Assembly (NCBI GenBank): GCA_009838765.1 | Contig: VXQX01000080.1 | Coordinates: 1-64,000 of the forward strand | Origin: Gemmatimonadales bacterium | GTDB taxonomy: Bacteria > Gemmatimonadota > Gemmatimonadetes > Palauibacterales > Palauibacteraceae | DNA length: 64,000 nt | Direction: 5' to 3' | Shown: positions 1 through 64,000 of the stretch, one piece after another | Numbering within the stretch: position 1 is the first letter of the stretch | Layout: every line of letters starts with the position of its first letter | The notes under the pieces: generated by a model | Told to the model about the DNA's origin: nothing | The model's input: the letters and a program-made list of their open reading frames with translations, nothing else | Databases searched by the model: none | Made by a program: the position numbers and the translations under genes

Positions 1-35
1 CCTCCCGGTCTCGCCCCCGCAAGCCCCCCTCCCGC

Positions 36-863
36 TTACTCGCGACGCCCACCCGCCGACTCGCGACGCCCGCGCCGGAAGGGCATCGAGAGCATGCCGC
101 GCAGCGTACCCCACTCCGAACGGTCCACGTTCTCGAGCCCGAGACGGATCTCGCGCGGCTCGGACCGGAGCCGGAAGCTCCCGAAGGCCCGGTCCCAGAA
201 GGAGAAGATGCTCGAGTAGTTCGAGTCGGTCTCGGGCTGGTAGTCGGAGTGATGGACCCAGTGCATCCACGGCGTGACGATGAGCCATCGCAGCCGCCGG
301 TCCACCCGGCCGGGCAACCGCACGTTGCTGTGGTGGAAGAGGATGATCGGGAGGAGGATCGCCTCGTAGACCAGGAGTTCCCCCACCGTCACGCCGAGGA
401 GGGGAAGCACGGCGAGGCGCGCGATCGAGGAGAGGACGATCTCCCCCGTGTGAAAGCGGAGTCCCGACGAGGCGTCCAGTTCGGCGTCCGAGTGGTGGAC
501 CTGGTGAAAGCGCCACAGGAACCGGACCCGGTGGTTCAGCCGGTGCCAGAGGTACTGCCACGCGTCGAAGATCACGACCGCGAGCCCGATCCTGGCCCAC
601 GCCGGAAGTTCGAGCAGGTGAAGCAGCCCGAAGCCGCGTTCCCTCGCCCCCTCCGTCACGAACAGCGTAGCTGCGGCGAAGATGACGGCCGCCACCGCCG
701 CGTTCCCCACGCCGAGGGCGAGGTTCCGCGCCCCATGCCCCGTCCTTGCGCCCCGGCCTTCGAACATCGGGAGGACACCCTCGACCAGCCACAGGGTGGC
801 GAGCGCGACGGCGGCCCCCGCCGCCTTCAGAGTACCGGGATCGTCGAACACGGAAGCGAACAT
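36..863 (-). CDS. Sterol desaturase / fatty acid hydroxylase family membrane protein
   Basis: 275 residues. This is a membrane-bound di-iron oxygenase of the fatty acid hydroxylase superfamily, which hydroxylates or desaturates lipid or sterol-like substrates at the membrane. Hydrophobic segments lie near residues 14-33, 50-70 and 90-106. The His clusters are visible in order: HRLNH (107-111), HQVHH (120-124), HHSN (177-180) and HWVHH (201-205), the last followed by the usual D-x-N-Y-S and F-W-D-R-x-F-G-S-F signature. Length fits the family. No clear ribosome binding site precedes the ATG. It lies upstream, in the same direction, of nothing obvious at the window edge, so its pathway is not shown. 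A sterol-reductase-like protein at 46.0 kb is the only possible functional partner in the window. The exact substrate is unknown. Confidence 0.85.
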   Translation of the reverse strand: MFASVFDDPGTLKAAGAAVALATLWLVEGVLPMFEGRGARTGHGARNLALGVGNAAVAAVIFAAATLFVTEGARERGFGLLHLLELPAWARIGLAVVIFDAWQYLWHRLNHRVRFLWRFHQVHHSDAELDASSGLRFHTGEIVLSSIARLAVLPLLGVTVGELLVYEAILLPIILFHHSNVRLPGRVDRRLRWLIVTPWMHWVHHSDYQPETDSNYSSIFSFWDRAFGSFRLRSEPREIRLGLENVDRSEWGTLRGMLSMPFRRGRRESAGGRRE

Positions 864-915
864 AGCGCGGCCGGCCGGATTCGGGCACGGCCTCCCGAAG
901 CCTCGCGGCGACCTT

Positions 916-1803
916 CTACCGGGCGGGCGCGACCCCCTCCGCGACGCTCACTTCGGCCGCGCCGAAGAACCCGAACGCGAATCGGTGCGGGCGGTCCAGA
1001 TTCGTGATGTTACCCCGGATGGTGGCGGGCGGGATGGAGAAGGGGTTGGCCGACCCGAGCGCGTTTTGCTCGAAGAGCGCGTAGTAGTAGTCGTAACCCA
1101 GCCTCGAGAGCGAGATCTGGCGGATCTCCGCGTGTTCGCCGGGCACGATGGCGATCTCATCGTTCGGCTGGAAGCCGATCACGTCCTGTCCATCGTACAG
1201 TTCGTCCCGGCTGACGAGGTTGATCGCGTTTCCGGGGTCCGGCGGGATCTCGTTCACGCCCTCCACGAGTTGTTCCCACAGGTAGTAGTTCGCGACCCCG
1301 GCCGGATCCGCGAAGTCGATTGCGGCCCGATAGCCTTCCTCGTCGATGAAGAGGGTCTCCTCTTCGTACACGAAATACAGCGAATCGATCGCGGGGACCT
1401 CCCGCAGCAGAGCCGACGCCTCGTACACGTCGCCCCCGTACTCGAGGAAGAGCGTGTACGTCTCCCCGACGCTCGCGAAGAGGTGTTCCGTCCCGTACAG
1501 GCCCGGCTCGATCTCGGGGAACGCGTAGGCGCGGCCGGCCCCGTCGACGACCGTGACGCTGGCGCCCGTCGCGGGCGGAGTGGGCCGGCTGTCGAAGAAA
1601 CCCGCCGTCGTCGACAGCCGGATGCGCTGCCTGCCGCTCGGCGCATCCTTGATGAGCTCGATCCGTCCTTCCACGACGAGTCTCGGCTCCGGGTCGGGGA
1701 TGTCGACGTCCACGACCCGCTCGCAGCCCGTCGCCGCGAGGCACCCGGCCAACGCCAGCAGGCGGCCCGCCGTCACCGCGCGATTCCCCGTGCCGCCGCG
1801 CAT
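916..1803 (-). CDS. DUF4249 family outer-membrane lipoprotein
   Basis: 295 residues. The N-terminus has a basic, hydrophobic leader ending in a lipobox-like A-A-T-G-C (Cys near residue 26), followed by a beta-rich region that matches DUF4249 in layout: V-V-x-G early, a Y-x-L strand segment, then aromatic-rich strands (YYYALFEQNA) near the end. DUF4249 proteins are usually encoded directly downstream of a TonB-dependent receptor and are thought to be a surface or periplasmic partner of it. Here the ATG overlaps the receptor stop codon as ATGA, so translation is coupled. I chose this ATG over the longer upstream frame because of that overlap and because it gives a proper lipoprotein leader. The substrate is unknown. 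Confidence 0.8.
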   Translation of the reverse strand: MRGGTGNRAVTAGRLLALAGCLAATGCERVVDVDIPDPEPRLVVEGRIELIKDAPSGRQRIRLSTTAGFFDSRPTPPATGASVTVVDGAGRAYAFPEIEPGLYGTEHLFASVGETYTLFLEYGGDVYEASALLREVPAIDSLYFVYEEETLFIDEEGYRAAIDFADPAGVANYYLWEQLVEGVNEIPPDPGNAINLVSRDELYDGQDVIGFQPNDEIAIVPGEHAEIRQISLSRLGYDYYYALFEQNALGSANPFSIPPATIRGNITNLDRPHRFAFGFFGAAEVSVAEGVAPAR

Positions 1804-4205
1804 CAGAAGTTCCACCGGTAGCTGATGCTCGGCACCAGGCCGAACACGGCGGTCTCCACCGCCTCGGTGACCGTGCGCGAGTCCCGGTTCTGGCGGAAGG
1901 CGATCGCCTGCGCGTTGAAGCGGTTGTACACGTTGAAGAGCCCGAACTGGAGTTCTCCTCGGCCCCACCTCCTGGTGGCCGACACGTCCAGACGATGATA
2001 GGCCGGAAGGCGTCTGGCGTTCCGCGGCCCGTACTCGCCCAGAATCAGGCCCGCGAACTCATATCGCGCGACGGGGTATGTCGTCGGCAGCCCCGTGGCG
2101 AAGACGAAGTTCGCCCCGAGACTCCAGTCCTCGCCGAGCCTGTACAGCCCCGTGAGGGCGAAATCGTGCGTCCGGTCGTAAGGGGACGGATACCAGTCTC
2201 CCCCGTTGACCCCGGGATCCTCCGCCGTGAGCCCGGGCGTCCGCTGATCCGAGCGGGCGAGGGTATAGCTCGCCCACCCGGTGAGGCGGCCGCGGGTCTT
2301 CCGCAGGAGGAACTCCACCCCGTATCCGCGTCCCTCGCCCGGGAGGAGGAGCGTTTCGAGCCGCCGGCTGAAATAGATGTCCGCCCCGTCCACGTAGTCG
2401 ATGAGGTGGCGCGCCCGCTTGTGGTAGACCTCTCCCGACAGCGCGTAGCGACCTCCGGCGAGCGCGGTCACGTAGCCGAGCGCGAACTGGTCCGCGACGT
2501 GCGGCTTCACGTAGGGTCCCACGGGGTCCCACAGGTCGAGCGGAGTGGGGGAGTTCGTGTTCGTCACCAGCCGCAGGTACTGCCGTGTGCGGGAGTAACT
2601 CGCCTTGAGCGACGCGGCGCCGGTGAGCCTGAAGCGCAACCCGAGCCGCGGTTCGAGGCCCCCATACGAGATGATCGTCTCCCGGTTACCGTACCGCGTG
2701 CTGTCGACGATGGCGCCGGGTTCGTACCGGCCCAGAGCCGGGCGATACACCACGGGCGCGTCGTTCTCGTAGTCGTAGACCGTCGCCGCGCCCCGGCGAA
2801 TGAAGCCGGCCGCCCGAAGCCCGTAGCGAAGCCCCAGGCGTCCGATCTCCGTTTCGTGTTCGATGTACGCCTCGGGAGCGAGGCCCTTCCGGGACTCGAA
2901 CTCCGTCGCGATGACCGCGGAACCCTCGCCGGGAGCGATGTTCGCGGGCTGGATCTCGTAGCTGCGGAGCCCAAGTCCGAACTCCAGCCGGTCCGACGGG
3001 CTCAGGTCCCATGACTCGTCGACGGTCACGCTGAAGTTGCGGATCCCCGCGTCGAGCGAGGCGGATTTGGCGTTGAAGCTGTTCTGTATGTGATACTCGT
3101 AGTCGCTGTAGGTCACGGTCACGTGGGAGAAGACCGGGCCGAACACGTGGTTCCAGCGCACCGTGCCCGTCGCGTTCCCCCACGCGGCGGAGGCCTGGGC
3201 CCCGATCCGCAGCCGGTCGCGGCCGAAGTAGCCGGAGAGCATGACCTGGCCGGTGGCGCCGTAGCGGGCGTTCGCCTTCGCGTTGAGGTCGTAGAAGTAG
3301 GCGGTGCTCTCCTGGATCGAGGGGTCGCTCGACAGGCCCAGGAAGAGGTCCGCGTAGGTGCGGCGGCCCGCGACGAGCCAGGATCCCCGCCCGTCGAGGA
3401 GCGGCCCCTGGAGGCTCAGGCGGCTGGATAGGAGGCCGATCGTCGCCGCTCCCTCGAACTCGCGCGAGTTGCCCTCGCGCTGGTGAATCTCCAGCACGGA
3501 AGAGAGCCGGCCGCCGTAACGGGCCGGGATCCCGCCCTTGTAGAGCGTGACGTCCCCCACCGCGTCCGAGTTGAAGGTCGAGAAGAGGCCGATGGCGTGG
3601 GCCGGATTGAACACCTCGGAGTCGTCGAGGCGAATCTGGTTTTCGTCGCCGGCGCCGCCGCGCACGTTGATCGCGGTCGTCGCGTCGTTCGCCGTGCTGA
3701 TGCCGGGATAGAGGGTCAGCGTGCGGACCGGGTCCGCCTCGCCCAGGACGAGCGGGAGTTCGGAGAGGGATGGGACATCGAGCCGGACGACGCTCATGTC
3801 CAGGCTCGCCGGGTCGAGGTCCGGAGGTTGCCGGTCGGCCGTCACCGTGAGTTCCGACACGATGACCGGCCTGAGGGGGAGCCCGAAGTCCAGCGAGATC
3901 GTCTCCCGGAGATCCACGACCTCGGTCACGGTCTCGTAACCGAGGCTGGAGATCCGGATCGAATACCGGCCGGGCGGCAACTCGACCGAGTAGAACCCGA
4001 ACCGGTTGGTCCCGACGATGAGGCCACGCTCTTCGACGTCGAGCCGCGCGGCCCGAATCACCTCGTCGTTCCCGGCCTCTCGCACGTAGCCGGAGAGGCG
4101 GACCGGCGCCGGTTCCTGCGCGTGCGCCCCGCCGGCTCCCCACGCCGCGACAGCGCCCTGCGCCAGGGTCACGATCGTCAGCGCCGCTTTGCTCTGGAAG
4201 CGAAT
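1803..4205 (-). CDS. TonB-dependent receptor with CarboxypepD_reg domain (putative ATT start)
   Basis: About 800 residues. After the signal peptide comes a CarboxypepD_reg-like domain (SGYVREAGNDEVI..., roughly residues 32-115), then the plug (V-R-G-G-A-G-D-E-N-Q-I-R-L-D and A-R-Y-G-G-R-L-S-S-V near 180-240), then a long beta-barrel ending in W-N-F. It would import a bulky substrate across the outer membrane with TonB energy. The downstream DUF4249 lipoprotein overlaps it, and a LysM/DUF5715 gene precedes it. No ATG, GTG or TTG gives a sensible leader. An ATT at 4205 sits 6 nt after GGAG and yields a perfect signal peptide (R2, K6, hydrophobic core, A-H-A cleavage before Q). The open frame extends to 4349 without homology. 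The start is my inference; the family call is firm. Confidence 0.85.
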   Translation of the reverse strand: MRFQSKAALTIVTLAQGAVAAWGAGGAHAQEPAPVRLSGYVREAGNDEVIRAARLDVEERGLIVGTNRFGFYSVELPPGRYSIRISSLGYETVTEVVDLRETISLDFGLPLRPVIVSELTVTADRQPPDLDPASLDMSVVRLDVPSLSELPLVLGEADPVRTLTLYPGISTANDATTAINVRGGAGDENQIRLDDSEVFNPAHAIGLFSTFNSDAVGDVTLYKGGIPARYGGRLSSVLEIHQREGNSREFEGAATIGLLSSRLSLQGPLLDGRGSWLVAGRRTYADLFLGLSSDPSIQESTAYFYDLNAKANARYGATGQVMLSGYFGRDRLRIGAQASAAWGNATGTVRWNHVFGPVFSHVTVTYSDYEYHIQNSFNAKSASLDAGIRNFSVTVDESWDLSPSDRLEFGLGLRSYEIQPANIAPGEGSAVIATEFESRKGLAPEAYIEHETEIGRLGLRYGLRAAGFIRRGAATVYDYENDAPVVYRPALGRYEPGAIVDSTRYGNRETIISYGGLEPRLGLRFRLTGAASLKASYSRTRQYLRLVTNTNSPTPLDLWDPVGPYVKPHVADQFALGYVTALAGGRYALSGEVYHKRARHLIDYVDGADIYFSRRLETLLLPGEGRGYGVEFLLRKTRGRLTGWASYTLARSDQRTPGLTAEDPGVNGGDWYPSPYDRTHDFALTGLYRLGEDWSLGANFVFATGLPTTYPVARYEFAGLILGEYGPRNARRLPAYHRLDVSATRRWGRGELQFGLFNVYNRFNAQAIAFRQNRDSRTVTEAVETAVFGLVPSISYRWNF

Positions 4206-4248
4206 GTCGGTCTCCGTCGGAGGCGGGAGGCCCGCCGGTTTGCCGGGG

Positions 4249-4974
4249 CTAGCCGGGAAGCGTGAGGACCTGGCCCGGGTAGATCCGGCTCCCGTTGAGG
4301 TTGTTCGCAGATCGCAGGCGGGGCACGGTCGTGTCGTGGCGGCGCGCAATCTCCCACAGCGAATCGCCCGCCCTCACCCGGTACCGCCCTCCGTCAGTGA
4401 CGTACTGCTGCCGTGCGCGCGTGATTTGATCGACGTAGGCGGCGTATTGCTGCGGGAAGATCGCCACGTGGTAGTGCGGCGGGCGCCGCTCCAGGGTCAC
4501 CTCGAGCACCCCCGACCCCTCGAGCTGAAGCAGCACGCGCTCGAGCCACCCGCGACACTTCGGGTCGGGGCGGCGCAGGTCGAGCGCCATGCCGGTGGGG
4601 TGGACGGAGCGGGGAGAGGCGTTTCGCGGCTGCCGGTTCTTCGGGCGCGTCAGGCTGGTGACTACGAGCCGCTCGCCGCAGGCGCTCCGGTACTGCCGGG
4701 CGAGCCGCGAGATGAACAGCTTGACCTCGGGCCGGGCGTAGGGGAACGAGAGATCGTGGAGCATGTAGTCCGGCGAAGGGGGCACCGGTACGAGATAGCC
4801 GGCGTTGACGAAGCGCTCGACCTGCGCGGGCGTGGCGATGTACGTGAAGTCGTGCTCGCGGGCGACGCGGTTCTGGCGGTCCAGGGAACTCGTGGACCCG
4901 CGGAGACTCTGCCCCGATATCTCGCCGGGCACGGCCACGGCCACAAGAAACGGCACCACCGTCCAGCTTCTCAC
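4249..4974 (-). CDS. Secreted DUF5715 / M15-like peptidase-fold protein with C-terminal LysM
   Basis: 241 residues from a GTG preceded by GGAGG at 4-nt spacing. The leader (VRSWTVVPFLVAVAVPGEISG) is a signal peptide. The middle resembles the D-Ala-D-Ala carboxypeptidase M15/DUF5715 fold, with V-T-S-L-T-R-P, S-V-H-P-T-G-M-A-L-D-L and H-Y-H-V-A-I-F, in which the two His-containing segments and the Asp would bind zinc. A LysM peptidoglycan-binding repeat occupies about the last 45 residues (YRVRAGDSLWEIARRH ... IYPGQVLTLPG). It probably acts on or attaches to cell-wall peptidoglycan. It is the first gene of an operon with the TonB receptor and the DUF4249 lipoprotein. A good sigma70-type promoter lies 50-80 bp upstream. 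Confidence 0.8.
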   Translation of the reverse strand: MRSWTVVPFLVAVAVPGEISGQSLRGSTSSLDRQNRVAREHDFTYIATPAQVERFVNAGYLVPVPPSPDYMLHDLSFPYARPEVKLFISRLARQYRSACGERLVVTSLTRPKNRQPRNASPRSVHPTGMALDLRRPDPKCRGWLERVLLQLEGSGVLEVTLERRPPHYHVAIFPQQYAAYVDQITRARQQYVTDGGRYRVRAGDSLWEIARRHDTTVPRLRSANNLNGSRIYPGQVLTLPG

Positions 4975-5024
4975 GATGCCTCCACCCCGCTGATCCACCC
5001 CACCCGAACTGCACCCGAGCATGA

Positions 5025-5054
5025 AACATAAGCAAACCGGGCTTCCACGTTCAA
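5025..5054 (-). promoter_or_regulatory. Promoter of the LysM - TonB receptor - DUF4249 operon
   Basis: On the minus strand TTGAAC (-35, 5054-5049) and TATGTT (-10, 5030-5025) are separated by 18 bp. The predicted start point is near 5018, leaving a leader of roughly 45 nt before the GGAGG and GTG at 4974. Found by eye, not tested. Confidence 0.5.
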
Positions 5055-5085
5055 CTTTCCCGATCGGGAGGCGGGCCGGGACGCG

Positions 5086-6021
5086 CTACCGGTCGTCGCG
5101 GATGCCGAAGAACCGCTCGCGGCGGGCGAGCGCATGGCGGATGGCGTCGGGGTCGGCGCGGGCGAAGCGGATGGGCGTACCGGGCCGCGCCTGCGCGAAC
5201 GCGTCGAGCGCGATCGGGTCGACGGAGCCGAGCTTGGCGTAACCGCCGATCGTCGGGCGGTCCCGCATGAAGACGAGCGGCCGACCATCGCCCGTGACCT
5301 GAACCGTCCCGTCCACGAGCGGCGTGGAGTCGAGGATGCGCGGGCCTGAGCCCAGGGCGGGGCCGGCCAATCGGCCCGCGGTTCTGTCGCTCGCCGGGTC
5401 GACAGTCCATTCCGCGTCGAACACCCGCTCCCGGTCCGCGTCCGAGAACTCGGCCCACTCGTAGCCGGCGATCAGCGGCAGCGTCAGCGGGGCCGTCTCC
5501 GGCGGGACGAGTTCGCGGGGAACGCGCCGCACCGGACAGGCGCGTTCGGGTTCGCCCCAGCGGAGGGGTTCGCCGGTGCGCAGGGGCCGGCCGAGCAGTC
5601 CGGGCCATCCGTCGCGCACGACGGCCGACGCGGAGCCGAACGCCGTGGGGACATCGACGCCGCCGGGGAACGCGACGACGGCGCGCATGCCGGTCGCGCT
5701 GTAGCCGAGCCGAAGCACCTGACCCGACCCGGCCCGGACGGTGCGCCAGGTCCCCGTTTCGACGCCGTCGAGCGTGGCGGCGCAGTCCGCCCCCGTCAGC
5801 GCCACGACCGTCTCGACGGCGAAGCGCAGGGCGAAGCCGCCCAGGGTGACCTCGAGCGCGGCCGCCGCCGGATCGTTGCCGAGCAGCCGGTTGGCCCACA
5901 GGTACGCGCGCTGGTCCATCGCGCCCCCGGGTGCCAGCCCGGCGCGGCGGCCGGTCCGCCGGCCCAGGTCCTGGATCGTGCAGAACGGCCCTGGGCGGTC
6001 CACGACGCCGTGCGGGCTCAT
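5086..6021 (-). CDS. pxpC: 5-oxoprolinase subunit PxpC (biotin-dependent carboxyltransferase / KipA family)
   Basis: 311 residues. This is the third subunit of prokaryotic 5-oxoprolinase, which hydrolyses 5-oxoproline (pyroglutamate) to glutamate with ATP in the cytoplasm. Family signatures: an N-terminal G-P-F-C-T-I-Q-D-L-G-R segment near residues 10-20, L-A-P-G-G-A-M-D just after it, L-L-G-N-D-P-A-A-A-A-L-E near 46-57, and a late R-D-R-P-T-I-G-G-Y-A-K-L segment. Its ATG overlaps the pxpB stop as ATGA, and pxpA precedes pxpB, so the operon order is pxpA-pxpB-pxpC. Length and context match the complete enzyme. Confidence 0.93.
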   Translation of the reverse strand: MSPHGVVDRPGPFCTIQDLGRRTGRRAGLAPGGAMDQRAYLWANRLLGNDPAAAALEVTLGGFALRFAVETVVALTGADCAATLDGVETGTWRTVRAGSGQVLRLGYSATGMRAVVAFPGGVDVPTAFGSASAVVRDGWPGLLGRPLRTGEPLRWGEPERACPVRRVPRELVPPETAPLTLPLIAGYEWAEFSDADRERVFDAEWTVDPASDRTAGRLAGPALGSGPRILDSTPLVDGTVQVTGDGRPLVFMRDRPTIGGYAKLGSVDPIALDAFAQARPGTPIRFARADPDAIRHALARRERFFGIRDDR

Positions 6022-6689
6022 CCGCCCGCAGCCTCGTACTCATCGCGGTCGATCGGGCGGAACTGGACCGAGGCGCCGGGCCGGAAGCGCGCGATCCGCT
6101 CGGCAGCATCGGCGAAGAGTGCCGAGGGCACGCGGCCGATCAGACGCCAGCCGCCCGGCCCCGCCGCCGGGTAGACGCCGGTGCGCCGGTCGGCGATCCC
6201 GACCGCCCCCGCTTCGACCCTGGGGCGGGGCGTCGTGAGGCGCGGCATCGCGATCCGCGCGTCCACGTCCCCCAGGTACGCGAACCCGGGCGCGAATCCG
6301 GTCGCGAGGACGGCATACGCCGCACCGCTGTGGAGCCGCGCGACCTCCGCCACGCCCACGCCCGCGTTCGCCGCCACATCCTCGAGATCGGAGGCCAGTT
6401 CCGGATCGTAGCACACCGGCAGCGAAACGGGGTCGCCCGCGTCAATCCGGGGCGTCTCCGCCAGACACTTCTCGGCGGCCGCGGCCAGCCTGGATTCGAT
6501 GTCGGTCGCGTCCCAACTGTGGGGCGACCCCTCGACGAGCAGCCGGTTGAAGGCCGGGATCGTCGCGCGAAGGTCCGGCAAGGCATCGCGCGCGGAACGT
6601 TCGAGACGGAGGACTCGCGCGATTCCGTCCCGGTCGGGCGCCACCGGAAGCGTAACCAGGGCGCTCACCGGCCCCGGGAAGGTGATCAC
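6018..6689 (-). CDS. pxpB: 5-oxoprolinase subunit PxpB (KipI family)
   Basis: 223 residues from a GTG that lies 7 nt after the pxpA stop codon; the open frame continues upstream into pxpA without homology. Family marks are A-F-N-R-L-L-V-E-G in the first fifty residues, L-P-V-C-Y-D-P-E-L-A-x-D-L in the middle, and the strongly conserved G-F-A-P-G-F-A-Y-L-G-D followed by P-R-L-T-T-P-R-x-x-V-x-A-G-A-V-G-I-A. These match PxpB, which forms a complex with PxpC to convert pyroglutamate to glutamate. It overlaps pxpC by ATGA. Alone, the family was first described as the sporulation kinase inhibitor KipI, but with pxpA and pxpC adjacent the oxoprolinase role is clear. Confidence 0.92.
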   Translation of the reverse strand: MITFPGPVSALVTLPVAPDRDGIARVLRLERSARDALPDLRATIPAFNRLLVEGSPHSWDATDIESRLAAAAEKCLAETPRIDAGDPVSLPVCYDPELASDLEDVAANAGVGVAEVARLHSGAAYAVLATGFAPGFAYLGDVDARIAMPRLTTPRPRVEAGAVGIADRRTGVYPAAGPGGWRLIGRVPSALFADAAERIARFRPGASVQFRPIDRDEYEAAGG

Positions 6690-6696
6690 CGGCGAT

Positions 6697-7428
6697 CTAC
6701 GTCTTCCGCGGCACGAGTTCGCGGATGCGGCGAAGCACCGCCGTGGCGGAAGGGTTGTCGCCGTGAACGCAGAGCGTCTCGGCCGCCACGGGCAGCGGAC
6801 CCGCGGGCGTCTCCACGAATCCATCGAGGAGATTCGCCACGTGGCCGGCCACGGCGTCCGCGTCGGAGAGGACGGCGCCATCGATCCCGCGTGCCTGGAG
6901 GCGCCCGTCCGCCGCGTAGGCCCGATCGGCGAAGGCCTCGAACGCCAGCGTCAGCTCCGTGTACTCCAGCAGCGCCGCGTGCCGCTCGCGCTCCGGCGTC
7001 GCCTGCAGGACGAAGGCGAGCGACGGATCCAGGGCCGCCACGCCCTCCGCCAGCCGCGTTAGAAGCCGGTCGTCCTTCATCATGGCCAGGTACAGCGCGC
7101 CGTGGGGCTTCACGTGTCGCAGGCGGATGCCCAGGGCCGCCGCCACGCCCAGCAACGCCCCGATCTGCGCCTGCATTTCGAGCACCAGCGAGTCGAGCGG
7201 CCAGTCCAGCCGCAGACGCCCGAAGTTCCGCCGGTCGGGATAGCCCGGGTGCGCCCCCGCCTGCACGCCGTGCCCGGCCGCCAGTTCGAGCGTCCGGGCC
7301 ATCGTATCGGGATCCCCGGCATGGCCGCCACAGGCGATATTGGCCTGGTCGATGAGCGGCATCACCGCTTCATCGGCCCCCTTCTCCCAGGGCCCGTAGC
7401 TCTCGCCCATGTCACAGTTGATCTGCAT
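6697..7428 (-). CDS. pxpA: 5-oxoprolinase subunit PxpA (LamB/YcsF family)
   Basis: 243 residues, starting with the family-typical M-Q-I-N-C-D-M-G-E-S-Y-G. Other conserved blocks are A-N-I-A-C-G-G-H-A-G-D near 32-42, A-H-P-G-Y-P-D-R-x-N-F-G-R near 59-71, V-K-P-H-G-A-L-Y near 105-112 and L-C-V-H-G-D-N-P near the end. This is the subunit that completes ATP-dependent 5-oxoprolinase, so the cell can recycle pyroglutamate formed from glutamine or released from peptides. It is first in the pxpABC operon and is divergent from the M19 dipeptidase gene, leaving about 155 bp for both promoters. Confidence 0.94.
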   Translation of the reverse strand: MQINCDMGESYGPWEKGADEAVMPLIDQANIACGGHAGDPDTMARTLELAAGHGVQAGAHPGYPDRRNFGRLRLDWPLDSLVLEMQAQIGALLGVAAALGIRLRHVKPHGALYLAMMKDDRLLTRLAEGVAALDPSLAFVLQATPERERHAALLEYTELTLAFEAFADRAYAADGRLQARGIDGAVLSDADAVAGHVANLLDGFVETPAGPLPVAAETLCVHGDNPSATAVLRRIRELVPRKT

Positions 7429-7582
7429 GCGGGAAGATACCCGTGCGGGACGGCCGTTCGCACCTGCGTCTCGCCACGACGCCGCCCGGGACGCGGCATG
7501 GGTGGCGGCGCGCCGTCCACCAAGCGAGAATCCAATGGTAAGCTGTGTTGCCGCTGCGTTTGTCAACGGGAGTCGGTGCAAG

Positions 7583-8779
7583 ATGACGCGAATTCTCACC
7601 CGGACGCCCGCGATGGCGGTCCTGTCCGCGCTCGTCCTCGGGTTCGCGGCCGCAGATGCAAGCGCGCAGGACGAACATCTCGAAATCGCGAAGCGCGTGC
7701 TGTCGAGCGTCCCCCTGTTCGACGGACACAACGACCTTCCCTGGGCAATCCGGAACGCGGAAGCCCCCCGCGACGTCCGCGCCTACGACATCTCGCGCAC
7801 CACCCCGGGCCACACCGATCTCGCCCGCCTTCGGGCCGGCGGCGTCGGGGCCCAGTTCTGGTCCGTCTACGTCCCCGCCTCGGTCATGTGGGACGGCGGC
7901 GGCGCGCGCATGCAGCTCGAGCAGATCGACATCGCGCTCCAGATCATCTCCGATCACCGCGAGGACCTGGGGCTCGCCCTCACCGCAGCGGATGTGATGG
8001 ACCAGTTCCACCGCGGCAAGGTCGCCTCGATGCTCGGCATGGAGGGAGGTCACGCGATCGAGAACTCGCTCGGCGCCCTGCGGGCGTTCTACGCACTCGG
8101 CGTCCGCTACATGACGCTCACGCACAGCGCCAACCTCCCCTGGGCCGACTCCTGCTGCGCGCTGCCCGAACTGGGAGGACTTTCCGCCTTCGGCAAGGAA
8201 GTCGTGCGCGAAATGAACTGGCTGGGCATGCTGGTCGACATCTCGCACGTGTCGCCGGGAAGCATGCACGACGCACTCGACGTGACCGAGGCGCCGGTCA
8301 TCTTCTCGCATTCCTCCGCCCGTGCGGTGACGGACCACCCGCGCAACGTGCCGGACGACGTGTTGCGCCGGCTGCCCGGGAACGGCGGCGTGGTCATGGT
8401 CACGTTCGTCGAATCCTTTGTGAACCAGGAGGTCGCCAACTACGTCGGCCCATCGGCAGGACGACCGCGCGCCACGATGGCCGATGTCGTGGCGCATATC
8501 GAGCACATCCGCGACGTGGCGGGCATCGACCACGTCGCGATCGGGGGCGACTACGACGGCATCGACCGGGGGCCGGTCGGCCTGGAGGACGTATCGACGT
8601 ACCCCGCCCTGTTCGCCGAACTCTCCCGCCGCGGGTGGACCGAATCCGAACTCAGGGCCCTCGCGGCCGACAACCTGCTTCGGGTCATGCGGGCCGCCGA
8701 AGCGACCGCACGCCGGCTCCAGGCCGCACGCGACCCCTCCCTGGCCACGATCGAAGAGCTGGACGGGCTGGTGCCTTGA
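7583..8779 (+). CDS. Secreted M19 family (renal-dipeptidase-like) peptidase
   Basis: 398 residues. The start ATG follows GGGAG and gives a signal peptide (MTRILTRTPAMAVLSALVLG...) with cleavage near A-S-A-Q. Zinc ligands of membrane/renal dipeptidases are visible: H49-x-D51 in D-G-H-N-D, the bridging Glu at about E154 in G-M-E-G-G-H, H222 in D-I-S-H and H243 in S-H-S-S-A-R. The late G-G-D-Y-D-G-I motif completes the fold. It would hydrolyse dipeptides in the periplasm. Two secreted FAH-fold proteins follow in the same direction, 32 bp downstream, so a joint periplasmic degradation function is possible but not shown. Confidence 0.9.
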   Translation: MTRILTRTPAMAVLSALVLGFAAADASAQDEHLEIAKRVLSSVPLFDGHNDLPWAIRNAEAPRDVRAYDISRTTPGHTDLARLRAGGVGAQFWSVYVPASVMWDGGGARMQLEQIDIALQIISDHREDLGLALTAADVMDQFHRGKVASMLGMEGGHAIENSLGALRAFYALGVRYMTLTHSANLPWADSCCALPELGGLSAFGKEVVREMNWLGMLVDISHVSPGSMHDALDVTEAPVIFSHSSARAVTDHPRNVPDDVLRRLPGNGGVVMVTFVESFVNQEVANYVGPSAGRPRATMADVVAHIEHIRDVAGIDHVAIGGDYDGIDRGPVGLEDVSTYPALFAELSRRGWTESELRALAADNLLRVMRAAEATARRLQAARDPSLATIEELDGLVP

Positions 8780-8811
8780 GACCCGCCGTCCCCAACCGAG
8801 AGGAAAGACCC

Positions 8812-9987
8812 ATGAGAACCGCACTGCGCAGACGAACTTCGACCGGACGGGCCCTTCCGCTTGGAGTGATCGCGGTCCTCTTCTCCGCGGCCTCCGTCGG
8901 CGCGCAGGATGTCGCGGGCATCGTCCTCGTGGAACCGTTCAAGGTGGGGACGTTCGCGATCCGAGACGTCCCGCGCGTCGGGCTCGTGCTGCACGACTCC
9001 TTCATCGTCGACATCGAACTGGCGAACGAGGTACTCGAGCGGAACCGCGCGTATCCGAGGGTGCCCGCGCCGACGGACATGCTCGACCTCATCGGCCGCT
9101 ACGAGTACGGACTCCAGCGCCGTCTGTACGAGATCGTCAACGAGACGATCGCCTATCAGCGGCTTTCCGGCCCCACGCGCGCGGACTACGTCTACGATGT
9201 CGATGAGATTCGGATCCTCCCGCCCATCATGTATCCGGGCAAGATCCTGAACGCGGCGAGCAACTTTTACAGCCGCGTCGCCGCGGACGCCCCCGAAGGG
9301 GAGCGAGAGGAGGCGGTTCGCCAGCGCCGCGAGAACCGGGGCGTGCCCTACCTCTACCTCAAGCCGTCGCGCGGCGCCGTGGTCGGGACCAGCGAACGGA
9401 TCGTGATCCCGCACGGCCGGAGCCAGACCGACTGGGAGGTGGAGCTGGGTGTCGTCATGGGGCGGGCGGCGAAGTACGTCGCCTCCGAGGATGCCCAGGC
9501 GACCGTATTCGGGTACACGGTGACGATCGACGTGTCCGACCGCGGCGGGCGTCCCCCGGGCGGCAACCCCACAACTTCGGACTGGCTGGTCGAGAAGGGG
9601 CACGACACGTTCGCGCCGATGGGCCCGTGGATCGTCCCGAAGGAGTTCTACGGCGACCCGATGGAGATGCTGCGGCAGACGCTCGATGTGGGCGGCGAGC
9701 GCATGCAGGAGGCGACGGCGGGGGACATGATCCACTCGCTGTGGGAGTTGATCGAATACGCGTCCTCGATCCTGACGCTCTTCCCGGGAGACGTGATCAA
9801 CCTCGGCACCTCCGGCGGCGTCGGCATGGGCGAGGCGCGGTTCCTGCAGCCGGGAGACATCGTCACCGCGACGATCGACGGGATCGGCACCATCGAACTC
9901 CCGGTGGTGGAGGGGCCGGAGCCTCTCGGCGAAACGGGCGCGCGGCTGCCGCCGGTGAGTACCTACCGGCGGGATCCCGGCTCATGA
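8812..9987 (+). CDS. Secreted fumarylacetoacetate hydrolase (FAH) fold protein, first paralogue
   Basis: 391 residues. A signal peptide covers about residues 1-31 (arginine-rich, then a hydrophobic core, then V-G-A-Q). The C-terminal two thirds are an FAH domain: P-P-I-M-Y-P-G-K-I-L-N near 137-147, the metal-binding D-W-E-V-E-L (E209, E211), D240 in T-I-D-V-S-D-R-G-G, and K262-x-H264 in K-G-H-D-T-F. FAH-fold enzymes cleave C-C bonds of acylpyruvates or hydrate and decarboxylate dienoates, and are nearly always cytosolic, so the leader is unusual. The stop overlaps the ATG of a close paralogue (ATGA). AGGA lies just ahead of the start. The substrate is unknown. Confidence 0.85.
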   Translation: MRTALRRRTSTGRALPLGVIAVLFSAASVGAQDVAGIVLVEPFKVGTFAIRDVPRVGLVLHDSFIVDIELANEVLERNRAYPRVPAPTDMLDLIGRYEYGLQRRLYEIVNETIAYQRLSGPTRADYVYDVDEIRILPPIMYPGKILNAASNFYSRVAADAPEGEREEAVRQRRENRGVPYLYLKPSRGAVVGTSERIVIPHGRSQTDWEVELGVVMGRAAKYVASEDAQATVFGYTVTIDVSDRGGRPPGGNPTTSDWLVEKGHDTFAPMGPWIVPKEFYGDPMEMLRQTLDVGGERMQEATAGDMIHSLWELIEYASSILTLFPGDVINLGTSGGVGMGEARFLQPGDIVTATIDGIGTIELPVVEGPEPLGETGARLPPVSTYRRDPGS

Positions 9988-11129
9988 GGGCGCTCCTGGC
10001 CGCCGCGGCCCTGGCGTTCTCCGCTCCTCTGGCTGCCCAGGGAGGGCCGGAGATCGACATCGCGGAACCCTTCAAGGTGGGGACCTTCGAGATCGACGGC
10101 GTTCCGCGCGTCGGCCTCGTGTTGCGGGACGCGCTCGTCGTCGACATCGAGGAGGCGAACCGGGACCTCGAGCGAAACCTCGCCTACCCGCCCGTCCCGC
10201 CGCCGGCCGACATGATCGACCTCATCGGCCGCTACGAGTACGGGATCCGGCTCCGACTGTACGAAGTCGTCAACGATCTCGTGGCCCGGGGCGGGCTGTC
10301 CGGGAGCGGCAGAGCCGACTTCGTCCACGACCTCGAGGACGTGCGCGTCCTTCCGCCCATCATGTACCCGGGGAAGATCCTGAACGCGGCGGTCAACTTC
10401 TACAGCCACGTCAACGAGGCGGGCACCGAGGAGGAACGACGCGAAGCCCGCCGCCAGCGGCGCGAGAACCGCGGCGTGCCGTATCTCTTCCTCAAGCCGA
10501 CGCGCGGCGCGGTGATCGGAGCCGACGACCGGATCGTGATCCCCTTCGGCAGGGACCGCACGGACTGGGAGGTGGAACTCGGCGCGGTGATCGGGCGCAG
10601 CGCCAAGTACGTGGATGCCCGCGACGCCGAGGACCATGTGTTCGGGTACACGGTGACGATCGACGTCTCCGACCGCGGCGGACGGCCGCCCGGCGGCAAC
10701 CCCATGACGTCGGACTGGTTCGTCGGAAAGGGCCACGACACGTTCGCGCCCATGGGCCCGTGGATCGTGCCGAAGGAATTCTACGGCGACCCGATGGAGA
10801 TTCTGCGCCAGACGCTGGACGTCGGCGAGGAGCGCATGCAGGAGGCGACCGCGGGGGACATGATCCACACCCTGTGGGAGCTGATCGAGTACGGGTCGTC
10901 GGTCGCGACGCTGTTCCCCGGGGACGTGATCAACAACGGCACCTCGGGCGGGGTGGGCATGGGCACCGCGGTGCGCGGGGAGACGCGATTCCTGCAGCCC
11001 GGCGAGGTCGTCAGCGCCTCGATCGACGGCATCGGCACGCTGACGCTCGAGGTGGTGGCCGAGACGGAGCCGCCCGGGGGCACCGGCGCCCGGCTGCCGC
11101 CCGTCCGCAGCTATCGGGGCAACCGCTAG
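9984..11129 (+). CDS. Secreted fumarylacetoacetate hydrolase (FAH) fold protein, second paralogue
   Basis: 381 residues, clearly homologous to the preceding gene along its whole length: A-E-P-F-K-V-G-T-F, the L-I-G-R-Y-E-Y-G segment, P-P-I-M-Y-P-G-K-I-L-N, D-W-E-V-E-L, I-D-V-S-D-R-G-G-R-P-P-G-G-N-P and F-A-P-M-G-P-W-I-V-P are all shared. It has its own shorter signal peptide (MRALLAAAALAFSAPLAAQ). All metal-binding residues are kept, so both copies look active. It carries an insertion of a few residues (T-A-V-R-G) absent from the first copy before R-F-L-Q-P-G. Translation is coupled to the first copy by ATGA. This is a tandem duplication inside one operon. Confidence 0.85.
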   Translation: MRALLAAAALAFSAPLAAQGGPEIDIAEPFKVGTFEIDGVPRVGLVLRDALVVDIEEANRDLERNLAYPPVPPPADMIDLIGRYEYGIRLRLYEVVNDLVARGGLSGSGRADFVHDLEDVRVLPPIMYPGKILNAAVNFYSHVNEAGTEEERREARRQRRENRGVPYLFLKPTRGAVIGADDRIVIPFGRDRTDWEVELGAVIGRSAKYVDARDAEDHVFGYTVTIDVSDRGGRPPGGNPMTSDWFVGKGHDTFAPMGPWIVPKEFYGDPMEILRQTLDVGEERMQEATAGDMIHTLWELIEYGSSVATLFPGDVINNGTSGGVGMGTAVRGETRFLQPGEVVSASIDGIGTLTLEVVAETEPPGGTGARLPPVRSYRGNR

Positions 11130-11167
11130 CGGCAGGGCTCTCGCGGGCGGGCGTCGGCGACTCCCGC

Positions 11168-11698
11168 TCAGTCGTCGGCGGCCGCGCGCTCGAGGACCCG
11201 GAGAAACTCGTCCAGCGCGGCGCGGCCCCTGTCCCTTGCGTAGTAGCGGCGCACCTCGCGATAGCGATCCTCCGGGTCGAGCTTCAACCCCTCCGTCATC
11301 ACCCACTCCTGGATCTGCGCGGGCCGGGGGCCCCACCACCCACGCTCGCGGAACGTCTCGTCGTAGACGATGAGGACCGGAATGGACCGGCTCGTCCCGT
11401 TCGTCAGATGGGCGTCCATCAGGTCCGGGTTCTCATCCCGAAGGAGGACGCGCAGTTCGATGTTCCCGGCGGCCTCCGCCAGGCGATCGAACACGGGGAG
11501 GGTGTTGATCGCGTCTCCGCACCAGTCCTCGGTGAGCGCGATGACGTTCCACCGCCCGGGGATGGCGCAGGCACGTTGCCGGGTCGCCTCGTCCACCGTC
11601 GCGCGCCGGGCCAGCGCATGCCAGAGTTCGCGGTTCTTCTCGACCGTGTCGAGGTACTCGGAGAACGTCGGGGCGGTACGGAATCGACTTCGGTTCAA
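11168..11698 (-). CDS. Thioredoxin-family protein with a single-Cys WCGD active site
   Basis: About 176 residues using a TTG start; the reading frame is open to 11863 but would then overlap the divergent gene. The thioredoxin-like core has L-T-E-D-W-C-G-D-A-I-N-T-L-P-V-F, followed by a cis-Pro segment R-S-I-P-V-L-I-V-Y. The active site is W-C-G-D rather than W-C-x-x-C, so the second Cys is missing and classic disulfide reduction is unlikely. This subgroup is widespread but its function is not established. It has no signal peptide and is probably cytosolic. It converges with the FAH operon and is divergent from the amidinohydrolase. The start position is uncertain. Confidence 0.7.
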   Translation of the reverse strand: MNRSRFRTAPTFSEYLDTVEKNRELWHALARRATVDEATRQRACAIPGRWNVIALTEDWCGDAINTLPVFDRLAEAAGNIELRVLLRDENPDLMDAHLTNGTSRSIPVLIVYDETFRERGWWGPRPAQIQEWVMTEGLKLDPEDRYREVRRYYARDRGRAALDEFLRVLERAAADD

Positions 11699-11816
11699 GC
11701 TCGGGAGTCCTCGTGCTGCGGTATGTGCGGGGTGGTGGGGCCGTCGATGCCGATGGCGCCGCGACCAGCGAATGTACGGGTGCCGAAGGTACGGGGGCTG
11801 CCGTAGCTTCAGCCAG

Positions 11817-12743
11817 ATGAACGGGCGGCTGAAGACGGGAGCGAGATTCGGCGTCTCCAGCATGGTGGCGCGGCTCCGGCGCGTGGCGATGCGCCGCCCC
11901 GGCCGGGCGACGCTGGAGGCGGACCCGGAGCGGTGGCACTACGCGGGGCCGATCGAGCCCGAGCGGCTGCTTCGCCAGTACGACGCGTTCGCGAAGTGCG
12001 TCGCCGCCTCCGGGGCGGAGGTCGAGTGGATCGACGCCGCGGCAGGCGACGGGCTCGCGGACGCAATGTTCCCCTTCGACCCCTCCTTCATGACGCCGGG
12101 CGGTGCGATCCTCCTGCGACCCGGCAAGGAACTGCGGCAACCGGAAGTGGCGAGCCACGAGGCGCTCTACCGGCGGCTCGACGTGCCGGTGATCGGCACC
12201 ATCGAGGCCCCGGGACTCCTGGAAGGCGGGGACCTGATGTGGGTGGACGAACGCACGCTCGCGGCGGGGCGCGGTTTCCGCACCAACCAGGCGGGCATCG
12301 ACCAACTCCGGGCCATGCTCGCGCCGCTCGGGATCGAAGTCCGGGCGTTCGATCTCCCGATGTGGAACGGAAGCGCCGCCTGCCTGCACCTGCTCTCGCT
12401 CGTGAGCCCGCTGGACCGGGATCTGGCGCTCATCTACTCCCGGCTCTTCCCGGTCGCGCTTCGCGAGTTGATGCGCGAGCGCGGCATCGAATGCCTCGAG
12501 GCGGGGGAGGAGGAATTCACGGCCTCCGCCGGGATGAACCTCAACGTGCTCGCGACGGCCCCGCGCCGCTGCATCGCGCTCGGCGGGTTTCCGGAGACGG
12601 TCCGGCTGATGAGAGGCGCGGGCTGCGACGTCACGTGCTTCGACGGCGACGCGCTCTGCATCCGGTGCGAGGGCGGCCCGACGTGCCTCACGCTCCCCAT
12701 CCTTCGCGACGACCGCCCCTCCACACCGGGAACGAACCCATGA
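11817..12743 (+). CDS. Dimethylarginine dimethylaminohydrolase / amidinotransferase-fold hydrolase
   Basis: 308 residues. The guanidine-modifying (pentein) fold is shown by M-F-P-F-D-P-S-F early, the E-A-P-G-L-L-E-G-G-D block in the middle (substrate-binding acidic residues), N-Q-A-G-I-D-Q-L, the His-containing C-L-H-L-L-S segment, and the C-terminal catalytic Cys290 in G-G-P-T-C-L-T-L-P. The usual G-x-H-C is G-P-T-C here. The family hydrolyses N-methylated arginines to citrulline and amines, or acts on related guanidino compounds. The neighbour, an SRPBCC protein, overlaps its stop by ATGA. The specific substrate cannot be read from the sequence. Confidence 0.8.
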   Translation: MNGRLKTGARFGVSSMVARLRRVAMRRPGRATLEADPERWHYAGPIEPERLLRQYDAFAKCVAASGAEVEWIDAAAGDGLADAMFPFDPSFMTPGGAILLRPGKELRQPEVASHEALYRRLDVPVIGTIEAPGLLEGGDLMWVDERTLAAGRGFRTNQAGIDQLRAMLAPLGIEVRAFDLPMWNGSAACLHLLSLVSPLDRDLALIYSRLFPVALRELMRERGIECLEAGEEEFTASAGMNLNVLATAPRRCIALGGFPETVRLMRGAGCDVTCFDGDALCIRCEGGPTCLTLPILRDDRPSTPGTNP

Positions 12744-13279
12744 ATCGCACCTTGAAGCGCATCATCATCGGCATGCTCGTGGTCATCGCGGGCCTGTTCG
12801 CGGTCGTCTACGGGGTCGGGAGCTCACTCCCCGAGGACCATGTCGCCGCCGTCAGAGCCGAGTTCTCCGCTGCCCCGGAGGAGCTCTTCGCGACCATCGC
12901 GGACTACCGGGCCTACCCCGAGTGGCGTCCCTCCATCGAACGCGTCGAGGAACTCCCGGCCCGCGAGGGAAACCCCGCCTGGGTGATGATCGACGCCACC
13001 GGCCCGCTCCCCATGGAGTTGACGGAGAGCGAGCCCCCGACCCGGATCGTGACGACGATCCTCTCGGAGGGCATGCCCTTCGGCGGCCGCTGGATCTACG
13101 AGATCGAGCCCGCGGCAGGCGGGGCGACAGTGACGATTACGGAGGAGGGAGAGGTGTACAGCGCCATCTTCCGCTTCGTGAGCCGCTACATCATGGGCCA
13201 CCACGCTTCGGCGTCGCTCTTCCTCACCGACCTCGGCGCCCGGTTCGACGAGAACGTCACCGTGGATGTGGTCCGCTAG
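12740..13279 (+). CDS. SRPBCC (START/polyketide cyclase-like) family protein with N-terminal membrane anchor
   Basis: 179 residues. One N-terminal hydrophobic helix (about residues 8-28, I-I-I-G-M-L-V-V-I-A-G-L-F-A-V-V-Y-G-V-G) is followed by a ligand-binding helix-grip domain: A-E-F-S-A-A-P-E-E-L-F-A-T-I-A-D at the start, then Y-P-E-W-R-P, and the strand pattern I-Y-E-I-E-P-A-A-G-G-A-T-V-T-I-T-E-E-G-E. Such domains bind hydrophobic ligands. It is translationally coupled to the upstream amidinohydrolase, but no functional link is known. No catalytic residues can be named. Confidence 0.75.
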   Translation: MNRTLKRIIIGMLVVIAGLFAVVYGVGSSLPEDHVAAVRAEFSAAPEELFATIADYRAYPEWRPSIERVEELPAREGNPAWVMIDATGPLPMELTESEPPTRIVTTILSEGMPFGGRWIYEIEPAAGGATVTITEEGEVYSAIFRFVSRYIMGHHASASLFLTDLGARFDENVTVDVVR

Positions 13280-13313
13280 CAGATCCGTCGGGCGACTCCT
13301 TCAGCCGGTTCTG

Positions 13314-13958
13314 TCAGCCGGCGAAGAATTCGCGGATGCCGCTGAGGCACATCTGGCAGCCGATGGCGAGCAGGATCAGGCCGGAGAAGCGCTCGAAGAT
13401 CCGGACCGCCCGGCCGCTCAGCGCGTGCGAGAGGTAGCTGGCCGCCATGAGCACGGCGAGCACACCTACCGACGCGACGAACACGGCGATGAGCGTGGCG
13501 ACGGGAATCCCGATCAGCGCGCCGGCCTCATCGAGCGCCAGCGTGATCGCGGCGGTGATCGATGCCGGCCCGGCGATCAGCGGCATGACGAGCGGGACCC
13601 AGAGGTGGTCCTCCGTCTCGCCCGGATCCCGGCGTACGCCCGTGATCCCGAACCCGGCGCCGCGGAGCATCTCGAGCGCGGCGAGGATGACGACGAGGCC
13701 GCCGGCCGTCCGGAACGCGGCGAAGCTCACGTCGAAGAGGTTCAGGATGCGGGCGCCGGCGACCGCGGCGACGGTAAGCACGATGAGCACTCCGACCGCA
13801 ACCTTCACCGCCGCGCGGCGCAGGTCCGCGCGCGAGAACCCGTCCGTCGCCGCGAAGAAGAAGGGCAGCTCGGCGAGCGGGTTGGTGAGCGCGATGAGCG
13901 CGATGGAGCCGTAGAGAATCTGGTCGATCACGGGGACACGATATTCCCGTCCGCCCAC
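13314..13958 (-). CDS. MarC family integral membrane protein
   Basis: Up to 214 residues with about six hydrophobic segments. The start of the family is recognisable in A-L-I-A-L-T-N-P-L-A-E-L-P-F-F, and the later P-L-V-M-P-L-I-A-G-P-A-S-I-T-A-A-I-T block is the MarC hallmark. MarC proteins are inner-membrane proteins of unknown function, once wrongly linked to antibiotic resistance. The GTG at 13958 has a weak AAGG upstream; a second GTG at 13931 would give a 205-residue protein nearer the usual length, and either may be right. It converges with the SRPBCC gene and is divergent from the serine hydrolase gene. Confidence 0.85.
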   Translation of the reverse strand: MGGREYRVPVIDQILYGSIALIALTNPLAELPFFFAATDGFSRADLRRAAVKVAVGVLIVLTVAAVAGARILNLFDVSFAAFRTAGGLVVILAALEMLRGAGFGITGVRRDPGETEDHLWVPLVMPLIAGPASITAAITLALDEAGALIGIPVATLIAVFVASVGVLAVLMAASYLSHALSGRAVRIFERFSGLILLAIGCQMCLSGIREFFAG

Positions 13959-14050
13959 CCGCGCGACCTTGGCACCCGTGGCCGGAAAGGCGCGAGGCCC
14001 GCATGTTGGCAGGGTTCGAGAAACCTGTCGTCCGGACTCCGGGGGAAGCC

Positions 14051-15502
14051 ATGAAACGCCTCACGTTCGCGGCCATCACGCTCGCTCTGCTCGCACCGGC
14101 AGCCGCCGCTGCCCAGCAGGAGCGGTCCTACGATTACTTCGCTCCGCAGCGGGAGATGATCCAGCGCGGCGTCCAGGCCATCCTCCAGTGCAACGGCCTG
14201 TTCACGGGAGATCGGTCGCTGGAGCAGGTCTTCGAACAGGAGCTCGCCTACCTGCGCGACCCGGTCGGGACGGCTGAGGGCGGCGACTACGTCGTCGACT
14301 GGGAGCGGAAGGCTGTCGCCATCGGCGAGCCCGGCACGACCCCGACCATGAGGGCGGCGTTCCGCGAGGGGATCGGGTGCGTGATCCTGTCGCCGGAGCA
14401 GACCTTCGACGACATCGACGACCTGCCGATCCTGACCACGACCCGGACGGGCCTCGATCCGGCGGGGGCGGCGTGGCCGGACGGCGACCTCGTCATGAGC
14501 CGCCCACTCCCGCGCGGCGTCGATCCGGTGGCCCTCGAGGCCGCGTCTGACTGGACCTTCGACCGCGAATCCCCGGAGCAGGTGACGCTCAGCCTCATCG
14601 TCCTCCACGACGGGGAGATCATCCACGAACGCTACGCGCGCGGCATCGACATGTTCACGAAGACTCGTACCTGGTCGACCGCGAAGAGCATAGCATCAAC
14701 CCTCATCGGCATGCTCGTCGACGAGGGGAAGCTGGCGCTCGACGAGCCCCTGCCCTTCGACTGGCTGCCCGAGAACGCAGGCTCAGCGGAGAACGATCCC
14801 CGGCGGGAGATCACCCTCCGTCACGTGCTCAACATGTCCAGCGGACTCTATCCCGTGGACAGCTGGGGCATGGAGTACGCGACCGGATCGGGGTTCTCCT
14901 ACTGGGCCGGGGAGAGTTCGGTGCACGGCGCCCGCAACCGCTCGCTCATGCAGGAACCCGGGACGTTCTGGGACTACGAGAACTACGACACGCTGCTCGG
15001 CGTGTACGCGATGAAGCAGGCGATCGGCGACCCGCAGGCCTACCTCGAGTTCCCGCGGGAACGCCTCCTCGACAGGATCGGGATGCGGAACACGCTTCTC
15101 AGCACGGATCGGTTCGGCGACTTCATCATGAGCAGCCAGATCTACACGACGGCCCGGGACCTGGCCCGCTTCGGGCTCCTCTACGCGCAGAACGGGATGT
15201 GGAAGGACGAGCGCCTGATCTCCGAGGAGTGGATCGACTTCGTGCGGACGCCCGCCCCCGCCACGTCCGAGACCGGCAACTTCTACGGCGGCCAGTTCTG
15301 GCTCGTGCCCGACGACCGCACGGACGTGCCGAAGGACGCCTACTCCACTGCCGGCAACCGCGGCCAGTTCGTCGTCATCGTCCCGTCGCACGATGTCGTC
15401 ATCGTCCGGCGCGGACTCGACTACGGCCGGCAGGGCTTCGACCGCTGGGACATGACGCGCGAGGTGCTCAAGGCCTTCGAGCCGGTCGCCACGAACCCCT
15501 GA
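14051..15502 (+). CDS. Secreted serine hydrolase (class C beta-lactamase / DD-peptidase fold)
   Basis: 483 residues. ATG with GGGGGAA upstream gives a signal peptide (MKRLTFAAITLALLAPAAAAAQ). The penicillin-binding-protein fold motifs are S-T-A-K at S209-K212 (nucleophile and base), Y-E-N at 309-311, and a late S-T-A-G-N-R-G-Q segment in the place of the KTG triad. Between leader and catalytic domain there is an extra N-terminal stretch of about 130 residues common in this esterase or 6-aminohexanoate-hydrolase-like group. It is likely periplasmic and acts on an ester or amide; beta-lactam resistance should not be assumed. The upstream neighbour is divergent, so it appears to be a single gene. 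Confidence 0.85.
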   Translation: MKRLTFAAITLALLAPAAAAAQQERSYDYFAPQREMIQRGVQAILQCNGLFTGDRSLEQVFEQELAYLRDPVGTAEGGDYVVDWERKAVAIGEPGTTPTMRAAFREGIGCVILSPEQTFDDIDDLPILTTTRTGLDPAGAAWPDGDLVMSRPLPRGVDPVALEAASDWTFDRESPEQVTLSLIVLHDGEIIHERYARGIDMFTKTRTWSTAKSIASTLIGMLVDEGKLALDEPLPFDWLPENAGSAENDPRREITLRHVLNMSSGLYPVDSWGMEYATGSGFSYWAGESSVHGARNRSLMQEPGTFWDYENYDTLLGVYAMKQAIGDPQAYLEFPRERLLDRIGMRNTLLSTDRFGDFIMSSQIYTTARDLARFGLLYAQNGMWKDERLISEEWIDFVRTPAPATSETGNFYGGQFWLVPDDRTDVPKDAYSTAGNRGQFVVIVPSHDVVIVRRGLDYGRQGFDRWDMTREVLKAFEPVATNP

Positions 15503-15536
15503 CGCCACGAGGCGCGCGGGTCAGATCCAGCGAGCG

Positions 15537-16181
15537 TCAGACCCAGCGGCCGCCGTGGAGTTGGAGGACGAAGGGGTTGGTATCGCGCTCGAGTTCCACG
15601 GTGGTCTCGGGGCCGTGACCGGGATAGAGGCGAGTCTCGGGCGGTAGCGTCAACACCTGCGACCGGATGGACTCCATGAGCACGGCGTAGTCCCCGTTCG
15701 GGAGATCCGTCCGTCCGATCGACCCGCGGAAGATCACGTCTCCCACGATCGCCACGGGGTGCGACGTGGAGACGAACATCACGTGCCCCGGCGCGTGGCC
15801 GGGCGCGAACACGACTTCGAATTCCGAGCCGCCGAAGGCGATGTTCGTGCCGGGGACCAGGTCGATGTCGGGCGGCGGCGGTTCCACGCAGGACACGCCG
15901 AACACGAGGGCCTGGTTCGCGATGTTGTCGTAGAGCGGCCGGTCCAGGGGATGAAGGTAGATGGGCGCCCCGGTTTCGGCCTTCGCCTCCTTGAGGCCGT
16001 CGATATGATCCACGTGGGCGTGCGTGACGAGGAGCGCCGCAATATCCAGACCGCGTGCGCGCGCCTCGGCCAGCGCCTCCGGTGTCGCGGCGCCGGGATC
16101 GATCAGAAGCCCGGTGCGGCCGTCCTCGCAGACCACGAGCAGCGTGTTCTGCACGAACGGTCCGCCCGTGAACGTCAGAAT
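15537..16181 (-). CDS. Metallo-beta-lactamase fold hydrolase (glyoxalase II-like), non-canonical start
   Basis: About 214 residues. Zinc ligands: the T-H-A-H-V-D-H-I-D motif, then A-P-G-H-A-P-G-H-V, D in V-G-D-V-I-F-R-G-S-I-G-R-T-D, and Y-P-G-H-G-P-E-T at the end. This set is typical of small glyoxalase II-like or persulfide-dioxygenase-like MBL enzymes, which hydrolyse thioesters. The first ordinary start codon, GTG at 16154, lies inside the conserved N-terminal strand (G-G-P-F-V-Q-N-T). Upstream of it the frame still reads I-E-I-L-T-F-T-G-G-P-F before a stop. An ATT at 16181 follows GGGGGGGAG at 9-nt spacing, so I extended the gene to it. If ATT is not used, the gene is 15537-16154. Confidence 0.82.
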   Translation of the reverse strand: MLTFTGGPFVQNTLLVVCEDGRTGLLIDPGAATPEALAEARARGLDIAALLVTHAHVDHIDGLKEAKAETGAPIYLHPLDRPLYDNIANQALVFGVSCVEPPPPDIDLVPGTNIAFGGSEFEVVFAPGHAPGHVMFVSTSHPVAIVGDVIFRGSIGRTDLPNGDYAVLMESIRSQVLTLPPETRLYPGHGPETTVELERDTNPFVLQLHGGRWV

Positions 16182-16315
16182 CTCGATGTTCTCCCCCCCG
16201 GTCTTGTCCGGCTCCCGGCCCTCGCACCGGTGAGGCAGAGTCTATCCGCGACCCTTCGGGGCGGCAACGGAAATCCGGCGAATCCGCGGATTTGCGCACC
16301 GCGAGGCGCTCCGCG

Positions 16316-17683
16316 ATGATTGGCGCGATGAAGCTTACGCCCCGCCGCGCGGACCTCGCGCGCATGCTGCGTCTCGCCCTCCCGATCGTGACCGTTCAGG
16401 TCGGCATCATGATGATGGGCGTGGTGGACACGGTCATGGTCGGCCGCCTTTCGGCAACCGATCTCGCCGCCGTCGGCCTGGGAAACATCTACTTCTTCCA
16501 GATCGCCGTGTTCGGGATGGGCGTGCTCATGTCCCTCGACCCCATCGTCGCGCAGGGAGTAGGGGCGGGAGACCATGAAGCCGCCGCCCGGGGGATACAG
16601 CGGGCGCTCGTTCTCACGCTCCTTCTGACGGCGATCACCTCCCTGCTCTTCCTTCCCGCCGCGCGCATCTTCGCCCTCCTGCGGCAGCCCGCGGACGTCG
16701 TGCCGGTGGCCGGGGGGTACGCGCTGGGGTCGATCCTCGGGATGCTCCCCTTCTACGCGTTCGTCGTCCTCCGGCAGAGCCTGCAGGCGATGCATCGCGT
16801 GGCGCCGATCGTGTGGACGATCGCGGGGGCGAACGTCCTGAACGCCTTCCTCAACTGGGTGCTGATCTACGGCAATCTAGGGGTTCCGCAGTTGGGGGCC
16901 GTGGGCTCGGCGTGGGGGTCGAGCCTGGCGCGCTGGTGCATGGCGCTCGCGCTTCTCCGGCTCTCCTGGCCCTCCATGCGTCCCTACCTGGGCCGCTTTC
17001 GGCGCGGGACGCTCGACCGGCGCGCGCTCGCGCGCATGGTGCGGCTCGGCACCCCGATCGGCTTTCAGCAGCAACTCGAGTTCGGAGCATTCGCCGTGAT
17101 CGGCGTCATGATGGGCTGGCTCGGCACCGAGGCGATGGCGGGGCACCAGATCGCGCTCAACCTCGCCGCGCTCACCTTCATGGTGCCGTTCGGGATCGCG
17201 GCCGCCTCCGCCGTCCGGGTGGGACGCGCGGTCGGCCGTGAGAACATGGATGGGGCGCGCCGGGCCGCCGCGGCGGGGATCCAGCTCAGCGGCGTCTTCA
17301 TGCTCGTGACCGCGGGTGCATTTCTCGCCTTCCCACGCTTCTGGGCCAGCCTCTATTCACACGACGTCGCGGTCATCGCGATCGCCGCGTCCCTGATCCC
17401 GATCGCCGGCGTCTTCCAGGTCGCCGATGGCCTCCAGACCGTCGCTGCCGGCGTGCTGCGCGGCGCCGGAGACACCTTCACCCCCTTCCTCGTCAACGCT
17501 CTCGGCTTCTGGCTGCTCGGCGTGCCGTTAAGCTACGTGCTCGCCTTCCGTGCCGACTGGGGGCCGCGCGGCCTGTGGTGGGGCCTGGCCGCCGGACTCG
17601 GCGCCGTGGCCGTCCTCCTCTTCGCCCGCCTGCGGCAAGCCCTCCGCCGCGACGTGCGCCGAGTCGCCATCGACACCCCCTGA
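16316..17683 (+). CDS. MATE family multidrug / organic cation exporter
   Basis: 455 residues (443 if the in-frame ATG at 16328 is used). Twelve or so hydrophobic segments in two MatE repeats. The first repeat begins L-R-L-A-L-P-I-V-T-V-Q and contains V-D-T-V-M-V-G-R-L-S; the second has G-T-P-I-G-F-Q-Q-Q-L-E and G-H-Q-I-A-L-N-L-A-A-L-T-F-M-V-P. The late Q-T-V-A-A-G-V-L-R-G-A-G-D-T block is typical. These inner-membrane antiporters expel cationic drugs using proton or sodium gradients. It is divergent from the MBL gene. A solitary insertion-sequence-like end begins right after its stop codon, but the protein looks full-length. Confidence 0.9.
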   Translation: MIGAMKLTPRRADLARMLRLALPIVTVQVGIMMMGVVDTVMVGRLSATDLAAVGLGNIYFFQIAVFGMGVLMSLDPIVAQGVGAGDHEAAARGIQRALVLTLLLTAITSLLFLPAARIFALLRQPADVVPVAGGYALGSILGMLPFYAFVVLRQSLQAMHRVAPIVWTIAGANVLNAFLNWVLIYGNLGVPQLGAVGSAWGSSLARWCMALALLRLSWPSMRPYLGRFRRGTLDRRALARMVRLGTPIGFQQQLEFGAFAVIGVMMGWLGTEAMAGHQIALNLAALTFMVPFGIAAASAVRVGRAVGRENMDGARRAAAAGIQLSGVFMLVTAGAFLAFPRFWASLYSHDVAVIAIAASLIPIAGVFQVADGLQTVAAGVLRGAGDTFTPFLVNALGFWLLGVPLSYVLAFRADWGPRGLWWGLAAGLGAVAVLLFARLRQALRRDVRRVAIDTP

Positions 17684-17748
17684 CCTTTCAGATGGGCGCG
17701 GCCTGACTTTCAATCGGTCAACGGGAGACTTTCAATCGGTCACGGACA
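17684..17748. mobile_element. Solitary IS21-like terminal end (remnant)
   Basis: The 16-mer GACTTTCAATCGGTCA occurs at 17705-17720 and again at 17727-17742 (22-bp period), with a weaker third version (gacctttcaga) just before. The tract ends in CGGACA at 17748. Read on the other strand it opens TGTCCGTGACCGATTGAAAG, like insertion sequences of the IS21 group, whose ends start with TG and carry several internal repeats. No transposase gene is present in the window. The family assignment is from memory and is an inference. Confidence 0.4.
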
Positions 17749-17819
17749 CCCCCCCTACAACGTGACCGTGGCGCCGTGTGTCGGATCTAATGGATGACGG
17801 ACGACAGGCGGTGGGTCTC

Positions 17820-18668
17820 ATGAATACACGACAGCGTTTGCCACAACGGATTCAATCTTCCCTTCGGGCGGCCCTCGCGGTGGCCGTTGCGGGCTTCGCG
17901 CCGGCGGCGCTCGGCGCGCAGGCGACACACGCGGGGAGCGTCAACTACCTGCGCTCCGTGCAGTTCGACTTCGAGGTGCCCGAGCGCATGGCGGCGTTGC
18001 GCGACCGCCTCGCGGCGCAGAACACGGCCTCCATGGTTCTCCGCTTTAACCGCGCCCGGTCCATCATGATTCCGGACCCTGCTGCCGAAGCGGCGACGCC
18101 CCGCGGCGGCGCCCGCGACCCGGACCGGATGGACCGCCGCGCCCTCGGGATGGCGATGCGGCTCAGAATGGGATCGGCTTCCCGCAGTGATCAGGAGGAT
18201 GTGGTTCAGGCCTATATGGACTTCGGGAGCGGCGCGATGACAGAGACCCGCGACTTCATGGGGCGCACATTCCTGATCTCCGGAGACCAGCCTGCGTATG
18301 CGTGGAAGCTTGGAACCGATCAGCGTGAGTTCCTCGGTTACATGGTGCAGCAGGCGACGGCCGTCCACGACGGATCGGAGATCGAAGCCTGGTTCACGCC
18401 CCAGATCCCGGTGCAGGCGGGGCCGGGCCAGTACGGCGGGCTGCCCGGTCTCATCCTCGTGCTCTCCGTTGACGGCGGGAAGCTGCTCTACTCGGCGACC
18501 GAGGTGAACCCCGAAGATCCCGGCGACATCGCGATCGCGCCTCCGACGGACGGGGAGATGGTCACGCGCGGGGAGTACGAGGCCCTCGTGGCGGAGAAGC
18601 TCGAGGAAATCCGGGCCACGCGCGGGGCCGGCAACCGGCGCCGTCCCTTCGACGGGGGGCTCCGATGA
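17820..18668 (+). CDS. GLPGLI family secreted protein
   Basis: 282 residues. The ATG at 17820 gives a signal peptide (R-I-Q-S-S-L-R-A-A-L-A-V-A-V-A-G-F-A-P, cleaved near L-G-A-Q). The diagnostic family motif is present near residue 207: Q-Y-G-G-L-P-G-L-I-L-V-L-S-V-D-G-G. Upstream of it is the usual A-W-F-T-P-Q-I-P-V-x-x-G-P block. GLPGLI proteins are periplasmic or outer-membrane-associated proteins of unknown role, nearly always encoded next to an outer-membrane beta-barrel with a CarboxypepD_reg domain. Here that partner follows with an ATGA overlap. The C-terminus is basic and low in complexity (G-N-R-R-R-P). Confidence 0.82.
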   Translation: MNTRQRLPQRIQSSLRAALAVAVAGFAPAALGAQATHAGSVNYLRSVQFDFEVPERMAALRDRLAAQNTASMVLRFNRARSIMIPDPAAEAATPRGGARDPDRMDRRALGMAMRLRMGSASRSDQEDVVQAYMDFGSGAMTETRDFMGRTFLISGDQPAYAWKLGTDQREFLGYMVQQATAVHDGSEIEAWFTPQIPVQAGPGQYGGLPGLILVLSVDGGKLLYSATEVNPEDPGDIAIAPPTDGEMVTRGEYEALVAEKLEEIRATRGAGNRRRPFDGGLR

Positions 18669-21550
18669 GGCGGCCCGCGGAGTTGGGTTCGACCCCGGCG
18701 TTCCGGTCGCGGTCGGCGCGGATTCCGACGCTGCTGGCGGCGGGGCTCGTGTTCGTGGCCCTTTCTCCCTCTCCAATCAAGGCCCAGGCCGAGCACACCG
18801 TGAGCGGCGTGATCGCCGACACGGACGGCGCGGGGCTTGGCGGCGCCATGGTCGTGGCGCTGGCGAAGCCCGATTCGATCCTCACCCGCTTCACGACCTC
18901 CAGCGGCGACGGCGTCTTCGCCCTCGGAGATCTCGGACCCGGCGAGTACATCCTGCAGATCACCCTGCTCGGGTACGGCACGGTGCGGCAGGACCTCTCC
19001 CTCGCCGGCGAGGACGTGAACGTCGGCACCATCAACCTCCAGGTGATGGCGGTGGAGGTGGACCCGCTCGTCGTCACCCTCGACCACGTCCCCTTCCTGA
19101 ACCGTCGGGACACCCTCGGCTACAACGCGCTCGCCTTCCGGACGCGGCCCAACGCGACGGTGGAGGACCTCCTCCGGCAGCTTCCGGGGATCGAAGTCGA
19201 GACCGATGGATCGATCACGGCGCAGGGCGAAGAGGTCGAGAACGTGCTCGTCGACGGGAGGGAGTTCTTCGGGGGCGACCCCACGATGGCGACCCAGAAC
19301 CTGCCGGCCGAAGCCGTGGACCGCGTGGAGGTCTACGACAAGGAATCGGACATGGCCGAGTTCACGGGCATCGCCGACGGCGAGGAAGAGAGAACGATCA
19401 ACCTGGAACTCAAGGAAGAGGCGCGGTCGGGGTACTTCGGCCGTACGTCCGGCGGGCTCGGGGCGGATGTCGACAACGCGTCCTCGGCGCCCGGATTCGG
19501 CGAGTCGGTGGCCGCGCGGCGGCTCGGCGGCGGCGAATCCGGGACGGTGGCCGGCGGGATTCCGTACGCGGGCGCCGTGTCGGTCAACCGCTTTTCGCCC
19601 ACCACGCAGCTTGCCCTCCTCGGGAGCGCGAACAACGTGAACCAGGCCGGGTTCGGGTGGGGCGACGCCATGTCGTTCGGCGGACGGGATTTCGGCCGCG
19701 GCGGCGGCGACGACGACGGGCTGACCGAGACCCGCATGCTGGCGCTAAACGCCAACCACGACTTCGGCGGGAACGACGACAACTGGATCCGGACGAGTTA
19801 CCGCCTCAGCATGCTCGACAACTTCCAGAACGAGACGCGCAGGCAGGAGCAACTCCTCGGCACGAGCGCCTCCTCCCTCGTCGATCGGGCCACGCGGACG
19901 GACACCGAGAACTCGAACCATCGGGTCAACCTGAACTCCCAGTTCACGCTCTCCGAGGGCCACGAACTGCGGCTTCGCGGAAATCTCAACGCCCGCACCT
20001 CCCTCCTCGACCGCGTCGACTTCCAGGACACGCGCTCGGGCACCGGGCAGTTTCTCACGGCTGCCGCGACGAACTACGACGTGGACGGAGACGACCTGGG
20101 CGGCGATGCCCGGCTCACGTGGCGCAAGCGGTTGGACGACAGCGGGCGGAGTCTCTTTGCGGAGGCCCGGGTGAACCTCAGCGACTCCGACCGCCTCACG
20201 AACCTCGCTTCGTCGATCGAAGGCAACGTGGAGAACCCGCGCGCCCCGGCCGGTGACGTGCTCCAGGAACAGACGAATCTCGGCCAGACGCTGACACACT
20301 CCGTCCGGCTGTCCATGACGCAGCCCATGCCGTGGGAATCGATGCTCGAGGTCTACGGTGAGCGGAGCGCGACCGCCGAGGACGAGAACCAGTCGGTGTT
20401 CGACATCGGGCCTGACGGCCGGACATTGAACCCCCTGCTCACCTCGGGATTCGAGCGAACCTACAGCTATCTGCGCGGGGGGTTCCGGTTCAACCGCACG
20501 AGCGAGGCCGGACGGCTCGTGCTCGGACTGCGTCTGCAGGGCTCGAACCTCGAAGGGACGATCCTCGACCGGCGCGAGGAGATCGCCAACGGGTACACGC
20601 ACGTGCTGCCCAACGCCGAGTACCGGATGCAGCTCGACGATGCGCGCACGCTGCAGTTCCGGTACTCAACGGCGACGCGCGAACCGCGGATGGCGGATCT
20701 CCAACCCTTCGTCGACAACCGCGATCCGCTGCGGATCCGGGTGGGGAACCCGGACCTGCAGCCCGAATATACGCACCGCCTGCGGACGGAATACCGCTTC
20801 TTCGACATGTTCAGCTTCGTCAACCTGTTCACGTGGGCGAACGTCAGCGTCACGACGAACGACATCGCCCAGTCCCGAACGGTGACGCAGCGGGGGCTCC
20901 AGACGATCTCGCCCGTGAATCTCGGGAGCGCATGGTCGGCGAACGGCGGCGCGAGCTTCGGGACGCCGCTACGCTGGATGGGCGGGCAGGTGGATCTGAA
21001 CTACAACCTGGGCTACTCGAGTTCGAACGAGTTCGTGAACCAGGTCGAGAACCGAAGCCGGTCGCTGAATCACACATTCGGGATCGAACTCGAGAACCGC
21101 GCCAAGGAGGACTACGACGTGCGCGGCGGCGCCAAGCTGACGCTGAGCGACGTCAGCTATTCCCTGAACGAGGAGTTGAACGAGGACTACGTCAACTCCA
21201 CGCTGTACGGGAGCGCCGACTTCTACCTCGGCGCCTGGACGCTGGGCACGGAGTTGCAGTGGCGGCTCTACGACCAGGACCTGTTCGGCCCGGGGCGGAA
21301 CGTCGCACTGTGGGAAGCTTCGCTGCAGCGCCGCATCCTCAACGACCGGGCCGAGATCCGGCTGGTGGCGTTCGACCTTCTGGGCCAGAATCAGGGGGTG
21401 ACGTACACGAACTCGCCCGGCTTCATCCAGGAGCGCCGGGTCGAGTCGCTCACGCAGTACGTGATGCTGAACTTCACCTGGTATCTCGGGAACCGCTCGA
21501 TGGCCAGCGGGGGCGGCCGGAGTCGCGGCGGGGACCGGTTCCGCAAGTAG
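18665..21550 (+). CDS. Outer-membrane beta-barrel protein with CarboxypepD_reg domain (GLPGLI partner)
   Basis: 961 residues. A signal peptide covers about residues 1-41 (…P-S-P-I-K-A-Q). It is followed by a CarboxypepD_reg domain (H-T-V-S-G-V-I-A-D-T-D-G-A near 45-57 to about 125), then a plug-like region (V-E-D-L-L-R-Q-L-P-G-I-E-V near 165 and V-L-V-D-G-R-E-F-F-G-G-D-P near 195), then a long barrel. The last residues are basic and low-complexity (S-G-G-G-R-S-R-G-G-D-R-F-R-K), unlike the aromatic ending of classic TonB receptors. It resembles the OMP_b-brl_3 group and overlaps the GLPGLI gene by ATGA, so the two are probably one export or uptake unit. The substrate is unknown. Confidence 0.85.
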   Translation: MRRPAELGSTPAFRSRSARIPTLLAAGLVFVALSPSPIKAQAEHTVSGVIADTDGAGLGGAMVVALAKPDSILTRFTTSSGDGVFALGDLGPGEYILQITLLGYGTVRQDLSLAGEDVNVGTINLQVMAVEVDPLVVTLDHVPFLNRRDTLGYNALAFRTRPNATVEDLLRQLPGIEVETDGSITAQGEEVENVLVDGREFFGGDPTMATQNLPAEAVDRVEVYDKESDMAEFTGIADGEEERTINLELKEEARSGYFGRTSGGLGADVDNASSAPGFGESVAARRLGGGESGTVAGGIPYAGAVSVNRFSPTTQLALLGSANNVNQAGFGWGDAMSFGGRDFGRGGGDDDGLTETRMLALNANHDFGGNDDNWIRTSYRLSMLDNFQNETRRQEQLLGTSASSLVDRATRTDTENSNHRVNLNSQFTLSEGHELRLRGNLNARTSLLDRVDFQDTRSGTGQFLTAAATNYDVDGDDLGGDARLTWRKRLDDSGRSLFAEARVNLSDSDRLTNLASSIEGNVENPRAPAGDVLQEQTNLGQTLTHSVRLSMTQPMPWESMLEVYGERSATAEDENQSVFDIGPDGRTLNPLLTSGFERTYSYLRGGFRFNRTSEAGRLVLGLRLQGSNLEGTILDRREEIANGYTHVLPNAEYRMQLDDARTLQFRYSTATREPRMADLQPFVDNRDPLRIRVGNPDLQPEYTHRLRTEYRFFDMFSFVNLFTWANVSVTTNDIAQSRTVTQRGLQTISPVNLGSAWSANGGASFGTPLRWMGGQVDLNYNLGYSSSNEFVNQVENRSRSLNHTFGIELENRAKEDYDVRGGAKLTLSDVSYSLNEELNEDYVNSTLYGSADFYLGAWTLGTELQWRLYDQDLFGPGRNVALWEASLQRRILNDRAEIRLVAFDLLGQNQGVTYTNSPGFIQERRVESLTQYVMLNFTWYLGNRSMASGGGRSRGGDRFRK

Positions 21551-21575
21551 GCCGCCGGCACAGCGCGAGGTCGTC

Positions 21576-22661
21576 ATGACCGGACCGACAGGCGGGCGCG
21601 TCGTCTCGCTGGACGCGTTCCGGGGATTGACGATCGCGGCGATGATCCTCGTCAACAACCCCGGCAGCTGGGCCTACGTCTACGCGCCCCTGGCCCACGC
21701 GCAGTGGCACGGGTGGACTCCGACCGACCTCATCTTCCCCTACTTCCTCTTCATCGTCGGCGTCGCCATCCCCTTCTCCTTCTCGCGCCGCCTCGCCGAG
21801 GGCATCGGACGGCGTCGGCTGTTCCGGCACGTGGTGCGGAGGTCGCTCATCCTCATCGGGCTTGGCCTCGCGATGCGGGCGGTCCCCGACTTCGACGTCC
21901 TCGACATGCGCCTCTACGGCGTGCTGCAGCGGATCGGACTCGTCTATGGCGCGGCGGCCGGGCTCTACCTGTGGGGGTCCGTGCGCGTGCGGTGGATCGC
22001 GGTGGGAGTGCTCCTCTTCGGGTACTGGATCCTCGTTGCGGGGGACCTGACGCCGGACGGGAACCTCGGGGCCCGGATCGACCGGTTCCTCATGGGAGAC
22101 CGGCTGTGGCAGGGGACGTGGGATCCGGAGGGACTTCTCTCGACGCTGCCAGCCATCGGGACGTGTCTCCTCGGGATCTTCTGCGGCGAGTGGCTGCGGT
22201 CGGACCGCTCGGGCGGCGAGATCTCGCGCGGAATGTGGGTCGCCGGCGCCTGGCTCGTCGTGCTGGGATTCCTGTGGGACACGGTGTTCCCGATCAACAA
22301 GAACCTGTGGTCGAGTTCCTACGTCGTCTTCACCGCCGGGACGGCGCTCCTCCTGTTCGGCGCCATGTACTGGCTCATCGACGTGAAGCGGCTGCGCCGG
22401 GCGTGGGTGGCGCCATTGGTCGTGTACGGGATGAACTCGATCGCCGTGTTCGTGGCCTCCGGCATGCTCGCCAAGAGTCTCGTCCGGATTCGGGTCGGGG
22501 GCGACGGGGGCATGCCGCTGAGCGCGTGGCTGTACGAGAATGCGTTCCGGTCGTGGGCGGGCGACTACGGCGGGTCGCTGGCCATGGCATGGGCCCAGGT
22601 CGTCTTCTGGCTCGGCGTCATGTGGCTCCTACACCGGCGCGGCACCTACCTCAAGATCTGA
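21576..22661 (+). CDS. Heparan-alpha-glucosaminide N-acetyltransferase-like membrane acyltransferase (DUF5009/COG4299)
   Basis: 361 residues with about ten membrane helices. It opens with the family hallmark R-V-V-S-L-D-A-F-R-G-L-T-I-A-A-M-I-L-V-N-N-P-G, followed by H-A-x-W-H-G-W-T-P-T-D-L-I-F-P-Y-F-L-F-I-V-G, in which the His is the presumed acetyl-carrying residue in human HGSNAT. The bacterial relatives probably acetylate periplasmic amino sugars using cytoplasmic acetyl-CoA. It follows the GLPGLI/OMP pair by 25 bp in the same direction and may be cotranscribed. Family placement is strong; the substrate is unknown. Confidence 0.87.
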   Translation: MTGPTGGRVVSLDAFRGLTIAAMILVNNPGSWAYVYAPLAHAQWHGWTPTDLIFPYFLFIVGVAIPFSFSRRLAEGIGRRRLFRHVVRRSLILIGLGLAMRAVPDFDVLDMRLYGVLQRIGLVYGAAAGLYLWGSVRVRWIAVGVLLFGYWILVAGDLTPDGNLGARIDRFLMGDRLWQGTWDPEGLLSTLPAIGTCLLGIFCGEWLRSDRSGGEISRGMWVAGAWLVVLGFLWDTVFPINKNLWSSSYVVFTAGTALLLFGAMYWLIDVKRLRRAWVAPLVVYGMNSIAVFVASGMLAKSLVRIRVGGDGGMPLSAWLYENAFRSWAGDYGGSLAMAWAQVVFWLGVMWLLHRRGTYLKI

Positions 22662-22682
22662 CCGGACGAGGATCTGATCTGC

Positions 22683-22704
22683 GCGGGAGAGTCTATGCTC
22701 CCGC
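22683..22704. terminator. Hairpin between convergent genes
   Basis: GCGGGAG pairs with CTCCCGC across an 8-nt loop, in the gap between the convergent acyltransferase and molybdenum-hydroxylase genes and running into the last codons of the latter. There is no T-tract. It could end transcription from both sides; this is weak evidence. Confidence 0.35.
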
Positions 22705-25140
22705 CGCCGCGAGTTCCTCCAGCACGCGCTCGGGGCGCAAGGGGATGCGGCGCATGCGGACACCCGTCGCATCGTAAATCGCGTTTGCGATCGCCGCGGG
22801 GACGGTGCGGTGCGAGGGCTCGCCCGCCCCGTAGTGCGGCAGGTCCGGGCGATCCGGGTTCGGGTCGCCGTTCACGATCACGACGTCGATCTGCTCGGGC
22901 GCGTCCCGATGCGTGATCGTCGGGTGCGTGCGCCAGTCGACGCTCGTCACCCTCTCGCCGTCGAACTGCACCTCCTCGTACAGGGTCCGGCTGATCCCGT
23001 GCAGGAGGTTGCCCTGGATCGTGTTCTCGAGGCCGTCGGGGTTGATCACGAGGCCGCAGTCGTGCGCGCACACCATGCGCCTGACCCACACCCGCCCGCT
23101 CTCCCGGTCGACCTCGACCTCGGCGATCGTGGCGACGGCCGTCTGTACTCGGTACGCGTAGGAGATTCCGCGTCCGGTGAGGATCCGCCCGCTCCCCGGC
23201 GCGCGGGGCGAGGGTCGCGGATCCCAGCCGAACGCCTCGGCCGCCGCCTCAACGACGGCGATGGAGCGAGCCCGGCGGAAGGTCGCGTCGTCCTCCGTCG
23301 TCCCGCGCAGGAGACGGAGACGGAACTCGACCGGATCCGCGTTCGCGGCCGCCGCCATCTCGTCGATGAACGACTCCCCGGCGAAGGTCGTCTGCGGACC
23401 GTTGGGGTCGCGCAGGTTGCCGGTGCGGAGCGGCGTCTCGAACGCGAGCGGGAAGCGGACGGCCCGCGTCTCCTCCCGACGGTTCGGGATATGGTACATC
23501 TCGTCCGGGCCCCGGCCGCCGCCGGGGGACGGCTGCTCGGGCCGGATCCCCATGAGCTGGGCGATGAGCACGGTGTCCGCCTGGTTGTACCCGACGTGCG
23601 CATAGTTCGCGATGCGGGCCCGGTAGTCGAGCGCGACCACGTTGCCGGCGTCGTCCAGCCCGCCGCGCAGATCGATGGCGAAGGCGGGGCCCTTCGTGTC
23701 CCACGCCGTCTCCTCGTGCCGCATCCACTGCACCCGGACGGGACGGCCCAGTTCCCGCGCCAGGTAGGCCGCCTCGAAACCCGCGTCGTCCGCCGCCGTG
23801 CGCCCGTAGAGCTGCGGACCCTCCATCCAGATCACCCGCACCCGCGCCGGCGGCATGCCGAGGAACTCGGCGATTCCCGTGCGGTGGCTGTAGGGCTTCA
23901 TGTCGTTCGTGTAGACCGTCATCTGTCCGTCAGACGGGTCGGCCACGGCGTGGGCGGGCCCGATCGCGGTGTGCCCCTGGAAGGGGATGTCGTAGCCGGC
24001 TTCGACCACCGTCGCCGCGCTTGCCAGCGCCGCGTCGGGGTCCCCTTCCGCGCGGGGGCGGGGAGATGTTCCGGTTCCCGCGCCAACCGGGGTCGCTCCG
24101 CGCATGTATTCGAAGAGGTCCTCGGAGGACGGGAAGGGCGCCGTCTCCGACTTCTCCCACTCGAGGGCGAGGCTCTCCGCCGCCCGGATCGCCTGTTCCT
24201 CCCGCTCGCAGACGACCGCGACGTAGTTCCCCTCCCGGACGACGCGGATGAAGCCGGGGATGTCGCGGACGGAGGATTCGTCGACCGAGGCGAGCCGCGC
24301 GCCGGCGAAGGGCGGCCGCACGTTCCGCGCGTGAACCATGCCGGGGAGCTGCACGTCGACCGCCCACTCGAGCGACCCGTCGACCTTGGCCGGGATGTCG
24401 TACCGGGGGAGCGACCGGCCGACGACCCTCAGCTCCTGAACCGACTTGATCGGCGCGAGACCGGTGGTCTCGTTGACGTTCCGTCCCGTGAGGGCGACGT
24501 CGAAACGCCGCCCGCCGATCAGGTCGCCGTAGGTCGCCGCGCGGGCGGGGTCGGCGGCGACGGAGACGACCCCCTCGCTGACGGTGAGTTCGTCGGCGGG
24601 AACGTCAAAGCGCTCGGAAGCCAGCTCCAGCAGGACCCGCCGCGCTTCGGCCGCGACCCGCCGCGCCGGCAGCGCGTCGCGTTCGATGGCGTCCGACCCG
24701 CCCGATCCGCCCTGGTCCACCGTCATGTCGGTGCGGCCCATGACGAGCGTGGCCCGGTCGTAGGCGAGGTCGAGTTCGTCGCACATCATCTGGCGCATGG
24801 CGGTCCCCGTGCCCTGCCCGCCGTCCGTCTTGCCGACGTAGAAGGTGGCCGAGCCGTCCTCGTGCACGACGAGCCAGGAGTCGAGCTGGAGATAATCCGG
24901 GTCCGGGTACGAGTTCGTCTCACCGGGGTCGCCGGAGCCGTTCGGGCCGAGCCCCGCCACGCCGATCCCGCGCCCGCCGCCGGAGCCCGCACTGCTGAAG
25001 CCCACACTGCTGAAGCCCACACTGCTGAAGCCGAGGACGAAGAGCCCCGAGGTCTTCAGGAAGTCGCGGCGGGAAGTGCCCCCCTCCCACCGGGCGAGCG
25101 CGTCGTCGAGCCTCGGCGACAACTCCGCCGCGCGCTTCAC
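22693..25140 (-). CDS. Molybdopterin-binding large subunit of an exported xanthine-dehydrogenase family (IorB-like) oxidoreductase
   Basis: 815 residues from a GTG that overlaps the small-subunit stop (GTGA). The N-terminus has a Tat leader (T-S-R-R-D-F-L-K-T-S-G) with an odd repeated core G-F-S-S-V/G-F-S-S-V/G-F-S-S-A. The rest is the molybdenum-cofactor subunit, with G-G-Q-G-T-G-T-A-M-R-Q-M near residue 110, M-E-G-P-Q-L-Y-G-R-T-A-A-D-D in the middle, and the catalytic Glu in the late G-A-G-E-P-S motif. Together with the [2Fe-2S] subunit it would hydroxylate an aromatic heterocycle or oxidise an aldehyde in the periplasm. No FAD subunit or cytochrome gene is adjacent, which fits the isoquinoline 1-oxidoreductase type more than xanthine dehydrogenase. 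Confidence 0.88.
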   Translation of the reverse strand: MKRAAELSPRLDDALARWEGGTSRRDFLKTSGLFVLGFSSVGFSSVGFSSAGSGGGRGIGVAGLGPNGSGDPGETNSYPDPDYLQLDSWLVVHEDGSATFYVGKTDGGQGTGTAMRQMMCDELDLAYDRATLVMGRTDMTVDQGGSGGSDAIERDALPARRVAAEARRVLLELASERFDVPADELTVSEGVVSVAADPARAATYGDLIGGRRFDVALTGRNVNETTGLAPIKSVQELRVVGRSLPRYDIPAKVDGSLEWAVDVQLPGMVHARNVRPPFAGARLASVDESSVRDIPGFIRVVREGNYVAVVCEREEQAIRAAESLALEWEKSETAPFPSSEDLFEYMRGATPVGAGTGTSPRPRAEGDPDAALASAATVVEAGYDIPFQGHTAIGPAHAVADPSDGQMTVYTNDMKPYSHRTGIAEFLGMPPARVRVIWMEGPQLYGRTAADDAGFEAAYLARELGRPVRVQWMRHEETAWDTKGPAFAIDLRGGLDDAGNVVALDYRARIANYAHVGYNQADTVLIAQLMGIRPEQPSPGGGRGPDEMYHIPNRREETRAVRFPLAFETPLRTGNLRDPNGPQTTFAGESFIDEMAAAANADPVEFRLRLLRGTTEDDATFRRARSIAVVEAAAEAFGWDPRPSPRAPGSGRILTGRGISYAYRVQTAVATIAEVEVDRESGRVWVRRMVCAHDCGLVINPDGLENTIQGNLLHGISRTLYEEVQFDGERVTSVDWRTHPTITHRDAPEQIDVVIVNGDPNPDRPDLPHYGAGEPSHRTVPAAIANAIYDATGVRMRRIPLRPERVLEELAAAGA
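24991..25032. repeat. 15-bp tandem repeat inside the Tat leader coding region
   Basis: The unit actgctgaagcccac is repeated 2.8 times (24991-25005, 25006-25020, 25021-25032). On the coding strand each unit gives Gly-Phe-Ser-Ser-Val, so copy-number changes keep the frame and alter only the hydrophobic core length of the signal peptide. Confidence 0.9.
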
Positions 25141-25676
25141 CGGTCCACCTCCCCAGCGGCCGCACCAGCGCCGTTGACGCCACCGGCCCCATTGGGGTCG
25201 GCCCCGCCGCCCCCGTTCGCGATCGCCTCCGAGGCGCGCTTCACGGCGGACTGGACCCGGTAGTACGTCATGCAGCGGCAGAGGGCGCCGTTCATCCCCT
25301 GCCGGATCTCTTCGTCGCTCGGGTCCGGGTTGCGGTCGAGGAGCGCCTTGGCGGTGAGAATCTGGCCGTTCTGGCAGTACCCGCACTGCGGCACCTGCTC
25401 GTCGATCCACGCCTGCTGCACGGGGTCCAGCTCGCCGGCGGCCGACAGCCCCTCGAGCGTGGTGATCTCCCCCTCGGCGCGGGACACCGGGCGCATGCAC
25501 GAGCGGATCGCGCGGCCGTCCATGAGGACCGTACACGTCCCGCACTGGCCGAGGCCGCAGCCGAACCTGGGCCCGCGAAGTCCGAGATCGTTCCGGAGGA
25601 CGTAGAGCAGAGGCGTCGAGGGTTCCACGTCCAGTGAATGCCTCTCGCCGTTGACCCTCAGCGTGACTTCGCTCAT
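25137..25676 (-). CDS. [2Fe-2S] small subunit of the molybdenum hydroxylase (IorA/CoxS-like)
   Basis: 179 residues. The N-terminal plant-type ferredoxin domain has C-G-L-G-Q-C-G-T-C near 40-48 with a fourth Cys at about 61 (S-C-M-R-P). The C-terminal helical domain binds a second cluster through C-G-Y-C (about 98-101) and C-R-C (about 133-135). Both clusters are complete. After about residue 150 the tail is a Gly/Ala/Asn-rich low-complexity stretch, longer than usual. It passes electrons from the Mo subunit, whose GTG overlaps this stop. It has no leader of its own, so it would be carried out by the Tat leader of its partner, as known for this enzyme class. Confidence 0.9.
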   Translation of the reverse strand: MSEVTLRVNGERHSLDVEPSTPLLYVLRNDLGLRGPRFGCGLGQCGTCTVLMDGRAIRSCMRPVSRAEGEITTLEGLSAAGELDPVQQAWIDEQVPQCGYCQNGQILTAKALLDRNPDPSDEEIRQGMNGALCRCMTYYRVQSAVKRASEAIANGGGGADPNGAGGVNGAGAAAGEVDR

Positions 25677-25757
25677 CGAATCACTCCCTTCTTCGACCTC
25701 GGCGACCGCTGCCCCGAACTCCGCGCCGACCCCCGTGCCGACCCCCGCGACCGCAGC

Positions 25758-27293
25758 CTACGGAGCGACGCACTCGAAGCTGTCCTCGCGTTTCGGGTCT
25801 CCGGCGCCGTTGTAGGCGGCGTGGGCCGGCCACGGGCATACGGGCCGCTGCATCTCGACGCCGTTCTCGCCCTCGCCGAACTTCGTCGCGACGAGCCGCT
25901 CTGGGGCTTCGTCCTCCTCGACCCACGACTGGATGGCGGCGATCCAGTCCACGAAATCCGGCCCCGGCCCGCCCGCGCAATGGAGCACGCCGGGCAGCAT
26001 GAACAGCCGCGCGTAATCCTCCGCCTCCTCGTCGCCCGCGGCCACGCCCTCGTAGTAGGCGATGGTTCCGCTGGCGGGGATCGCGGAGTCGGACCAGCCG
26101 GTCCAGAGGATCAGCTTGCCGCCCGCCGTCTTGAACGCGCCCAGGTCCGTGTCCGTCGCGTTGAGGATCGCGCGGGCGCGGCGCGTGTCCTCCTCCCACG
26201 CGAAGTAGTCGCCGAAGTCGTACGTGGAGTAGTCGAACTCCGGGTCGTCGAAGATGATGTACTTGTACATCTGCGTGCCGAAGGCGTATTGGAGGTTGGG
26301 CCCGGCCGGACCCAGCTGCATCTCGCGCCCCGTGACCCAACTCCTCCATCCGCCGGGGTCGGTCTCACCTCCGAAGGGGAAGCCGGGGTAAATGTGCCGG
26401 TCCCCCGCGCGGGCGCCGCCGTAGATCACCTCCGCGGCCGCCCGCTGTTCGTCGGTCAGTCCCTCGATCGAAGCGAGGTCGATCTCGCAGGCCATGGGGT
26501 TCGTCATGAACCCGTCCTCCACGCCGTCGTTCCCGTCGCACGCCTCGAGGATCGCGGCTTCGAGGATGGCCGCGGCCTCGTCCGTGATCACCGGGGTCGC
26601 GAGGTCGTTCGGATCGGGATACAGCGCCTGTTGCGTCTGGAGGAAGAAAGCTCCGAGGCCGGGCCAGTCGTAGGCGGGAGCGCCGGACACGATGCCGTCA
26701 AAGTCGTCCGGGTAGCGCTGCGACGACATCATCGCCTGGCCACCGCCGCGCGAGCAGCCGATGAAGTAGGAATACTCGATGTCGCGGCCGTAGAAGAGGC
26801 GGACGATCGTCTTCGCCGTCTCCGCCGTCACGTGCACCGCCCGGTGGCCGAAGTTGACCTCGCGGTCGGGCCGGTTCAGCGCCCAGCTCGCGTCGATCCC
26901 CGGACCCTCGTGTCCCGTGTCCGTCCCCACCGTGGCGAACCCGCGGCTCAGGACCGAGACCGGCCCCGCGAACTGGAGCGCCTGGTTCTGGACGCTCCCC
27001 ACGAACCCGCCGCCGCCGCCCATGAGGAAGCGGCCGTTCCAGTCCTCGGCCAGCGGGAGGAGGAGTTCGAAGTGGATCTCCTCGTCGATCGTCCCGCGCA
27101 CGCGGCAGTGCGCCGGGTCGCTCGCCCCGGCCTCCACCTCCGTCACCTCATCGAGGACGAACCCGCTCCACGACATGGCGGTCAGCTCGCCGCACGTGAG
27201 GGCGGGGACGAGGTCGACCGCCGGGGCGGGGGCGAAGGCGGTGAGGGTCAGGACGGCGGCGGACGAAACCGCGAGGCGGCGCGACGGAGTCAT
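25758..27293 (-). CDS. Secreted tannase / feruloyl esterase family protein
   Basis: 511 residues with a signal peptide (MTPSRRLAVSSAAVLTLTAFAPAPA). The catalytic triad is visible: Ser in I-G-C-S-R-G-G-G-Q near residue 180, Asp in W-T-G-W-S-D-S-A-I-P near 405, and His in L-P-G-V-L-H-C-A-G-G-P-G-P near 450. Typical family blocks are F-L-M-G-G-G-G-G-F and A-T-V-G-T-D-T-G-H. The family hydrolyses ester bonds of tannins, feruloyl-polysaccharides or mono-hydroxyethyl terephthalate-like esters. It is on the same strand as, and about 80 bp upstream of, the molybdenum hydroxylase, so an aromatic substrate for both is conceivable. The exact substrate cannot be predicted. Confidence 0.87.
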   Translation of the reverse strand: MTPSRRLAVSSAAVLTLTAFAPAPAVDLVPALTCGELTAMSWSGFVLDEVTEVEAGASDPAHCRVRGTIDEEIHFELLLPLAEDWNGRFLMGGGGGFVGSVQNQALQFAGPVSVLSRGFATVGTDTGHEGPGIDASWALNRPDREVNFGHRAVHVTAETAKTIVRLFYGRDIEYSYFIGCSRGGGQAMMSSQRYPDDFDGIVSGAPAYDWPGLGAFFLQTQQALYPDPNDLATPVITDEAAAILEAAILEACDGNDGVEDGFMTNPMACEIDLASIEGLTDEQRAAAEVIYGGARAGDRHIYPGFPFGGETDPGGWRSWVTGREMQLGPAGPNLQYAFGTQMYKYIIFDDPEFDYSTYDFGDYFAWEEDTRRARAILNATDTDLGAFKTAGGKLILWTGWSDSAIPASGTIAYYEGVAAGDEEAEDYARLFMLPGVLHCAGGPGPDFVDWIAAIQSWVEEDEAPERLVATKFGEGENGVEMQRPVCPWPAHAAYNGAGDPKREDSFECVAP

Positions 27294-27452
27294 GTGTATT
27301 CCCCGGATCGGAGTGTCTCGCGACGAGTGCCTCCGGGCCCGACCCTCAAGTCAGGGCTCGGCGGCGCGACCGAACGGAGTTACGGTGCCGTCGGGGACGC
27401 CGGGCCGCAACGGTCCCCGGGCCGCAACGGTCTCCGGGCCCGGGGTCGGGGA

Positions 27453-28940
27453 TCAGTGCGGCCTGTCGGGCCAGCGCAAACGGACCTTGCGGGCGCCCAT
27501 GTGGGTCTTGAGGGTCTGTTCCGCCTCAGCGCGCGTAATCTCGCCTGCCTCGAACGCCGCCTGGAGCCGACGGACCTCCATGGCCAACTCGGTGAGCATC
27601 TCCTCCCACCTGCCCTGCAAGCTGCCCTCCAGGTTTTCAAGGTTCTCCATCGCGGTTCCCAGACGCAGCCAAAGATCCCTCGGAATCTCCGTTGTTTCGA
27701 TTTCGCCCTCGATCCTTCCGCGCACAATTTCAATCTCCCGCTTGGCGCGCCCCAGACGCTCGGCCGTCATGCGGATGCGCGCCTTGGCTTCCGGGTCGAG
27801 GTCGAGCGCTTGGAAAATCCCGTCTTCGTCCACGTATCCGAAGCCTGCTTCCGGATCGACCGCCCATTTTCCCGCATGGACCCGGTAGGTTCCATCCTCG
27901 TCCACGTACCCGATCCCCCCTTCCAGATGAACGCCCGCCTCGGGGCCGGCGGTTTCCGCGCCAGCGACTCCCTCCGCGCTGACGACGCCTTCCAGGCGCG
28001 AGGCGCGCTCGGGCTCGGCCGGGCTCTGCGGGATCGGCGTGTCGCAGGCCAGGGCGAACAGGCCCAATCCGGCTGCGGCGGTGAGGATGGAAGCCCGGAC
28101 TCGCGGCTTCTTCGTCGAGGTCTTGATCATCATGAGTCTCCTTTCAATGACAGGACGTCCGCCGCGGATCAGGGCCGGTACCGGCTCCGGGGTCCGCCGA
28201 CTCCCGCCCGCGACCGCCAGGAGCAGCCGGGCGTAGCTTCGGACGGGGGTGCCGCGGGCCAGGACACGGCGGTCGCAGTCTCCTTCCACCGCGAGCCGGA
28301 GCCTGACGAGGGACCACCAGACCGCGGGGTTCCAGGGTGAGAGCGACGCGAGCAGGAGCCCCGTCGCCAGCAGAGCGGGATCCCGGGCCCGCATGTGCTC
28401 CCGTTCGTGGAGCACGACCATCTCGATGTCCCTCTCGCCGAGTTCGAAGGTCCACGACGGAAGGACGATACGGGACCGAATCAGCCCCACGACCGCCGGC
28501 CCGAATCTCTCCGACCGCAGAACTTCCTCGCCGCAGACGTCCCGCGGTTCCCACGTCGTGCGCAACCGCCGCAGGCGGAGGCAGAGCAGAGAAAAGAGGA
28601 TGAGGACAAGGATGGAACCCGCGATCCAGAGGGCTCCGAGAGAATCCTCCAGTCCGACCCCGCCGAGGAAGCTCCGGCTTTGCTCAGGGAGCGATGCCGC
28701 CGGAGTTCCGAGTTCATACAGGGCGCGAACGGGGAGCGCCAACGGTCCGGGACCGTTCGTGGCCGCGGCGGCGGGAAGAAATCGGGGGAAGAACGGAGCC
28801 AGTCCGCCGACCCCGAGGGCGCCGAGCCAGACCCACCGGGTCGGTCGCCCGTGGGCCCGCAGACCCCGATCGAGGCACCACGCGGCCCCGCCGACGAGGC
28901 CCGCGACAATCAGTCCGTAGATCATCGTGGCCAGAGTCAT
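27453..28940 (-). CDS. M56 family (BlaR1/MecR1-like) membrane metalloprotease sensor
   Basis: 495 residues. Two N-terminal helices (about 5-24 and 36-58), another at 103-120, then the cytosolic zinc protease motif H-E-R-E-H near residue 183, with the distal acidic E-G-D-C-D near 222, then a further hydrophobic stretch near 290 ending F-A-L-A-C-D. BlaR1 sensors cleave or trigger loss of their BlaI repressor. The usual penicillin-binding sensor domain is absent. Instead the C-terminal 190 residues contain two G-Y-V-D-E-D-G repeats (around 344 and 369) and a charged helical tail, so the signal sensed is probably not a beta-lactam. It overlaps the blaI-like gene by ATGA. Confidence 0.85.
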   Translation of the reverse strand: MTLATMIYGLIVAGLVGGAAWCLDRGLRAHGRPTRWVWLGALGVGGLAPFFPRFLPAAAATNGPGPLALPVRALYELGTPAASLPEQSRSFLGGVGLEDSLGALWIAGSILVLILFSLLCLRLRRLRTTWEPRDVCGEEVLRSERFGPAVVGLIRSRIVLPSWTFELGERDIEMVVLHEREHMRARDPALLATGLLLASLSPWNPAVWWSLVRLRLAVEGDCDRRVLARGTPVRSYARLLLAVAGGSRRTPEPVPALIRGGRPVIERRLMMIKTSTKKPRVRASILTAAAGLGLFALACDTPIPQSPAEPERASRLEGVVSAEGVAGAETAGPEAGVHLEGGIGYVDEDGTYRVHAGKWAVDPEAGFGYVDEDGIFQALDLDPEAKARIRMTAERLGRAKREIEIVRGRIEGEIETTEIPRDLWLRLGTAMENLENLEGSLQGRWEEMLTELAMEVRRLQAAFEAGEITRAEAEQTLKTHMGARKVRLRWPDRPH

Positions 28941-29311
28941 GGCTCGCTCTCCTCGAGGTCATCGAGGATCCGCCGCATGCGCTCCAGTTCCTCCGGCGAG
29001 ACCTCCCGGCCCGAGATGAGCTGGGCGAGGACGAGTTCCGCCGACCCGCCGAAGATCTTGTCCCGGATCCGGGCCAGCGCCGTCTCGCCCGCCGTCTCGG
29101 AGGCGACGAGCGGAAAGTACCGATATGCGCGCCCCTCCGCCTCGTGCCGGACGGCGCCCTTCTTCTCCAGGATCTGGAGGATCTTGAGAACGGTCGTGTA
29201 GCCGACCTCATCCTCGAGTGCCTCCATGACCTCGCTCACGGAGCCGGACCCGCGGCGCCACAGGACGCTCATGATGTCCAGCTCCCGGTCGCTGAATGTC
29301 GGATCCCTCAA
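28937..29311 (-). CDS. BlaI/MecI/CopY family transcriptional repressor
   Basis: 124 residues using a TTG start with a textbook AAGGAGGT 6 nt before it; the longer frame to 29359 lacks homology. The winged-helix domain is typical: F-S-D-R-E-L-D-I-M-S-V-L-W, then S-V-S-E-V-M-E-A-L, then Y-T-T-V-L-K-I-L-Q-I-L-E-K-K-G as recognition helix. The C-terminal half is the dimerisation and cleavage region. It is expected to repress its own operon until the M56 protease is activated. Two near-identical palindromes flank its promoter (see 29351 and 29398). Confidence 0.92.
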   Translation of the reverse strand: MRDPTFSDRELDIMSVLWRRGSGSVSEVMEALEDEVGYTTVLKILQILEKKGAVRHEAEGRAYRYFPLVASETAGETALARIRDKIFGGSAELVLAQLISGREVSPEELERMRRILDDLEESEP

Positions 29312-29350
29312 GGCTTCACCTCCTTCAGGCAACGTCCCCGCCCAAACATA

Positions 29351-29366
29351 TACGAACATCTTCGTA
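29351..29366. promoter_or_regulatory. Operator 1 of the BlaI-type repressor
   Basis: TACGAA-CATC-TTCGTA is a perfect 6-4-6 inverted repeat placed at the predicted transcription start of the blaI-like gene. A further overlapping palindrome TTCGTACGAA lies at 29361-29370. The size and spacing match dimeric BlaI-family operators, though the sequence differs from the classic TACA/TGTA type. Confidence 0.65.
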
Positions 29367-29370
29367 CGAA

Positions 29371-29399
29371 AGGATACGTGGTTCAGTCCGCCTCGTCAA
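29371..29399 (-). promoter_or_regulatory. Promoter of the blaI-blaR1-like operon
   Basis: On the minus strand TTGACG (-35, 29399-29394) and TATCCT (-10, 29376-29371) are separated by exactly 17 bp. Operator 2 touches the -35 element and operator 1 lies just after the -10 element. Confidence 0.6.
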
Positions 29400-29413
29400 C
29401 GAAGATCTTCGTA
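29398..29413. promoter_or_regulatory. Operator 2 of the BlaI-type repressor
   Basis: AACGAA-GATC-TTCGTA shares the half-sites of operator 1; the inner 14 bp (29399-29412) are a perfect palindrome. Its centre is 47 bp from that of operator 1. It also lies about 120 bp upstream of the divergent aconitase X gene, so it might affect that gene too. Confidence 0.6.
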
Positions 29414-29530
29414 CATGCGCCGGCCCTTGTGAATCCCGACCGGTCGACCAAGGCTCCCGGAACAACCCCGACCTCCGACGAGAACGCCTTTGACGGGGCC
29501 ATATCCGAGCAGGTGACAACCGACGGTGCG

Positions 29531-30871
29531 ATGGATCTGACACGGGACGAGCGAGAGGTCCTCGACGGAAGCCGGGGGGAGATCCCCCGCAAGCTCCTCC
29601 TCACCATGGTCCGCTTCGGCGCGGCGATGGATGCGGAGCGGCTCGTCCCGGTGGAGGGTCCCGGGCACCTCGTGATTCCGGAGTCCAAGCCCGGCGTGGG
29701 GGCGCGGACGGAGTTTCTCGAGGCGCTCGTTGACGCCGGGGTCCGGGCCGCGCTTCCCTTCACGGCCGACCCGGCCACGATTCTCAACGAGACGCTGTCG
29801 GACCTGACGGACGAGCAGCGGGAGCAGCTCGCCCGCGCGTACCCGATGGAGGTGCGCTACCGGGAGGCGCTCACGAAGCTGGGCCTGCGCGACGCGGGCG
29901 GGCTGACCTGCACGCCGTGGTTCGAGGAGGTGGCGAACCGGCCCTCCTACGGCCAGGTCGTGGCGTGGGCGGAGTCCTCCGCGGTCGTGTACGCGAACTC
30001 CGTCATCGGCGCGCGCACGCACCGGAATCCCGGGATTATCGATCTCATCTCCAACGTCGTCGGCAAGACGCCGCTCGCCGGCCTGCTCACCGACGAGGGG
30101 CGGCGGGCGAACTGGCTCGTCGAGGTCGAGGCGGCGGGGCCGATCAACGGCCAGGTGCTCGGCTACATCGTCGGGCGCGAGGTCGGAGACGGGATCCCGT
30201 GGGTGACGGGGCTCGCGGACATGCTCGAGGGCGGCGAACACCAGGCGAGCGGGAAATTCCTGCGCGACTTCGGGACGAACGCGTCGGTGGGCGGCGGCGT
30301 CGGCCTCTTCCACGTGGAGGGCGTCACCGTGGAGGCGAAGCGGTACGGCCGGCGGCTCATCCGCGACGACGCCCGCCGGCTTGCGATCGACGCGGGGGAG
30401 ATCGAGTCGGTCGGGGCGTCGCTGCGGGCGGACCGCCCGGTCGAGGAGCTGCGGCCGAACAAGGTCCTGCTCGGCTGCCCGCACCTCACCTACGACCAGC
30501 TCTGCGCGTGGACCGATGCGGTGGAGAGCGGACTCGCGCGCGCCGGACGCGATCGCCTCGCGGTGGAGACGGTGTTCGTCGCGGCCCCCGACGTGGTGTC
30601 CCGCTTCCGCGCCGAACATCCGGGCTTCGCGGCCCTCGCCCTCGCGGGAGGGCACGTGGGTTCCTTCTGCCTCGAGGCGTTCATGCAGGACCCGATCCTC
30701 GCGCCCGCCTGCGTGGTCACGAACTCGAACAAGCTCCGCTACTACAGCCGCAACGTGTACATGCTCGACGACGAGGCGCTCCTCCGGGTCATGGTGGCGG
30801 GCAACACCGAGGGGGCCGCCGCGCCCTCCACGGGGGCCTCCCCGGGGACCTTCTCCGAGGGTCGTGCCTGA
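29531..30871 (+). CDS. Aconitase X large (catalytic) subunit
   Basis: 446 residues. The N-terminus M-D-L-T-R-D-E-R-E-V-L-D-G-S-R-G matches the start of the AcnX catalytic domain; other marks are the C-T-P-W-F-E-E-V-A-N-R-P-S-Y-G-Q block near 130-145, W-A-E-S-S-A-V-V-Y-A-N-S-V-I-G-A-R-T-H-R-N-P-G near 150-172, G-C-P-H-L-T-Y near 317 and V-V-T-N-S-N-K-L near 395. Known AcnX enzymes dehydrate cis-3-hydroxy-L-proline (bacteria) or phosphomevalonate (archaea). In this organism the two domains are separate genes; the small subunit follows with a TGATG overlap. The substrate is most likely a hydroxyproline or another hydroxy acid. The neighbouring catabolic genes support a degradative role. Confidence 0.85.
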   Translation: MDLTRDEREVLDGSRGEIPRKLLLTMVRFGAAMDAERLVPVEGPGHLVIPESKPGVGARTEFLEALVDAGVRAALPFTADPATILNETLSDLTDEQREQLARAYPMEVRYREALTKLGLRDAGGLTCTPWFEEVANRPSYGQVVAWAESSAVVYANSVIGARTHRNPGIIDLISNVVGKTPLAGLLTDEGRRANWLVEVEAAGPINGQVLGYIVGREVGDGIPWVTGLADMLEGGEHQASGKFLRDFGTNASVGGGVGLFHVEGVTVEAKRYGRRLIRDDARRLAIDAGEIESVGASLRADRPVEELRPNKVLLGCPHLTYDQLCAWTDAVESGLARAGRDRLAVETVFVAAPDVVSRFRAEHPGFAALALAGGHVGSFCLEAFMQDPILAPACVVTNSNKLRYYSRNVYMLDDEALLRVMVAGNTEGAAAPSTGASPGTFSEGRA

Positions 30872-31308
30872 TGCCCCACATCCGGGGCCGGGCCGTCATC
30901 GGCGGCGAGATCGCGGCGCCCGCCGCCGTTTCCCGCGTCGGGTTCAACCCCTTCGCGAGCTTCTGCGACCAGTTCGACGGCGGGATCGACACGGCCGTGT
31001 GCGGGGATCCGCAGAACCCCGAACTCTTCGACGAACCGCTCACCGGGCGGGTCGTCCTCGCGCCCTTCTGCGTGGGCTCCACCTCCGCCGGACCCTGCTG
31101 GGAGCGCATCGCGGAACTCGGCCTCGCCCCCGCCGGGCTCCTCCTGCCCGGGGACGTGGATCCGCTCACGGCCGGCGGCCTCATCCTGGCCGATGTCTGG
31201 CTCGACGCGCCGATCGTGTGCGTGGACCGGCTGGGGCCCGACCTGCTCGACCGGATCGAGACCGGCGACGAACTGCGCGTCGGCCGCGACGGCGTGGTGG
31301 CCTGGTAG
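30871..31308 (+). CDS. Aconitase X small (swivel, DUF126) subunit
   Basis: 145 residues, beginning M-P-H-I-R-G-R-A-V-I-G-G. The DUF126 swivel domain is recognised by G-F-N-P-F-A-S-F-C, the L-T-G-R-V-V-L-A-P-F-C-V-G-S-T-S-A-G-P block (residues about 66-85, which includes the family's conserved active-site Ser), and a C-terminal V-V-A-W. It completes the split aconitase X with the preceding gene, whose stop codon shares its A with this ATG. Confidence 0.86.
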   Translation: MPHIRGRAVIGGEIAAPAAVSRVGFNPFASFCDQFDGGIDTAVCGDPQNPELFDEPLTGRVVLAPFCVGSTSAGPCWERIAELGLAPAGLLLPGDVDPLTAGGLILADVWLDAPIVCVDRLGPDLLDRIETGDELRVGRDGVVAW

Positions 31309-31341
31309 CGGTCCGCCCTCAGGCGTCGGCCGGCAGGCGCG

Positions 31342-32244
31342 TCAGTCGTCGGAGGCTGTGAGCCAGCCCTCCCGCTCGAAGGCGGGCGACGGGTACGTGT
31401 AGAACCCCTTCCCCGACTTCACTCCGAGTTCCCCGCGCTCGATCATTCGGTCGAGGAAGCCGGGCGGCCGGTCCGACGGGTCTCCGGATGCCTCGTAGTA
31501 CACGTTCTCGATGTCGCGCACGACGTCGAGTCCGACCACGTCCATGAGTCCGCACGGCCCAATCGGCGTGCCCCAGTCGAGCATCCACGCCCGGTCGATC
31601 TCCTCCGCCCTCAGGTATCCGCCGGCGATCAGGTGCAGCGACTCCTTCTTGATGGCGCGCCAGATCCGGTTCGTGGGATAGCCCTGGATCTCGCGGCGGG
31701 CGACGATCGGCACGAGGCCGAGGCCGCGCAGGAACCGCTTCGCCGCATCGATCGTCGCGGGGTCGGTTCCGGGGTGTCCCATGACCTCGACCTTGAGGTC
31801 CTCCGGCGGGCCGAAGTTCATGTTCGTGAAGCGCTCCGGACGGCCCGTCGACTCCGCCATCCACGACCCCGGCAGCGAGGAGGTGTTCGAGGCGATGAAC
31901 GCATCCGCCGGTGCCGCCGCGCCGATCTGCCCGAGGACGACGCGTTTCAGTTCCAGGTCTTCGTGGACTGTCTCGATGACCCAGTCCGCCTCGCGCACGC
32001 AGTCCCCGATATCCCGGCACGCCTCCACGAGCCCTTGCGTCGCGCCGGCCCCGTGCCCGTCCCCTTCGTCCGCGGTCTCGAGCAGCGCACGCACGTCTTC
32101 GATCGCTCCGGCGAGCGCCTCTTCCGAGACATCGTACAGCCGCGCGCGCACCCCCCGCGCCGCGCAACCGTAGGCGATCCGCCGCCCCATCGTTCCCGCG
32201 CCGATGATGGCTACGGTCCCTGCGACGCTTTCCGTGCCGGACAT
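31342..32244 (-). CDS. 3-hydroxyacyl-CoA dehydrogenase family protein (carnitine dehydrogenase-like candidate)
   Basis: 300 residues. The Rossmann motif G-A-G-T-M-G-R-R-I-A is at about 15-24. The family's catalytic region follows: I-A-S-N-T-S-S-L near 117-124, N-M-N-F-G-P-P near 139-145 (where the catalytic His-containing H-F-x-x-P of fatty-acid enzymes is replaced), and a C-terminal helical domain with G-Y-P-T-N-R-I-W and G-K-G-F-Y-T-Y-P. The altered H-F-F-x-P motif suggests a free beta-hydroxy acid such as carnitine or gulonate rather than a CoA ester. It is divergent, 100 bp apart, from a BKACE gene; that pairing (beta-hydroxy to beta-keto, then cleavage with acetyl-CoA) is known from carnitine degradation. 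The substrate is inference. Confidence 0.8.
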   Translation of the reverse strand: MSGTESVAGTVAIIGAGTMGRRIAYGCAARGVRARLYDVSEEALAGAIEDVRALLETADEGDGHGAGATQGLVEACRDIGDCVREADWVIETVHEDLELKRVVLGQIGAAAPADAFIASNTSSLPGSWMAESTGRPERFTNMNFGPPEDLKVEVMGHPGTDPATIDAAKRFLRGLGLVPIVARREIQGYPTNRIWRAIKKESLHLIAGGYLRAEEIDRAWMLDWGTPIGPCGLMDVVGLDVVRDIENVYYEASGDPSDRPPGFLDRMIERGELGVKSGKGFYTYPSPAFEREGWLTASDD

Positions 32245-32344
32245 GGCATCCTCTTGTGAATCGGTGTGAGATGGTCAAGGCTCCCGGAGGACCGGGAACG
32301 ACCTCCCGAGACGATCGCAGCCTTCACAGCCTTCCGAGGAGCAG

Positions 32345-33304
32345 ATGACCAGCACCTGGAACTACGGCGACCCCTACGCCTACATGGACAGGGTCGCCGG
32401 CGGCATGCCCCCCGTCATCATCTGTCTGGCCGCGAACGGCGGCATCCAGGGGAAAGAGTATAACGACGCCCTCCCGGAGACGTCCGAGGAACTGGCCGAA
32501 TCCGTCGGCGAGGCATACGACGCCGGCGCCTCGATGGTGCACATCCACGCCCGCAACCCCGAGACGCTGTGGAAGGGGGCGACGACGACGGAGGTGTGGC
32601 TCGAGGCGAACCGCCGCCTGCGCGAGCGGTGCCCCGAGATCATCATCAACAACACCACCGGCGGCGACCTGTGGATGGACGATGAACAGCGCCTGTCCTG
32701 CCTCGACGCCAACCCGGAGGTGGCATCGCTGAACCTCGCCCCGGACATGGGCAAGTTCAAACTCAAGCCGCGCGGGGAGGAGTACACGCACCCCCGCCCC
32801 GCGATCGACTTCGACGACTGCACGCCTTTTTCCTACAGGCAGATTGCGCACTTCGCGGCGGAGATGAAGGCGCGTGGGATCAAGCCCGAACTGGAGACCT
32901 ACCATCCCGGCTGCGGGTGGGTGATCCGGGACCTGATGGCGCAGGGCCTCATCGAGCCGCCGTACTGGGTCCAGACCGTGATGGGCTACCAGACGTCGAG
33001 CTGGCCGACCGTCGACAACGTCGTGAACATGGTCCGGGAGTTCCCCGAAGGTTCCGTCTGGCTGTGCTCCGGAATCGGGCCGCACCAGCTTCCGATGACC
33101 ACGCTCGCCACCCTCATGGGAGGCCATGTCCGCGTCGGCCTCGAGGACAACATCTACTACCGCCGCGGCTACAAGGTGGAGAGCAACCGCCAGCTCGTGC
33201 AGCGCGCCGTCCGGATCGCGCACGAGTTGAACCGCGAGGTCGCCACGCCCGCGCAGGCGCGCGAAATGCTCGGGCTTTCCCCGACCCCGTCACAGTACGG
33301 CTGA
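32345..33304 (+). CDS. Beta-keto acid cleavage enzyme (BKACE, DUF849)
   Basis: 319 residues. The TIM-barrel BKACE family is shown by P-P-V-I-I-C-L-A-A-N-G near 22-32, the metal-binding M-V-H-I-H-A-R-N-P near 65-72 (two His), the N-N-T-T-G-G strand near 99-104, P-E-L-E-T-Y-H-P-G near 180, and G-H-V-R-V-G-L-E-D-N near 258-267 with the Glu that holds the metal. BKACE enzymes condense a beta-keto acid with acetyl-CoA and release a new CoA ester and acetoacetate; examples are 3-keto-5-aminohexanoate and dehydrocarnitine cleavage. GAGGAG precedes the start. An APC permease follows after 4 bp, probably bringing in the substrate. Confidence 0.88.
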   Translation: MTSTWNYGDPYAYMDRVAGGMPPVIICLAANGGIQGKEYNDALPETSEELAESVGEAYDAGASMVHIHARNPETLWKGATTTEVWLEANRRLRERCPEIIINNTTGGDLWMDDEQRLSCLDANPEVASLNLAPDMGKFKLKPRGEEYTHPRPAIDFDDCTPFSYRQIAHFAAEMKARGIKPELETYHPGCGWVIRDLMAQGLIEPPYWVQTVMGYQTSSWPTVDNVVNMVREFPEGSVWLCSGIGPHQLPMTTLATLMGGHVRVGLEDNIYYRRGYKVESNRQLVQRAVRIAHELNREVATPAQAREMLGLSPTPSQYG

Positions 33305-33308
33305 GCCC

Positions 33309-34787
33309 GTGACCGAGCCCGCAACCAGGTCGGCGACCCCGAACTCAGGCGGCGAGCGCGAGGTCCTCGGGCGAGGGATCCGGCTCCGGTCGCTCTTCTC
33401 GCTCGCCTTCGGCACCATCATCGGCGTCGGCTGGATCACGGTCATGGGGGCGTGGCTGAGCGGCGCCGGCGCGATCGGCGCCATCGCCGCATTCGTGCTC
33501 GGCGGCCTCGGCATTCTCGCGATCGGGCTCTGCTACTCGGAGATGGCGGCCGCGTACCCGGTCACCGGCGGCGAGGTCGCGTACGTGTTCGAAGCGTGGG
33601 GGGCGCGCTGGAGTTTCGCCGCCGCGTGGTTCCTCGCCTTCTCCTACATCTTCACGACCTCCTTCGAAGCGATCTCCGTGGAATGGGTCGTGTCCGCGCT
33701 CGTTCCGGGGTTCGGCGGTCCGGTCATCTACACGCTGCTGGGGCAGGAAGTGCGGCTGTGGAGCCTCGCCCTCGGGCTCGCCGTGATGGCCGCGATCACG
33801 CTCATCAACTACCGCGGCGGAAAGACGGCCGCCTGGTTCCAGGACCTGATGACGGCGGGGCTCATCATCCTCACTCTCATCTTCGTCATCGCGGGCATCG
33901 TGGGCGGCAGCGTCGCGAACCTGGAGCCCATGTTCAGCGGGACGACGCCGGGGGCGGCCCTGATCGGCGTCGGCATCGTGCTCGGGACCGCCGCGTTCTG
34001 GTTCGCCGGCTTCGACACGATTCCACAGGCGATGGAGGAGGTGGAGGAGGGTGCGAAGCTGCGGCTCCTGCCGCGCGTCATGGGCGCCTCGATCCTGTTC
34101 GCGCTCGTCTTCTACTGTCTCGTGATTCTGGCCACGGCGATGAGCATGCCCCGCGCGGAACTGCTCGCCTCCGAGCTTCCCGCCGCGGCGGCGATCGAGG
34201 CCGCGCTCGGCTCGCCCTTCCTGGGCCGGATCGTGCTGTTCGCCGGATTCTGCGGACTCATCACGACGTGGAACGCGATCTTCTTCGCCTCCACGCGGAT
34301 CGTGTTCGCCATGGCCCGCGCGCACATGATCCCCCACCGCCTCGCCAAGGTTCATGACCGCTACGGCTCGCCCTCCGCCGCCGTCATCTTCGTGGCCGTC
34401 ATGGGGAGCGTGGGGGCACTGTTCGGGCGCAACGCCATCCTCGTCATCGTCGGAGGCGCCGCGATCTCGGCGATGGTCGTCTTCCTGGTCGTCGTACTCG
34501 GGGTCCTGCGGCTGCGGAAGAGGCGCCCCGACCACCCGCGTCCCTACACCGTGCCGGGCGGCCGGGGCTTCCTGTATCTCAGCGCCGTGGTCGCGCTGGG
34601 GCTGCTCGGCGCTTCGATCTGGGAACCCTTCCACGGGGCGGGCGGCCGGATTCCCGCCGAGTGGATCGTCCTCGTCGTCTGGGCGGCGCTGGGGCTCGTC
34701 TTCTACCGCGCCGCGGCACCCCTCCGCCGCGAGGTGAGCGAAGGGAGACTCCGCTGGCTCATCCTCAGCGACCATGACCCGGAGTAA
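33309..34787 (+). CDS. APC superfamily amino acid / amine permease
   Basis: 492 residues with about twelve membrane helices. It opens with the family-typical G-I-R-L-R-S-L-F-S-L-A-F-G-T-I-I-G-V-G-W, in which G-x-I-x-G-x-G binds the substrate backbone in helix 1. Later E-M-A-A-A-Y-P-V-T-G-G-E-V-A-Y (helix 2-3) and W-F-A-G-F-D-T-I-P-Q-A-M-E-E are typical. It is a secondary transporter for an amino acid or related amine. It starts 4 bp after the BKACE stop, so both are in one operon and the permease probably imports the substrate of the dehydrogenase/BKACE pathway. Confidence 0.88.
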   Translation: MTEPATRSATPNSGGEREVLGRGIRLRSLFSLAFGTIIGVGWITVMGAWLSGAGAIGAIAAFVLGGLGILAIGLCYSEMAAAYPVTGGEVAYVFEAWGARWSFAAAWFLAFSYIFTTSFEAISVEWVVSALVPGFGGPVIYTLLGQEVRLWSLALGLAVMAAITLINYRGGKTAAWFQDLMTAGLIILTLIFVIAGIVGGSVANLEPMFSGTTPGAALIGVGIVLGTAAFWFAGFDTIPQAMEEVEEGAKLRLLPRVMGASILFALVFYCLVILATAMSMPRAELLASELPAAAAIEAALGSPFLGRIVLFAGFCGLITTWNAIFFASTRIVFAMARAHMIPHRLAKVHDRYGSPSAAVIFVAVMGSVGALFGRNAILVIVGGAAISAMVVFLVVVLGVLRLRKRRPDHPRPYTVPGGRGFLYLSAVVALGLLGASIWEPFHGAGGRIPAEWIVLVVWAALGLVFYRAAAPLRREVSEGRLRWLILSDHDPE

Positions 34788-34800
34788 CCACGAAAGGGAG

Positions 34801-36069
34801 CTACACCACGCGCCTCGGGAGCCGCGGGTTCATGGACTGGATGATGCCGAGGAAGCCGCGCTCCGTCCGCTCGGCGACGGTGTGGGGAAGCACGGACGGA
34901 TGGTCGGGGCCAATGAGGGTGGCGACATCGCCGACTTCGACCGTCTTCTCCGGACCGATGTCGAGAATCGTGTGCGCGGAGTTGACGCCTCCGGCGACGG
35001 GGTACAGGCGGCCGTTGATCAGAACCTCGCACGTCCCGTTCGCCTGGGACGGATAGCCGTCGGTGCGGCCGACCGGCAGCAGCGCCACCCAGGTTGCCCG
35101 GTCGGCGGTGAAGGTGTGGCGGAAGCCCGCGCCGTCGCCCGGCTCGAGGCGTTCGACCCGCACCACGCGCGCGTTCATGCGAAACACGGGCCTGAGGTCG
35201 GCCATCTCCCGGGCGCCCTCGCCGCCGGAAAGGTGGTTTCCGAACAGCGCGTTCCCGGGCCGCACCATGTCGTAGTGCGCCTCGGGCAGGTTGAACAGTT
35301 CGAAGGAGGGTGAAGCGTGGAGGGTGCCGAGGGGAAGGTTCTTCCCGCGGGCCCACGCGAGGAGTTCCTCGAAGCGCGCGAGCTGCTCCCGATTGAAGTC
35401 GAGATCGTGAATGAACATGGTGTAGGTGCCGTTCACGTCGACGTATTCGCTCTGCACGAGTTCCTCGATCCACCCGCGCGCGCGGGTGTACGGCATCCCC
35501 TCCCGGTTCATCCCCGTGTCGATGAAGAGCTGGACGGGCACGGGACGGCCGAGTCGCCGGGACACGCTGCGCAGCCGCGCGGGCGCATCCTCCAGCCACA
35601 CGGAGGGGAGCACGTCGTGCCTCGCCAGCTCCTCGATCTCGTCCTCGGATCCCTCGGCCATGACGACGATGGGCTTCGTCACCCCCTCCTCCCGCATGGC
35701 GAGCGCCTCCTCGACGCGCACGGCGGCAATGCCGCCCACCTCGGGCATCGCGGCGAGGAGCGGCCCGACCGCACGGTCGCCCAAGCCGTACGCGTTGTTC
35801 TTCACGACCGCGAGAATGGGGCGGCCGCCCGCCAGCCGCGCGGCCTCGCGGACGTTGTGGGTCCAGGCGGTGCGGTCGAGTTCGATCCACGGGTCGAAGC
35901 GCTCGGGGGTCCAGGTGCGGTCGGCGGTGCCGGCGGCGGACAGCAGGTCGGCACCTGCACTGCGCGTCCTCGCGGCGGTCGCGCAGCCGGAGGTCGCGGC
36001 GAGCCCCAGGGCGGCCCCGGTCAGGTGGAGGAAGCGGCGGCGCGGGAGAGGGGATGACGGGCGATCCAT
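34801..36069 (-). CDS. Exported alanine racemase-like protein with altered catalytic tyrosine
   Basis: 422 residues. The N-terminus is a twin-arginine leader with a lipobox-like end (P-R-R-R-F-L-H-L-T-G … A-T-S-G-C, Cys29). The PLP-barrel domain has the cofactor lysine K90 in A-V-V-K-N-N-A-Y-G-L-G and M-V-R-P-G-N-A-L-F-G near 268-277. The usual C-terminal G-Y-A-D-G motif, which supplies the second catalytic residue (Tyr265 in Bacillus alanine racemase), reads G-R335-T-D-G, and the following C-M-D segment reads N-S-A-H-T. So it keeps the fold and PLP site but may not be an ordinary alanine racemase. Periplasmic racemases usually have broad specificity. It converges with the APC permease. Confidence 0.8.
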   Translation of the reverse strand: MDRPSSPLPRRRFLHLTGAALGLAATSGCATAARTRSAGADLLSAAGTADRTWTPERFDPWIELDRTAWTHNVREAARLAGGRPILAVVKNNAYGLGDRAVGPLLAAMPEVGGIAAVRVEEALAMREEGVTKPIVVMAEGSEDEIEELARHDVLPSVWLEDAPARLRSVSRRLGRPVPVQLFIDTGMNREGMPYTRARGWIEELVQSEYVDVNGTYTMFIHDLDFNREQLARFEELLAWARGKNLPLGTLHASPSFELFNLPEAHYDMVRPGNALFGNHLSGGEGAREMADLRPVFRMNARVVRVERLEPGDGAGFRHTFTADRATWVALLPVGRTDGYPSQANGTCEVLINGRLYPVAGGVNSAHTILDIGPEKTVEVGDVATLIGPDHPSVLPHTVAERTERGFLGIIQSMNPRLPRRVV

Positions 36070-36126
36070 GGGGCCCTCCGGGCTCAGCAGGCGATGCGTC
36101 GAATGGGGCGAATGTACGCTTAACAT

Positions 36127-36183
36127 CCCGTGGGAAAACCCCGCGTCAGCGCCGCTCGAACGCAGCGGGGCTCTTGCCACGGG
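36127..36183 (-). terminator. Nested hairpin downstream of the vapBC pair
   Basis: CCCGTGG (36127-36133) pairs with CCACGGG (36177-36183), enclosing a second stem CCCCGC (36139-36144) with GCGGGG (36165-36170). It lies 4 bp beyond the vapC stop in the transcribed direction. There is no T-tract, so termination is only a possibility. Confidence 0.35.
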
Positions 36184-36186
36184 CTG

Positions 36187-36564
36187 TCAGGCTCGCAGCG
36201 TGGGCACGTCGTAGAGCGGAATGCGCGCATCGCGCGTAACGAGGATGAGCCCTTCAGCACGGGCCTGAGCGATGAGCATTCTGTCGAACGGATCGCGGTG
36301 GTGCGGCGGCAGGGTCGCGGCTCGCTCAGCGTGATCGAATGTCAGCGGCAGGTGTACGAACCGCTTTTCCTCCACCATGGTCGCCAGGTTGTCCGGTGCG
36401 GCGAGGCGACCCTTGGCCTTCTTGATGGCGATCTCCCAACCGGAGACCGCGCTCACGAACACCTCGCTGGCCGGGTCCGCGATCGCCTGCCGTGCCGACT
36501 CGCCGATCTGATGATAGTCGGACACCCACCAGAGAAACGTGTGTGTGTCGAGTAGCAGCCGCAT
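36187..36564 (-). CDS. VapC-type PIN domain toxin
   Basis: 125 residues, beginning M-R-L-L-L-D-T-H-T-F-L-W-W. The acidic PIN active site is complete: D6, E44 in V-S-G-W-E-I-A-I-K, D91 in H-R-D-P-F-D-R-M-L, and D112 in T-R-D. It is a metal-dependent ribonuclease that cuts RNA when released from its antitoxin. It starts 2 bp after the antitoxin stop codon. The D-P-F-D-R-M-L-I-A-Q-A and E-G-L-x-L-V-T-x-D blocks are those of the Phd-associated PIN subgroup. Confidence 0.92.
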   Translation of the reverse strand: MRLLLDTHTFLWWVSDYHQIGESARQAIADPASEVFVSAVSGWEIAIKKAKGRLAAPDNLATMVEEKRFVHLPLTFDHAERAATLPPHHRDPFDRMLIAQARAEGLILVTRDARIPLYDVPTLRA

Positions 36565-36566
36565 CT

Positions 36567-36818
36567 TCAGTCGGCGTCGGGGAAGACTCTGGAGCTTTCG
36601 AACGCCGCAATGATCTCGTCGTCCTCGTCGTCAAAGTCCGGAGCCATCACGATCCGGCCCTCGAGACCGCCCGGCTGTCGAGGCTCAACGGGTTCCTCGT
36701 ACGGCGTCAACCGCACCCACGGTTGTCCCGAGTTGCAGATCACCACCTCTTCCCCCTCGCGGGCCAGCCTGGCCAGACGAGAGAGCTGTGACTTCGCTTC
36801 ATGCATGTTGACCTTCAT
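36567..36818 (-). CDS. Phd/YefM family antitoxin (VapB partner)
   Basis: 83 residues. The DNA-binding N-terminal Phd fold is M-K-V-N-M-H-E-A-K-S-Q-L-S-R-L followed by G-E-E-V-V-I-C-N-S-G-Q-P-W-V-R-L. The acidic C-terminal tail (P-D-F-D-D-E-D-D-E-I-I-A-A-F-E) would wrap and neutralise the PIN toxin encoded 2 bp downstream. GGGAGG lies ahead of the ATG. It should repress its own promoter at 36863-36891. Confidence 0.9.
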   Translation of the reverse strand: MKVNMHEAKSQLSRLARLAREGEEVVICNSGQPWVRLTPYEEPVEPRQPGGLEGRIVMAPDFDDEDDEIIAAFESSRVFPDAD

Positions 36819-36862
36819 GGGACCCGTATCCTCCCGGTGATCGATGCGGTACGACTAAGCTA

Positions 36863-36891
36863 AGTCTAGCTAAGCCACATCGAATCGACAA
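36863..36891 (-). promoter_or_regulatory. vapBC promoter with repeated AGCTAAG sites
   Basis: On the minus strand TTGTCG (-35, 36891-36886) and TAGACT (-10, 36868-36863) with a 17-bp spacer. The heptamer AGCTAAG occurs at 36858-36864 and 36868-36874, one helical turn apart, overlapping the -10 element. This is the expected place for the antitoxin to bind. Confidence 0.55.
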
Positions 36892-36937
36892 CCCGCTGAG
36901 CAGTGCGAATCAACACCCCCGTCGCACTACGGACCGG

Positions 36938-36954
36938 TTGTCAATTATTGCCAA
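36938..36954. promoter_or_regulatory. Operator before parD
   Basis: TTGTCAAT-T-ATTGCCAA is an inverted repeat with one mismatched pair, 20 bp before the parD ATG. Its TTGTCA could also be a -35 element (17 bp before TACGCT at 36961). Self-repression by the ParD antitoxin would fit. Confidence 0.5.
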
Positions 36955-36973
36955 CATTGGTACGCTCAGGAAC

Positions 36974-37213
36974 ATGAACACCATGAACATCTCGCTACCC
37001 GCCCCGATGAAGTCGTTTGTCGACGAGCAGGTCGCCGGGCGTGGTTACGGCAGTTGCAGCGCGTACATCCGTGAACTGATCCGCCGAGACCAGGATCGGC
37101 AGCACCTTCGAGAGCTGCTGCTCGAGGGTGGTGAGTCCGATCCCGTTGTCACCGCCGATACGACGTACTTCGACGCGCTACGCGCCCGGGTTCGCAGACA
37201 CGCGAAGGAGTGA
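36974..37213 (+). CDS. ParD-like ribbon-helix-helix antitoxin
   Basis: 79 residues starting M-N-T-M-N-I-S-L-P-A-P-M-K-S-F-V-D-E-Q-V. The ribbon-helix-helix fold continues with G-Y-G-S-C-S-A-Y-I-R-E-L-I-R-R-D, matching the ParD/CC2985 family. The tail after residue 55 is the toxin-binding part. The AGGA just ahead of the ATG and the family start decide against the longer frame from 36938. It overlaps the toxin gene (TGATG). Confidence 0.88.
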   Translation: MNTMNISLPAPMKSFVDEQVAGRGYGSCSAYIRELIRRDQDRQHLRELLLEGGESDPVVTADTTYFDALRARVRRHAKE

Positions 37214-37530
37214 TGCCGGAATCCGTGGTCCTGAGGTCGGCGGCCCGTCGGGACGTGGATGACGCGATCGCTCACTACCTTGAGGAAGCCGGACCGGAGG
37301 TCGTGCTCGGCTTCATTGACGCGCTCCAGGAGGCCTTCCAGCACATCGCCGACAACCCGCGATCGGGTTCGCCCCGGCACGGTCACGAGGTGAACCTGCC
37401 CGGACTGCGCTCGTGGCCGCTCAGGGGATACCCCCACCTGGTCTTCTACATGACAGGGCACAACCGCATCGACGTCTGGCGCATCCTGCACGGACGACGC
37501 CACATCCCGGAATGGCTACGGGACTCCTGA
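37213..37530 (+). CDS. ParE-like RelE-superfamily toxin
   Basis: 105 residues. The RelE/ParE fold is seen in L-R-S-A-A-R-R-D-V-D-D-A-I-A-H-Y, then A-D-N-P-R-S-G-S-P-R-H, then L-R-S-W-P-L-R-G-Y-P-H-L-V-F-Y and a final I-D-V-W-R-I-L-H-G-R-R-H-I-P. ParE toxins poison DNA gyrase; RelE relatives cleave mRNA on the ribosome, and sequence alone does not separate them with certainty. It is coupled to parD by TGATG. Its 3' end overlaps the predicted start of the symporter gene by 19 bp. Confidence 0.88.
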   Translation: MPESVVLRSAARRDVDDAIAHYLEEAGPEVVLGFIDALQEAFQHIADNPRSGSPRHGHEVNLPGLRSWPLRGYPHLVFYMTGHNRIDVWRILHGRRHIPEWLRDS

Positions 37531-38714
37531 GCAGGGTCCCGACGTATGTGTGGACGATCCTGGCTCTCGCGGCGGGGCTGGCCGTGGGTGGGCTCTTCCC
37601 GGGGCCGCTGGCGCCGGTGGCCGACGCCACGGCGACGCTTATCGCCTGGGTGGTCGCCGTCGTGCCGCTGCTCATTCTGGCGGCCCTCAGTCCGGCGATC
37701 GCCACGCTGGTGCGGCGCGGGCTCGCCGGGCGCTTCGCCGGCGCGGTCGTCCTCTGGTACGTCTTCACGTCGACCGTCGCCGGCCTCATCGCCGTCGTGA
37801 CCTCCGCCACGATCTTCCGCATCCCGCTGGCCACGGGGGACCGGGGCGTGTGGACCGAAGCCGCGGCCATGCTGCGGAGCCTCGGCGAGGGCGGAGCCTC
37901 GTGGCCGCTGCTCGCGATCCTCGCCGGAGTTCTGCTCGGAGCCTTCGGCGCCCGGCACGATCCGACCTACCGCGTGCTCCGGGGAATCGCCGACTCGATC
38001 GAGCGGGCGGGCGGGAAGCTGGCCTACGTCATGCTCCCGCTCATCCTCGCCTTCGGCATCACCCTGGGCGTGCGCTTCGGCGCGAGCCTGGGGCTCTCCC
38101 ACTATCTGACGATGGCCGCCTATACCGGCGGGCTCGTCCTGGTCTGGTGGGCCTTCTACACGTTCGTGCTCGTGCGGCGGGTCGGACGACGGCCCGTGGG
38201 GCCCGTGTTGAGCGAGTACTACGCGCCCACCGCGGTCTTCGCCGCGGGCACGTGTTCGTCGCTGGCGACGCTCCCCGTCAACCTCGCGAACGCGAAGAAG
38301 GTCGGCGTACGCGACGAGGTGGCCGACTTCGTGCTTCCGTTCGGCGCCGTCGCGAACCTGGACGCGAGCGCGCTGGCCTACGTCGCGTACGGACCCTTTG
38401 TCGTGAGCTATGTGTTCGGCCTGGAACTCAGCTGGATGATGATGCTCGCCGCCTGGCCAGCCGTCGTCCTGTTCACGATCGCCGCTCCGGGGCTCCCGGC
38501 CGGGATGGGGACGGCTCTGTGGAGCGCGACGCTGTTCGCGAGCATGCTGGGACTCGAGGATCAGGCGCAGGGCGAGTTCATCGCGGGCTGGATCGCGCTC
38601 TCCGGAGGCATCCCGGACATGCTGCGCACCGCGACGAACACGACCGGAGATGGCTACACCGCGATCATCTTCGACGGCCGCTTCGATGAGTTCTTCGCGA
38701 GGGACCGTGGCTGA
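37512..38714 (+). CDS. Dicarboxylate/amino acid:cation (DAACS, Na+/H+) symporter
   Basis: 400 residues with eight or more hydrophobic segments and two re-entrant loops. Family marks are F-A-A-G-T-C-S-S-L-A-T-L-P-V-N in the first loop, G-A-V-A-N-L-D-A-S-A-L (the conserved N-x-D/N-G-T helix 7 region, changed here), and G-G-I-P-D-M-L-R-T-A-T-N-T-T-G-D in helix 8, where the Asp and Asn bind substrate and sodium. It imports a C4-dicarboxylate, glutamate or a similar acid. The 19-bp overlap with parE suggests that the toxin-antitoxin module was placed directly in front of it. Confidence 0.83.
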   Translation: MATGLLSRVPTYVWTILALAAGLAVGGLFPGPLAPVADATATLIAWVVAVVPLLILAALSPAIATLVRRGLAGRFAGAVVLWYVFTSTVAGLIAVVTSATIFRIPLATGDRGVWTEAAAMLRSLGEGGASWPLLAILAGVLLGAFGARHDPTYRVLRGIADSIERAGGKLAYVMLPLILAFGITLGVRFGASLGLSHYLTMAAYTGGLVLVWWAFYTFVLVRRVGRRPVGPVLSEYYAPTAVFAAGTCSSLATLPVNLANAKKVGVRDEVADFVLPFGAVANLDASALAYVAYGPFVVSYVFGLELSWMMMLAAWPAVVLFTIAAPGLPAGMGTALWSATLFASMLGLEDQAQGEFIAGWIALSGGIPDMLRTATNTTGDGYTAIIFDGRFDEFFARDRG

Positions 38715-38752
38715 CGGGGCCGTGGGAGACGGGACGGGCGGCGGGCGAGACC

Positions 38753-39730
38753 GTGGCTGAAGCAGGCCTGGACCTGTCGCCGGGCGCGCGACGGCTCGTG
38801 CATGTGAACGGACGCGTCCAGCCGGGTGAAGTCGTCGTGATCGTGACCAATCCGACGATGGGGCGGTACGCGGAGGCCGTCGCCGCAGCCGCCCGCGAGG
38901 CCGGAGCCGCCGTAACCGTCTGCATCATCCCGATGCGGGACCAGGACGGTCAGGAGCCGCCCACGCCCGTCGCGCGCGGCATGGCGGAGGCCGCCGTGAT
39001 CTTCACTCCCGTACGCGTCTCGATCACCCACACGCGGGCAATGCGGGCCGCCCTCGAAGCGGGAGCCCGTGTCTGCATGATGACGGCGTACACCGACGCG
39101 ATCATGACCAGCCCCGCGCTGCTCGAGACCGACTTCGAGGCGCAGGCAGATGTCTGCCGCCGTCTCGGCGCAGCGTTCACGGAGGGCGAGTCGGTACGGC
39201 TCACTTCACCCCGCGGAACGGATCTCCGCTTCGGGATCGAGGGTCGCGTCGCCAACGTGCTCACGAACATCCCGGGACCCGGAGAACTCGCTCCCGTCCC
39301 GGACATCGAGGTCAACGTCGTGCCGGTGACAGGTTCGGCCGCGGGCACGCTCATCTTCGACGCCTCGGTCCCCTACCTCGGTATCGGCATCCTGGAGGAG
39401 CCCATCGTCTGCTCCGTGCGCGACGGCGCCATCGTCGAGATGACCGGCGGGGCGCAGGCCGACTTCCTGCGCGAACACCTGGAGTCCTTCGCGGACCCGC
39501 GCTGCTTCAACGTCGCGGAACTGGGCGTCGGCCTGAACCCCAATGCCCGCCTCACCGGAGAGATGCTCGAAGACGAGGGCGTCATGGGTACGATCCACAT
39601 CGGCATCGGTACGAGCCACACGCTCGGAGGCGAGATCGTGGCGCCGACGCACTACGACCTCCTCATGTGGGAGCCGACCATCGAGGTTGACGGCCGGGTC
39701 GTCCAGCGAGACAAGGAGATTGTGGCATGA
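38753..39730 (+). CDS. NicX / M29-aminopeptidase-like metalloenzyme, first paralogue
   Basis: 325 residues from a GTG. The fold is that of M29 aminopeptidases and of 2,5-dihydroxypyridine dioxygenase NicX. Shared blocks are V-H-V-N-G-R-V-Q-P-G-E-V-V-V-I-V-T-N near the start, N-V-A-E-L-G-V-G-L-N-P near 245-255, L-E-D-E-G-V-M-G-T-I-H-I-G-I-G near 268-282 and T-H-Y-D-L-L-M-W near 298. The last two give H-x-x-x-G and H-x-D, matching the 2-His-1-Asp iron site of NicX. Length (about 320) is nearer NicX than the 400-residue peptidases. A ring-cleaving oxygenase or an aminopeptidase are both possible. Confidence 0.75.
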   Translation: MAEAGLDLSPGARRLVHVNGRVQPGEVVVIVTNPTMGRYAEAVAAAAREAGAAVTVCIIPMRDQDGQEPPTPVARGMAEAAVIFTPVRVSITHTRAMRAALEAGARVCMMTAYTDAIMTSPALLETDFEAQADVCRRLGAAFTEGESVRLTSPRGTDLRFGIEGRVANVLTNIPGPGELAPVPDIEVNVVPVTGSAAGTLIFDASVPYLGIGILEEPIVCSVRDGAIVEMTGGAQADFLREHLESFADPRCFNVAELGVGLNPNARLTGEMLEDEGVMGTIHIGIGTSHTLGGEIVAPTHYDLLMWEPTIEVDGRVVQRDKEIVA

Positions 39731-39760
39731 AGCAGGCAGCGGCATGACACGGGAACCAGC

Positions 39761-40723
39761 ATGAGAAAAGGTGCGGAGATCCTCGTGCGGACGTGCGCCG
39801 GCGTCCAGGAGGCCGAGGACGTCGTCATCGTCACGAATCCCGAACGGATGACGATCGCCCGGGCCGTCGCCGACGCCGCGCTTGAGACCGGAGCTGTCGC
39901 AAGCATCGTGATCCCACCCGAGCGGTCGATCGACAACGAAGAGCCGGGACCCGCGGTGGCTGCGGCGCTCTCGGCCGCCGACGCCGCCTTCCTGCCCGTG
40001 ACCCTGGCGCTGGCCCACACCCGCGCGGTGCGCGAGGCCATAGGCGCCGGAGCCCGAGTGCTCTCCATGACCGCGTTCACCGAGCGGATGATGCGCGAGG
40101 GCGGGCTGTTCACGGACTTCCGGGCGCGCAAACCGCTGTGCGACGCCATCGCGGCGAAGCTCACCGCGGGCGAGCACCTGCGGGTGACGAATCCCGCCGG
40201 CACCGATCTCACCATGAGCCTCGCGGGCGTGACCGGGAACAGCCACGCCTGCCTGCTGGACAGCCCCGGCTTCTCCGCCGTCCCCAATATCGAAGCCAAC
40301 TGCGCCCCCGCGCAGGGCACCGCCGAAGGCGTGTTCGTCTGCGACGGGAGCATCCCCTACTACGGCGTGGGCCCGATCCGCGACCCCGTGACCTTCCGCA
40401 TCTCGAAGGGCTTCGTCACCGATATCGAGGGCGGCGACCAAGCCGAATTCCTCGCGGATCTACTCGCCCGACAGGACGACCGCTGGGTCTACAACCTGGC
40501 CCAGTTCGCGTTCGGCCTGAACCCGGCCTGCACCGAATTCACCGGCGAGATGCTCAACGACGAGGGCGTGAACGGCACCGTCCACATCGGCATCGGCACC
40601 TCCGCCAACCTCGGCGGCACCGTCTCCGCCAAGACCCACTTCGACGCTGTTTGCCGGTCTCCGACGGTCTCAATGGATGAGGAAGCCGTGCTCCGCGACG
40701 GCCGGATTCTCGTCGCCCCGTGA
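39761..40723 (+). CDS. NicX / M29-aminopeptidase-like metalloenzyme, second paralogue
   Basis: 320 residues, a diverged tandem paralogue of the preceding gene, 30 bp downstream. It keeps V-V-I-V-T-N-P-E-R-M, the G-S-I-P-Y-Y-G-V-G segment, F-A-F-G-L-N-P-A-C, M-L-N-D-E-G-V-N-G-T-V-H-I-G-I-G and T-H-F-D-A-V-C. Metal ligands (His in V-H-I-G-I-G, His and Asp in T-H-F-D) are retained. Two such adjacent genes suggest either a heteromeric enzyme or two steps on related substrates. The stop overlaps a GTG in frame with the next gene. Confidence 0.75.
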   Translation: MRKGAEILVRTCAGVQEAEDVVIVTNPERMTIARAVADAALETGAVASIVIPPERSIDNEEPGPAVAAALSAADAAFLPVTLALAHTRAVREAIGAGARVLSMTAFTERMMREGGLFTDFRARKPLCDAIAAKLTAGEHLRVTNPAGTDLTMSLAGVTGNSHACLLDSPGFSAVPNIEANCAPAQGTAEGVFVCDGSIPYYGVGPIRDPVTFRISKGFVTDIEGGDQAEFLADLLARQDDRWVYNLAQFAFGLNPACTEFTGEMLNDEGVNGTVHIGIGTSANLGGTVSAKTHFDAVCRSPTVSMDEEAVLRDGRILVAP

Positions 40724-40755
40724 ATGGACGCGGACGGGAGTCGACCGAGCGGGAG

Positions 40756-41445
40756 ATGACCTCAGTATTGGTTTCCGGGATCGATACCGGCTCGTTTTCC
40801 AGTCCCAGCTACGTGGCTTGGCTCCAGAATCGAACTTTCGTCCTGGATCTCTATCAGCCCAGCCCGGATCGCCTCCTCCCCGAGACGCCCTTCGCGGACC
40901 TGGCGGTATCTGCCTATGCACTGGATGCGCCTCAGGGCTTGGCCGAACCGGGCCGCAAGAGACGACACGCAGATGAGCAGGCGCAGACGCCGACTCGAGT
41001 GCTTCCACGAGACCGCAACGCCTTGCCGGAATGGAAGCTCTACAGGGGACTGATCGAGGCCGGATTAGACATTTTCTGGGGGATACAGGAGAGAGGAGTT
41101 GGCTGCGTCGTTGGGCTCGATTGCAGCTTGCCGAAAATCCCCTTCGTCATGGAAACGTATCCCCGCTATGTACTCCGAAGGTTGTTCCCGGCGGTGCGCA
41201 TTCCCTCCAAGAGGAAGGAAGGTGCGGAGTACGCCCGAGTCTTCTGGTCCAAGCTGCGAAATCTTGGCTATCGCTGCGAATCGGTGCGGACACCCTCGGT
41301 CGATCAGGTGGACGCCATGCTCTGCGCAATCGCCGCCGAGTCCCTCGTCTCACAGACTGGTCTTCCGGCTGGAACCGTGGGGGAGCCGCCCCGATTGGAC
41401 CGCCCAGGGCGAGTGATCCGGGAGGGTTACATAGTCGCTCCCTGA
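40756..41445 (+). CDS. DUF429 family protein (predicted RNase H-like nuclease fold)
   Basis: 229 residues from the ATG at 40756 (a GTG at 40720, overlapping the previous stop, is the alternative). It begins M-T-S-V-L-V-S-G-I-D-T-G-S-F, where the Asp after strand 1 is the first acidic residue of an RNase H-like fold. Further marks are L-D-A-P-Q-G-L-A-E-P-G-R-K-R-R-H-A-D, E-T-Y-P-R-Y-V-L-R-R-L-F-P, the K-R-K-E-G-A-E-Y-A-R-V-F-W segment and S-V-D-Q-V-D-A-M-L-C-A-I-A-A-E near the end. DUF429 proteins are predicted nucleases of unknown role. It continues the operon of the two NicX-like genes, with which no functional link is known. Confidence 0.72.
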   Translation: MTSVLVSGIDTGSFSSPSYVAWLQNRTFVLDLYQPSPDRLLPETPFADLAVSAYALDAPQGLAEPGRKRRHADEQAQTPTRVLPRDRNALPEWKLYRGLIEAGLDIFWGIQERGVGCVVGLDCSLPKIPFVMETYPRYVLRRLFPAVRIPSKRKEGAEYARVFWSKLRNLGYRCESVRTPSVDQVDAMLCAIAAESLVSQTGLPAGTVGEPPRLDRPGRVIREGYIVAP

Positions 41446-41465
41446 CAGAGGCGCGTGACGCGTCT

Positions 41466-42404
41466 TCAGAAGTCCTGGACGAGTTTCCGCATGCGGCGCT
41501 TCGTCGCCTCGTCGGGGAGGCGGCCGAAGGCGGCGCCGATGTTCTCCGCCATGTGCTCCGGGTTCGTCGTCTCCGTGAGAGCGCACGTCACGGCGGGGTG
41601 CGCGAGGATGTACTTGAGGGAGAACTGCGCCCAGCTCGCGCAGTCGAACTCGGCCGCCCATTCGGGCAGTTCGCGTCCGCTTACGCGGGGGAAGTAGGTA
41701 CCGTTCATGAACGGGCGGTTGATGAGGACGGCGAGCCCGAGATCCTGCGCCAGCGGCAGGAGACGATCCTCCGCGTTGGGTTCCATCACCGAGTAGTTGA
41801 CCTGGACGAAGTCGAGCGGCTGCGTCCGCATGAAAGACTCGAACGCCTCGTGCTGGGGGATGCTGGAGGTGGTGACGCCGATGTAGCGCGCCTCGCCCGC
41901 GTCCTTCCAGCGGAGCACGTTCGGCCAGTGCACGTCCAGATCGCGCATGCTCTCGACCTCGAGCAGGTCCAGGGTGCGGCTGCCGACGAGCCGCTGGTTC
42001 TGCCGCATCTGCTCGATGCCCGACGCTTCCCCATCCGTGTTGATCTTCGTCGCGACGAAGAGGCGGCCGCTGAACTCGGGCGCCGTCAGGACCGTGCCGA
42101 ACTCCGCGTCGATCTCCGGCGTGCGCGGCGAGGTGTCGACGACCCGCCCGCCGTGCTCCAGGAGCACGCGGATCACGCCCACCACGGGCTCCGTCCCCTC
42201 GGTCGGGATCTCGAGCACGGGCTTCGAAGAGCCGAAGCCGACGATGGGCAGCGTCTCCCCGGTTCCCGGGATCGGGCGCGTTGGAAGCGTCTCCTGGACC
42301 GGGGGCGTGCTCCCGAACAGAGCCCGCGGAGCCGCCAGCACAGCGCCGGCACCCGCCAGCTGAATCAGAAAATCGCGTCGCGTCGCATCGCTCGGGGTCG
42401 TCAT
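41466..42404 (-). CDS. Tat-exported aldo/keto reductase-like protein lacking the catalytic Tyr
   Basis: 312 residues. A Tat leader (A-T-R-R-D-F-L-I-Q-L-A-G-A-G) is followed by an aldo/keto reductase barrel with L-P-I-V-G-F-G-S-S near 52-60. The tetrad residues D90 (V-V-D-T-S), K120 (F-V-A-T-K-I) and H159 (D-V-H-W) are present, but the position five residues after the Asp, normally the proton-donating Tyr, is T95 (D-T-S-P-R-T). So it may bind NADPH or a ligand without normal reduction. GGAGGG precedes the ATG. It converges with the DUF429 gene; a solitary insertion-sequence-like end lies just upstream. Confidence 0.82.
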   Translation of the reverse strand: MTTPSDATRRDFLIQLAGAGAVLAAPRALFGSTPPVQETLPTRPIPGTGETLPIVGFGSSKPVLEIPTEGTEPVVGVIRVLLEHGGRVVDTSPRTPEIDAEFGTVLTAPEFSGRLFVATKINTDGEASGIEQMRQNQRLVGSRTLDLLEVESMRDLDVHWPNVLRWKDAGEARYIGVTTSSIPQHEAFESFMRTQPLDFVQVNYSVMEPNAEDRLLPLAQDLGLAVLINRPFMNGTYFPRVSGRELPEWAAEFDCASWAQFSLKYILAHPAVTCALTETTNPEHMAENIGAAFGRLPDEATKRRMRKLVQDF

Positions 42405-42424
42405 CGGCCCTCCATCAATCGGTC

Positions 42425-42488
42425 CAGCGGCAGATTCGGCATCAATCTAACGGCAGAAACGGCAACGATGCAGCGGCAGATTCGGACA
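42425..42488. mobile_element. Second solitary IS21-like terminal end (remnant)
   Basis: CAGCGGCAGATTCGG occurs at 42425-42439 and 42471-42485, with a third partial CGGCAGA copy between them. The tract ends CGGACA at 42488, as does the remnant at 17748. Read on the other strand it opens TGTCCGAATCTGCCGCTG, a TG-starting end with internal repeats, as in IS21-like elements. No transposase is nearby. Inference from pattern only. Confidence 0.35.
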
Positions 42489-42504
42489 ACGGAGCTTCAA
42501 TAAC

Positions 42505-42535
42505 CTGACAAATCTTATATCGTGTGTTAGATTTG
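42505..42535 (+). promoter_or_regulatory. Promoter and inverted repeat before the first DUF4143 ATPase
   Basis: CTGACA (42505-42510) and TAGATT (42528-42533) with a 17-bp spacer form a promoter. The repeat CAAATCT (42509-42515) / AGATTTG (42529-42535) overlaps both elements. It ends one base before the ATG at 42537, so transcription may start at or after that codon; the in-frame ATGs at 42543 and 42552 should be kept in mind. Confidence 0.5.
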
Positions 42536-42536
42536 C

Positions 42537-43709
42537 ATGGTTATGGTGCAAATGATCCCACGCGAGAGCAAGCTACGAGTGGAGCGCCTCCTGGCGCGGG
42601 CCCCGGCTGTTGTGCTAACCGGGCCGCGGCAGGTGGGCAAGACGACCCTGGCCCTCGAGATCGCACGCGAGCGGGGCGGTGCCTACCTCGACCTGGAGCG
42701 CCCCTCGGACCGCGCCAAGCTGGCGGATGTCGACGCGTACTGCCGTCGCAACGCTGAGCGGCTGGTCGTTTTCGACGAGATTCAGCGGGTGCCGGATCTC
42801 TTCGAACCGCTCCGCGGCGTCATCGACCGGCGGCGCCGGGAAGGCCGCCGCACAGGTCACTTCCTCTTCCTCGGCTCGGCCTCCATCGATCTGCTCCGGC
42901 AGTCCGGCGAGACCCTTGCCGGGCGCGTGGCGTTCTGCGAGATGCCGTCGCTGAATGTGCGGGAGGTGGGCGCGGAGCGTCTCGACGATCTCTGGTCGCG
43001 CGGCGGATTTCCCGAGAGCCTGCAGGCGGAGGAGGACGCGGACAGCTTCGAGTGGCGGCTCGATTTCATCCAGACCTATCTCGAACGCGACATTCCGACC
43101 CTGGGCCCTCGGATCCCGAGCGAGACCCTGCGCCGTTTCTGGACGATGCTCGCCCACAACCAGGGGCAGGGGTTCAATGCCGCCGGCCTGGCCAAGTCTC
43201 TGAGTGTCAGCGGCGTGACTGTCGCGCGCTATCTCGACCTCATGGTCGACCTGTTGCTGGTGAGGCGGCTGGTCTCCTGGCGGGGGAATCTGGGCCGGCG
43301 ACTCGTGAAGGCCCCCAAGACCTACCTGCGAGACAGCGGCGTTTGTCACGCCCTCCTCGGAATCGAATCGCTGGACTCGCTCCTGGGACACCCCGTGGCC
43401 GGGAGCAGCTGGGAAGGGTTGGTGATCGAGAACATCGTGAGCGCCCTGCCGGCCCACGCCTCGGTCGGCTACTACCGGACCGTGGGCGGGGCGGAGGTCG
43501 ATGTCGTGATCGAGCTCGGTGCGGGTGAAATCTGGGCGGTGGAAATCAAACGAAGCACTGCCCCCCGTGTTTCGCGCGGCTTCCACAGCGCCTGTGAAGA
43601 CCTGCGGCCAGCCCGCAAGCTCGTCGTCTATCCGGGTCGCGAGAGCTTTTCGCTCGGTCGGGACATCGAAGCCGTCCCGCTGAGCGAAGTCCGCGCTGAA
43701 CTGGCCTGA
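42537..43709 (+). CDS. ATPase with DUF4143 C-terminal domain (first copy)
   Basis: 390 residues. The N-terminal AAA-like domain has Walker A G-P-R-Q-V-G-K-T-T at 29-37 and Walker B L-V-V-F-D-E-I-Q ending at D80-E81, then a sensor segment F-L-F-L-G-S-A-S. The DUF4143 part follows, with a winged-helix-like L-A-K-S-L-S-V-S-G-V-T-V-A-R-Y-L and a C-terminal nuclease-like E-V-D … V-E-I-K signature (G-G-A-E-V-D-V-V-I-E and W-A-V-E-I-K). These proteins are common in accessory regions and their function is not established; a role in defence or stress is often suspected. Only distantly similar to the copy at 52.2 kb. Confidence 0.85.
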   Translation: MVMVQMIPRESKLRVERLLARAPAVVLTGPRQVGKTTLALEIARERGGAYLDLERPSDRAKLADVDAYCRRNAERLVVFDEIQRVPDLFEPLRGVIDRRRREGRRTGHFLFLGSASIDLLRQSGETLAGRVAFCEMPSLNVREVGAERLDDLWSRGGFPESLQAEEDADSFEWRLDFIQTYLERDIPTLGPRIPSETLRRFWTMLAHNQGQGFNAAGLAKSLSVSGVTVARYLDLMVDLLLVRRLVSWRGNLGRRLVKAPKTYLRDSGVCHALLGIESLDSLLGHPVAGSSWEGLVIENIVSALPAHASVGYYRTVGGAEVDVVIELGAGEIWAVEIKRSTAPRVSRGFHSACEDLRPARKLVVYPGRESFSLGRDIEAVPLSEVRAELA

Positions 43710-43733
43710 CCCGAAGGGGCTCGATTCCGGCCC

Positions 43734-44849
43734 TCAGGCGCGGCCGGTGCGGCGGAGGAGCCTGAGGTGGGTGCGGACGTTGTCGTGTTCGAAGTAGGCG
43801 TCCTGCAGGTGGCGCGCTCCGGACGAGACCATCTCGGTGCGGCCGTGGAGGACGCGGTGTCCGGCGCAGAGCAGGATCATCCCGCCCTCCAGCCGGAACG
43901 TCACCTGGGCGCGGGGGTCGTTGACGCGGCTCGACAGCTCGTGGTAGGCGGCGTAGAACTCGCCCAGACGGGGCTCCGACAGGGGCACGGCCTGCATCTG
44001 CGCCGTGTTGAAGCGGATCATGCTGATCTCCCCGTCGCTGTCCAGGTCGACCATGGGGTTGGCCGCGTAGCACTCGTACTCGTCGCTGAAGATCCGAAAC
44101 GGCACGGGCACCGAGCACAGCGCGTCGAACTTGTCGGGGTGCTCGCTGCGTAGCGCCTCGAGCAGACCGAAGCCGTCCACGACGGTCGACGCGCCGCCCT
44201 CGCACTCGTTCACCAGCATGTGCAGCGCCTGAACGCTCGGAGGCCACGTGTAGCTGGTGAAGTCGTTGTGCGCTCCGACGGCCAGCGCCGTGTGCGCGAT
44301 GTTGTAGCCCTTCGGATCGAGCTTGACGTTGTGGATGCGCTCGAACAGCACCTCGCGGATCGGACCCAGCCGGGGCGCGAGTTCTTCCAGCGAATCCGGT
44401 ACGGTGGGGGCGTCGACCAGCACGCAAACCCCGGTGCGCAGGAACTCCTCGATCAGCTCCGCCGCCGCACCATCGTCCGCCAGGAACCGCTGGTAGTCGA
44501 ACCTCCGCGGCTCGAACTCGCCGTCCCAGTGCCGCAGCTCGAGACGAGGCCGGCTCAGGAGGCCGTGGATGTCGCTCGACCGGTGGCGCGTGCGGTGTCC
44601 GTCCGGCCATGCGATGGAGATCGCCTCCTCGTCGGATCCGGCGCCTTCGATATCGACCGTCACCGGTCTCAGGTCGCTGGGGACGCGGAAGACGTGGAAC
44701 CGTTTCTCCGTGGTCTGCTCCACGCAGCACTCGCCGCAGCCGCAGTTGTCGCGCAGCCAGAGGTAGGGGAGATCGGTGCGTGTGCCGTCGCTCCAGACCG
44801 CCGTCAGGGCGTCGCCATTCTGCACGAGGCTGCTGATCGAGTGAGGCAT
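43734..44849 (-). CDS. Gamma-butyrobetaine hydroxylase / TmpA-like Fe(II)/2-oxoglutarate dioxygenase
   Basis: 371 residues. The N-terminal DUF971-type zinc domain (R-D-N-C-G-C-G-E-C-C, Cys 36, 38, 41 and 42) is characteristic of butyrobetaine and trimethyllysine hydroxylases. The TauD-like domain has the iron ligands H194-x-D196 in A-H-N-D-F-T-S-Y and H335 in R-V-L-H-G-R, followed by Arg for 2-oxoglutarate. Known relatives hydroxylate gamma-butyrobetaine to carnitine, trimethyllysine, or, as TmpA, 2-trimethylaminoethylphosphonate. The start follows GGAGGG. It is divergent, 143 bp apart, from an HD-domain gene, the arrangement expected for a TmpA/TmpB-like pair. The substrate is very likely a quaternary ammonium compound, but which one is inference. 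Confidence 0.85.
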   Translation of the reverse strand: MPHSISSLVQNGDALTAVWSDGTRTDLPYLWLRDNCGCGECCVEQTTEKRFHVFRVPSDLRPVTVDIEGAGSDEEAISIAWPDGHRTRHRSSDIHGLLSRPRLELRHWDGEFEPRRFDYQRFLADDGAAAELIEEFLRTGVCVLVDAPTVPDSLEELAPRLGPIREVLFERIHNVKLDPKGYNIAHTALAVGAHNDFTSYTWPPSVQALHMLVNECEGGASTVVDGFGLLEALRSEHPDKFDALCSVPVPFRIFSDEYECYAANPMVDLDSDGEISMIRFNTAQMQAVPLSEPRLGEFYAAYHELSSRVNDPRAQVTFRLEGGMILLCAGHRVLHGRTEMVSSGARHLQDAYFEHDNVRTHLRLLRRTGRA

Positions 44850-44992
44850 GGTCGATCCCTCCATCTGCTGTGGCCCGCCCGAAGCATGTCGGGCGCGGAG
44901 CGCGCTTGACAAGGCCCTTCGCGTCCACCGACGCTGCTTGGAGGGGCGCCCGGAGGAGCCCTCGATTCAGCCTTCAGCGGAGAGTGACGGCC

Positions 44993-45601
44993 ATGCCTGC
45001 TACGGCGACGCCGAACCCAACACCCAGCGGCCCCGTCGTGAGCTTCACGCGCATGGAGGACGGCACCCGCGAAGACTACGCGCTCCTCGCGAGCCTCGAG
45101 GACGAGTTCGCCGCCGGCACCGCCGACCGAGTCCTGGCGCACCTTCGCCAGCTGTCCGGCTCGGTCGGCGGCTACCAGGTCGACCGGCTGGAGCATTCCC
45201 TGCAGAGCGCGACCCGCGCGCACCGGGATGGCGCGGAGGAGGAGATGGTGGTCGCTGCGCTCCTGCACGACATCGACGATCTGCTCGCCCCGCACAGCCA
45301 CGGCGAGCTGGCCGCGCTCCTCCTGCGCCCCTTCGTGACTGAGCGCACGCACTGGATCGTCCGGCACCACGGCCTCTTCCAGCTCGTCTACTACGCCCAC
45401 CACCTGGGCCGCGACCGCAACGCGCGCGACAAATACCGCGACCATCCGTGGTATCAGGACGCCGTGGACTTCTGCCACCGCTGGGACCAGTCCTCGTTCG
45501 ACCCCGAATACGAGTCGCTGCCGCTCGAGTTCTTCGAACCGATGGTGCGCCGGATCTTCGCCCGCGAACCGTTCAGCCTCTGGCCGAGGGGGGGATCCTG
45601 A
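44993..45601 (+). CDS. HD-domain protein, PhnZ/TmpB-like putative mixed-valent di-iron oxygenase
   Basis: 202 residues. The HD motif is H92-D93 in L-L-H-D-I-D-D. Other putative metal ligands are H68 (R-L-E-H-S-L-Q), H101 or H103, H125 or H126 (I-V-R-H-H-G), and D165 (H-R-W-D-Q). The 24-residue spacing from the LEH histidine to the HD pair equals that of PhnZ, the oxygenase that cleaves 2-amino-1-hydroxyethylphosphonate. PhnZ residues Tyr24 and Glu27 correspond by my alignment to V58 and Y61, so the substrate site differs. In the TmpA/TmpB pathway the HD enzyme converts the hydroxylated trimethylammonium phosphonate to glycine betaine and phosphate. It could instead be a phosphohydrolase. Confidence 0.75.
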   Translation: MPATATPNPTPSGPVVSFTRMEDGTREDYALLASLEDEFAAGTADRVLAHLRQLSGSVGGYQVDRLEHSLQSATRAHRDGAEEEMVVAALLHDIDDLLAPHSHGELAALLLRPFVTERTHWIVRHHGLFQLVYYAHHLGRDRNARDKYRDHPWYQDAVDFCHRWDQSSFDPEYESLPLEFFEPMVRRIFAREPFSLWPRGGS

Positions 45602-46005
45602 CCGCGAAGCTCCTCTCGGGCGGCAATCCCCAGATTCCGAAGGGGGATGGTGATGCGCCCGTGCAGGACTACATCGCGGCCATGCCGGGCTGGAAGCGGG
45701 AGGTCGGCCGCCACCTCGACGCACTCGTCGAGCGGAGCGTGCCGGACGTCCGCAAGGCGGTCCGCTGGAACTCGCCCTTCTACGGCCTCGATAACCAGGG
45801 CTGGTTCCTCTCGTTCCATTGTTTCACGCGGTACATCAAGGTGACTTTCCTCAACGGCGCTTCGCTGCGTCCCGCGCCGCCGGTGGAATCGAAGCACAAG
45901 CACGTCCGGTACTTCCACATTCATGAGGAGGACGAGGTGGACGAGAACCTCCTGGAGGACTGGTTCCAGCAGGCATCGGCGCTCCCCGGAGAGGGCCTCT
46001 TCTGA
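45598..46005 (+). CDS. DUF1801 family protein, putative CTG start
   Basis: 135 residues. The family is recognisable from A-K-L-L-S-G-G-N-P-Q-I-P-K-G-D-G-D-A-P-V-Q-D-Y-I at the start, V-R-K-A-V-R-W-N-S-P-F-Y-G in the middle and a basic/aromatic C-terminal part. DUF1801 (YdhG-like fold) proteins are small and cytosolic with no settled function. The conserved N-terminal block begins right after CTG at 45598, which shares CTGA with the stop of the HD gene; no ATG, GTG or TTG exists between the block and unrelated upstream frame, so a CTG (or ATC at 45595) start is inferred. A TGATG overlap couples it to the sterol-reductase-like gene. Confidence 0.75.
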   Translation: MTAKLLSGGNPQIPKGDGDAPVQDYIAAMPGWKREVGRHLDALVERSVPDVRKAVRWNSPFYGLDNQGWFLSFHCFTRYIKVTFLNGASLRPAPPVESKHKHVRYFHIHEEDEVDENLLEDWFQQASALPGEGLF

Positions 46006-47144
46006 TGCTTGAATGGCTGGGGATCGGCCACCTGTTCGAGCTTTCGGGGCCGGAGGCGGTCGCGGGCTTCCTCGCCCCGCTCGCGATCTGCGCCGCGTTC
46101 TTCGTAGTGCAACTCGCGCTGCCGGGAAGGCGGGTGCCCGGCTACGTCATCGACGCGGAGACCGGCGAGCCCCGCAGCTACCGGCTGAACGGCCTGCTGG
46201 TGTTCGTGCTCGCGGAACTCGTGTGGGCGCTCGAACTCACCGGGATGCCGCGGGACTGGTTCTACCGGTCCACCGCCTACCAGGTGGCCGGCGGCACGGT
46301 CCTGTGCCTGATCTTCGCCATCCTCGCCGTGTTCGGCGGGTCGCGCGGCAAGGTGGAGCGTCCGCTCGCCGCCCTGTGGGAAGGGCGCGTCCTCGAGCAG
46401 TCGTTCTTCAACGAACGCTTCGACGTGAAGATGTTCCTGTACGTCGTCGGCGGGACGATGCTGTCGCTGAACGCCCTCTCCGGCGCCGCGTATCACCACG
46501 GCCTCTTCGGCGCAGACTCGAATCCCGGCGTCTTCCTGTACGCCGCGTTCCTCACCTTCTACGTCTTCGACTACTTCATCTTCGAGCGCGTCCAACTCTA
46601 CACGTTCGACGTGATCCACGAGAAGCTCGGCTTCAAGATGATCTGGGGCGGGATCCTGGTGTACGGGTGGCTCTACATCCTGCCGCTGTGGGGCATGGCC
46701 GTGTACCCGGACCCCGGCTTCGCGGCGCCCTGGCGACAGGTGTGGTTGATCGGCGCCCCGGCGCTGTTCCTCGTCGCATGGGGCATCACGCGCGGTGCCA
46801 ACATGCAGAAGTACACCTTCAAGCGCTGGCCCGAGCGCAAGTTCCTCGGCCTCATCGAGCCCGAGTACATCGAGGCCGGCGACCGCAAGATCCTGTGCAG
46901 CGGGCTGTGGGGCGTCGCCCGCCACTTCAACTACCTGGGCGAGGGTTTCTTCTCCCTCTCCATCGCCCTCGTGTTCGGCTACTTCGCCAACCCCTGGGCC
47001 TGGACCTACTTCGTGTTCATCGTCGGACTGTTCATTTTCCGACAGCGCTTCGACGACAAGTTCTGCGCCGAAAAGTACGGCCCCGAGAAGTGGGCCGAGT
47101 ACCAGGCGCGGGTGAGATACCGAATTATCCCCGGCATCTATTGA
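46005..47144 (+). CDS. ERG4/ERG24 (sterol reductase) family membrane protein
   Basis: 379 residues with about nine hydrophobic segments. The C-terminal third is the clearest match to sterol C-14/C-24 reductases and the lamin B receptor core: C-S-G-L-W-G-V-A-R-H-F-N-Y-L-G-E-G near 305-320, F-R-Q-R-F-D-D-K-F-C near 345-354 and Y-R-I-I-P-G-I-Y at the end, which form the NADPH site. In eukaryotes the family reduces sterol double bonds. In bacteria its substrate is usually unknown. It is in an operon with the HD and DUF1801 genes. No squalene cyclase is in the window, so sterol synthesis cannot be claimed. Confidence 0.85.
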   Translation: MLEWLGIGHLFELSGPEAVAGFLAPLAICAAFFVVQLALPGRRVPGYVIDAETGEPRSYRLNGLLVFVLAELVWALELTGMPRDWFYRSTAYQVAGGTVLCLIFAILAVFGGSRGKVERPLAALWEGRVLEQSFFNERFDVKMFLYVVGGTMLSLNALSGAAYHHGLFGADSNPGVFLYAAFLTFYVFDYFIFERVQLYTFDVIHEKLGFKMIWGGILVYGWLYILPLWGMAVYPDPGFAAPWRQVWLIGAPALFLVAWGITRGANMQKYTFKRWPERKFLGLIEPEYIEAGDRKILCSGLWGVARHFNYLGEGFFSLSIALVFGYFANPWAWTYFVFIVGLFIFRQRFDDKFCAEKYGPEKWAEYQARVRYRIIPGIY

Positions 47145-47189
47145 TGCCCGGGCGCACGCGTAGCTATGCGCGAGGAGGCGGTGAAGAAG

Positions 47190-47915
47190 ATGCCATCAAC
47201 GGACGGCTGGTCGCGAAGGCGGTTTCTGGGGAGCGGCTCGGCGGCCGCCGCGGTCGCCGCCGTTTGGGGATGTGGGCCCGACGAGGGCATGCCGGTGGGC
47301 GGGGGTAGGCCGCCGGCGCCGCTCACCGGGCCTCGTCGCTTGCTCGCGGAGCCGGGGCCGATGCTCCCGCCCGTCCCGGCGATCCTGCTCACCGTCAACG
47401 GCCGGCCCGGCGACCCGGACGAGATCTCGGTGCTGTGGACGTTCGTCGTGAGCGGCGACCCGCCCCAGATCGGGGTGAGCGCGGCCTTCGAGCACCAGGC
47501 GAGGGGACTCCTGGAGATGCACGACGAGTTCGTGCTGAACGTGCCGCTCGCGTCGATGGTCGAGGCGTTCGACACCGTCGACATGAACTCCGGGCGCGTG
47601 GCGGACAAGTTCGAACTCTCGGGGCTGACGCGAGGCGCGGCCACAGTCGTCGATGCGCCCACGGTGGAGGAGTCTCCCATCCATTGCGAGTGCCGGATCT
47701 TCGATTCTCTCGAGGTGCCGCCGGAGCGGAAGCTCTTCTTCGCGGAAGTCGTGGCGACGACCGCCATCGAGGGCGCGGTCGACGACGCCGGGCGGCTGAT
47801 CGTGCCCGCCGTGGACTTCTTCGGGATGACCGCCGGGAGCGGCGAGCACTACACGATGGGCCGGCGGGCCGGCAACATCGGGATGACGGTCGGCCGAACC
47901 GACATCAAGTACTGA
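47190..47915 (+). CDS. Tat-exported flavin reductase-like (FMN-binding split barrel) lipoprotein
   Basis: 241 residues from an ATG preceded by GGAGG; the ATG at 47166 has no such site. The leader is twin-arginine with a lipobox-like ending (W-S-R-R-R-F-L-G-S-G … W-G-C-G). The body is a flavin reductase-like split barrel with I-S-V-L-W-T-F-V-V-S-G-D-P-P-Q-I-G-V-S, the E-F-V-L-N-V-P segment and E-S-P-I-H-C-E-C-R. The family reduces or binds FMN. A periplasmic form is unusual because FMN is mainly cytosolic, but Tat export of the folded, cofactor-loaded protein would solve this. Confidence 0.75.
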   Translation: MPSTDGWSRRRFLGSGSAAAAVAAVWGCGPDEGMPVGGGRPPAPLTGPRRLLAEPGPMLPPVPAILLTVNGRPGDPDEISVLWTFVVSGDPPQIGVSAAFEHQARGLLEMHDEFVLNVPLASMVEAFDTVDMNSGRVADKFELSGLTRGAATVVDAPTVEESPIHCECRIFDSLEVPPERKLFFAEVVATTAIEGAVDDAGRLIVPAVDFFGMTAGSGEHYTMGRRAGNIGMTVGRTDIKY

Positions 47916-48022
47916 CGGGTCCAACGGCACCGTCTGGGGCCCTTGCATGCACGAGCGGCGTTAGCGGATTCCACCCACATTGATTACATTTTGATACGTG
48001 ATTAACGCCTATGGGAGCGGTA

Positions 48023-48850
48023 ATGCCGTATCGTAATACAATAAGCCTCAGCAACGCCGAAGCATCATTCCTCACCACCTTGGCCGCGAACGGGAAGCAG
48101 ATCTTCGCCACCAAAGATGCGTACGATGTACTTGGCGAAGGCAAGGCGACCAGGGATGTGCTGGCACGACTCGCCGACAAGGGCTGGCTGGAGCGCCTTG
48201 AGAAGGGGAAGTACCTCATCGTTCCACTCGAAGCCGGCCCCAACCGCACCTGGACCGAGGACGCCTACGTCATTGCGGGACACTTGGTGAGTCGCGGCAC
48301 GGTCGGCTACTGGTCCGCCCTCAACTACTGGAACCTCACCGAGCAGGTCCCCCGCGTTACCTACGTGCAGACGACCGCCCGCAAGGAACGCCGCACACCG
48401 CAGGTTCTCGGGATGCGGTTTCGAATCGTCCGGGTGAAGCCTCGGAAGTTCTTCGGTTGCCACGCATTCCGTGCCGGAGAATTCCAGATCAAGGTCACGG
48501 ATCGGGAAAAAACGATCGTAGATTGCCTCGATAGGCCCGAACTGAGCGGAGGAGTGGCCCAGGTCAGCGAGGCACTGCTCGAAGGGGATGAGGACTTCAA
48601 CTGGGACCGCATGACGGATTATCTGCGCTGCTTTGGCTCCGGCGCGGTTGTGAAGCGGCTCGGGTTTCTGGTCGAGAGCGTTGAGCTGACTCATCCACCG
48701 AAGCGGGCGATCCTGCATGAATGGTTGGATCTCCTCACTGCCGGCATCAGCAGACTCGACCCATCCACTCCGAGGAAGTCCCATCGGATCGCCACCCGCT
48801 GGCGTATTGAAATCAATCTCCCGGAGGAAGGGCTCCGGGGGCAGACATGA
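48023..48850 (+). CDS. AbiEi-like type IV antitoxin
   Basis: 275 residues from the ATG after GGGAG (an ATG at 48011 has no such site). The N-terminal winged helix is A-S-F-L-T-T-L-A-A-N-G-K-Q-I-F-A-T-K-D-A-Y, then L-A-R-L-A-D-K-G-W-L-E-R-L-E-K-G-K-Y-L-I-V-P-L, both typical of AbiEi. The C-terminal domain has G-Y-W-S-A-L-N-Y-W-N-L-T-E-Q and the D-R-E-K-T-I-V-D-C-L block. AbiEi represses the operon and counters the AbiEii nucleotidyltransferase without direct binding. It overlaps the toxin gene by ATGA. The 35 bp ahead of it are AT-rich and probably hold the promoter. Confidence 0.9.
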   Translation: MPYRNTISLSNAEASFLTTLAANGKQIFATKDAYDVLGEGKATRDVLARLADKGWLERLEKGKYLIVPLEAGPNRTWTEDAYVIAGHLVSRGTVGYWSALNYWNLTEQVPRVTYVQTTARKERRTPQVLGMRFRIVRVKPRKFFGCHAFRAGEFQIKVTDREKTIVDCLDRPELSGGVAQVSEALLEGDEDFNWDRMTDYLRCFGSGAVVKRLGFLVESVELTHPPKRAILHEWLDLLTAGISRLDPSTPRKSHRIATRWRIEINLPEEGLRGQT

Positions 48851-49539
48851 TTCAGGACGCTGAGATCCGCCAGCGCGCGCGAGAGGCGGGTGTCGAGCCC
48901 AGGACCATGGAGCTTTTCGAGAAAGCGGTCGGCGAGGCATTCGCAGCGGTTCGGGGGGCCAGCGGCATCGACTTCGCGGCCCGGGAACCGAAGCGGAGAG
49001 TCATTGACGACGAGTACGGGCGCGAGAGCCTCAAGTTCACTCTCTATTGGCGCGGACCGCATGCTTCGGGCGGATCTCCGCCCGGTCTTCGCCTCGACAT
49101 CACGCGGAACGAAGTACTGACGTTCAGCCCCGTGTCGCGCCCCCTATTCCATCCCTTCTCCGACGCCGAGGATCTCGGAGAGAGCGAGTTGACGTGTTAT
49201 GCCTTGGAAGAAGTCATGTCCGAGAAGGTCCGAGCCGTTCTCGGTCAACGGATCCACGCCGTATCGAGAGATGTGTACGACATCTTCTCGCTCCTGAAGC
49301 ACGTCGATGAGGGGAAGGTGCGAGTCGAGCTTCCCCGGAAACTGGCTGCCAGAGAAGTCGAATCGGAGGCTATCGACCCGGGTCGTCTGCTGGAGCGCAG
49401 GGACGAGTTCCACGCTGACTGGGAGCGCAACCTGGCTCACCTGCTCCCTCCAGGCGCTGAGCGGGAGTTCGAGGAGGTATGGAATGCAGTCGTAGAATAT
49501 GTGGGACGGATGGCCACGGGGCTGGGTGATATGCCTTGA
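48847..49539 (+). CDS. AbiEii-like nucleotidyltransferase toxin lacking the catalytic N-terminal motif
   Basis: 230 residues, shorter than the usual 270-300. The first 20 residues (M-I-Q-D-A-E-I-R-Q-R-A-R-E-A-G-V-E-P-R-T) and the C-terminal part (I-K/L-K-F-T-L-Y-W-R-G-P, L-R-L-D-I-T-R-N-E, Y-A-L-E-E-V-M-S-E-K-V-R-A-V, S-R-D-V-Y-D-I-F-S-L-L) fit AbiEii well. The block normally between them, with the G-G-T-A-L-x motif and the D-x-D metal site, is missing: T20 runs straight into M-E-L-F-E-K-A-V-G-E-A. No frameshift is seen, so this looks like an in-frame deletion, and toxicity is doubtful. Confidence 0.82.
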   Translation: MIQDAEIRQRAREAGVEPRTMELFEKAVGEAFAAVRGASGIDFAAREPKRRVIDDEYGRESLKFTLYWRGPHASGGSPPGLRLDITRNEVLTFSPVSRPLFHPFSDAEDLGESELTCYALEEVMSEKVRAVLGQRIHAVSRDVYDIFSLLKHVDEGKVRVELPRKLAAREVESEAIDPGRLLERRDEFHADWERNLAHLLPPGAEREFEEVWNAVVEYVGRMATGLGDMP

Positions 49540-49554
49540 GCGGCGCGAGCCACC

Positions 49555-50100
49555 TTAGCGTTCGTCCCTCGCCCACTCTTCCCTTAGGAGTCCGTAGTAC
49601 ACGTCGTCGACCCGCTCCTCCCGCAAGGTCCGGTGGCCGCGCAACGTCCCCTCGCGGGTCATGCCCAGCTTTTCCATCACCCTGAGAGACGCCGTATTCC
49701 GCGCATCGGCATACGCGTACACCTTCGCGAGCCCGCGCTCGCGGAACGCCCAGTCGACGACAGCGCGGGCCGCTTCCGCCGTCAGGCCTCGGCCCCAGTG
49801 CTCCCTTGCCAGCGAGTAGCCCAGGGCTCCCGTCGCATAGTCGACGTCGATCTCGATCCCGATGCCCCCGACGACCCTCTCTTCCAGGACCATCGCCCAC
49901 ACCGGCCACAGGTCCCGTGACGTGCGGATCCGGTCCTCCACGAACTCGACCGCGTGTTCCCGCAGGTAGGGCATCGGTGCCGTCAGATATCGACCCCACT
50001 CCGGATCGCGGGCGAACTCGAATATGTCGTCCACGTCCTCCAGGCGGTGCGGCCGGAGCAGCAACCGCGCCGTCCTCATCTCGAACTCACGTGTCTCCAT
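49555..50100 (-). CDS. GNAT family N-acetyltransferase (RimJ/RimL type)
   Basis: 181 residues. It begins M-E-T-R-E-F-E-M-R-T-A-R-L-L-L-R-P-H-R-L-E-D, the usual RimJ/L opening. The acetyl-CoA loop is R-E-H-W-G-R-G-L-T-A-E-A (about 99-110), followed by N-T-A-S-L-R-V-M-E-K-L-G-M near 135-147. It probably acetylates a protein N-terminus or a small amine. It converges with the abiE operon. A truncated HicB gene ends 8 bp upstream of its start codon. Confidence 0.88.
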   Translation of the reverse strand: METREFEMRTARLLLRPHRLEDVDDIFEFARDPEWGRYLTAPMPYLREHAVEFVEDRIRTSRDLWPVWAMVLEERVVGGIGIEIDVDYATGALGYSLAREHWGRGLTAEAARAVVDWAFRERGLAKVYAYADARNTASLRVMEKLGMTREGTLRGHRTLREERVDDVYYGLLREEWARDER

Positions 50101-50108
50101 CGTTCAGC

Positions 50109-50201
50109 CTATTCGCCGGCTGAGAAACAGCCGGGAAGATCGGGCACGGTCACGCCATACCCGCTGTCCGCATCCTTGTGAACCACGATCGGAAAACGCA
50201 T
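50109..50201 (-). pseudogene. Truncated HicB-like antitoxin (N-terminal 30 residues)
   Basis: A 30-codon frame reads M-R-F-P-I-V-V-H-K-D-A-D-S-G-Y-G-V-T-V then P-D-L-P-G-C-F-S-A-G-E and stops. The segment Y-G-V-x-V-P-D-L-P-G-C-F-S-A-G is the diagnostic opening of HicB antitoxins, which normally continue for another 40-100 residues. A proper ribosome site GGAGG lies 7 nt before the ATG. No hicA is found beside it. This is a decayed toxin-antitoxin remnant, too short for ordinary gene finding. Confidence 0.65.
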
Positions 50202-50249
50202 CAGCGATCCTCCCATCCCAACCCGCTTCGTCCGAAAACCTCAGACCCT

Positions 50250-51524
50250 TCAGTATCCGAGCAGTTCCGGCAGGAACAGGACGACGCCGGGCAGGAATGC
50301 GATGGCGACCGTGAGCGCCAGCATGAGCGCGAGGTAGGGCCAGAGCGGGCGCGCGACCTCGGCCGGCTCGACCCCTCCCACGGAGCAGGCGACGAGCAGA
50401 CTCACGCCCACGGGAGGCAGGAACACGGAGATTCCCTGCGTGGCCACGATAACGGCGCCGTAGTGCACGGGGTCGATCCCGAGTTGCGTCGCCAGGGGCA
50501 GGAGGATCGGCGTCAGCAGGACGACCGCGGGCACGCCCTCGAGGATGGCGCCGAGCGGAAGGAACACGAGAATGGTGAGGAGCATGAAGCCGATCGGGCC
50601 GCCGCCCAGCCCGACGACGGTCGACGCGAGCGTCTGGGGGACCTGCAGGACGGCGAGGACCCAGCCGAGGAGGTGCGCGGCGCCGACGACGAACAGCACC
50701 ATCCCGGACACGACGGCGGTCTGGACGATCTTGCTCCACAGCTCCGCGAGGGTGAGGGATCGGTATACGAAAGCCGCCAGGAGCAGCGCGTAGGCGACGG
50801 CGACCGCGGCGGCCTCGGTGGGGGTGAAGAGTCCGAAGCGGATCCCCCCCAGGATGACGACGATCATGAAGAGCGGGAGCACCGCGTCGAGCGTCGCGCG
50901 GCGGAGTTCCGCGAACGAGGCGCGCTCACCGCGCGGCCACCCTTCCCTTCGCGCCTGCCACCCGATCTGCGCCATCAGGCCTGTGGCGATGAGGAGCGCG
51001 GGCACGATCGAGGCGACGAACAGGGCGCCGATGGAGACGTTCCCGATGACGCCGTACACGACCATCACGATGGCGGGCGGAATGAGGATCCCCATGCCGC
51101 ACGCGGCCGAGACGATCGCCGTGGCGCGCGCCCGGCCGTACCCGTTCGCGGCCAGTTGGGGCACCATGATGCCGCCGACGGCGGCCGCATCCGCGGACGT
51201 CGAACCCGACACGCCCGAGAAGAACACCTCGGCCATGACGACCACCTGCCCGAGCCCGCCAGGGAGGTGTCCCACGAGGGCGCGGGCCAGCGCCACCAGG
51301 CGGCGGCTGATCCCCCCGACATCCATCAGGTAGCCGGCGAGGATGAACAGGGGCACGGCGAGCATGGGAAACGAGTCCATCCCCGCGACGATCTGCTGCG
51401 GGATGACGACGAGCGGGAGATCCGCCACCACGATGGCGATGACGGCGGCAATTGCGAGCGCGAAGCCGATGGGAACGGCGGCCAACACCAGGAGGCCGAA
51501 AACGCCGAGGAGGAGGCCGCCCAT
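50250..51524 (-). CDS. dctM: TRAP transporter large permease (DctM)
   Basis: 424 residues with about twelve helices. DctM features: F-A-L-A-I-A-A-V-I-A-I at the start, S-F-P-M-L-A-V-P-L-F-I-L-A-G-Y-L-M near 50-67, F-S-G-V-S-G-S-T-S-A-D-A-A-A-V-G near 100, M-G-I-L-I-P-P-A-I-V-M-V near 150 and a late F-L-P-P-V-G-V-S. It is the sodium-driven pore of a tripartite periplasmic carboxylate transporter. It shares one base with the DctQ stop. The binding protein gene lies 1.9 kb further upstream, beyond an ATPase gene on the other strand. Confidence 0.93.
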   Translation of the reverse strand: MGGLLLGVFGLLVLAAVPIGFALAIAAVIAIVVADLPLVVIPQQIVAGMDSFPMLAVPLFILAGYLMDVGGISRRLVALARALVGHLPGGLGQVVVMAEVFFSGVSGSTSADAAAVGGIMVPQLAANGYGRARATAIVSAACGMGILIPPAIVMVVYGVIGNVSIGALFVASIVPALLIATGLMAQIGWQARREGWPRGERASFAELRRATLDAVLPLFMIVVILGGIRFGLFTPTEAAAVAVAYALLLAAFVYRSLTLAELWSKIVQTAVVSGMVLFVVGAAHLLGWVLAVLQVPQTLASTVVGLGGGPIGFMLLTILVFLPLGAILEGVPAVVLLTPILLPLATQLGIDPVHYGAVIVATQGISVFLPPVGVSLLVACSVGGVEPAEVARPLWPYLALMLALTVAIAFLPGVVLFLPELLGY

Positions 51525-52048
51525 CAGCCGACGTCTCCCGTCGACGCCGGTTGCTGCGGCGCGGGTGGGGCGGACATCCCCTCAGCCTCGCCTGCCCCTC
51601 CGGCCAGCATGTGGATCGCCATCAGCACGCCGGACACGGGCGCCGCGGCATAGACGAGCGCGACGGGCAGGTTCAGGGCGGCGGAGCGCTCTCCCATGGT
51701 GAGGTCCATGAGGGCGATTCCCGTACCGATGAGGACGAATGCGAACAGCAGCACGACCGCCGCCGCGAACGTCTCTACCGCTTTCCTCGCGCGCGGCGGC
51801 AGCCGTCCGGTGACCTGGTCGAAGCGGAAGTGGGTTCGCCGCGCCACCGCCAGCGAGGTCCCGAGCAGCGAGAGCCAGATGAAGCAGAAGCGCGACACCT
51901 CCTCGCTCCACGGATTCGGCCAGGCAAAGAGGTAGCGCATCAGGACCTGCAGGAGCACCACGTCGCAGACCGCGATCAGCAGGACGCCAACGGCGTACGT
52001 CTCGAGCGTGACCAGCACCCGGTCCAACGCCCGCAGCCTCCGCTTCAT
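51524..52048 (-). CDS. dctQ: TRAP transporter small permease (DctQ)
   Basis: 174 residues with four membrane helices. The diagnostic segment is V-L-L-Q-V-L-M-R-Y-L-F-A-W-P-N-P-W-S-E-E-V-S-R-F near 30-52, followed by W-L-S-L-L-G-T-S-L-A-V and H-F-R-F-D. It links the binding protein to DctM. The C-terminal tail is Ala/Pro-rich. The start (M-K-R-R-L-R-A-L-D-R-V-L) fits the family; the frame upstream to 52195 has no homology. Confidence 0.9.
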   Translation of the reverse strand: MKRRLRALDRVLVTLETYAVGVLLIAVCDVVLLQVLMRYLFAWPNPWSEEVSRFCFIWLSLLGTSLAVARRTHFRFDQVTGRLPPRARKAVETFAAAVVLLFAFVLIGTGIALMDLTMGERSAALNLPVALVYAAAPVSGVLMAIHMLAGGAGEAEGMSAPPAPQQPASTGDVG

Positions 52049-52123
52049 TCTCTTGCCGCCCCTTCCTGGGCCACGGCGCCTCCGTGGCCGGCCGCCGAGC
52101 CGCCCGCTCGACCGGTAACGGGA

Positions 52124-52188
52124 AGACCTGCCAGCTACACTACCTGCGGTCCGGCCGGGTACGTAACCCCCGGGCGGCCGGCAGGTCT
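52124..52188. other. Long GC-rich hairpin between dctQ and the DUF4143 gene
   Basis: AGACCTGCC (52124-52132) can pair with GGCAGGTCT (52180-52188). Inside, CCGGCC and GGCCGG pair again, with GGGT/ACCC closing a small loop. It sits at the junction where the TRAP operon is interrupted. It might be a terminator or a boundary of inserted DNA; the sequence does not decide. Confidence 0.35.
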
Positions 52189-52208
52189 CTGACAATATGT
52201 ATTGCTAC

Positions 52209-52232
52209 TGCAAATTATCATGATAAATTGCA
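52209..52232. promoter_or_regulatory. Palindrome directly before the second DUF4143 ATPase
   Basis: A 24-bp near-perfect palindrome with half-sites TGCAAATTATCA and TGATAAATTGCA (one mismatched pair) ends 4 bp before the ATG at 52237. It is very AT-rich against its surroundings. A CTGACA element lies at 52189-52194. It looks like the binding site of a dimeric repressor. Confidence 0.55.
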
Positions 52233-52236
52233 GCGC

Positions 52237-53391
52237 ATGTTCGAACGATCACTGAATCTGCCGGACGCCGGCACCGAGACATTCTTCCTGTGGGGACCGC
52301 GCCAGGCCGGCAAGAGCACCCTCTTGCGGCAGCGCTATCCGGACGGCCGCTGGGTCGACCTGCTGAAGAGCGACGAGTTTCGCCGCTACCTGACGAACCC
52401 GGAGTTTCTGCGCCAGGAAATCGAAGCGGAGGGGGCTCACCGGAACCGCCAGATCGTCATCGATGAAGTCCAGAAGGTGCCCGCGCTACTGGACGAGGTT
52501 CATTGGCTCATGGAGAACCGGGGCCTCAGCTTCGCGTTGTGCGGATCGAGCGCGACCAAGGTGAAGCGGGGCGCCGCCAATCTCCTCGGGGGGCGAGCCG
52601 TCCGCTACGAGTTGCTCGGGATCACCGCGGCCGAGCTCGGTGAAGACTTCGACCTGACCCGCTTGCTCAACACGGGCTACCTCCCCCGCATCTACGAGGC
52701 CCCCCGCCCCGTCCGCCTCCTGGACGCCTACATCAACGACTACCTGGTCCAGGAGGTCGCCGCGGAAGGCGTGGTCCGGCAACTCCCCGCCTTCTCACGC
52801 TTTCTGGACGCGGCTTCGCTGAGCGACGGAGAGATCGTCAACCTCTCGAACATCGCCGCCGAGTGCGGCATCGCGCTGCATACGGTGAAGAACTACTTCC
52901 AGGTTCTGGTGGACATGCTTCTCGCTCGCTGGGTCCCGTCCTATCGCGCGCGCCCGAAGCGGCGGGTCATCCGGGCACCGAAGTTCTATTTCGCGGATGT
53001 GGGGATCGTGAACCGGCTCGCGCGGCGCGGTTCCCTGGCTCCCGGCTCGGAGTTGTACGGGAAGGCCTTCGAGAATTGGGTGTGCCACGAGTTGTCCGCC
53101 TGGCTCAGTTACCGGGAATTCGATGGCGAGCTTTCGTACTGGCGGCTCGCGGGCGGAACCGAAGTGGATTTCGTGATTGGCGACATGCTGCTGGCGGTCG
53201 AGGCCAAGGCGAGCGCGAACATCGGCTCGCGCCATCTCCGGGGACTCCGCAGCGTCGTTCGGGATCATCCTTCGATCGGGCGCCGAGTCATCGTTTGCCT
53301 GGAAGCTCGCGCCCGGCAGACATCCGATGGCATCGACATCCTTCCCGCCGAAGAGTTCACTCGGCAACTCTGGCAGAACCGTCTGGTGTGA
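52237..53391 (+). CDS. ATPase with DUF4143 C-terminal domain (second copy), inserted in a TRAP operon
   Basis: 384 residues. Walker A is G-P-R-Q-A-G-K-S-T (20-28), Walker B is I-V-I-D-E-V-Q (73-79), and a sensor-like L-C-G-S-S-A-T-K follows. The DUF4143 part has a winged-helix segment (I-A-A-E-C-G-I-A-L-H-T-V-K-N-Y-F) and a nuclease-like end (G-G-T-E-V-D-F-V-I and L-A-V-E-A-K). It lies on the opposite strand between dctQ and dctP, which normally adjoin. A strong palindrome touches its start. Function is not established for this family. Confidence 0.85.
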   Translation: MFERSLNLPDAGTETFFLWGPRQAGKSTLLRQRYPDGRWVDLLKSDEFRRYLTNPEFLRQEIEAEGAHRNRQIVIDEVQKVPALLDEVHWLMENRGLSFALCGSSATKVKRGAANLLGGRAVRYELLGITAAELGEDFDLTRLLNTGYLPRIYEAPRPVRLLDAYINDYLVQEVAAEGVVRQLPAFSRFLDAASLSDGEIVNLSNIAAECGIALHTVKNYFQVLVDMLLARWVPSYRARPKRRVIRAPKFYFADVGIVNRLARRGSLAPGSELYGKAFENWVCHELSAWLSYREFDGELSYWRLAGGTEVDFVIGDMLLAVEAKASANIGSRHLRGLRSVVRDHPSIGRRVIVCLEARARQTSDGIDILPAEEFTRQLWQNRLV

Positions 53392-53418
53392 TCTTCCCGT
53401 GTATCGCGGTCAAGGTAT

Positions 53419-54537
53419 CTACGGGCGTTCGGATGCGACGCGCTCAGCCTCCGCCACCAGCCCTGCGATCAGCGCTTCGCCGTCCAGCAGCCGATTCGCC
53501 AGTTCGTCCCAGATGCGCGGTCTGACGGCCGGGGTGAACGGCGCCAGGTTCGGGCGGGATATCTCCACGCCGCTGGCGCGCATCTGCTCCAGTGCCTCGG
53601 CCTCCATCCGGCGCGCGACTTCGCTCTGGTAGGCGAGCGCCTCGGCCGAGGAACGGTCGACGGCCTCCCGGATATCGGCCGGGAGTCCCCGATAGAACGG
53701 CTCGTTCACGAGAAGGGTGATGGGGTTGTAGGTGATGGACGTGAAGCTGTAGAACTTCGCCACCTCGTGGAGCCGGCTGCTCACGAACCCGATCGCGTTC
53801 GCTTCCCCGCCGTCGATCACGCCCTGCTGGAGCGCGGAGTAAACCTCGCCGTAGTTCATCGGCGTCGCCTGCACGCCGAGCGCGGAATAGGCCGCGAGGT
53901 AGGTCGCGTTCTGGAGGACGCGGAGCTTGAGGCCGGCGAGATCCCCGGGCGTATCGACGGGCCGGCGTGTGTTGTAGACGTGGCGAAACCCGTAGTCGAG
54001 GAAGCCCAGCGAGCGGACGCCCGTGCGCTCCAGGAGCAGGTCGCGCCACCAGTCTCCCGCCGGGCCGTTCATCGCCGCGAGACCGTGGTCCCGGGTCTCG
54101 AACAGGAAGGGGAGATCGAACACCTGCGTCTCCGGCACCCAGCTCGATAGCACCGGTGTGCCCGTGATCGCCATGTGCACCGCGCCGACCTGGATCTGCT
54201 CAAAGGCGACGCGCTCGCCCCCGAGCTGTCCCGACGGATAGATGACGACCCGGAATCGCCCGTCCGTGCGCTCGAGCATGAGATCCCGGAAGCGCTCCGC
54301 CATGAGGTGGAACTCCGACGTGCTCGACAGCACATGGGAAAAGCGGACGTCCCCTGTGCGCGCGTCCGGCGGCGGATTGGATTCCCCGAAGTCGGGAGTA
54401 GCGCACGCCCCCGCCAGGAGCGCCGCCGCTGCGGCCACCCCCGGGCCGGGCGGGACCCGCGCTACTCGCTCGCGCTTGTCCCGCCCGCGACGCGGCGCGA
54501 TGCCGCCTCCACGTTCAGTCGTGATTGAGTGGGACAC
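53419..54537 (-). CDS. dctP: TRAP transporter solute-binding lipoprotein (DctP)
   Basis: 372 residues from a GTG, with an N-terminal leader ending L-L-A-G-A-C (Cys near 45), so it is probably a lipoprotein. DctP marks are F-S-H-V-L-S-S-T-S-E-F-H, I-Y-P-S-G-Q-L-G-G-E-R, the conserved Arg in L-K-L-R-V-L-Q-N that binds the substrate carboxylate, and Y-S-A-L-Q-Q-G-V-I-D-G-G-E-A-N. It feeds an organic acid to DctQM. An ATC preceded by GGAGG, about 12 codons in, is another possible start. It follows the SRPBCC and SDR genes on the same strand. Confidence 0.92.
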   Translation of the reverse strand: MSHSITTERGGGIAPRRGRDKRERVARVPPGPGVAAAAALLAGACATPDFGESNPPPDARTGDVRFSHVLSSTSEFHLMAERFRDLMLERTDGRFRVVIYPSGQLGGERVAFEQIQVGAVHMAITGTPVLSSWVPETQVFDLPFLFETRDHGLAAMNGPAGDWWRDLLLERTGVRSLGFLDYGFRHVYNTRRPVDTPGDLAGLKLRVLQNATYLAAYSALGVQATPMNYGEVYSALQQGVIDGGEANAIGFVSSRLHEVAKFYSFTSITYNPITLLVNEPFYRGLPADIREAVDRSSAEALAYQSEVARRMEAEALEQMRASGVEISRPNLAPFTPAVRPRIWDELANRLLDGEALIAGLVAEAERVASERP

Positions 54538-54997
54538 CTTCCACGACGTGTCGCTGGATCGCCTCGGCCCAATGCGCCATGTAGTCCTCGAAGTCCTCGC
54601 CGAACGTTCGTACGAAACCGTCCGCGTCGGCTGACAGCGAAGTTATGCGGTACTTTACGGACGCCTGGCTTCGGCTCTCGCCGTCGCGGGTCACATGAAC
54701 GTCCACCATAGCGGTGTGGTGGTCCGAAATCACATACACGTACGACGCGACGCCGGCCGCAGGCTCGTATCGCGTCTGGACCCACGTGGCAGTCCCCGCG
54801 CCTTCCTTCGTGGTCTGGAATACCAGACCCTCGCCGGCATGGGGTTCACCGGGATGCACGTAGCGAGGATCCCACCCTGTCACCCACCGTCGCTCGCCCT
54901 CGGCGCTGAACAGCGGGAACGCCTCCGCAAACGGGAGCGCCATCGCGACGACGCCGGTCCTCTCGACGTGGACGCGTTCGTGAGTATCGGTCACCAT
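54515..54997 (-). CDS. SRPBCC-like protein of unknown function
   Basis: 160 residues without signal peptide. The pattern fits a START/SRPBCC helix-grip fold: M-A-L-P-F-A-E-A-F-P-L-F-S-A-E-G-E-R-R-W near 19-38, W-D-P-R-Y-V-H-P-G near 42-50, then strands G-T-A-T-W-V-Q-T-R-Y-E-P and a long C-terminal helix ending in A-E-A-I-Q-R-H. It lies 9 bp after the SDR gene and overlaps the start of dctP by about 20 bp, so the three are one transcription unit. The ligand is unknown. Confidence 0.65.
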   Translation of the reverse strand: MVTDTHERVHVERTGVVAMALPFAEAFPLFSAEGERRWVTGWDPRYVHPGEPHAGEGLVFQTTKEGAGTATWVQTRYEPAAGVASYVYVISDHHTAMVDVHVTRDGESRSQASVKYRITSLSADADGFVRTFGEDFEDYMAHWAEAIQRHVVEGVPLNHD

Positions 54998-55006
54998 CGC
55001 CGCTCC

Positions 55007-55771
55007 CTACGCACCCCAGATCGTCTGGCCGGCGTCGATGAACAGGCTGGCGCCCGTTACGAGTCGAGCCTCCTCGTTCGACGCGAGGTACACGACGGCG
55101 CCCACCACGTCGTCCGGCGCGCCGATCTTCCGCAGCGGGATGCGGGTGAGACGCCGCTCGCGGAAGTCGTCCCGTGCAATGTCGGCGCGGTTCAGGTCCG
55201 TCTCGATCAGGCCCGGCGCGATGGCGTTCACCCGGACACCGTGGGGCGCGAGTTCGAGCGCCATCTGCTTCGTGAGCATCTCGACCCCCGCCTTCGACAC
55301 GCAGTAGTGCGTGAGGTTCGGCGCGGCCACCGCCTGTCCGGCGGAAGACACGTTGACGATCGCCCCCGCCGTCCCGTCCTCGACCATGCGGCGTCCGACG
55401 GCCTGCCCGACCAGGAAGTATCCCTTCAGGTTGACCCCCTGGATGGCGTCCCACTCCTCCTCGCCGATCTCGAGGAACGGGGTGCGCCTCAGGATCCCCG
55501 CGTTGTTCACGAGGACATCGAGGCCACCCAGGAAGTCGTGGGCCTCGGCGACGAAACGCTCGACGTCGGAACGCGAATCGGTCGATCCCCGTACCGCGAC
55601 GGCGCGACGCCCCATCGCCTCGATCTCACGGACGGCGCTCTCGGCCTCCTCACGGCTCCGCCGGTAGTTGATCGCCACATCCGCCCCCTCGCGCGCCAGT
55701 CCGAGGGCGATCGCCCGACCGATGCTCCGAGAGCCGCCGGTAACCAGAGCACGCTTGCCCTCAAGGCGCAT
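55007..55771 (-). CDS. Short-chain dehydrogenase/reductase (SDR)
   Basis: 254 residues. NAD(P) motif T-G-G-S-R-S-I-G (11-18), N-N-A-G (about 88-91), catalytic Ser in V-N-V-S-S-A-G (about 140), and Y-C-V-S-K (about 155-159) are all present. The end G-A-S-L-F-I-D-A-G-Q-T is typical of FabG-like or sugar dehydrogenases. The R-R in N-Y-R-R-S-R after strand 2 favours NADP. It heads the unit with the SRPBCC and dctP genes, so it may act on the TRAP substrate. Confidence 0.92.
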   Translation of the reverse strand: MRLEGKRALVTGGSRSIGRAIALGLAREGADVAINYRRSREEAESAVREIEAMGRRAVAVRGSTDSRSDVERFVAEAHDFLGGLDVLVNNAGILRRTPFLEIGEEEWDAIQGVNLKGYFLVGQAVGRRMVEDGTAGAIVNVSSAGQAVAAPNLTHYCVSKAGVEMLTKQMALELAPHGVRVNAIAPGLIETDLNRADIARDDFRERRLTRIPLRKIGAPDDVVGAVVYLASNEEARLVTGASLFIDAGQTIWGA

Positions 55772-55806
55772 TAGCGACCCGGCGGGCGGAGGTCACCGAG
55801 CGAAGC

Positions 55807-56175
55807 TCAGCGTGTTGCAAGCTCGTACTCGCGCACGAGCACATCGGCGGGGAGGCTCCATTCCGCGGCCAGCACTCGAATCATGGCCAGGGAGAGGGGG
55901 CGGCGACGGCGAAGGACCTCCGATGCGTGAGACTGTGAGCCGATCAGCGCCGCCAGGTCCTTCTGCCGCAGTCCTCGGGCCTCCATGACGTGGCGGATCG
56001 CCGAAATCGGGTCCGGAGCCTCGATGCTCCAGGTCTCCGCCTCATATCTCTCGACCAGGGTCACCAGAACCTCCAAGCGGTCGGATTCGGGAGTCCCCGG
56101 GGTTACACCCATGAGGCTGTCGATCTCGGCAAGCGCCGCGTCGTAATCGGTCTCGTCCCTGATGGGCCGGATCAT
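55807..56175 (-). CDS. higA: HigA-like antitoxin with HTH domain
   Basis: 122 residues. The N-terminal half is I-R-D-E-T-D-Y-D-A-A-L-A-E-I-D-S-L-M, the usual opening of toxin-linked HigA proteins. The C-terminal helix-turn-helix is A-R-G-L-R-Q-K-D-L-A-A-L-I-G-S-Q-S-H-A-S-E-V-L-R-R-R-R-P-L-S. It lies 12 bp after the HigB toxin gene, in the toxin-first order typical of higBA, and represses the shared promoter. Confidence 0.9.
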   Translation of the reverse strand: MIRPIRDETDYDAALAEIDSLMGVTPGTPESDRLEVLVTLVERYEAETWSIEAPDPISAIRHVMEARGLRQKDLAALIGSQSHASEVLRRRRPLSLAMIRVLAAEWSLPADVLVREYELATR

Positions 56176-56187
56176 CGTGCGTTCCTT

Positions 56188-56481
56188 CTACACATGGGAA
56201 GCATCGAGGCGATCGTACTCGGCATGGGTGCCGACGAACCTCACGAAGCCGATTCGACGCCGGTAGTCGAACCGGACGATCAGTCGATACCTGTTCCCGC
56301 CAATGTTGAACACCACCCGGTCGTTGCGGACGATGCTGGCGTTTCCGTACACGGCCTTGACGTCCGCCGGGGACGACCAGTCGGCCCTCCGGGCAACCGC
56401 GTACCATGCTTTGAGTGGCTGCTCTGCTCTGGGCTCTCCCTCCCAATAGGCCCGCAGCGTCCTCTTGGCGATGATCCGCAT
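56188..56481 (-). CDS. higB: HigB-family mRNA interferase toxin
   Basis: 97 residues, starting M-R-I-I-A-K-R-T-L-R-A-Y-W-E. The HigB_toxin family is marked by P-L-K-A-W-Y-A-V-A-R-R-A-D-W-S-S-P-A-D-V, I-V-R-N-D-R-V-V-F-N-I-G-G-N-R-Y-R-L-I-V and R-F-V-G-T-H-A-E-Y-D. These toxins cut mRNA on the ribosome. A TTG three codons upstream (56490) is the only other start in frame. It precedes higA in one operon. Confidence 0.92.
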   Translation of the reverse strand: MRIIAKRTLRAYWEGEPRAEQPLKAWYAVARRADWSSPADVKAVYGNASIVRNDRVVFNIGGNRYRLIVRFDYRRRIGFVRFVGTHAEYDRLDASHV

Positions 56482-56659
56482 GGTGCGCAAGGTAGCTATC
56501 CCGATTCGGGATGGATAGCGCCCGTGCGCCTCTTCCCGCCTGCGCGGTTCTCCCGGGCGGCAAGAGTCTGTGTGTCCGGCTTGGCCGAAGGTGCTGGCCG
56601 GTTGTCGGCATCAACGGGGATTCGCATCTTTCCAGGACGCGAGACAAAGGAGCCCCCAC

Positions 56660-56917
56660 ATGCCCCGCGGACCGGCAGAGACCGTGATCAAGATCGTCGT
56701 CGGTTTCTTTCTCGGCATCGCGTGCTATTACGCGTTCGAGAACATCACGGCCCCCGAATGGACCGACTCCGTGGAAGCCGCGATGGAAGGCTGCAGAAAC
56801 CAGGGAATGGGTACGCGATTCCGGGTCAAGGAGCATGAGCTCATAGAGTTGGAATGTGTGCCCCTTGAAGGGCGAGGAGAGTCGCAGCAAGACGGAGCTG
56901 AGGGCTCTCTCCAGTAG
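56660..56917 (+). CDS. Small membrane-anchored protein of unknown function
   Basis: 85 residues. AAGGAG lies 7 nt before the ATG, a convincing site. One hydrophobic helix near residues 9-25 (V-I-K-I-V-V-G-F-F-L-G-I-A-C-Y-Y-A) is followed by a soluble stretch with two Cys (E-G-C-R-N-Q-G and L-E-C-V-P). I do not recognise a family. It is 28 bp ahead of the M28 peptidase in the same direction. Confidence 0.55.
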   Translation: MPRGPAETVIKIVVGFFLGIACYYAFENITAPEWTDSVEAAMEGCRNQGMGTRFRVKEHELIELECVPLEGRGESQQDGAEGSLQ

Positions 56918-56945
56918 TAAGTCAAACCCTCTCCCGGAGCGATCC

Positions 56946-58556
56946 ATGAAGCCCACGGCTCGTCTCGGACTCGCCTGTTCGCTGGCATGCCTCTCCACTC
57001 TGACGGCGTCGCTGATTCCGGGCGGAACGCAGGGCGCGGCCGCGCAGTCGTTTCCCTCTGGCGATCCGGTGATCCGGGCGATCTGGGAGGAAGGGGTCGA
57101 ACGCTCGCAGGTCTACGAACTCGGCCAGGTGATGATGGACTCGATCGGGCCGCGGCTCACCGGGTCGCCGGCGATGGCCGGCGCCAACGACTGGGCGCTC
57201 GCGAAGTACGCCGAGTGGGGCATCGAGGCCTACAAGGAGCAATACGGCACCTGGCGGGGCTGGGAGCGCGGCATCACCCACATCGATCTCATCGCGCCGC
57301 GCGTGCGCACGCTCGAGGGCATGGCGGCGGCGTGGAGCCCGGCCACGGACGGACCTGTCGAGGCGGAGGTGGTGATCCTGGCGGACGCGGACAGCCCCGG
57401 AGCCTTCGAGGCAGCGCTGTCGGAGGTGCGCGGCAAGTTCGTGCTCGTCTCGCGCCCGGAGCCCAGTTGCCGCGCGCCCGACAACCTCGAGTGGTTCGCG
57501 CGGCCCGAGACGACGGCCCGCATGGCGGCGGAGCGGGAGCGCGCCATCGCGGAGTGGAACGAACGCGTGGGGAACACGGGGTTCGCTGCGCGCTCGCTGC
57601 CGGAAGCGCTGAGCGCAGCCGAACCCGCCGGCATCCTCCGCTCGCAATGGTCCGAGGGCTGGGGCGTCACCAAGATCTTCGGCACCCGCGCGGAGCGGGC
57701 GCCGGTCCTTGACCTGAGTTGCGAGGCGTACGGGCTCCTGTACCGGCTGGCCGAGAACGATCAGGGGCCGGTGCTTCGCGTCGACGCACAGGCCCGTTTC
57801 CTGGGAGAGGTGCCGGTCTCCAACGCCTTCGCCGTCATCCCCGGCAGCGCCGAGCCCGAGGAGTACGTGATCCTCGGAGGCCATTACGACTCGTGGGACG
57901 GCTCCGACGGCGCACTCGACAACGGCACCGGCGCCGTCGCGATCATGGAGGCGATGCGCATCCTGAAACACGCCGTCCCGAACCCCCGCCGCACGATCAT
58001 CGGCGCCCTCTGGAACGGCGAGGAGCAGGGCTTGAACGGGTCACGCGCCTTCGTCGAGGACCATCCCGAGATCCTCGAGCGCACCCACACCGTGTTCAAC
58101 GTCGATCACGGGAACGGGCCGGTCACCTTCATCCCCATGCAGGGGTTCGCCGGCGCCGCCGGGCGCTTCGGCGAGTGGCTTGCGAAGATCCCGAGCGAGC
58201 TGTCCGACCTCGTCACCCTCGAGGTCCCCGGGATGCCCGAGTCCGGCGGGACGGACCACGCCTCCTTCCTGTGCGCGGGCGTGCCCGCCTTCAGTTTCCA
58301 CGTGGGCGCCGGCCGCAGCGGCATGAACATCGCCGACAACCGCTGGGACACGAGCACCTACACCTGGCACACGAACCGCGACACCTTCGACAAAATCGTC
58401 TTCGAGGACCTGCGCGACGACGCCGTGATGACCGCGATGTTCGCCTATCTCGCCTCCGAGGATCCGAACCGCATGCCCCGCGACCGCCGCGCCATGCCGG
58501 AGGACTCGCAGTGGCCCGACTGCCGCCCCCCGGCCCGGAGTTCCGGCACACCCTGA
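56946..58556 (+). CDS. Secreted M28 family zinc aminopeptidase
   Basis: 536 residues with a signal peptide (MKPTARLGLACSLACLSTL..., cleaved near A-A-A-Q). A protease-associated-like insert precedes the catalytic domain. Zinc ligands are H in G-G-H-Y-D-S-W-D near 310, D in G-A-L-D-N-G-T-G-A near 325, the E-E pair in W-N-G-E-E-Q-G near 360, D in V-F-N-V-D-H-G and H in T-W-H-T-N-R-D near 478. It resembles carboxypeptidase Q-like M28 enzymes, releasing amino acids from peptides in the periplasm or outside. The protein looks complete. Confidence 0.92.
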   Translation: MKPTARLGLACSLACLSTLTASLIPGGTQGAAAQSFPSGDPVIRAIWEEGVERSQVYELGQVMMDSIGPRLTGSPAMAGANDWALAKYAEWGIEAYKEQYGTWRGWERGITHIDLIAPRVRTLEGMAAAWSPATDGPVEAEVVILADADSPGAFEAALSEVRGKFVLVSRPEPSCRAPDNLEWFARPETTARMAAERERAIAEWNERVGNTGFAARSLPEALSAAEPAGILRSQWSEGWGVTKIFGTRAERAPVLDLSCEAYGLLYRLAENDQGPVLRVDAQARFLGEVPVSNAFAVIPGSAEPEEYVILGGHYDSWDGSDGALDNGTGAVAIMEAMRILKHAVPNPRRTIIGALWNGEEQGLNGSRAFVEDHPEILERTHTVFNVDHGNGPVTFIPMQGFAGAAGRFGEWLAKIPSELSDLVTLEVPGMPESGGTDHASFLCAGVPAFSFHVGAGRSGMNIADNRWDTSTYTWHTNRDTFDKIVFEDLRDDAVMTAMFAYLASEDPNRMPRDRRAMPEDSQWPDCRPPARSSGTP

Positions 58557-58583
58557 AGCCTCCCGGAGGGTGACACGAGATGG

Positions 58584-58627
58584 CCAAGTACTAATCTGAC
58601 ACAAATTAGTACATCATTAGTACTTGG
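58584..58627. promoter_or_regulatory. Triple GTACTAAT operator and promoter
   Basis: CCAAGTACTAAT (58584-58595) and ATTAGTACTTGG (58616-58627) form a perfect 12-bp inverted repeat, with a third site ATTAGTAC (58605-58612) between. CTGACA (58596-58601) may be the -35 element. The array ends 3 bp before the ATG at 58631. Confidence 0.6.
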
Positions 58628-58630
58628 AGT

Positions 58631-59358
58631 ATGGCCAGGTGGAAGTTTGGAGAGCGAGCAAATCGGCAAGGGGCGCTATCGATGAGCGAGTTGCTGTGCC
58701 TGTGGAAGAACGTCAAGTCCAGTCTGGACGCGTGGCGGGAGGACTGGTGCGGTCTCGTGGACGGGTACGGTCAGGTGGAAGCGGTCAGGCAGAGGTCGGA
58801 GGAGGGTCGGACGTGGAGCGACAACGAGACCTTTGAGGCGCTGCTGATGTCCGTGTTGTCCAACAACACGGACTGGGCCAAGATCGAAGGAATCCAGACC
58901 GAACTCTCGGACGTGTTTTCGGGCTTTGACCTGGAGTGGTACGCAGGGCTCTCGGAGGACGACATCAGCGGCTCAAGAACGATCCCAAGCGCGTGGCGTT
59001 GCGCCTGGGGATGCATGGCGACGAGTACAAGCTTCCGGCCTTCGGCGTGCCACTGGCGGCGGAGGCCCTCAAGAACCTCGGCTTTGACGTGGCCAAACCC
59101 GACAGGCACCTTCTCCGGGCCTTGGCCGCGTTCGGTTTGATTGAGGCCGGCACGTGGCCCAACCGAGGTCACCGAGGCACACCCAAGCCCAGCAGGCGTT
59201 TGTTCGTCGACGCCATGGCGGCGGCAGAAGCGATCGCGGCGGCGGGCAAGGTGCCCGTCGCCTTGGTGGACAACGCCATCTGGCTGCTCTGCGCGAAGAG
59301 CGGGGCATGGTGGACCAATCCGCAGCTCGAGGAGTTGACTGAAACGAGCGACGCATGA
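58631..59358 (+). pseudogene. HhH-GPD DNA-glycosylase-like gene broken by a frameshift
   Basis: Two overlapping frames make one protein of about 242 residues. Frame one runs to D-L-E-W-Y-A-G-L-S-E-D-D-I near 58968; the second continues Q-R-L-K-N-D-P-K-R-V and ends at 59358. Restoring one base (ATCAG to ATCCAG) joins them. The first part has N-E-T-F-E-A-L-L-M-S-V-L-S-N-N-T-D-W; the second has L-P-A-F-G-V-P-L-A-A-E-A-L-K-N-L-G and the K-P-D-R-H-L-L-R-A-L segment with the Asp typical of helix-hairpin-helix glycosylases. That family excises damaged bases. Loss of one C is most likely, or a sequencing error. Family call is moderate. Confidence 0.6.
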
Positions 59359-59433
59359 ACGCGACCCGGGCCGCCGAAGCGGGGGCTGAGCCGCAGTCCG
59401 CGATGGCTGTTCCATGCGTCAACTGTACCCACT

Positions 59434-59886
59434 TCACTCGTCGAGGCTCAGGGACCAGTTGTTCCACTTGAGGTCCGGCGAAGCGCCCAGGAATCGGTAG
59501 AAGCCCTCCGCCGCGCGGTTTCCGTCCATGACCGTCCAGATCAGTTCGGCCGCACCGATGGACTTGGCGTGTGAAATCACCGCCGCCATCAGGGCCTTCC
59601 CTACCCCCGCGTCGCGCGCCCTCTCTTCAACGAACAACTCCTTGAGCACGACCTTCGGCCGCAGCGTATAGGTCCACGGAATCGTGTAGGCCACGGCCAT
59701 CCCGACGAGATCATCGTCCTGCTCGGCCACGAACGCGGTGAAGAGACGGTCGTCCCCGAACCCATGCTCGAGCACACTCTCCCGCGTCACCACGAAGTCG
59801 TCGATGTACTCCTCGAACCGCGCCAGTCCCCGCATGAGCTCCAGCAGCCGATCCACATCCCTCCGTTCAGCCAGCCTGACGCGCAT
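59434..59886 (-). CDS. GNAT family N-acetyltransferase (diamine acetyltransferase-like)
   Basis: 150 residues. It opens M-R-V-R-L-A-E-R-R-D-V-D-R-L-L-E-L-M. The central L-K-E-L-F-V-E-E-R-A-R-D-A-G-V-G-K-A-L-M block near 82-101 is the acetyl-CoA site, though the common R/Q-x-x-G-x-G/A loop reads R-D-A-G-V-G-K-A. N-R-A-A-E-G-F-Y-R-F-L-G-A near 124-136 gives the catalytic Tyr. It resembles spermidine/spermine and thialysine acetyltransferases. It converges with the broken glycosylase gene. Confidence 0.85.
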   Translation of the reverse strand: MRVRLAERRDVDRLLELMRGLARFEEYIDDFVVTRESVLEHGFGDDRLFTAFVAEQDDDLVGMAVAYTIPWTYTLRPKVVLKELFVEERARDAGVGKALMAAVISHAKSIGAAELIWTVMDGNRAAEGFYRFLGASPDLKWNNWSLSLDE

Positions 59887-59985
59887 CTAATGGACCCCGT
59901 CCTGGAGGAGATTCGTCAGCGAGGGGGCGAAGCCCGTCGCGAGCCTACGGACAACGCCGCTCGGCACGTGTGCCCAGAAGGACGT

Positions 59986-60050
59986 GCCCGGGAGAATTTG
60001 GCCAGCGAAGGGGAGCGAAGCTCCACGAGCGCCCGAATTCTCGCGGGCGC
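59986..60050. repeat. Partial copy of tRNA-Arg 3' end plus hairpins downstream of the tRNA cluster
   Basis: GCCCGGGAGAATT at 59986-59998 repeats exactly the T-arm/acceptor segment of the tRNA-Arg gene at 60082-60094. Two hairpins follow: GGAGC-GAA-GCTCC (60012-60024) and GCGCCCG/CGGGCGC (60029-60035 with 60044-60050), the latter reusing the tRNA acceptor sequence. It may be an integration scar or the tRNA operon terminator. The rest of 59887-60078 holds no recognisable gene. Confidence 0.45.
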
Positions 60051-60078
60051 AGTCTCGACGCCCGAAGGAAGGAGAGAA

Positions 60079-60152
60079 TGCGCCCGGGAGAATTCGAATC
60101 CCCAACCTCCTGATCCGTAGTCAGGTGCTCTATCCAGTTGAGCTACGGGCGC
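60079..60152 (-). tRNA. tRNA-Arg (anticodon ACG)
   Basis: 74 nt. Acceptor GCGCCCG/CGGGCGC with discriminator A. The anticodon stem CCTGA/TCAGG encloses CTACGGA, giving anticodon ACG. The T-loop TTCGAAT is standard. CCA is not encoded. Confidence 0.95.
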
Positions 60153-60189
60153 TCGGAGCCGGTGGTGCGATCGGCGATGTCATGCTGCA

Positions 60190-60275
60190 TGCCCAGGAGA
60201 GGATTCGAACCTCCACGTCCGTAAAAGGACACTAGCCCCTCAAGCTAGCGCGTCTGCCAGTTCCGCCACCTGGGC
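60190..60275 (-). tRNA. tRNA-Leu (anticodon GAG)
   Basis: 86 nt with a long variable arm (about GTGTCC…GGACGT). Acceptor GCCCAGG/CCTGGGC, discriminator A. The anticodon stem CTAGC/GCTAG holds TTGAGGG, giving GAG. Confidence 0.95.
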
Positions 60276-60281
60276 CGGTGA

Positions 60282-60367
60282 TGCTCGGGGGGGGAGTCGA
60301 ACCCCCACGGGAGTTTAATCCCACAGGATCCTGAATCCTGCGCGTCTGCCATTTCCGCCACCCGAGC
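60282..60367 (-). tRNA. tRNA-Leu (anticodon CAG)
   Basis: 86 nt with a long variable arm. Acceptor GCTCGGG/CCCGAGC, discriminator A. The anticodon stem CAGGA/TCCTG holds TTCAGGA, giving CAG, the decoder of the most common Leu codon in GC-rich genomes. Confidence 0.95.
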
Positions 60368-60437
60368 CTGCGCCCGTAACCCTTCGGTACGGGGAGTCGC
60401 CCCCGAGAACCGGTGCCGCTGGCTCCGCCGGGACGAG

Positions 60438-60512
60438 TGCGCCCGACAGGATTCGAACCTGTGACCTCTTGCTCCGGAGGCAAGCGCTCTATCCAGGCTG
60501 AGCTACGGGCGC
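60438..60512 (-). tRNA. tRNA-Arg (anticodon CCG)
   Basis: 75 nt. Acceptor GCGCCCG/CGGGCGC, discriminator A. The anticodon stem CTTGC/GCAAG holds CTCCGGA, giving CCG. First gene of the four-tRNA cluster in the transcribed direction. Confidence 0.95.
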
Positions 60513-60615
60513 AGACACGAAACGCGCCGCCGGAAGAGGCGACGCGCCGTGCGGGCAATCTAACGGGGCCGGCCCCCAGCGTCTACCTGCCCCAGGGGGC
60601 CGACCCCGATGTGGT

Positions 60616-61902
60616 TCAGCGCGACCCGGATGAGGCCGCGGCGGTGTCGTCGATCGAGTCGATGACGAGGTCGAGCAGGCCGTCGATCGCCCCTCCGGGG
60701 ATCCAGCGCGCCACCACAACCAGATCGTTCACCGGATCGCAGTAGATCATGTTCGTGCCGTTGCCGAGGTGGGCCCACGCTTCCGCCGGCGCGCTCGGAT
60801 AGCGCTTGTTCCCCTCCTCGTCCGCGACGTTGAGCATGAAGTTCATGTGCCCGTAGGAGCCGTTCGCCGGGCCGGGCGTCGTCGCGAGATCGAACCATTC
60901 CTCGGAGAGGAGTTGCCGGTCCCCCCACGTCCCGCGCCGCAGCGTGAAGAGGCCGAAGCGCGCCTGGTCGCGGGCGCTGATGAACATGCCGCCGCCCCAG
61001 TGGCCGCCGCCGCTCACCGACTGCACGCGGCGCCCGTCGACCGTGACCCAGGAGTTCTCGTAGCCGTTCCAGCGCCAGGTCGGAGAGGCGCCGATCGGTC
61101 CCATCACGCGCTCGTGCAGGACCTCGGGCAGCGGGCGCCGCAGCACGCTCATCGCGGCGAGCGCGAGGAGGTTCACGCGGGTGTCGTTGTACTCGTACAC
61201 GGTCCCCGAGGGATGGCGATCCCGCGTCATCCACGTGTCGGGGTCGCCGCTTGGACGGTCGGCCCAGTCCGGCTTGCCCCACAGCGTGCCCTCCCAGTCG
61301 GAGGTCTGCCTCAGGAGGTCGTCCCACGTGATCGTGCGGTTGTGCTCGGACTCGAACATCGTCGTCGGATCGGGCTTCCCGAACCCGATGCGGTCCACGC
61401 CGGGCTCCCCGTCGCCCGGGGGCACGTCGATCGGGGCCATGTACTCGCGCACCGTGTCATCGAGCGAGCCGATGAGCCCCTCGTCCCACGCGAGTCCCAC
61501 GGACGTCGAGAGGAAGGATTTCGTCACGCTGTACGTCATGTCGACGCGCCTCGTGTCTCCCCACTCCGCGACGATGTAGCCGTGGCGCACGATCATCCCG
61601 GCCGGTCCGCCCCGCACGTTGAAGGGTCCGATTCCCTCCCCGAGGGGCTCGCGCCCGAAGCTCCGGCTGTGCTGGAACTCCCGGTCGCGCGCCTGGCTCG
61701 TCTCGTGCTCGAGCGCGTATTCGATGGCCGCCCGGACCCCCTCGGCGCTCATCCCCACCTGCTCGGGAGTGCGCGTCTCCCACGCGTCCCCCCGCGCCGG
61801 CAGGTACTGCGCGGCCCCGACGCCCGGAAACGCGACGGCCGCTGAAACGGCAAGAAGTCCAGCCCAGAGCGCGCCACGGTGCGCGCGAATCATGCCCTGC
61901 AT
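60616..61902 (-). CDS. Secreted serine hydrolase (class C beta-lactamase fold)
   Basis: 428 residues. AGGAGG lies 8 nt before the ATG, and the leader is a signal peptide (G-A-L-W-A-G-L-L-A-V-S-A-A-V-A-F, cleaved near G-A-A-Q). Catalytic motifs: S-V-T-K in Y-S-V-T-K-S near residue 126 and Y-E-Y-N in place of the Y-x-N motif near 240, with H-L-G-N-G-T in the KTG position. The fold acts on esters, amides or peptidoglycan-like substrates in the periplasm. It is a different subgroup from the serine hydrolase at 14.1 kb. It lies upstream of the tRNA cluster on the same strand. Confidence 0.86.
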   Translation of the reverse strand: MQGMIRAHRGALWAGLLAVSAAVAFPGVGAAQYLPARGDAWETRTPEQVGMSAEGVRAAIEYALEHETSQARDREFQHSRSFGREPLGEGIGPFNVRGGPAGMIVRHGYIVAEWGDTRRVDMTYSVTKSFLSTSVGLAWDEGLIGSLDDTVREYMAPIDVPPGDGEPGVDRIGFGKPDPTTMFESEHNRTITWDDLLRQTSDWEGTLWGKPDWADRPSGDPDTWMTRDRHPSGTVYEYNDTRVNLLALAAMSVLRRPLPEVLHERVMGPIGASPTWRWNGYENSWVTVDGRRVQSVSGGGHWGGGMFISARDQARFGLFTLRRGTWGDRQLLSEEWFDLATTPGPANGSYGHMNFMLNVADEEGNKRYPSAPAEAWAHLGNGTNMIYCDPVNDLVVVARWIPGGAIDGLLDLVIDSIDDTAAASSGSR

Positions 61903-62056
61903 GAGAACACCTCCTGACTCGGATCGATCACGCCGGAGGATGGTAACCACTGGGACACGTTCGGCACACGGGCCCGGGGGGGGGGCGGTCAGGAGTGCAA
62001 CATCGTTGATGACATCCCGGGGGAGAACCCGCGACGCAAGAGCAGACGCTCCGGGC

Positions 62057-63298
62057 CTACGGCGGGGAGAAGCGGAGCCGCACCACGCGCTGGACGTCGA
62101 ACTCCATGTACTGGACGCCGAGCGCAACGTCGCCGCTCACGCCGCCCAGGGACAGATCGATCCCCCGCGGCCACTCGGCCGTGAAGAGCGGCTCGCCGTC
62201 CGGGTCGTAGACGTGCGCGCGCAGGACCTCGTCCGCCTCCGCCCACGCGAGCCGCACCCACAGGCGTCCGTCCTCGTCGTACCACATGTCCCCCACCGGC
62301 GGCTTCCGCTCCGGCATCTCGATCGACGGAAAATCGATGAGCACGTCGGCGAAGGCCCTACGTGCTTCATCCAGTCGTTCCCGTTCCCGGCGCACCTCAC
62401 GCTCCGTCACCCGCGGACCGGCTATATCGCGGCGGATCTCGCGGCGCAGCTCGCCATTAGGACCGAACAACTGGACCAGGTATTCCCGGGTGTAGAGGTG
62501 CGCGGATCGGGAGTCGGGCGAGTGCACGCGGATGTTGCGATTGGCGAAGGGTGCCGGAATCTCGGTCTCCCGCCGCCCCCAGGTCTCGTGACGCCAGACC
62601 ACGACGAGGCGGTTCGTCTCCCGGAGGTCCCGTTCGGGGATCGTTACCCGGCTGACGATGTCGCCTTCGAGCCCGATGGTCACGTGCTGCCGCTCGATGA
62701 CGTAGTCGTTGTTCTCATCGACACCGACGCTGTCCACCACCATGATCAGGCCCGTGGGGCCCGTAAACATCGGGTTCACGCAGCTCGTGGTGCCGCCCGC
62801 GACCAACGCGTTGCCCTGTCCCATATCGATCTGCCGAACCTCGTCGGGCGGCGGGACATCCCGGACGTGGTCCGCCCGGTCCTCGAGGATGTCGAACACC
62901 TTGTACGAGTCCAGGGCGTCCACCCAGAGACGGCCGTCCCGATCGAACACCAGCCCGCACACGTCCCGGCGGATCTCCCCCGGCCCTTCGCCCGGGCCCG
63001 CTACCCGAAACAGGTATCCACCATCCGGCCCATACGCGCGCACATCCCGGGTGCTGGAATCCCCCACGTAGATCCGTCCGTCGGCGTCCCGGGTCAGTCC
63101 GCTGATGTTCTCGAACAGGTATCCCTGTGCGCCGTCCATGACGCCGATCGTGAGGTCGATTCCCCCCCGAAGCGTCCGCTCCTGTCCGTGGGCGAAAGTT
63201 GCGGCCATTGCGATGGCGGTCGCCGCGAGCCGCACCGGGATCCGCAATCGGCCCTTCCCGGGGAAGGTTCGAACACGCCGAATGGGACTGTCCCTCAT
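62057..63298 (-). CDS. Secreted 6-bladed beta-propeller (NHL-like) protein
   Basis: 413 residues with a basic start and signal peptide (V-R-L-A-A-T-A-I-A-M-A-A-T-F-A-H-G-Q). Blade repeats have the NHL pattern: N-I-S-G-L-T-R-D-A-D-G-R-I-Y-V-G-D, V-R-A-Y-G-P-D-G-G-Y-L-F-R-V-A-G-P-G-E-G-P-G-E and C-G-L-V-F-D-R-D-G-R-L-W-V-D near 60-135, with a later D-M-W-Y-D-E-D-G-R-L-W-V. Such propellers bind ligands or proteins; no enzymatic residues are evident. The family is abundant in Gemmatimonadota and Bacteroidota. Confidence 0.82.
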   Translation of the reverse strand: MRDSPIRRVRTFPGKGRLRIPVRLAATAIAMAATFAHGQERTLRGGIDLTIGVMDGAQGYLFENISGLTRDADGRIYVGDSSTRDVRAYGPDGGYLFRVAGPGEGPGEIRRDVCGLVFDRDGRLWVDALDSYKVFDILEDRADHVRDVPPPDEVRQIDMGQGNALVAGGTTSCVNPMFTGPTGLIMVVDSVGVDENNDYVIERQHVTIGLEGDIVSRVTIPERDLRETNRLVVVWRHETWGRRETEIPAPFANRNIRVHSPDSRSAHLYTREYLVQLFGPNGELRREIRRDIAGPRVTEREVRRERERLDEARRAFADVLIDFPSIEMPERKPPVGDMWYDEDGRLWVRLAWAEADEVLRAHVYDPDGEPLFTAEWPRGIDLSLGGVSGDVALGVQYMEFDVQRVVRLRFSPP

Positions 63299-63367
63299 CT
63301 CACGGCAACCGTGCGTTCAACGCGGATCGTATCGGCTGGCCGGCTGGAGCCGAAGGACGGATACGTG

Positions 63368-63457
63368 ATGTCGTTCAACCCGAATACCGTCACCGTTCCA
63401 GCGCCTCGAGACGCGAATCGCAGAAAGGCGATCCGTGCGGCTGTCGGCTCCGTTTGA
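63368..63457 (+). pseudogene. Short frame resembling an MFS transporter N-terminus (possible remnant)
   Basis: A 29-codon frame after a GAAGGA site ends R-R-K-A-I-R-A-A-V-G-S-V then stop. The R-K-A-I-R-A-A-V-G-S segment is like the start of metabolite:H+ symporters of the MFS, which then continue into E-W-Y-D-F. The match is short and could be chance. The rest of the 300-bp gap 63299-63600 shows only the operator at 63548. Confidence 0.2.
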
Positions 63458-63547
63458 GAGGCGGTTGAGGTTCTTCCCCAAGAACGTGTGGGAGGGGTGA
63501 TTCGAGACGCCTCGGGATGAGCGGATGTTATGGTTTTTGGGATGATG

Positions 63548-63564
63548 GTACATTATTTATGTAC
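63548..63564. promoter_or_regulatory. Operator before the second vapBC pair
   Basis: GTACAT-TATTT-ATGTAC is a perfect 6-5-6 inverted repeat in an AT-rich stretch, 37 bp before the antitoxin ATG. It is the expected site for self-repression by the Phd/VapB antitoxin. Confidence 0.55.
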
Positions 63565-63600
63565 ATACTCGAATTCGGAGCAGGACCCTGGGGGATGGCC

Positions 63601-63846
63601 ATGACGAGAACCGTGGGTGTGGCGGTGTTCCGCAAGACGTGCGCGCGACTGATTGCGCAGGTCGCCGAGCAACGGGAACCGATCACGATCACCAAACACG
63701 GTCGGCCCGTCGCGCTGCTGGCGCCGGTGCCCCGGCCCGACGACGGCCGTCGGCAGATCATCGGTGCGCTGCGGGGATCCGTGTTGGGCTACGATGATCC
63801 CTTCGCGCCGGCCGCCGATCCGGCGGAATGGGATGCCCTGAGGTGA
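63601..63846 (+). CDS. Phd/YefM-type antitoxin of the second vapBC pair
   Basis: 81 residues from the ATG at 63601, preceded by GGGGGA. The fold is seen in V-A-V-F-R-K-T-C-A-R-L-I-A-Q-V-A-E-Q-R-E-P-I-T and I-T-K-H-G-R-P-V-A-L-L-A-P-V. The C-terminal acidic end (Y-D-D-P-F … W-D-A-L-R) is the toxin-binding tail. It overlaps the PIN toxin start by GTGA. Compared with the antitoxin at 36.6 kb it is clearly a different lineage. Confidence 0.85.
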   Translation: MTRTVGVAVFRKTCARLIAQVAEQREPITITKHGRPVALLAPVPRPDDGRRQIIGALRGSVLGYDDPFAPAADPAEWDALR

Positions 63847-64000
63847 TCGTCGTCGATACCCATGTGCTGATCTGGGCCATCCAGGGAGATCGGAGACTGG
63901 GCTCGGCCGCGGCCCGCGTCATCGAAGCGAACGGTCGAGAGAGTCGTGTCGGTGTGTCCGCCATCACTCCATGGGAGATCGCCCTCCTGACCGAGAGGGG
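63843..64000 (+). CDS. VapC-type PIN domain toxin, cut by the window end
   Basis: Only the first 52 residues are in the window. From GTG it reads V-I-V-V-D-T-H-V-L-I-W-A-I-Q-G-D, with the first active-site Asp (D5), and later V-S-A-I-T-P-W-E-I-A-L-L with the conserved Glu. GTGA overlap with the antitoxin. The rest lies beyond the window. Confidence 0.88.
   Translation, partial: MIVVDTHVLIWAIQGDRRLGSAAARVIEANGRESRVGVSAITPWEIALLTER

Follow-up and report, generated by a model that had tools for sequence, protein, structure and literature searches.

A dyad-less tandem duplicate in a leader-bearing FAH-fold family common to several bacterial phyla

We analyzed a pair of FAH-fold genes, FAH1 and FAH2, in a 64,000-nucleotide stretch of Gemmatimonadales DNA (the window). 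Our results show that the protein of this locus is a member of a leader-bearing FAH family that is common to several phyla and normally single-copy, and that FAH1 is a lineage-specific duplicate that lacks the residue pair with a presumed role in water activation. We consider it probable that FAH2 is an exported metal-dependent FAH-fold enzyme and that FAH1 is its altered, dyad-less partner or an enzyme of limited chemistry. Most descriptions of FAH-fold enzymes place them in the cytosol or in mitochondria, with C-C cleaving or tautomerizing activity. A predicted exported family with about 56–82% identity across phyla would imply a 2-oxo or 2,4-dioxo acid chemistry in the periplasm.

Locus organization

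FAH1 (positions 8812 to 9987, forward strand) encodes 391 amino acids and FAH2 (9984 to 11129, forward strand) encodes 381. The two proteins are 72% identical, and PF01557 is the sole Pfam match of both, at 167.6 bits for FAH1 and 175.2 bits for FAH2, far above the cut-off of 23.9 bits. The start codon of FAH2 overlaps the stop codon of FAH1 in an ATGA; across the tandem loci described below, this overlap reads ATGA in eight of nine cases and GTGA in the other. Upstream lies a gene for an M19 membrane-dipeptidase-type enzyme (7583 to 8779, forward strand; alternative start at 7613), which matches PF01244 at 382 bits against a cut-off of 26. Its best solved relative is 3id7, with which the stretches DGHND, EGGH, SHV, SHSS, and GGDYDG align, and its leader-like N-terminal stretch was read by eye as MTRILTRTPAMAVLSALVLGFAAADASA followed by QD. 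A gap of 32 nt separates the M19 stop codon from the FAH1 start, and the trio forms one apparent operon. These findings bear out the layout given in the first-pass annotation, which had described two coupled FAH-fold paralogues behind a secreted M19 dipeptidase.

The trio is flanked by divergent genes for PxpC, PxpB, and PxpA (5-oxoprolinase; 5086 to 7431, reverse strand; profile matches, with the start of PxpA inferred from the beginning of its match) and by a convergent thioredoxin-like gene (Thioredoxin_9 profile match; 11168 to 11863, reverse strand) that bounds the operon; both are given for context only. A scan of positions 7300–11300 for promoters and terminators gave none of either kind and is uninformative. 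The window belongs to a Candidatus Palauibacter genome or that of a near relative; the best named relative is Ca. Palauibacter rhopaloidicola, which encodes FAH1 at 97% identity. The bacterium is of a sponge- or coral-associated type. A third FAH gene of the same genome lies on another contig and is distant, with 35% identity over the FAH domain; no leader emerged from either of the two candidate starts examined for it.

Family distribution

A query of GTDB genomes with both proteins yielded 373 candidate stretches, of which 310 contain relatives. The best 80 of these 310 relatives, kept as 79 loci, make up the family set, and the resulting alignment contains 89 rows (80 FAH2-like and 9 FAH1). 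The titles among the best 80 relatives name Gemmatimonadota, Gamma-/Proteobacteria, Acidobacteria, Opitutae, and Poribacteria. The 71 loci that do not belong to the tandem-bearing Palauibacter group all carry one copy per fetched stretch, and these single-copy loci span Gemmatimonadota, Pseudomonadota, Acidobacteriota, Verrucomicrobiota, and Poribacteria. Within the phylum, 249 genomes were sampled, and 51 of them, from 14 of 112 genera, encode FAH2 relatives with an E value no worse than 1e-100; in the order of a Woeseiaceae genome, relatives were detected at 1e-80 in 13 of 117 sampled genomes.

Among the sampled genomes, the tandem occurs in the window's genus only. Seventeen genomes of this genus were examined, including the window's own: 13 hold both copies (in two of these, FAH1 is cut by a contig end), three hold one copy, and one holds neither. 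The single copy of genome G006 fell outside the Palauibacter clade in a preliminary tree whose outgroup row was a shadow frame of locus L001.

Active-site residues

Both proteins had been credited with a full metal site, and the alignment agrees with this. The metal ligands (EVE and D) and the active-site K and T are kept in 80/80 FAH2-like rows and 9/9 FAH1 rows; the degeneracy of the site in homologues that had been named as a refuting observation is absent from these rows.

The two proteins differ at another site, which the first reading had missed. FAH2 carries a His-Glu dyad at residues 142–145 (H-V-N-E; 10407 to 10418, forward strand), and both H and E are present in 80/80 FAH2-like rows. 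At the corresponding place, as given by the row alignment, FAH1 has R-V-A-A (residues 155–158; 9274 to 9285, forward strand); Arg and Ala replace the dyad in all nine FAH1 rows, within an invariant NFYSRVAA. The equivalence of the dyad comes from alignment with NYTDHIAE of 3qdf and NYRDHAIE of 8sky. The corresponding pair of FAHD1, H30-E33, was proposed from the structure to hold and activate water, according to excerpts of PMC8398924 and PMC7115867; the former excerpt also states that the essential residues are still to be elucidated. Among 11 ordinary FAH controls from related genomes, the His is present in 11 and the Glu in only six, with Gly or Asn in the remaining five. The lost His is therefore the more telling change in FAH1, and the loss of the Glu by itself says little.

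A further change concerns the substrate pocket and separates the whole family from ordinary FAH proteins. In the excerpts of PMC8398924 and PMC7115867, Q109 of FAHD1, seven residues past the metal-site residue D102, controls the C4 carbonyl. By sequence alignment only, the Q109 equivalent is Arg in 89/89 family rows (88 by pattern; L094 was read directly), with an insertion behind it. In FAH2, this residue is Arg234, and it is followed by an RPPGG insertion (residues 227–241, from metal ligand Asp227 through the insertion; 10662 to 10706, forward strand). The same place is occupied by Q in 10 of the 11 ordinary controls, the other being unmatched by the pattern, and by Q in 8gsr, 3qdf, and 8sky. 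Judged by these alignments, the FAH2 pocket is not a standard acylpyruvase pocket, and the earlier suggestion of acylpyruvase activity is weakened accordingly. The Gln-to-Arg change is family-wide and not peculiar to the window.

Duplication and divergence of FAH1

In a tree of the 89 rows, FAH1 and the Palauibacter FAH2 proteins each form one group, and the two groups are sisters (99/81). The SH-aLRT value for this sister relation (81) is modest. The stem leading to FAH1 is 0.80 changes per column and that leading to FAH2 is 0.19. Within the groups, omega was 0.116 for FAH1 and 0.101 for FAH2 (21 pairs each, from the seven loci with both genes whole). After the burst of change on its long stem, FAH1 has been under purifying selection and is about as constrained as FAH2.

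Among FAH2-like rows, 169 columns reach a conservation of 95% or more, and FAH1 departs from 13 of them. The lost columns include H142, E145, G248, N318, and, in a deleted loop, R331-G332 (FAH2 numbering). Beside the conserved K, G248 has become E and F246 has become L; beside the conserved T, N318 has become L; and the RG loop is lost. When conservation was defined on the 71 non-Palauibacter rows, which again gave 169 columns, FAH1 departed at 14 and the Palauibacter FAH2 at one. Of the 13 columns lost, seven are no more than five residues away from a motif residue, compared with 40 of the 169 conserved columns overall (P 0.014); this count includes the dyad itself, is therefore partly circular, and is not our main evidence.

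Together, these comparisons indicate, at the level of sequence, that the paralogues FAH1 and FAH2 are not equivalent. Since FAH1 has lost the dyad, the two genes probably do not encode two versions of a single degradation enzyme, and FAH1 most likely either is a pseudoenzyme that partners FAH2 or catalyzes a different chemistry.

FAH1 could instead be a working enzyme of changed chemistry, for example a keto-enol tautomerase or a decarboxylase of an oxaloacetate-like acid, that uses the metal and the Lys network and does without the dyad. We regard this as a real possibility, though not the one we would favor. It fits the retention of the metal ligands, K, and T in every FAH1 row and the low omega of FAH1. 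It also fits one study that, in the excerpt of PMC10825186, describes oxaloacetate tautomerization as the main activity of FAHD-type proteins, YisK among them, as well as the lysine-aspartate relay around D102 and K123 proposed for enol chemistry in FAHD1 (excerpts of PMC7115867 and PMC8398924). However, the G248E, F246L, and N318L changes and the loss of the RG loop may damage the pocket, and such an activity presupposes a putative periplasmic 1,3-dicarbonyl substrate.

Gene neighborhoods

Seven tandem loci include the upstream flank (that of the window and L034–L039), and all have the order M19-FAH1-FAH2; L049 and L055 begin inside FAH1 and are outside this count. Among the non-tandem loci, an M19 gene was found in the fetched flank of one of 71, and that locus (L041) belongs to a same-genus relative. 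There, PxpC (truncated by the contig end) is followed by PxpB, PxpA, M19, an S9 prolyl oligopeptidase on the opposite strand, FAH, and Thioredoxin_9, so the close spacing of M19 and FAH may stem from the loss of the peptidase gene. The M19 misses are not firm because flanks vary and some contigs are short. A close M19 linkage seen only in Palauibacter is weak evidence for a pathway, and the pairing of PxpABC with M19 suggests the use of dipeptides and 5-oxoproline, in which an FAH enzyme has no clear place. On the basis of the fetched flanks, we rejected M19-FAH as a general module, and the M19-FAH-FAH arrangement, from which the first-pass annotation had suggested an undescribed periplasmic degradation step, is not supported as a pathway marker.

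For the neighbors described next, genes were taken as stop-to-stop frames passed through a home-made filter, and some of the frames kept may be shadows. Arginase, amidohydrolase, and other neighbors in one Gemmatimonadota clade look like inherited synteny and were set aside; a clear leader was looked for on the arginase neighbor, and none was seen in the stretch read.

In other phyla, the family might act behind periplasmic PQQ alcohol dehydrogenases, which would oxidize an alcohol to a dioxo compound for cleavage by the exported FAH protein. A PQQ dehydrogenase is present in the fetched stretch of 13 of the 71 non-Palauibacter loci, and in one gammaproteobacterial clade it lies downstream on the same strand in seven of eight rows. 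In four of those seven, however, an opposite-strand gene stands between FAH and the dehydrogenase, and the gammaproteobacterial cases may represent one inherited arrangement. PQQ matches number 5 to 52 per genome (18 genomes), which makes chance nearness likely in Acidobacteria, and the PQQ genes listed for the window's own genome are on contigs other than that of FAH. We consider this link to PQQ enzymes improbable.

The evidence also speaks against the interpretation from which the analysis started, namely two equivalent exported acylpyruvases or dienoate hydratases that share a degradation step downstream of the M19 dipeptidase. The constant gene order of the tandem loci and the full metal sites agree with it, but the dyad is gone from every FAH1 row, the Gln-to-Arg change runs through the family, and the only M19 gene near FAH among the 71 other loci is separated from it by the S9 gene. 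We consider this reading very improbable.

Predicted leaders and export

Leaders were assigned with a home-made, permissive rule (basic n-region, hydrophobic core, and small residues at −3/−1), and start codons were assigned by position. FAH1 has a predicted Sec leader (8812 to 8904, forward strand), MRTALRRRTSTGRALPLGVIAVLFSAASVGA, whose border after VGA and before QD was set by the rule. FAH2 also passes the rule with its predicted Sec leader (9984 to 10037, forward strand), MRALLAAAALAFSAPLAA followed by QGG; the border between LAA and QGG is a by-eye reading, and the rule puts it earlier, after residue 11. The statement that each FAH protein has a leader of its own thus holds as a prediction.

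Starts were assigned in 83 of the 89 family rows (none in the other six), and the rule accepts 81 of these 83. The two that fail, L072 and L093, have no basic residue ahead of the hydrophobic stretch. A stricter border, consisting of A, an optional residue, A/G/S, and then Q, was found in 43 of the 83 rows. Applied to the 11 control loci, the rule also fires at some internal or doubtful candidate starts; those passing in L022 and L028 are probably false, and those in L025 and L030 probably mark real exported FAH proteins of other kinds.

Across the family, the leader is free to vary in sequence, while the protein is conserved from EPFKVGTF onward. We read this as a family that is ancestrally exported, as predicted from its leaders, and not as an export event of this operon. 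A limited literature search on the export of FAH proteins found no study of a leader-bearing FAH family. That the leaders are wrong starts or uncleaved anchors and the enzymes cytoplasmic seems very improbable to us: the rule is permissive and the starts were picked by position, but across phyla EPFKVGTF is preceded by a hydrophobic stretch that ends in a small-residue border, despite the varying letters, and nearly all rows with a start pass.

Structural models

The FAH2 model has a mean pLDDT of 79.9 and a pTM of 0.81, and the FAH1 model has values of 75.0 and 0.75. The FAH2 model superposes on Bacillus subtilis YisK (8sut) with a Z score of 34.6 and an rmsd of 2.4 over 295 aligned residues, nearly its whole mature length; for FAH1, the corresponding values are 30.6, 2.4, and 277. 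Hydratases and decarboxylases with this fold (HpcG, MhpD, and 4-oxalocrotonate decarboxylase) reach Z scores of about 16–18, compared with 34.6 for YisK. Confidence in the FAH2 model is low at the dyad (141–146) and the Arg234 loop (233–250), which are therefore placed by sequence alignment.

Proposed mechanism

By analogy with characterized FAH enzymes, FAH2 most likely hydrolyzes small dioxo acids in the periplasm in a metal-dependent reaction. As its leader suggests, FAH2 would cross the inner membrane by the Sec route. In the periplasm, Mg or Mn held by E196, E198, and D227 would bind a small 2-oxo or 2,4-dioxo acid by its 1,2-dicarbonyl end, and H142-E145 would activate a water molecule for C-C cleavage, as the chemistry of FAHD1 and FAH suggests. 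Because the Gln that positions the C4 carbonyl is Arg234 in FAH2, the substrate probably has an extra acidic or polar group. For the reaction, our leading guess is that FAH2 hydrolyzes a 2,4-dioxo acid that occurs in the periplasm and bears an additional acidic group.

Tandem duplication in the Palauibacter lineage gave rise to FAH1, which lost the dyad along with several pocket residues, retained the metal site, and has been under purifying selection since then inside the translationally coupled pair. It would most likely act as a dyad-less partner, in a heteromer or as a regulator, or as an enzyme limited to dyad-free chemistry. A bolder version, which we consider tentative and on balance unlikely, is that the family moved wholesale to the periplasm and re-cut its site, and that Palauibacter built an exported heteromer whose FAH1 subunit binds metal or substrate without hydrolysis. 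A pseudoenzyme partner is not known to us for any other exported FAH catalyst, and the limited literature search on FAH export showed none.

The pair offers a natural dyad-minus experiment on whether the dyad serves hydrolysis only or also tautomerase and decarboxylase activity, between which the excerpts on FAHD1 do not decide.

Comparison with known systems

YisK (8sut, 8sky) is the top fold match, including the N-terminal domain, and its metal triad, H..E, and K align with those of FAH2. It differs in sharing only about 28–30% identity, in having Gln where the family has Arg, and in lacking the RPPGG insertion. The first residues of the solved YisK chain align with the mature part of our proteins, so no leader is seen in YisK. 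The excerpt of PMC10825186 assigns YisK a part in envelope remodeling and a tautomerase activity.

The best sequence match among solved structures is L-2,4-diketo-3-deoxyrhamnonate hydrolase 8gsr (1.4e-41), which has Gln at the position of Arg234 and is gapped opposite the family's insertion. The model for this enzyme, NF053535, is also the best NCBIfam model (147.4 bits and, for FAH2, 155.8 bits). This identity was rejected because the scores are far below the equivalog cut-off of 500, and the HpaG-C, HpaG-N, and PRK10691 equivalog identities were rejected because all scores are below their cut-offs.

FAHD1, an acylpyruvase and oxaloacetate decarboxylase/tautomerase, shares the metal ligands, K, and T with both window proteins. 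Equivalents of its H30-E33 dyad are present in FAH2 and absent in FAH1, and its Q109 is absent in both, each of which has Arg there; both also have a predicted leader and an extra N-terminal domain. Finally, the window's M19 enzyme keeps the metal-site stretches of M19 dipeptidases such as 3id7 and human DPEP1, in line with its strong PF01244 match, and is unusual only in its position before the FAH pair.

The FAH proteins of two control loci outside the exported FAH1/FAH2 family, which are of other, shorter kinds, also have leader-like starts, with 64 residues preceding the FAH match in L025 (genome G012) and 76 in L030 (genome G055). Among these proteins, one leader-like stretch reads MNPKIRHPLLAMAAILTTSSSACA|Q, and a lipobox-like LAAC is present in one such stretch. 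These starts suggest that FAH protein export may have more than one origin within the phylum.

In the FAH tree, the sequences from loci L081 and L084, whose records bear the title Gammaproteobacteria, and from L051, whose title names the BD2-11 clade, sit on very short branches nested with Gemmatimonadota-titled sequences; therefore, the taxon titles of these three records may be wrong. The acidobacterial MAGs G278 (locus L099), G279 (L095), G284 (L092), G288 (L082), and G289 (L070) each gave 42 to 48 PQQ beta-propeller matches, with 41 scored of up to 332 first-look candidates.

The window also encodes a DUF5715 protein carrying a LysM domain at its C-terminus (4249-5022, minus strand) and a beta-lactamase-family (PF00144) protein (14003-15502, plus strand), whose match to the 3-succinylated cholic acid synthase model fell far under that model's cut-off. 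The genes for PxpA, PxpB, and PxpC (5086-7431, minus strand) are divergent from the adjoining leader-bearing M19 dipeptidase gene, and all three likewise lie beside an M19 dipeptidase in the same-genus relative L041. Together, PxpABC and the dipeptidase could possibly form a route from dipeptide via 5-oxoproline to glutamate.
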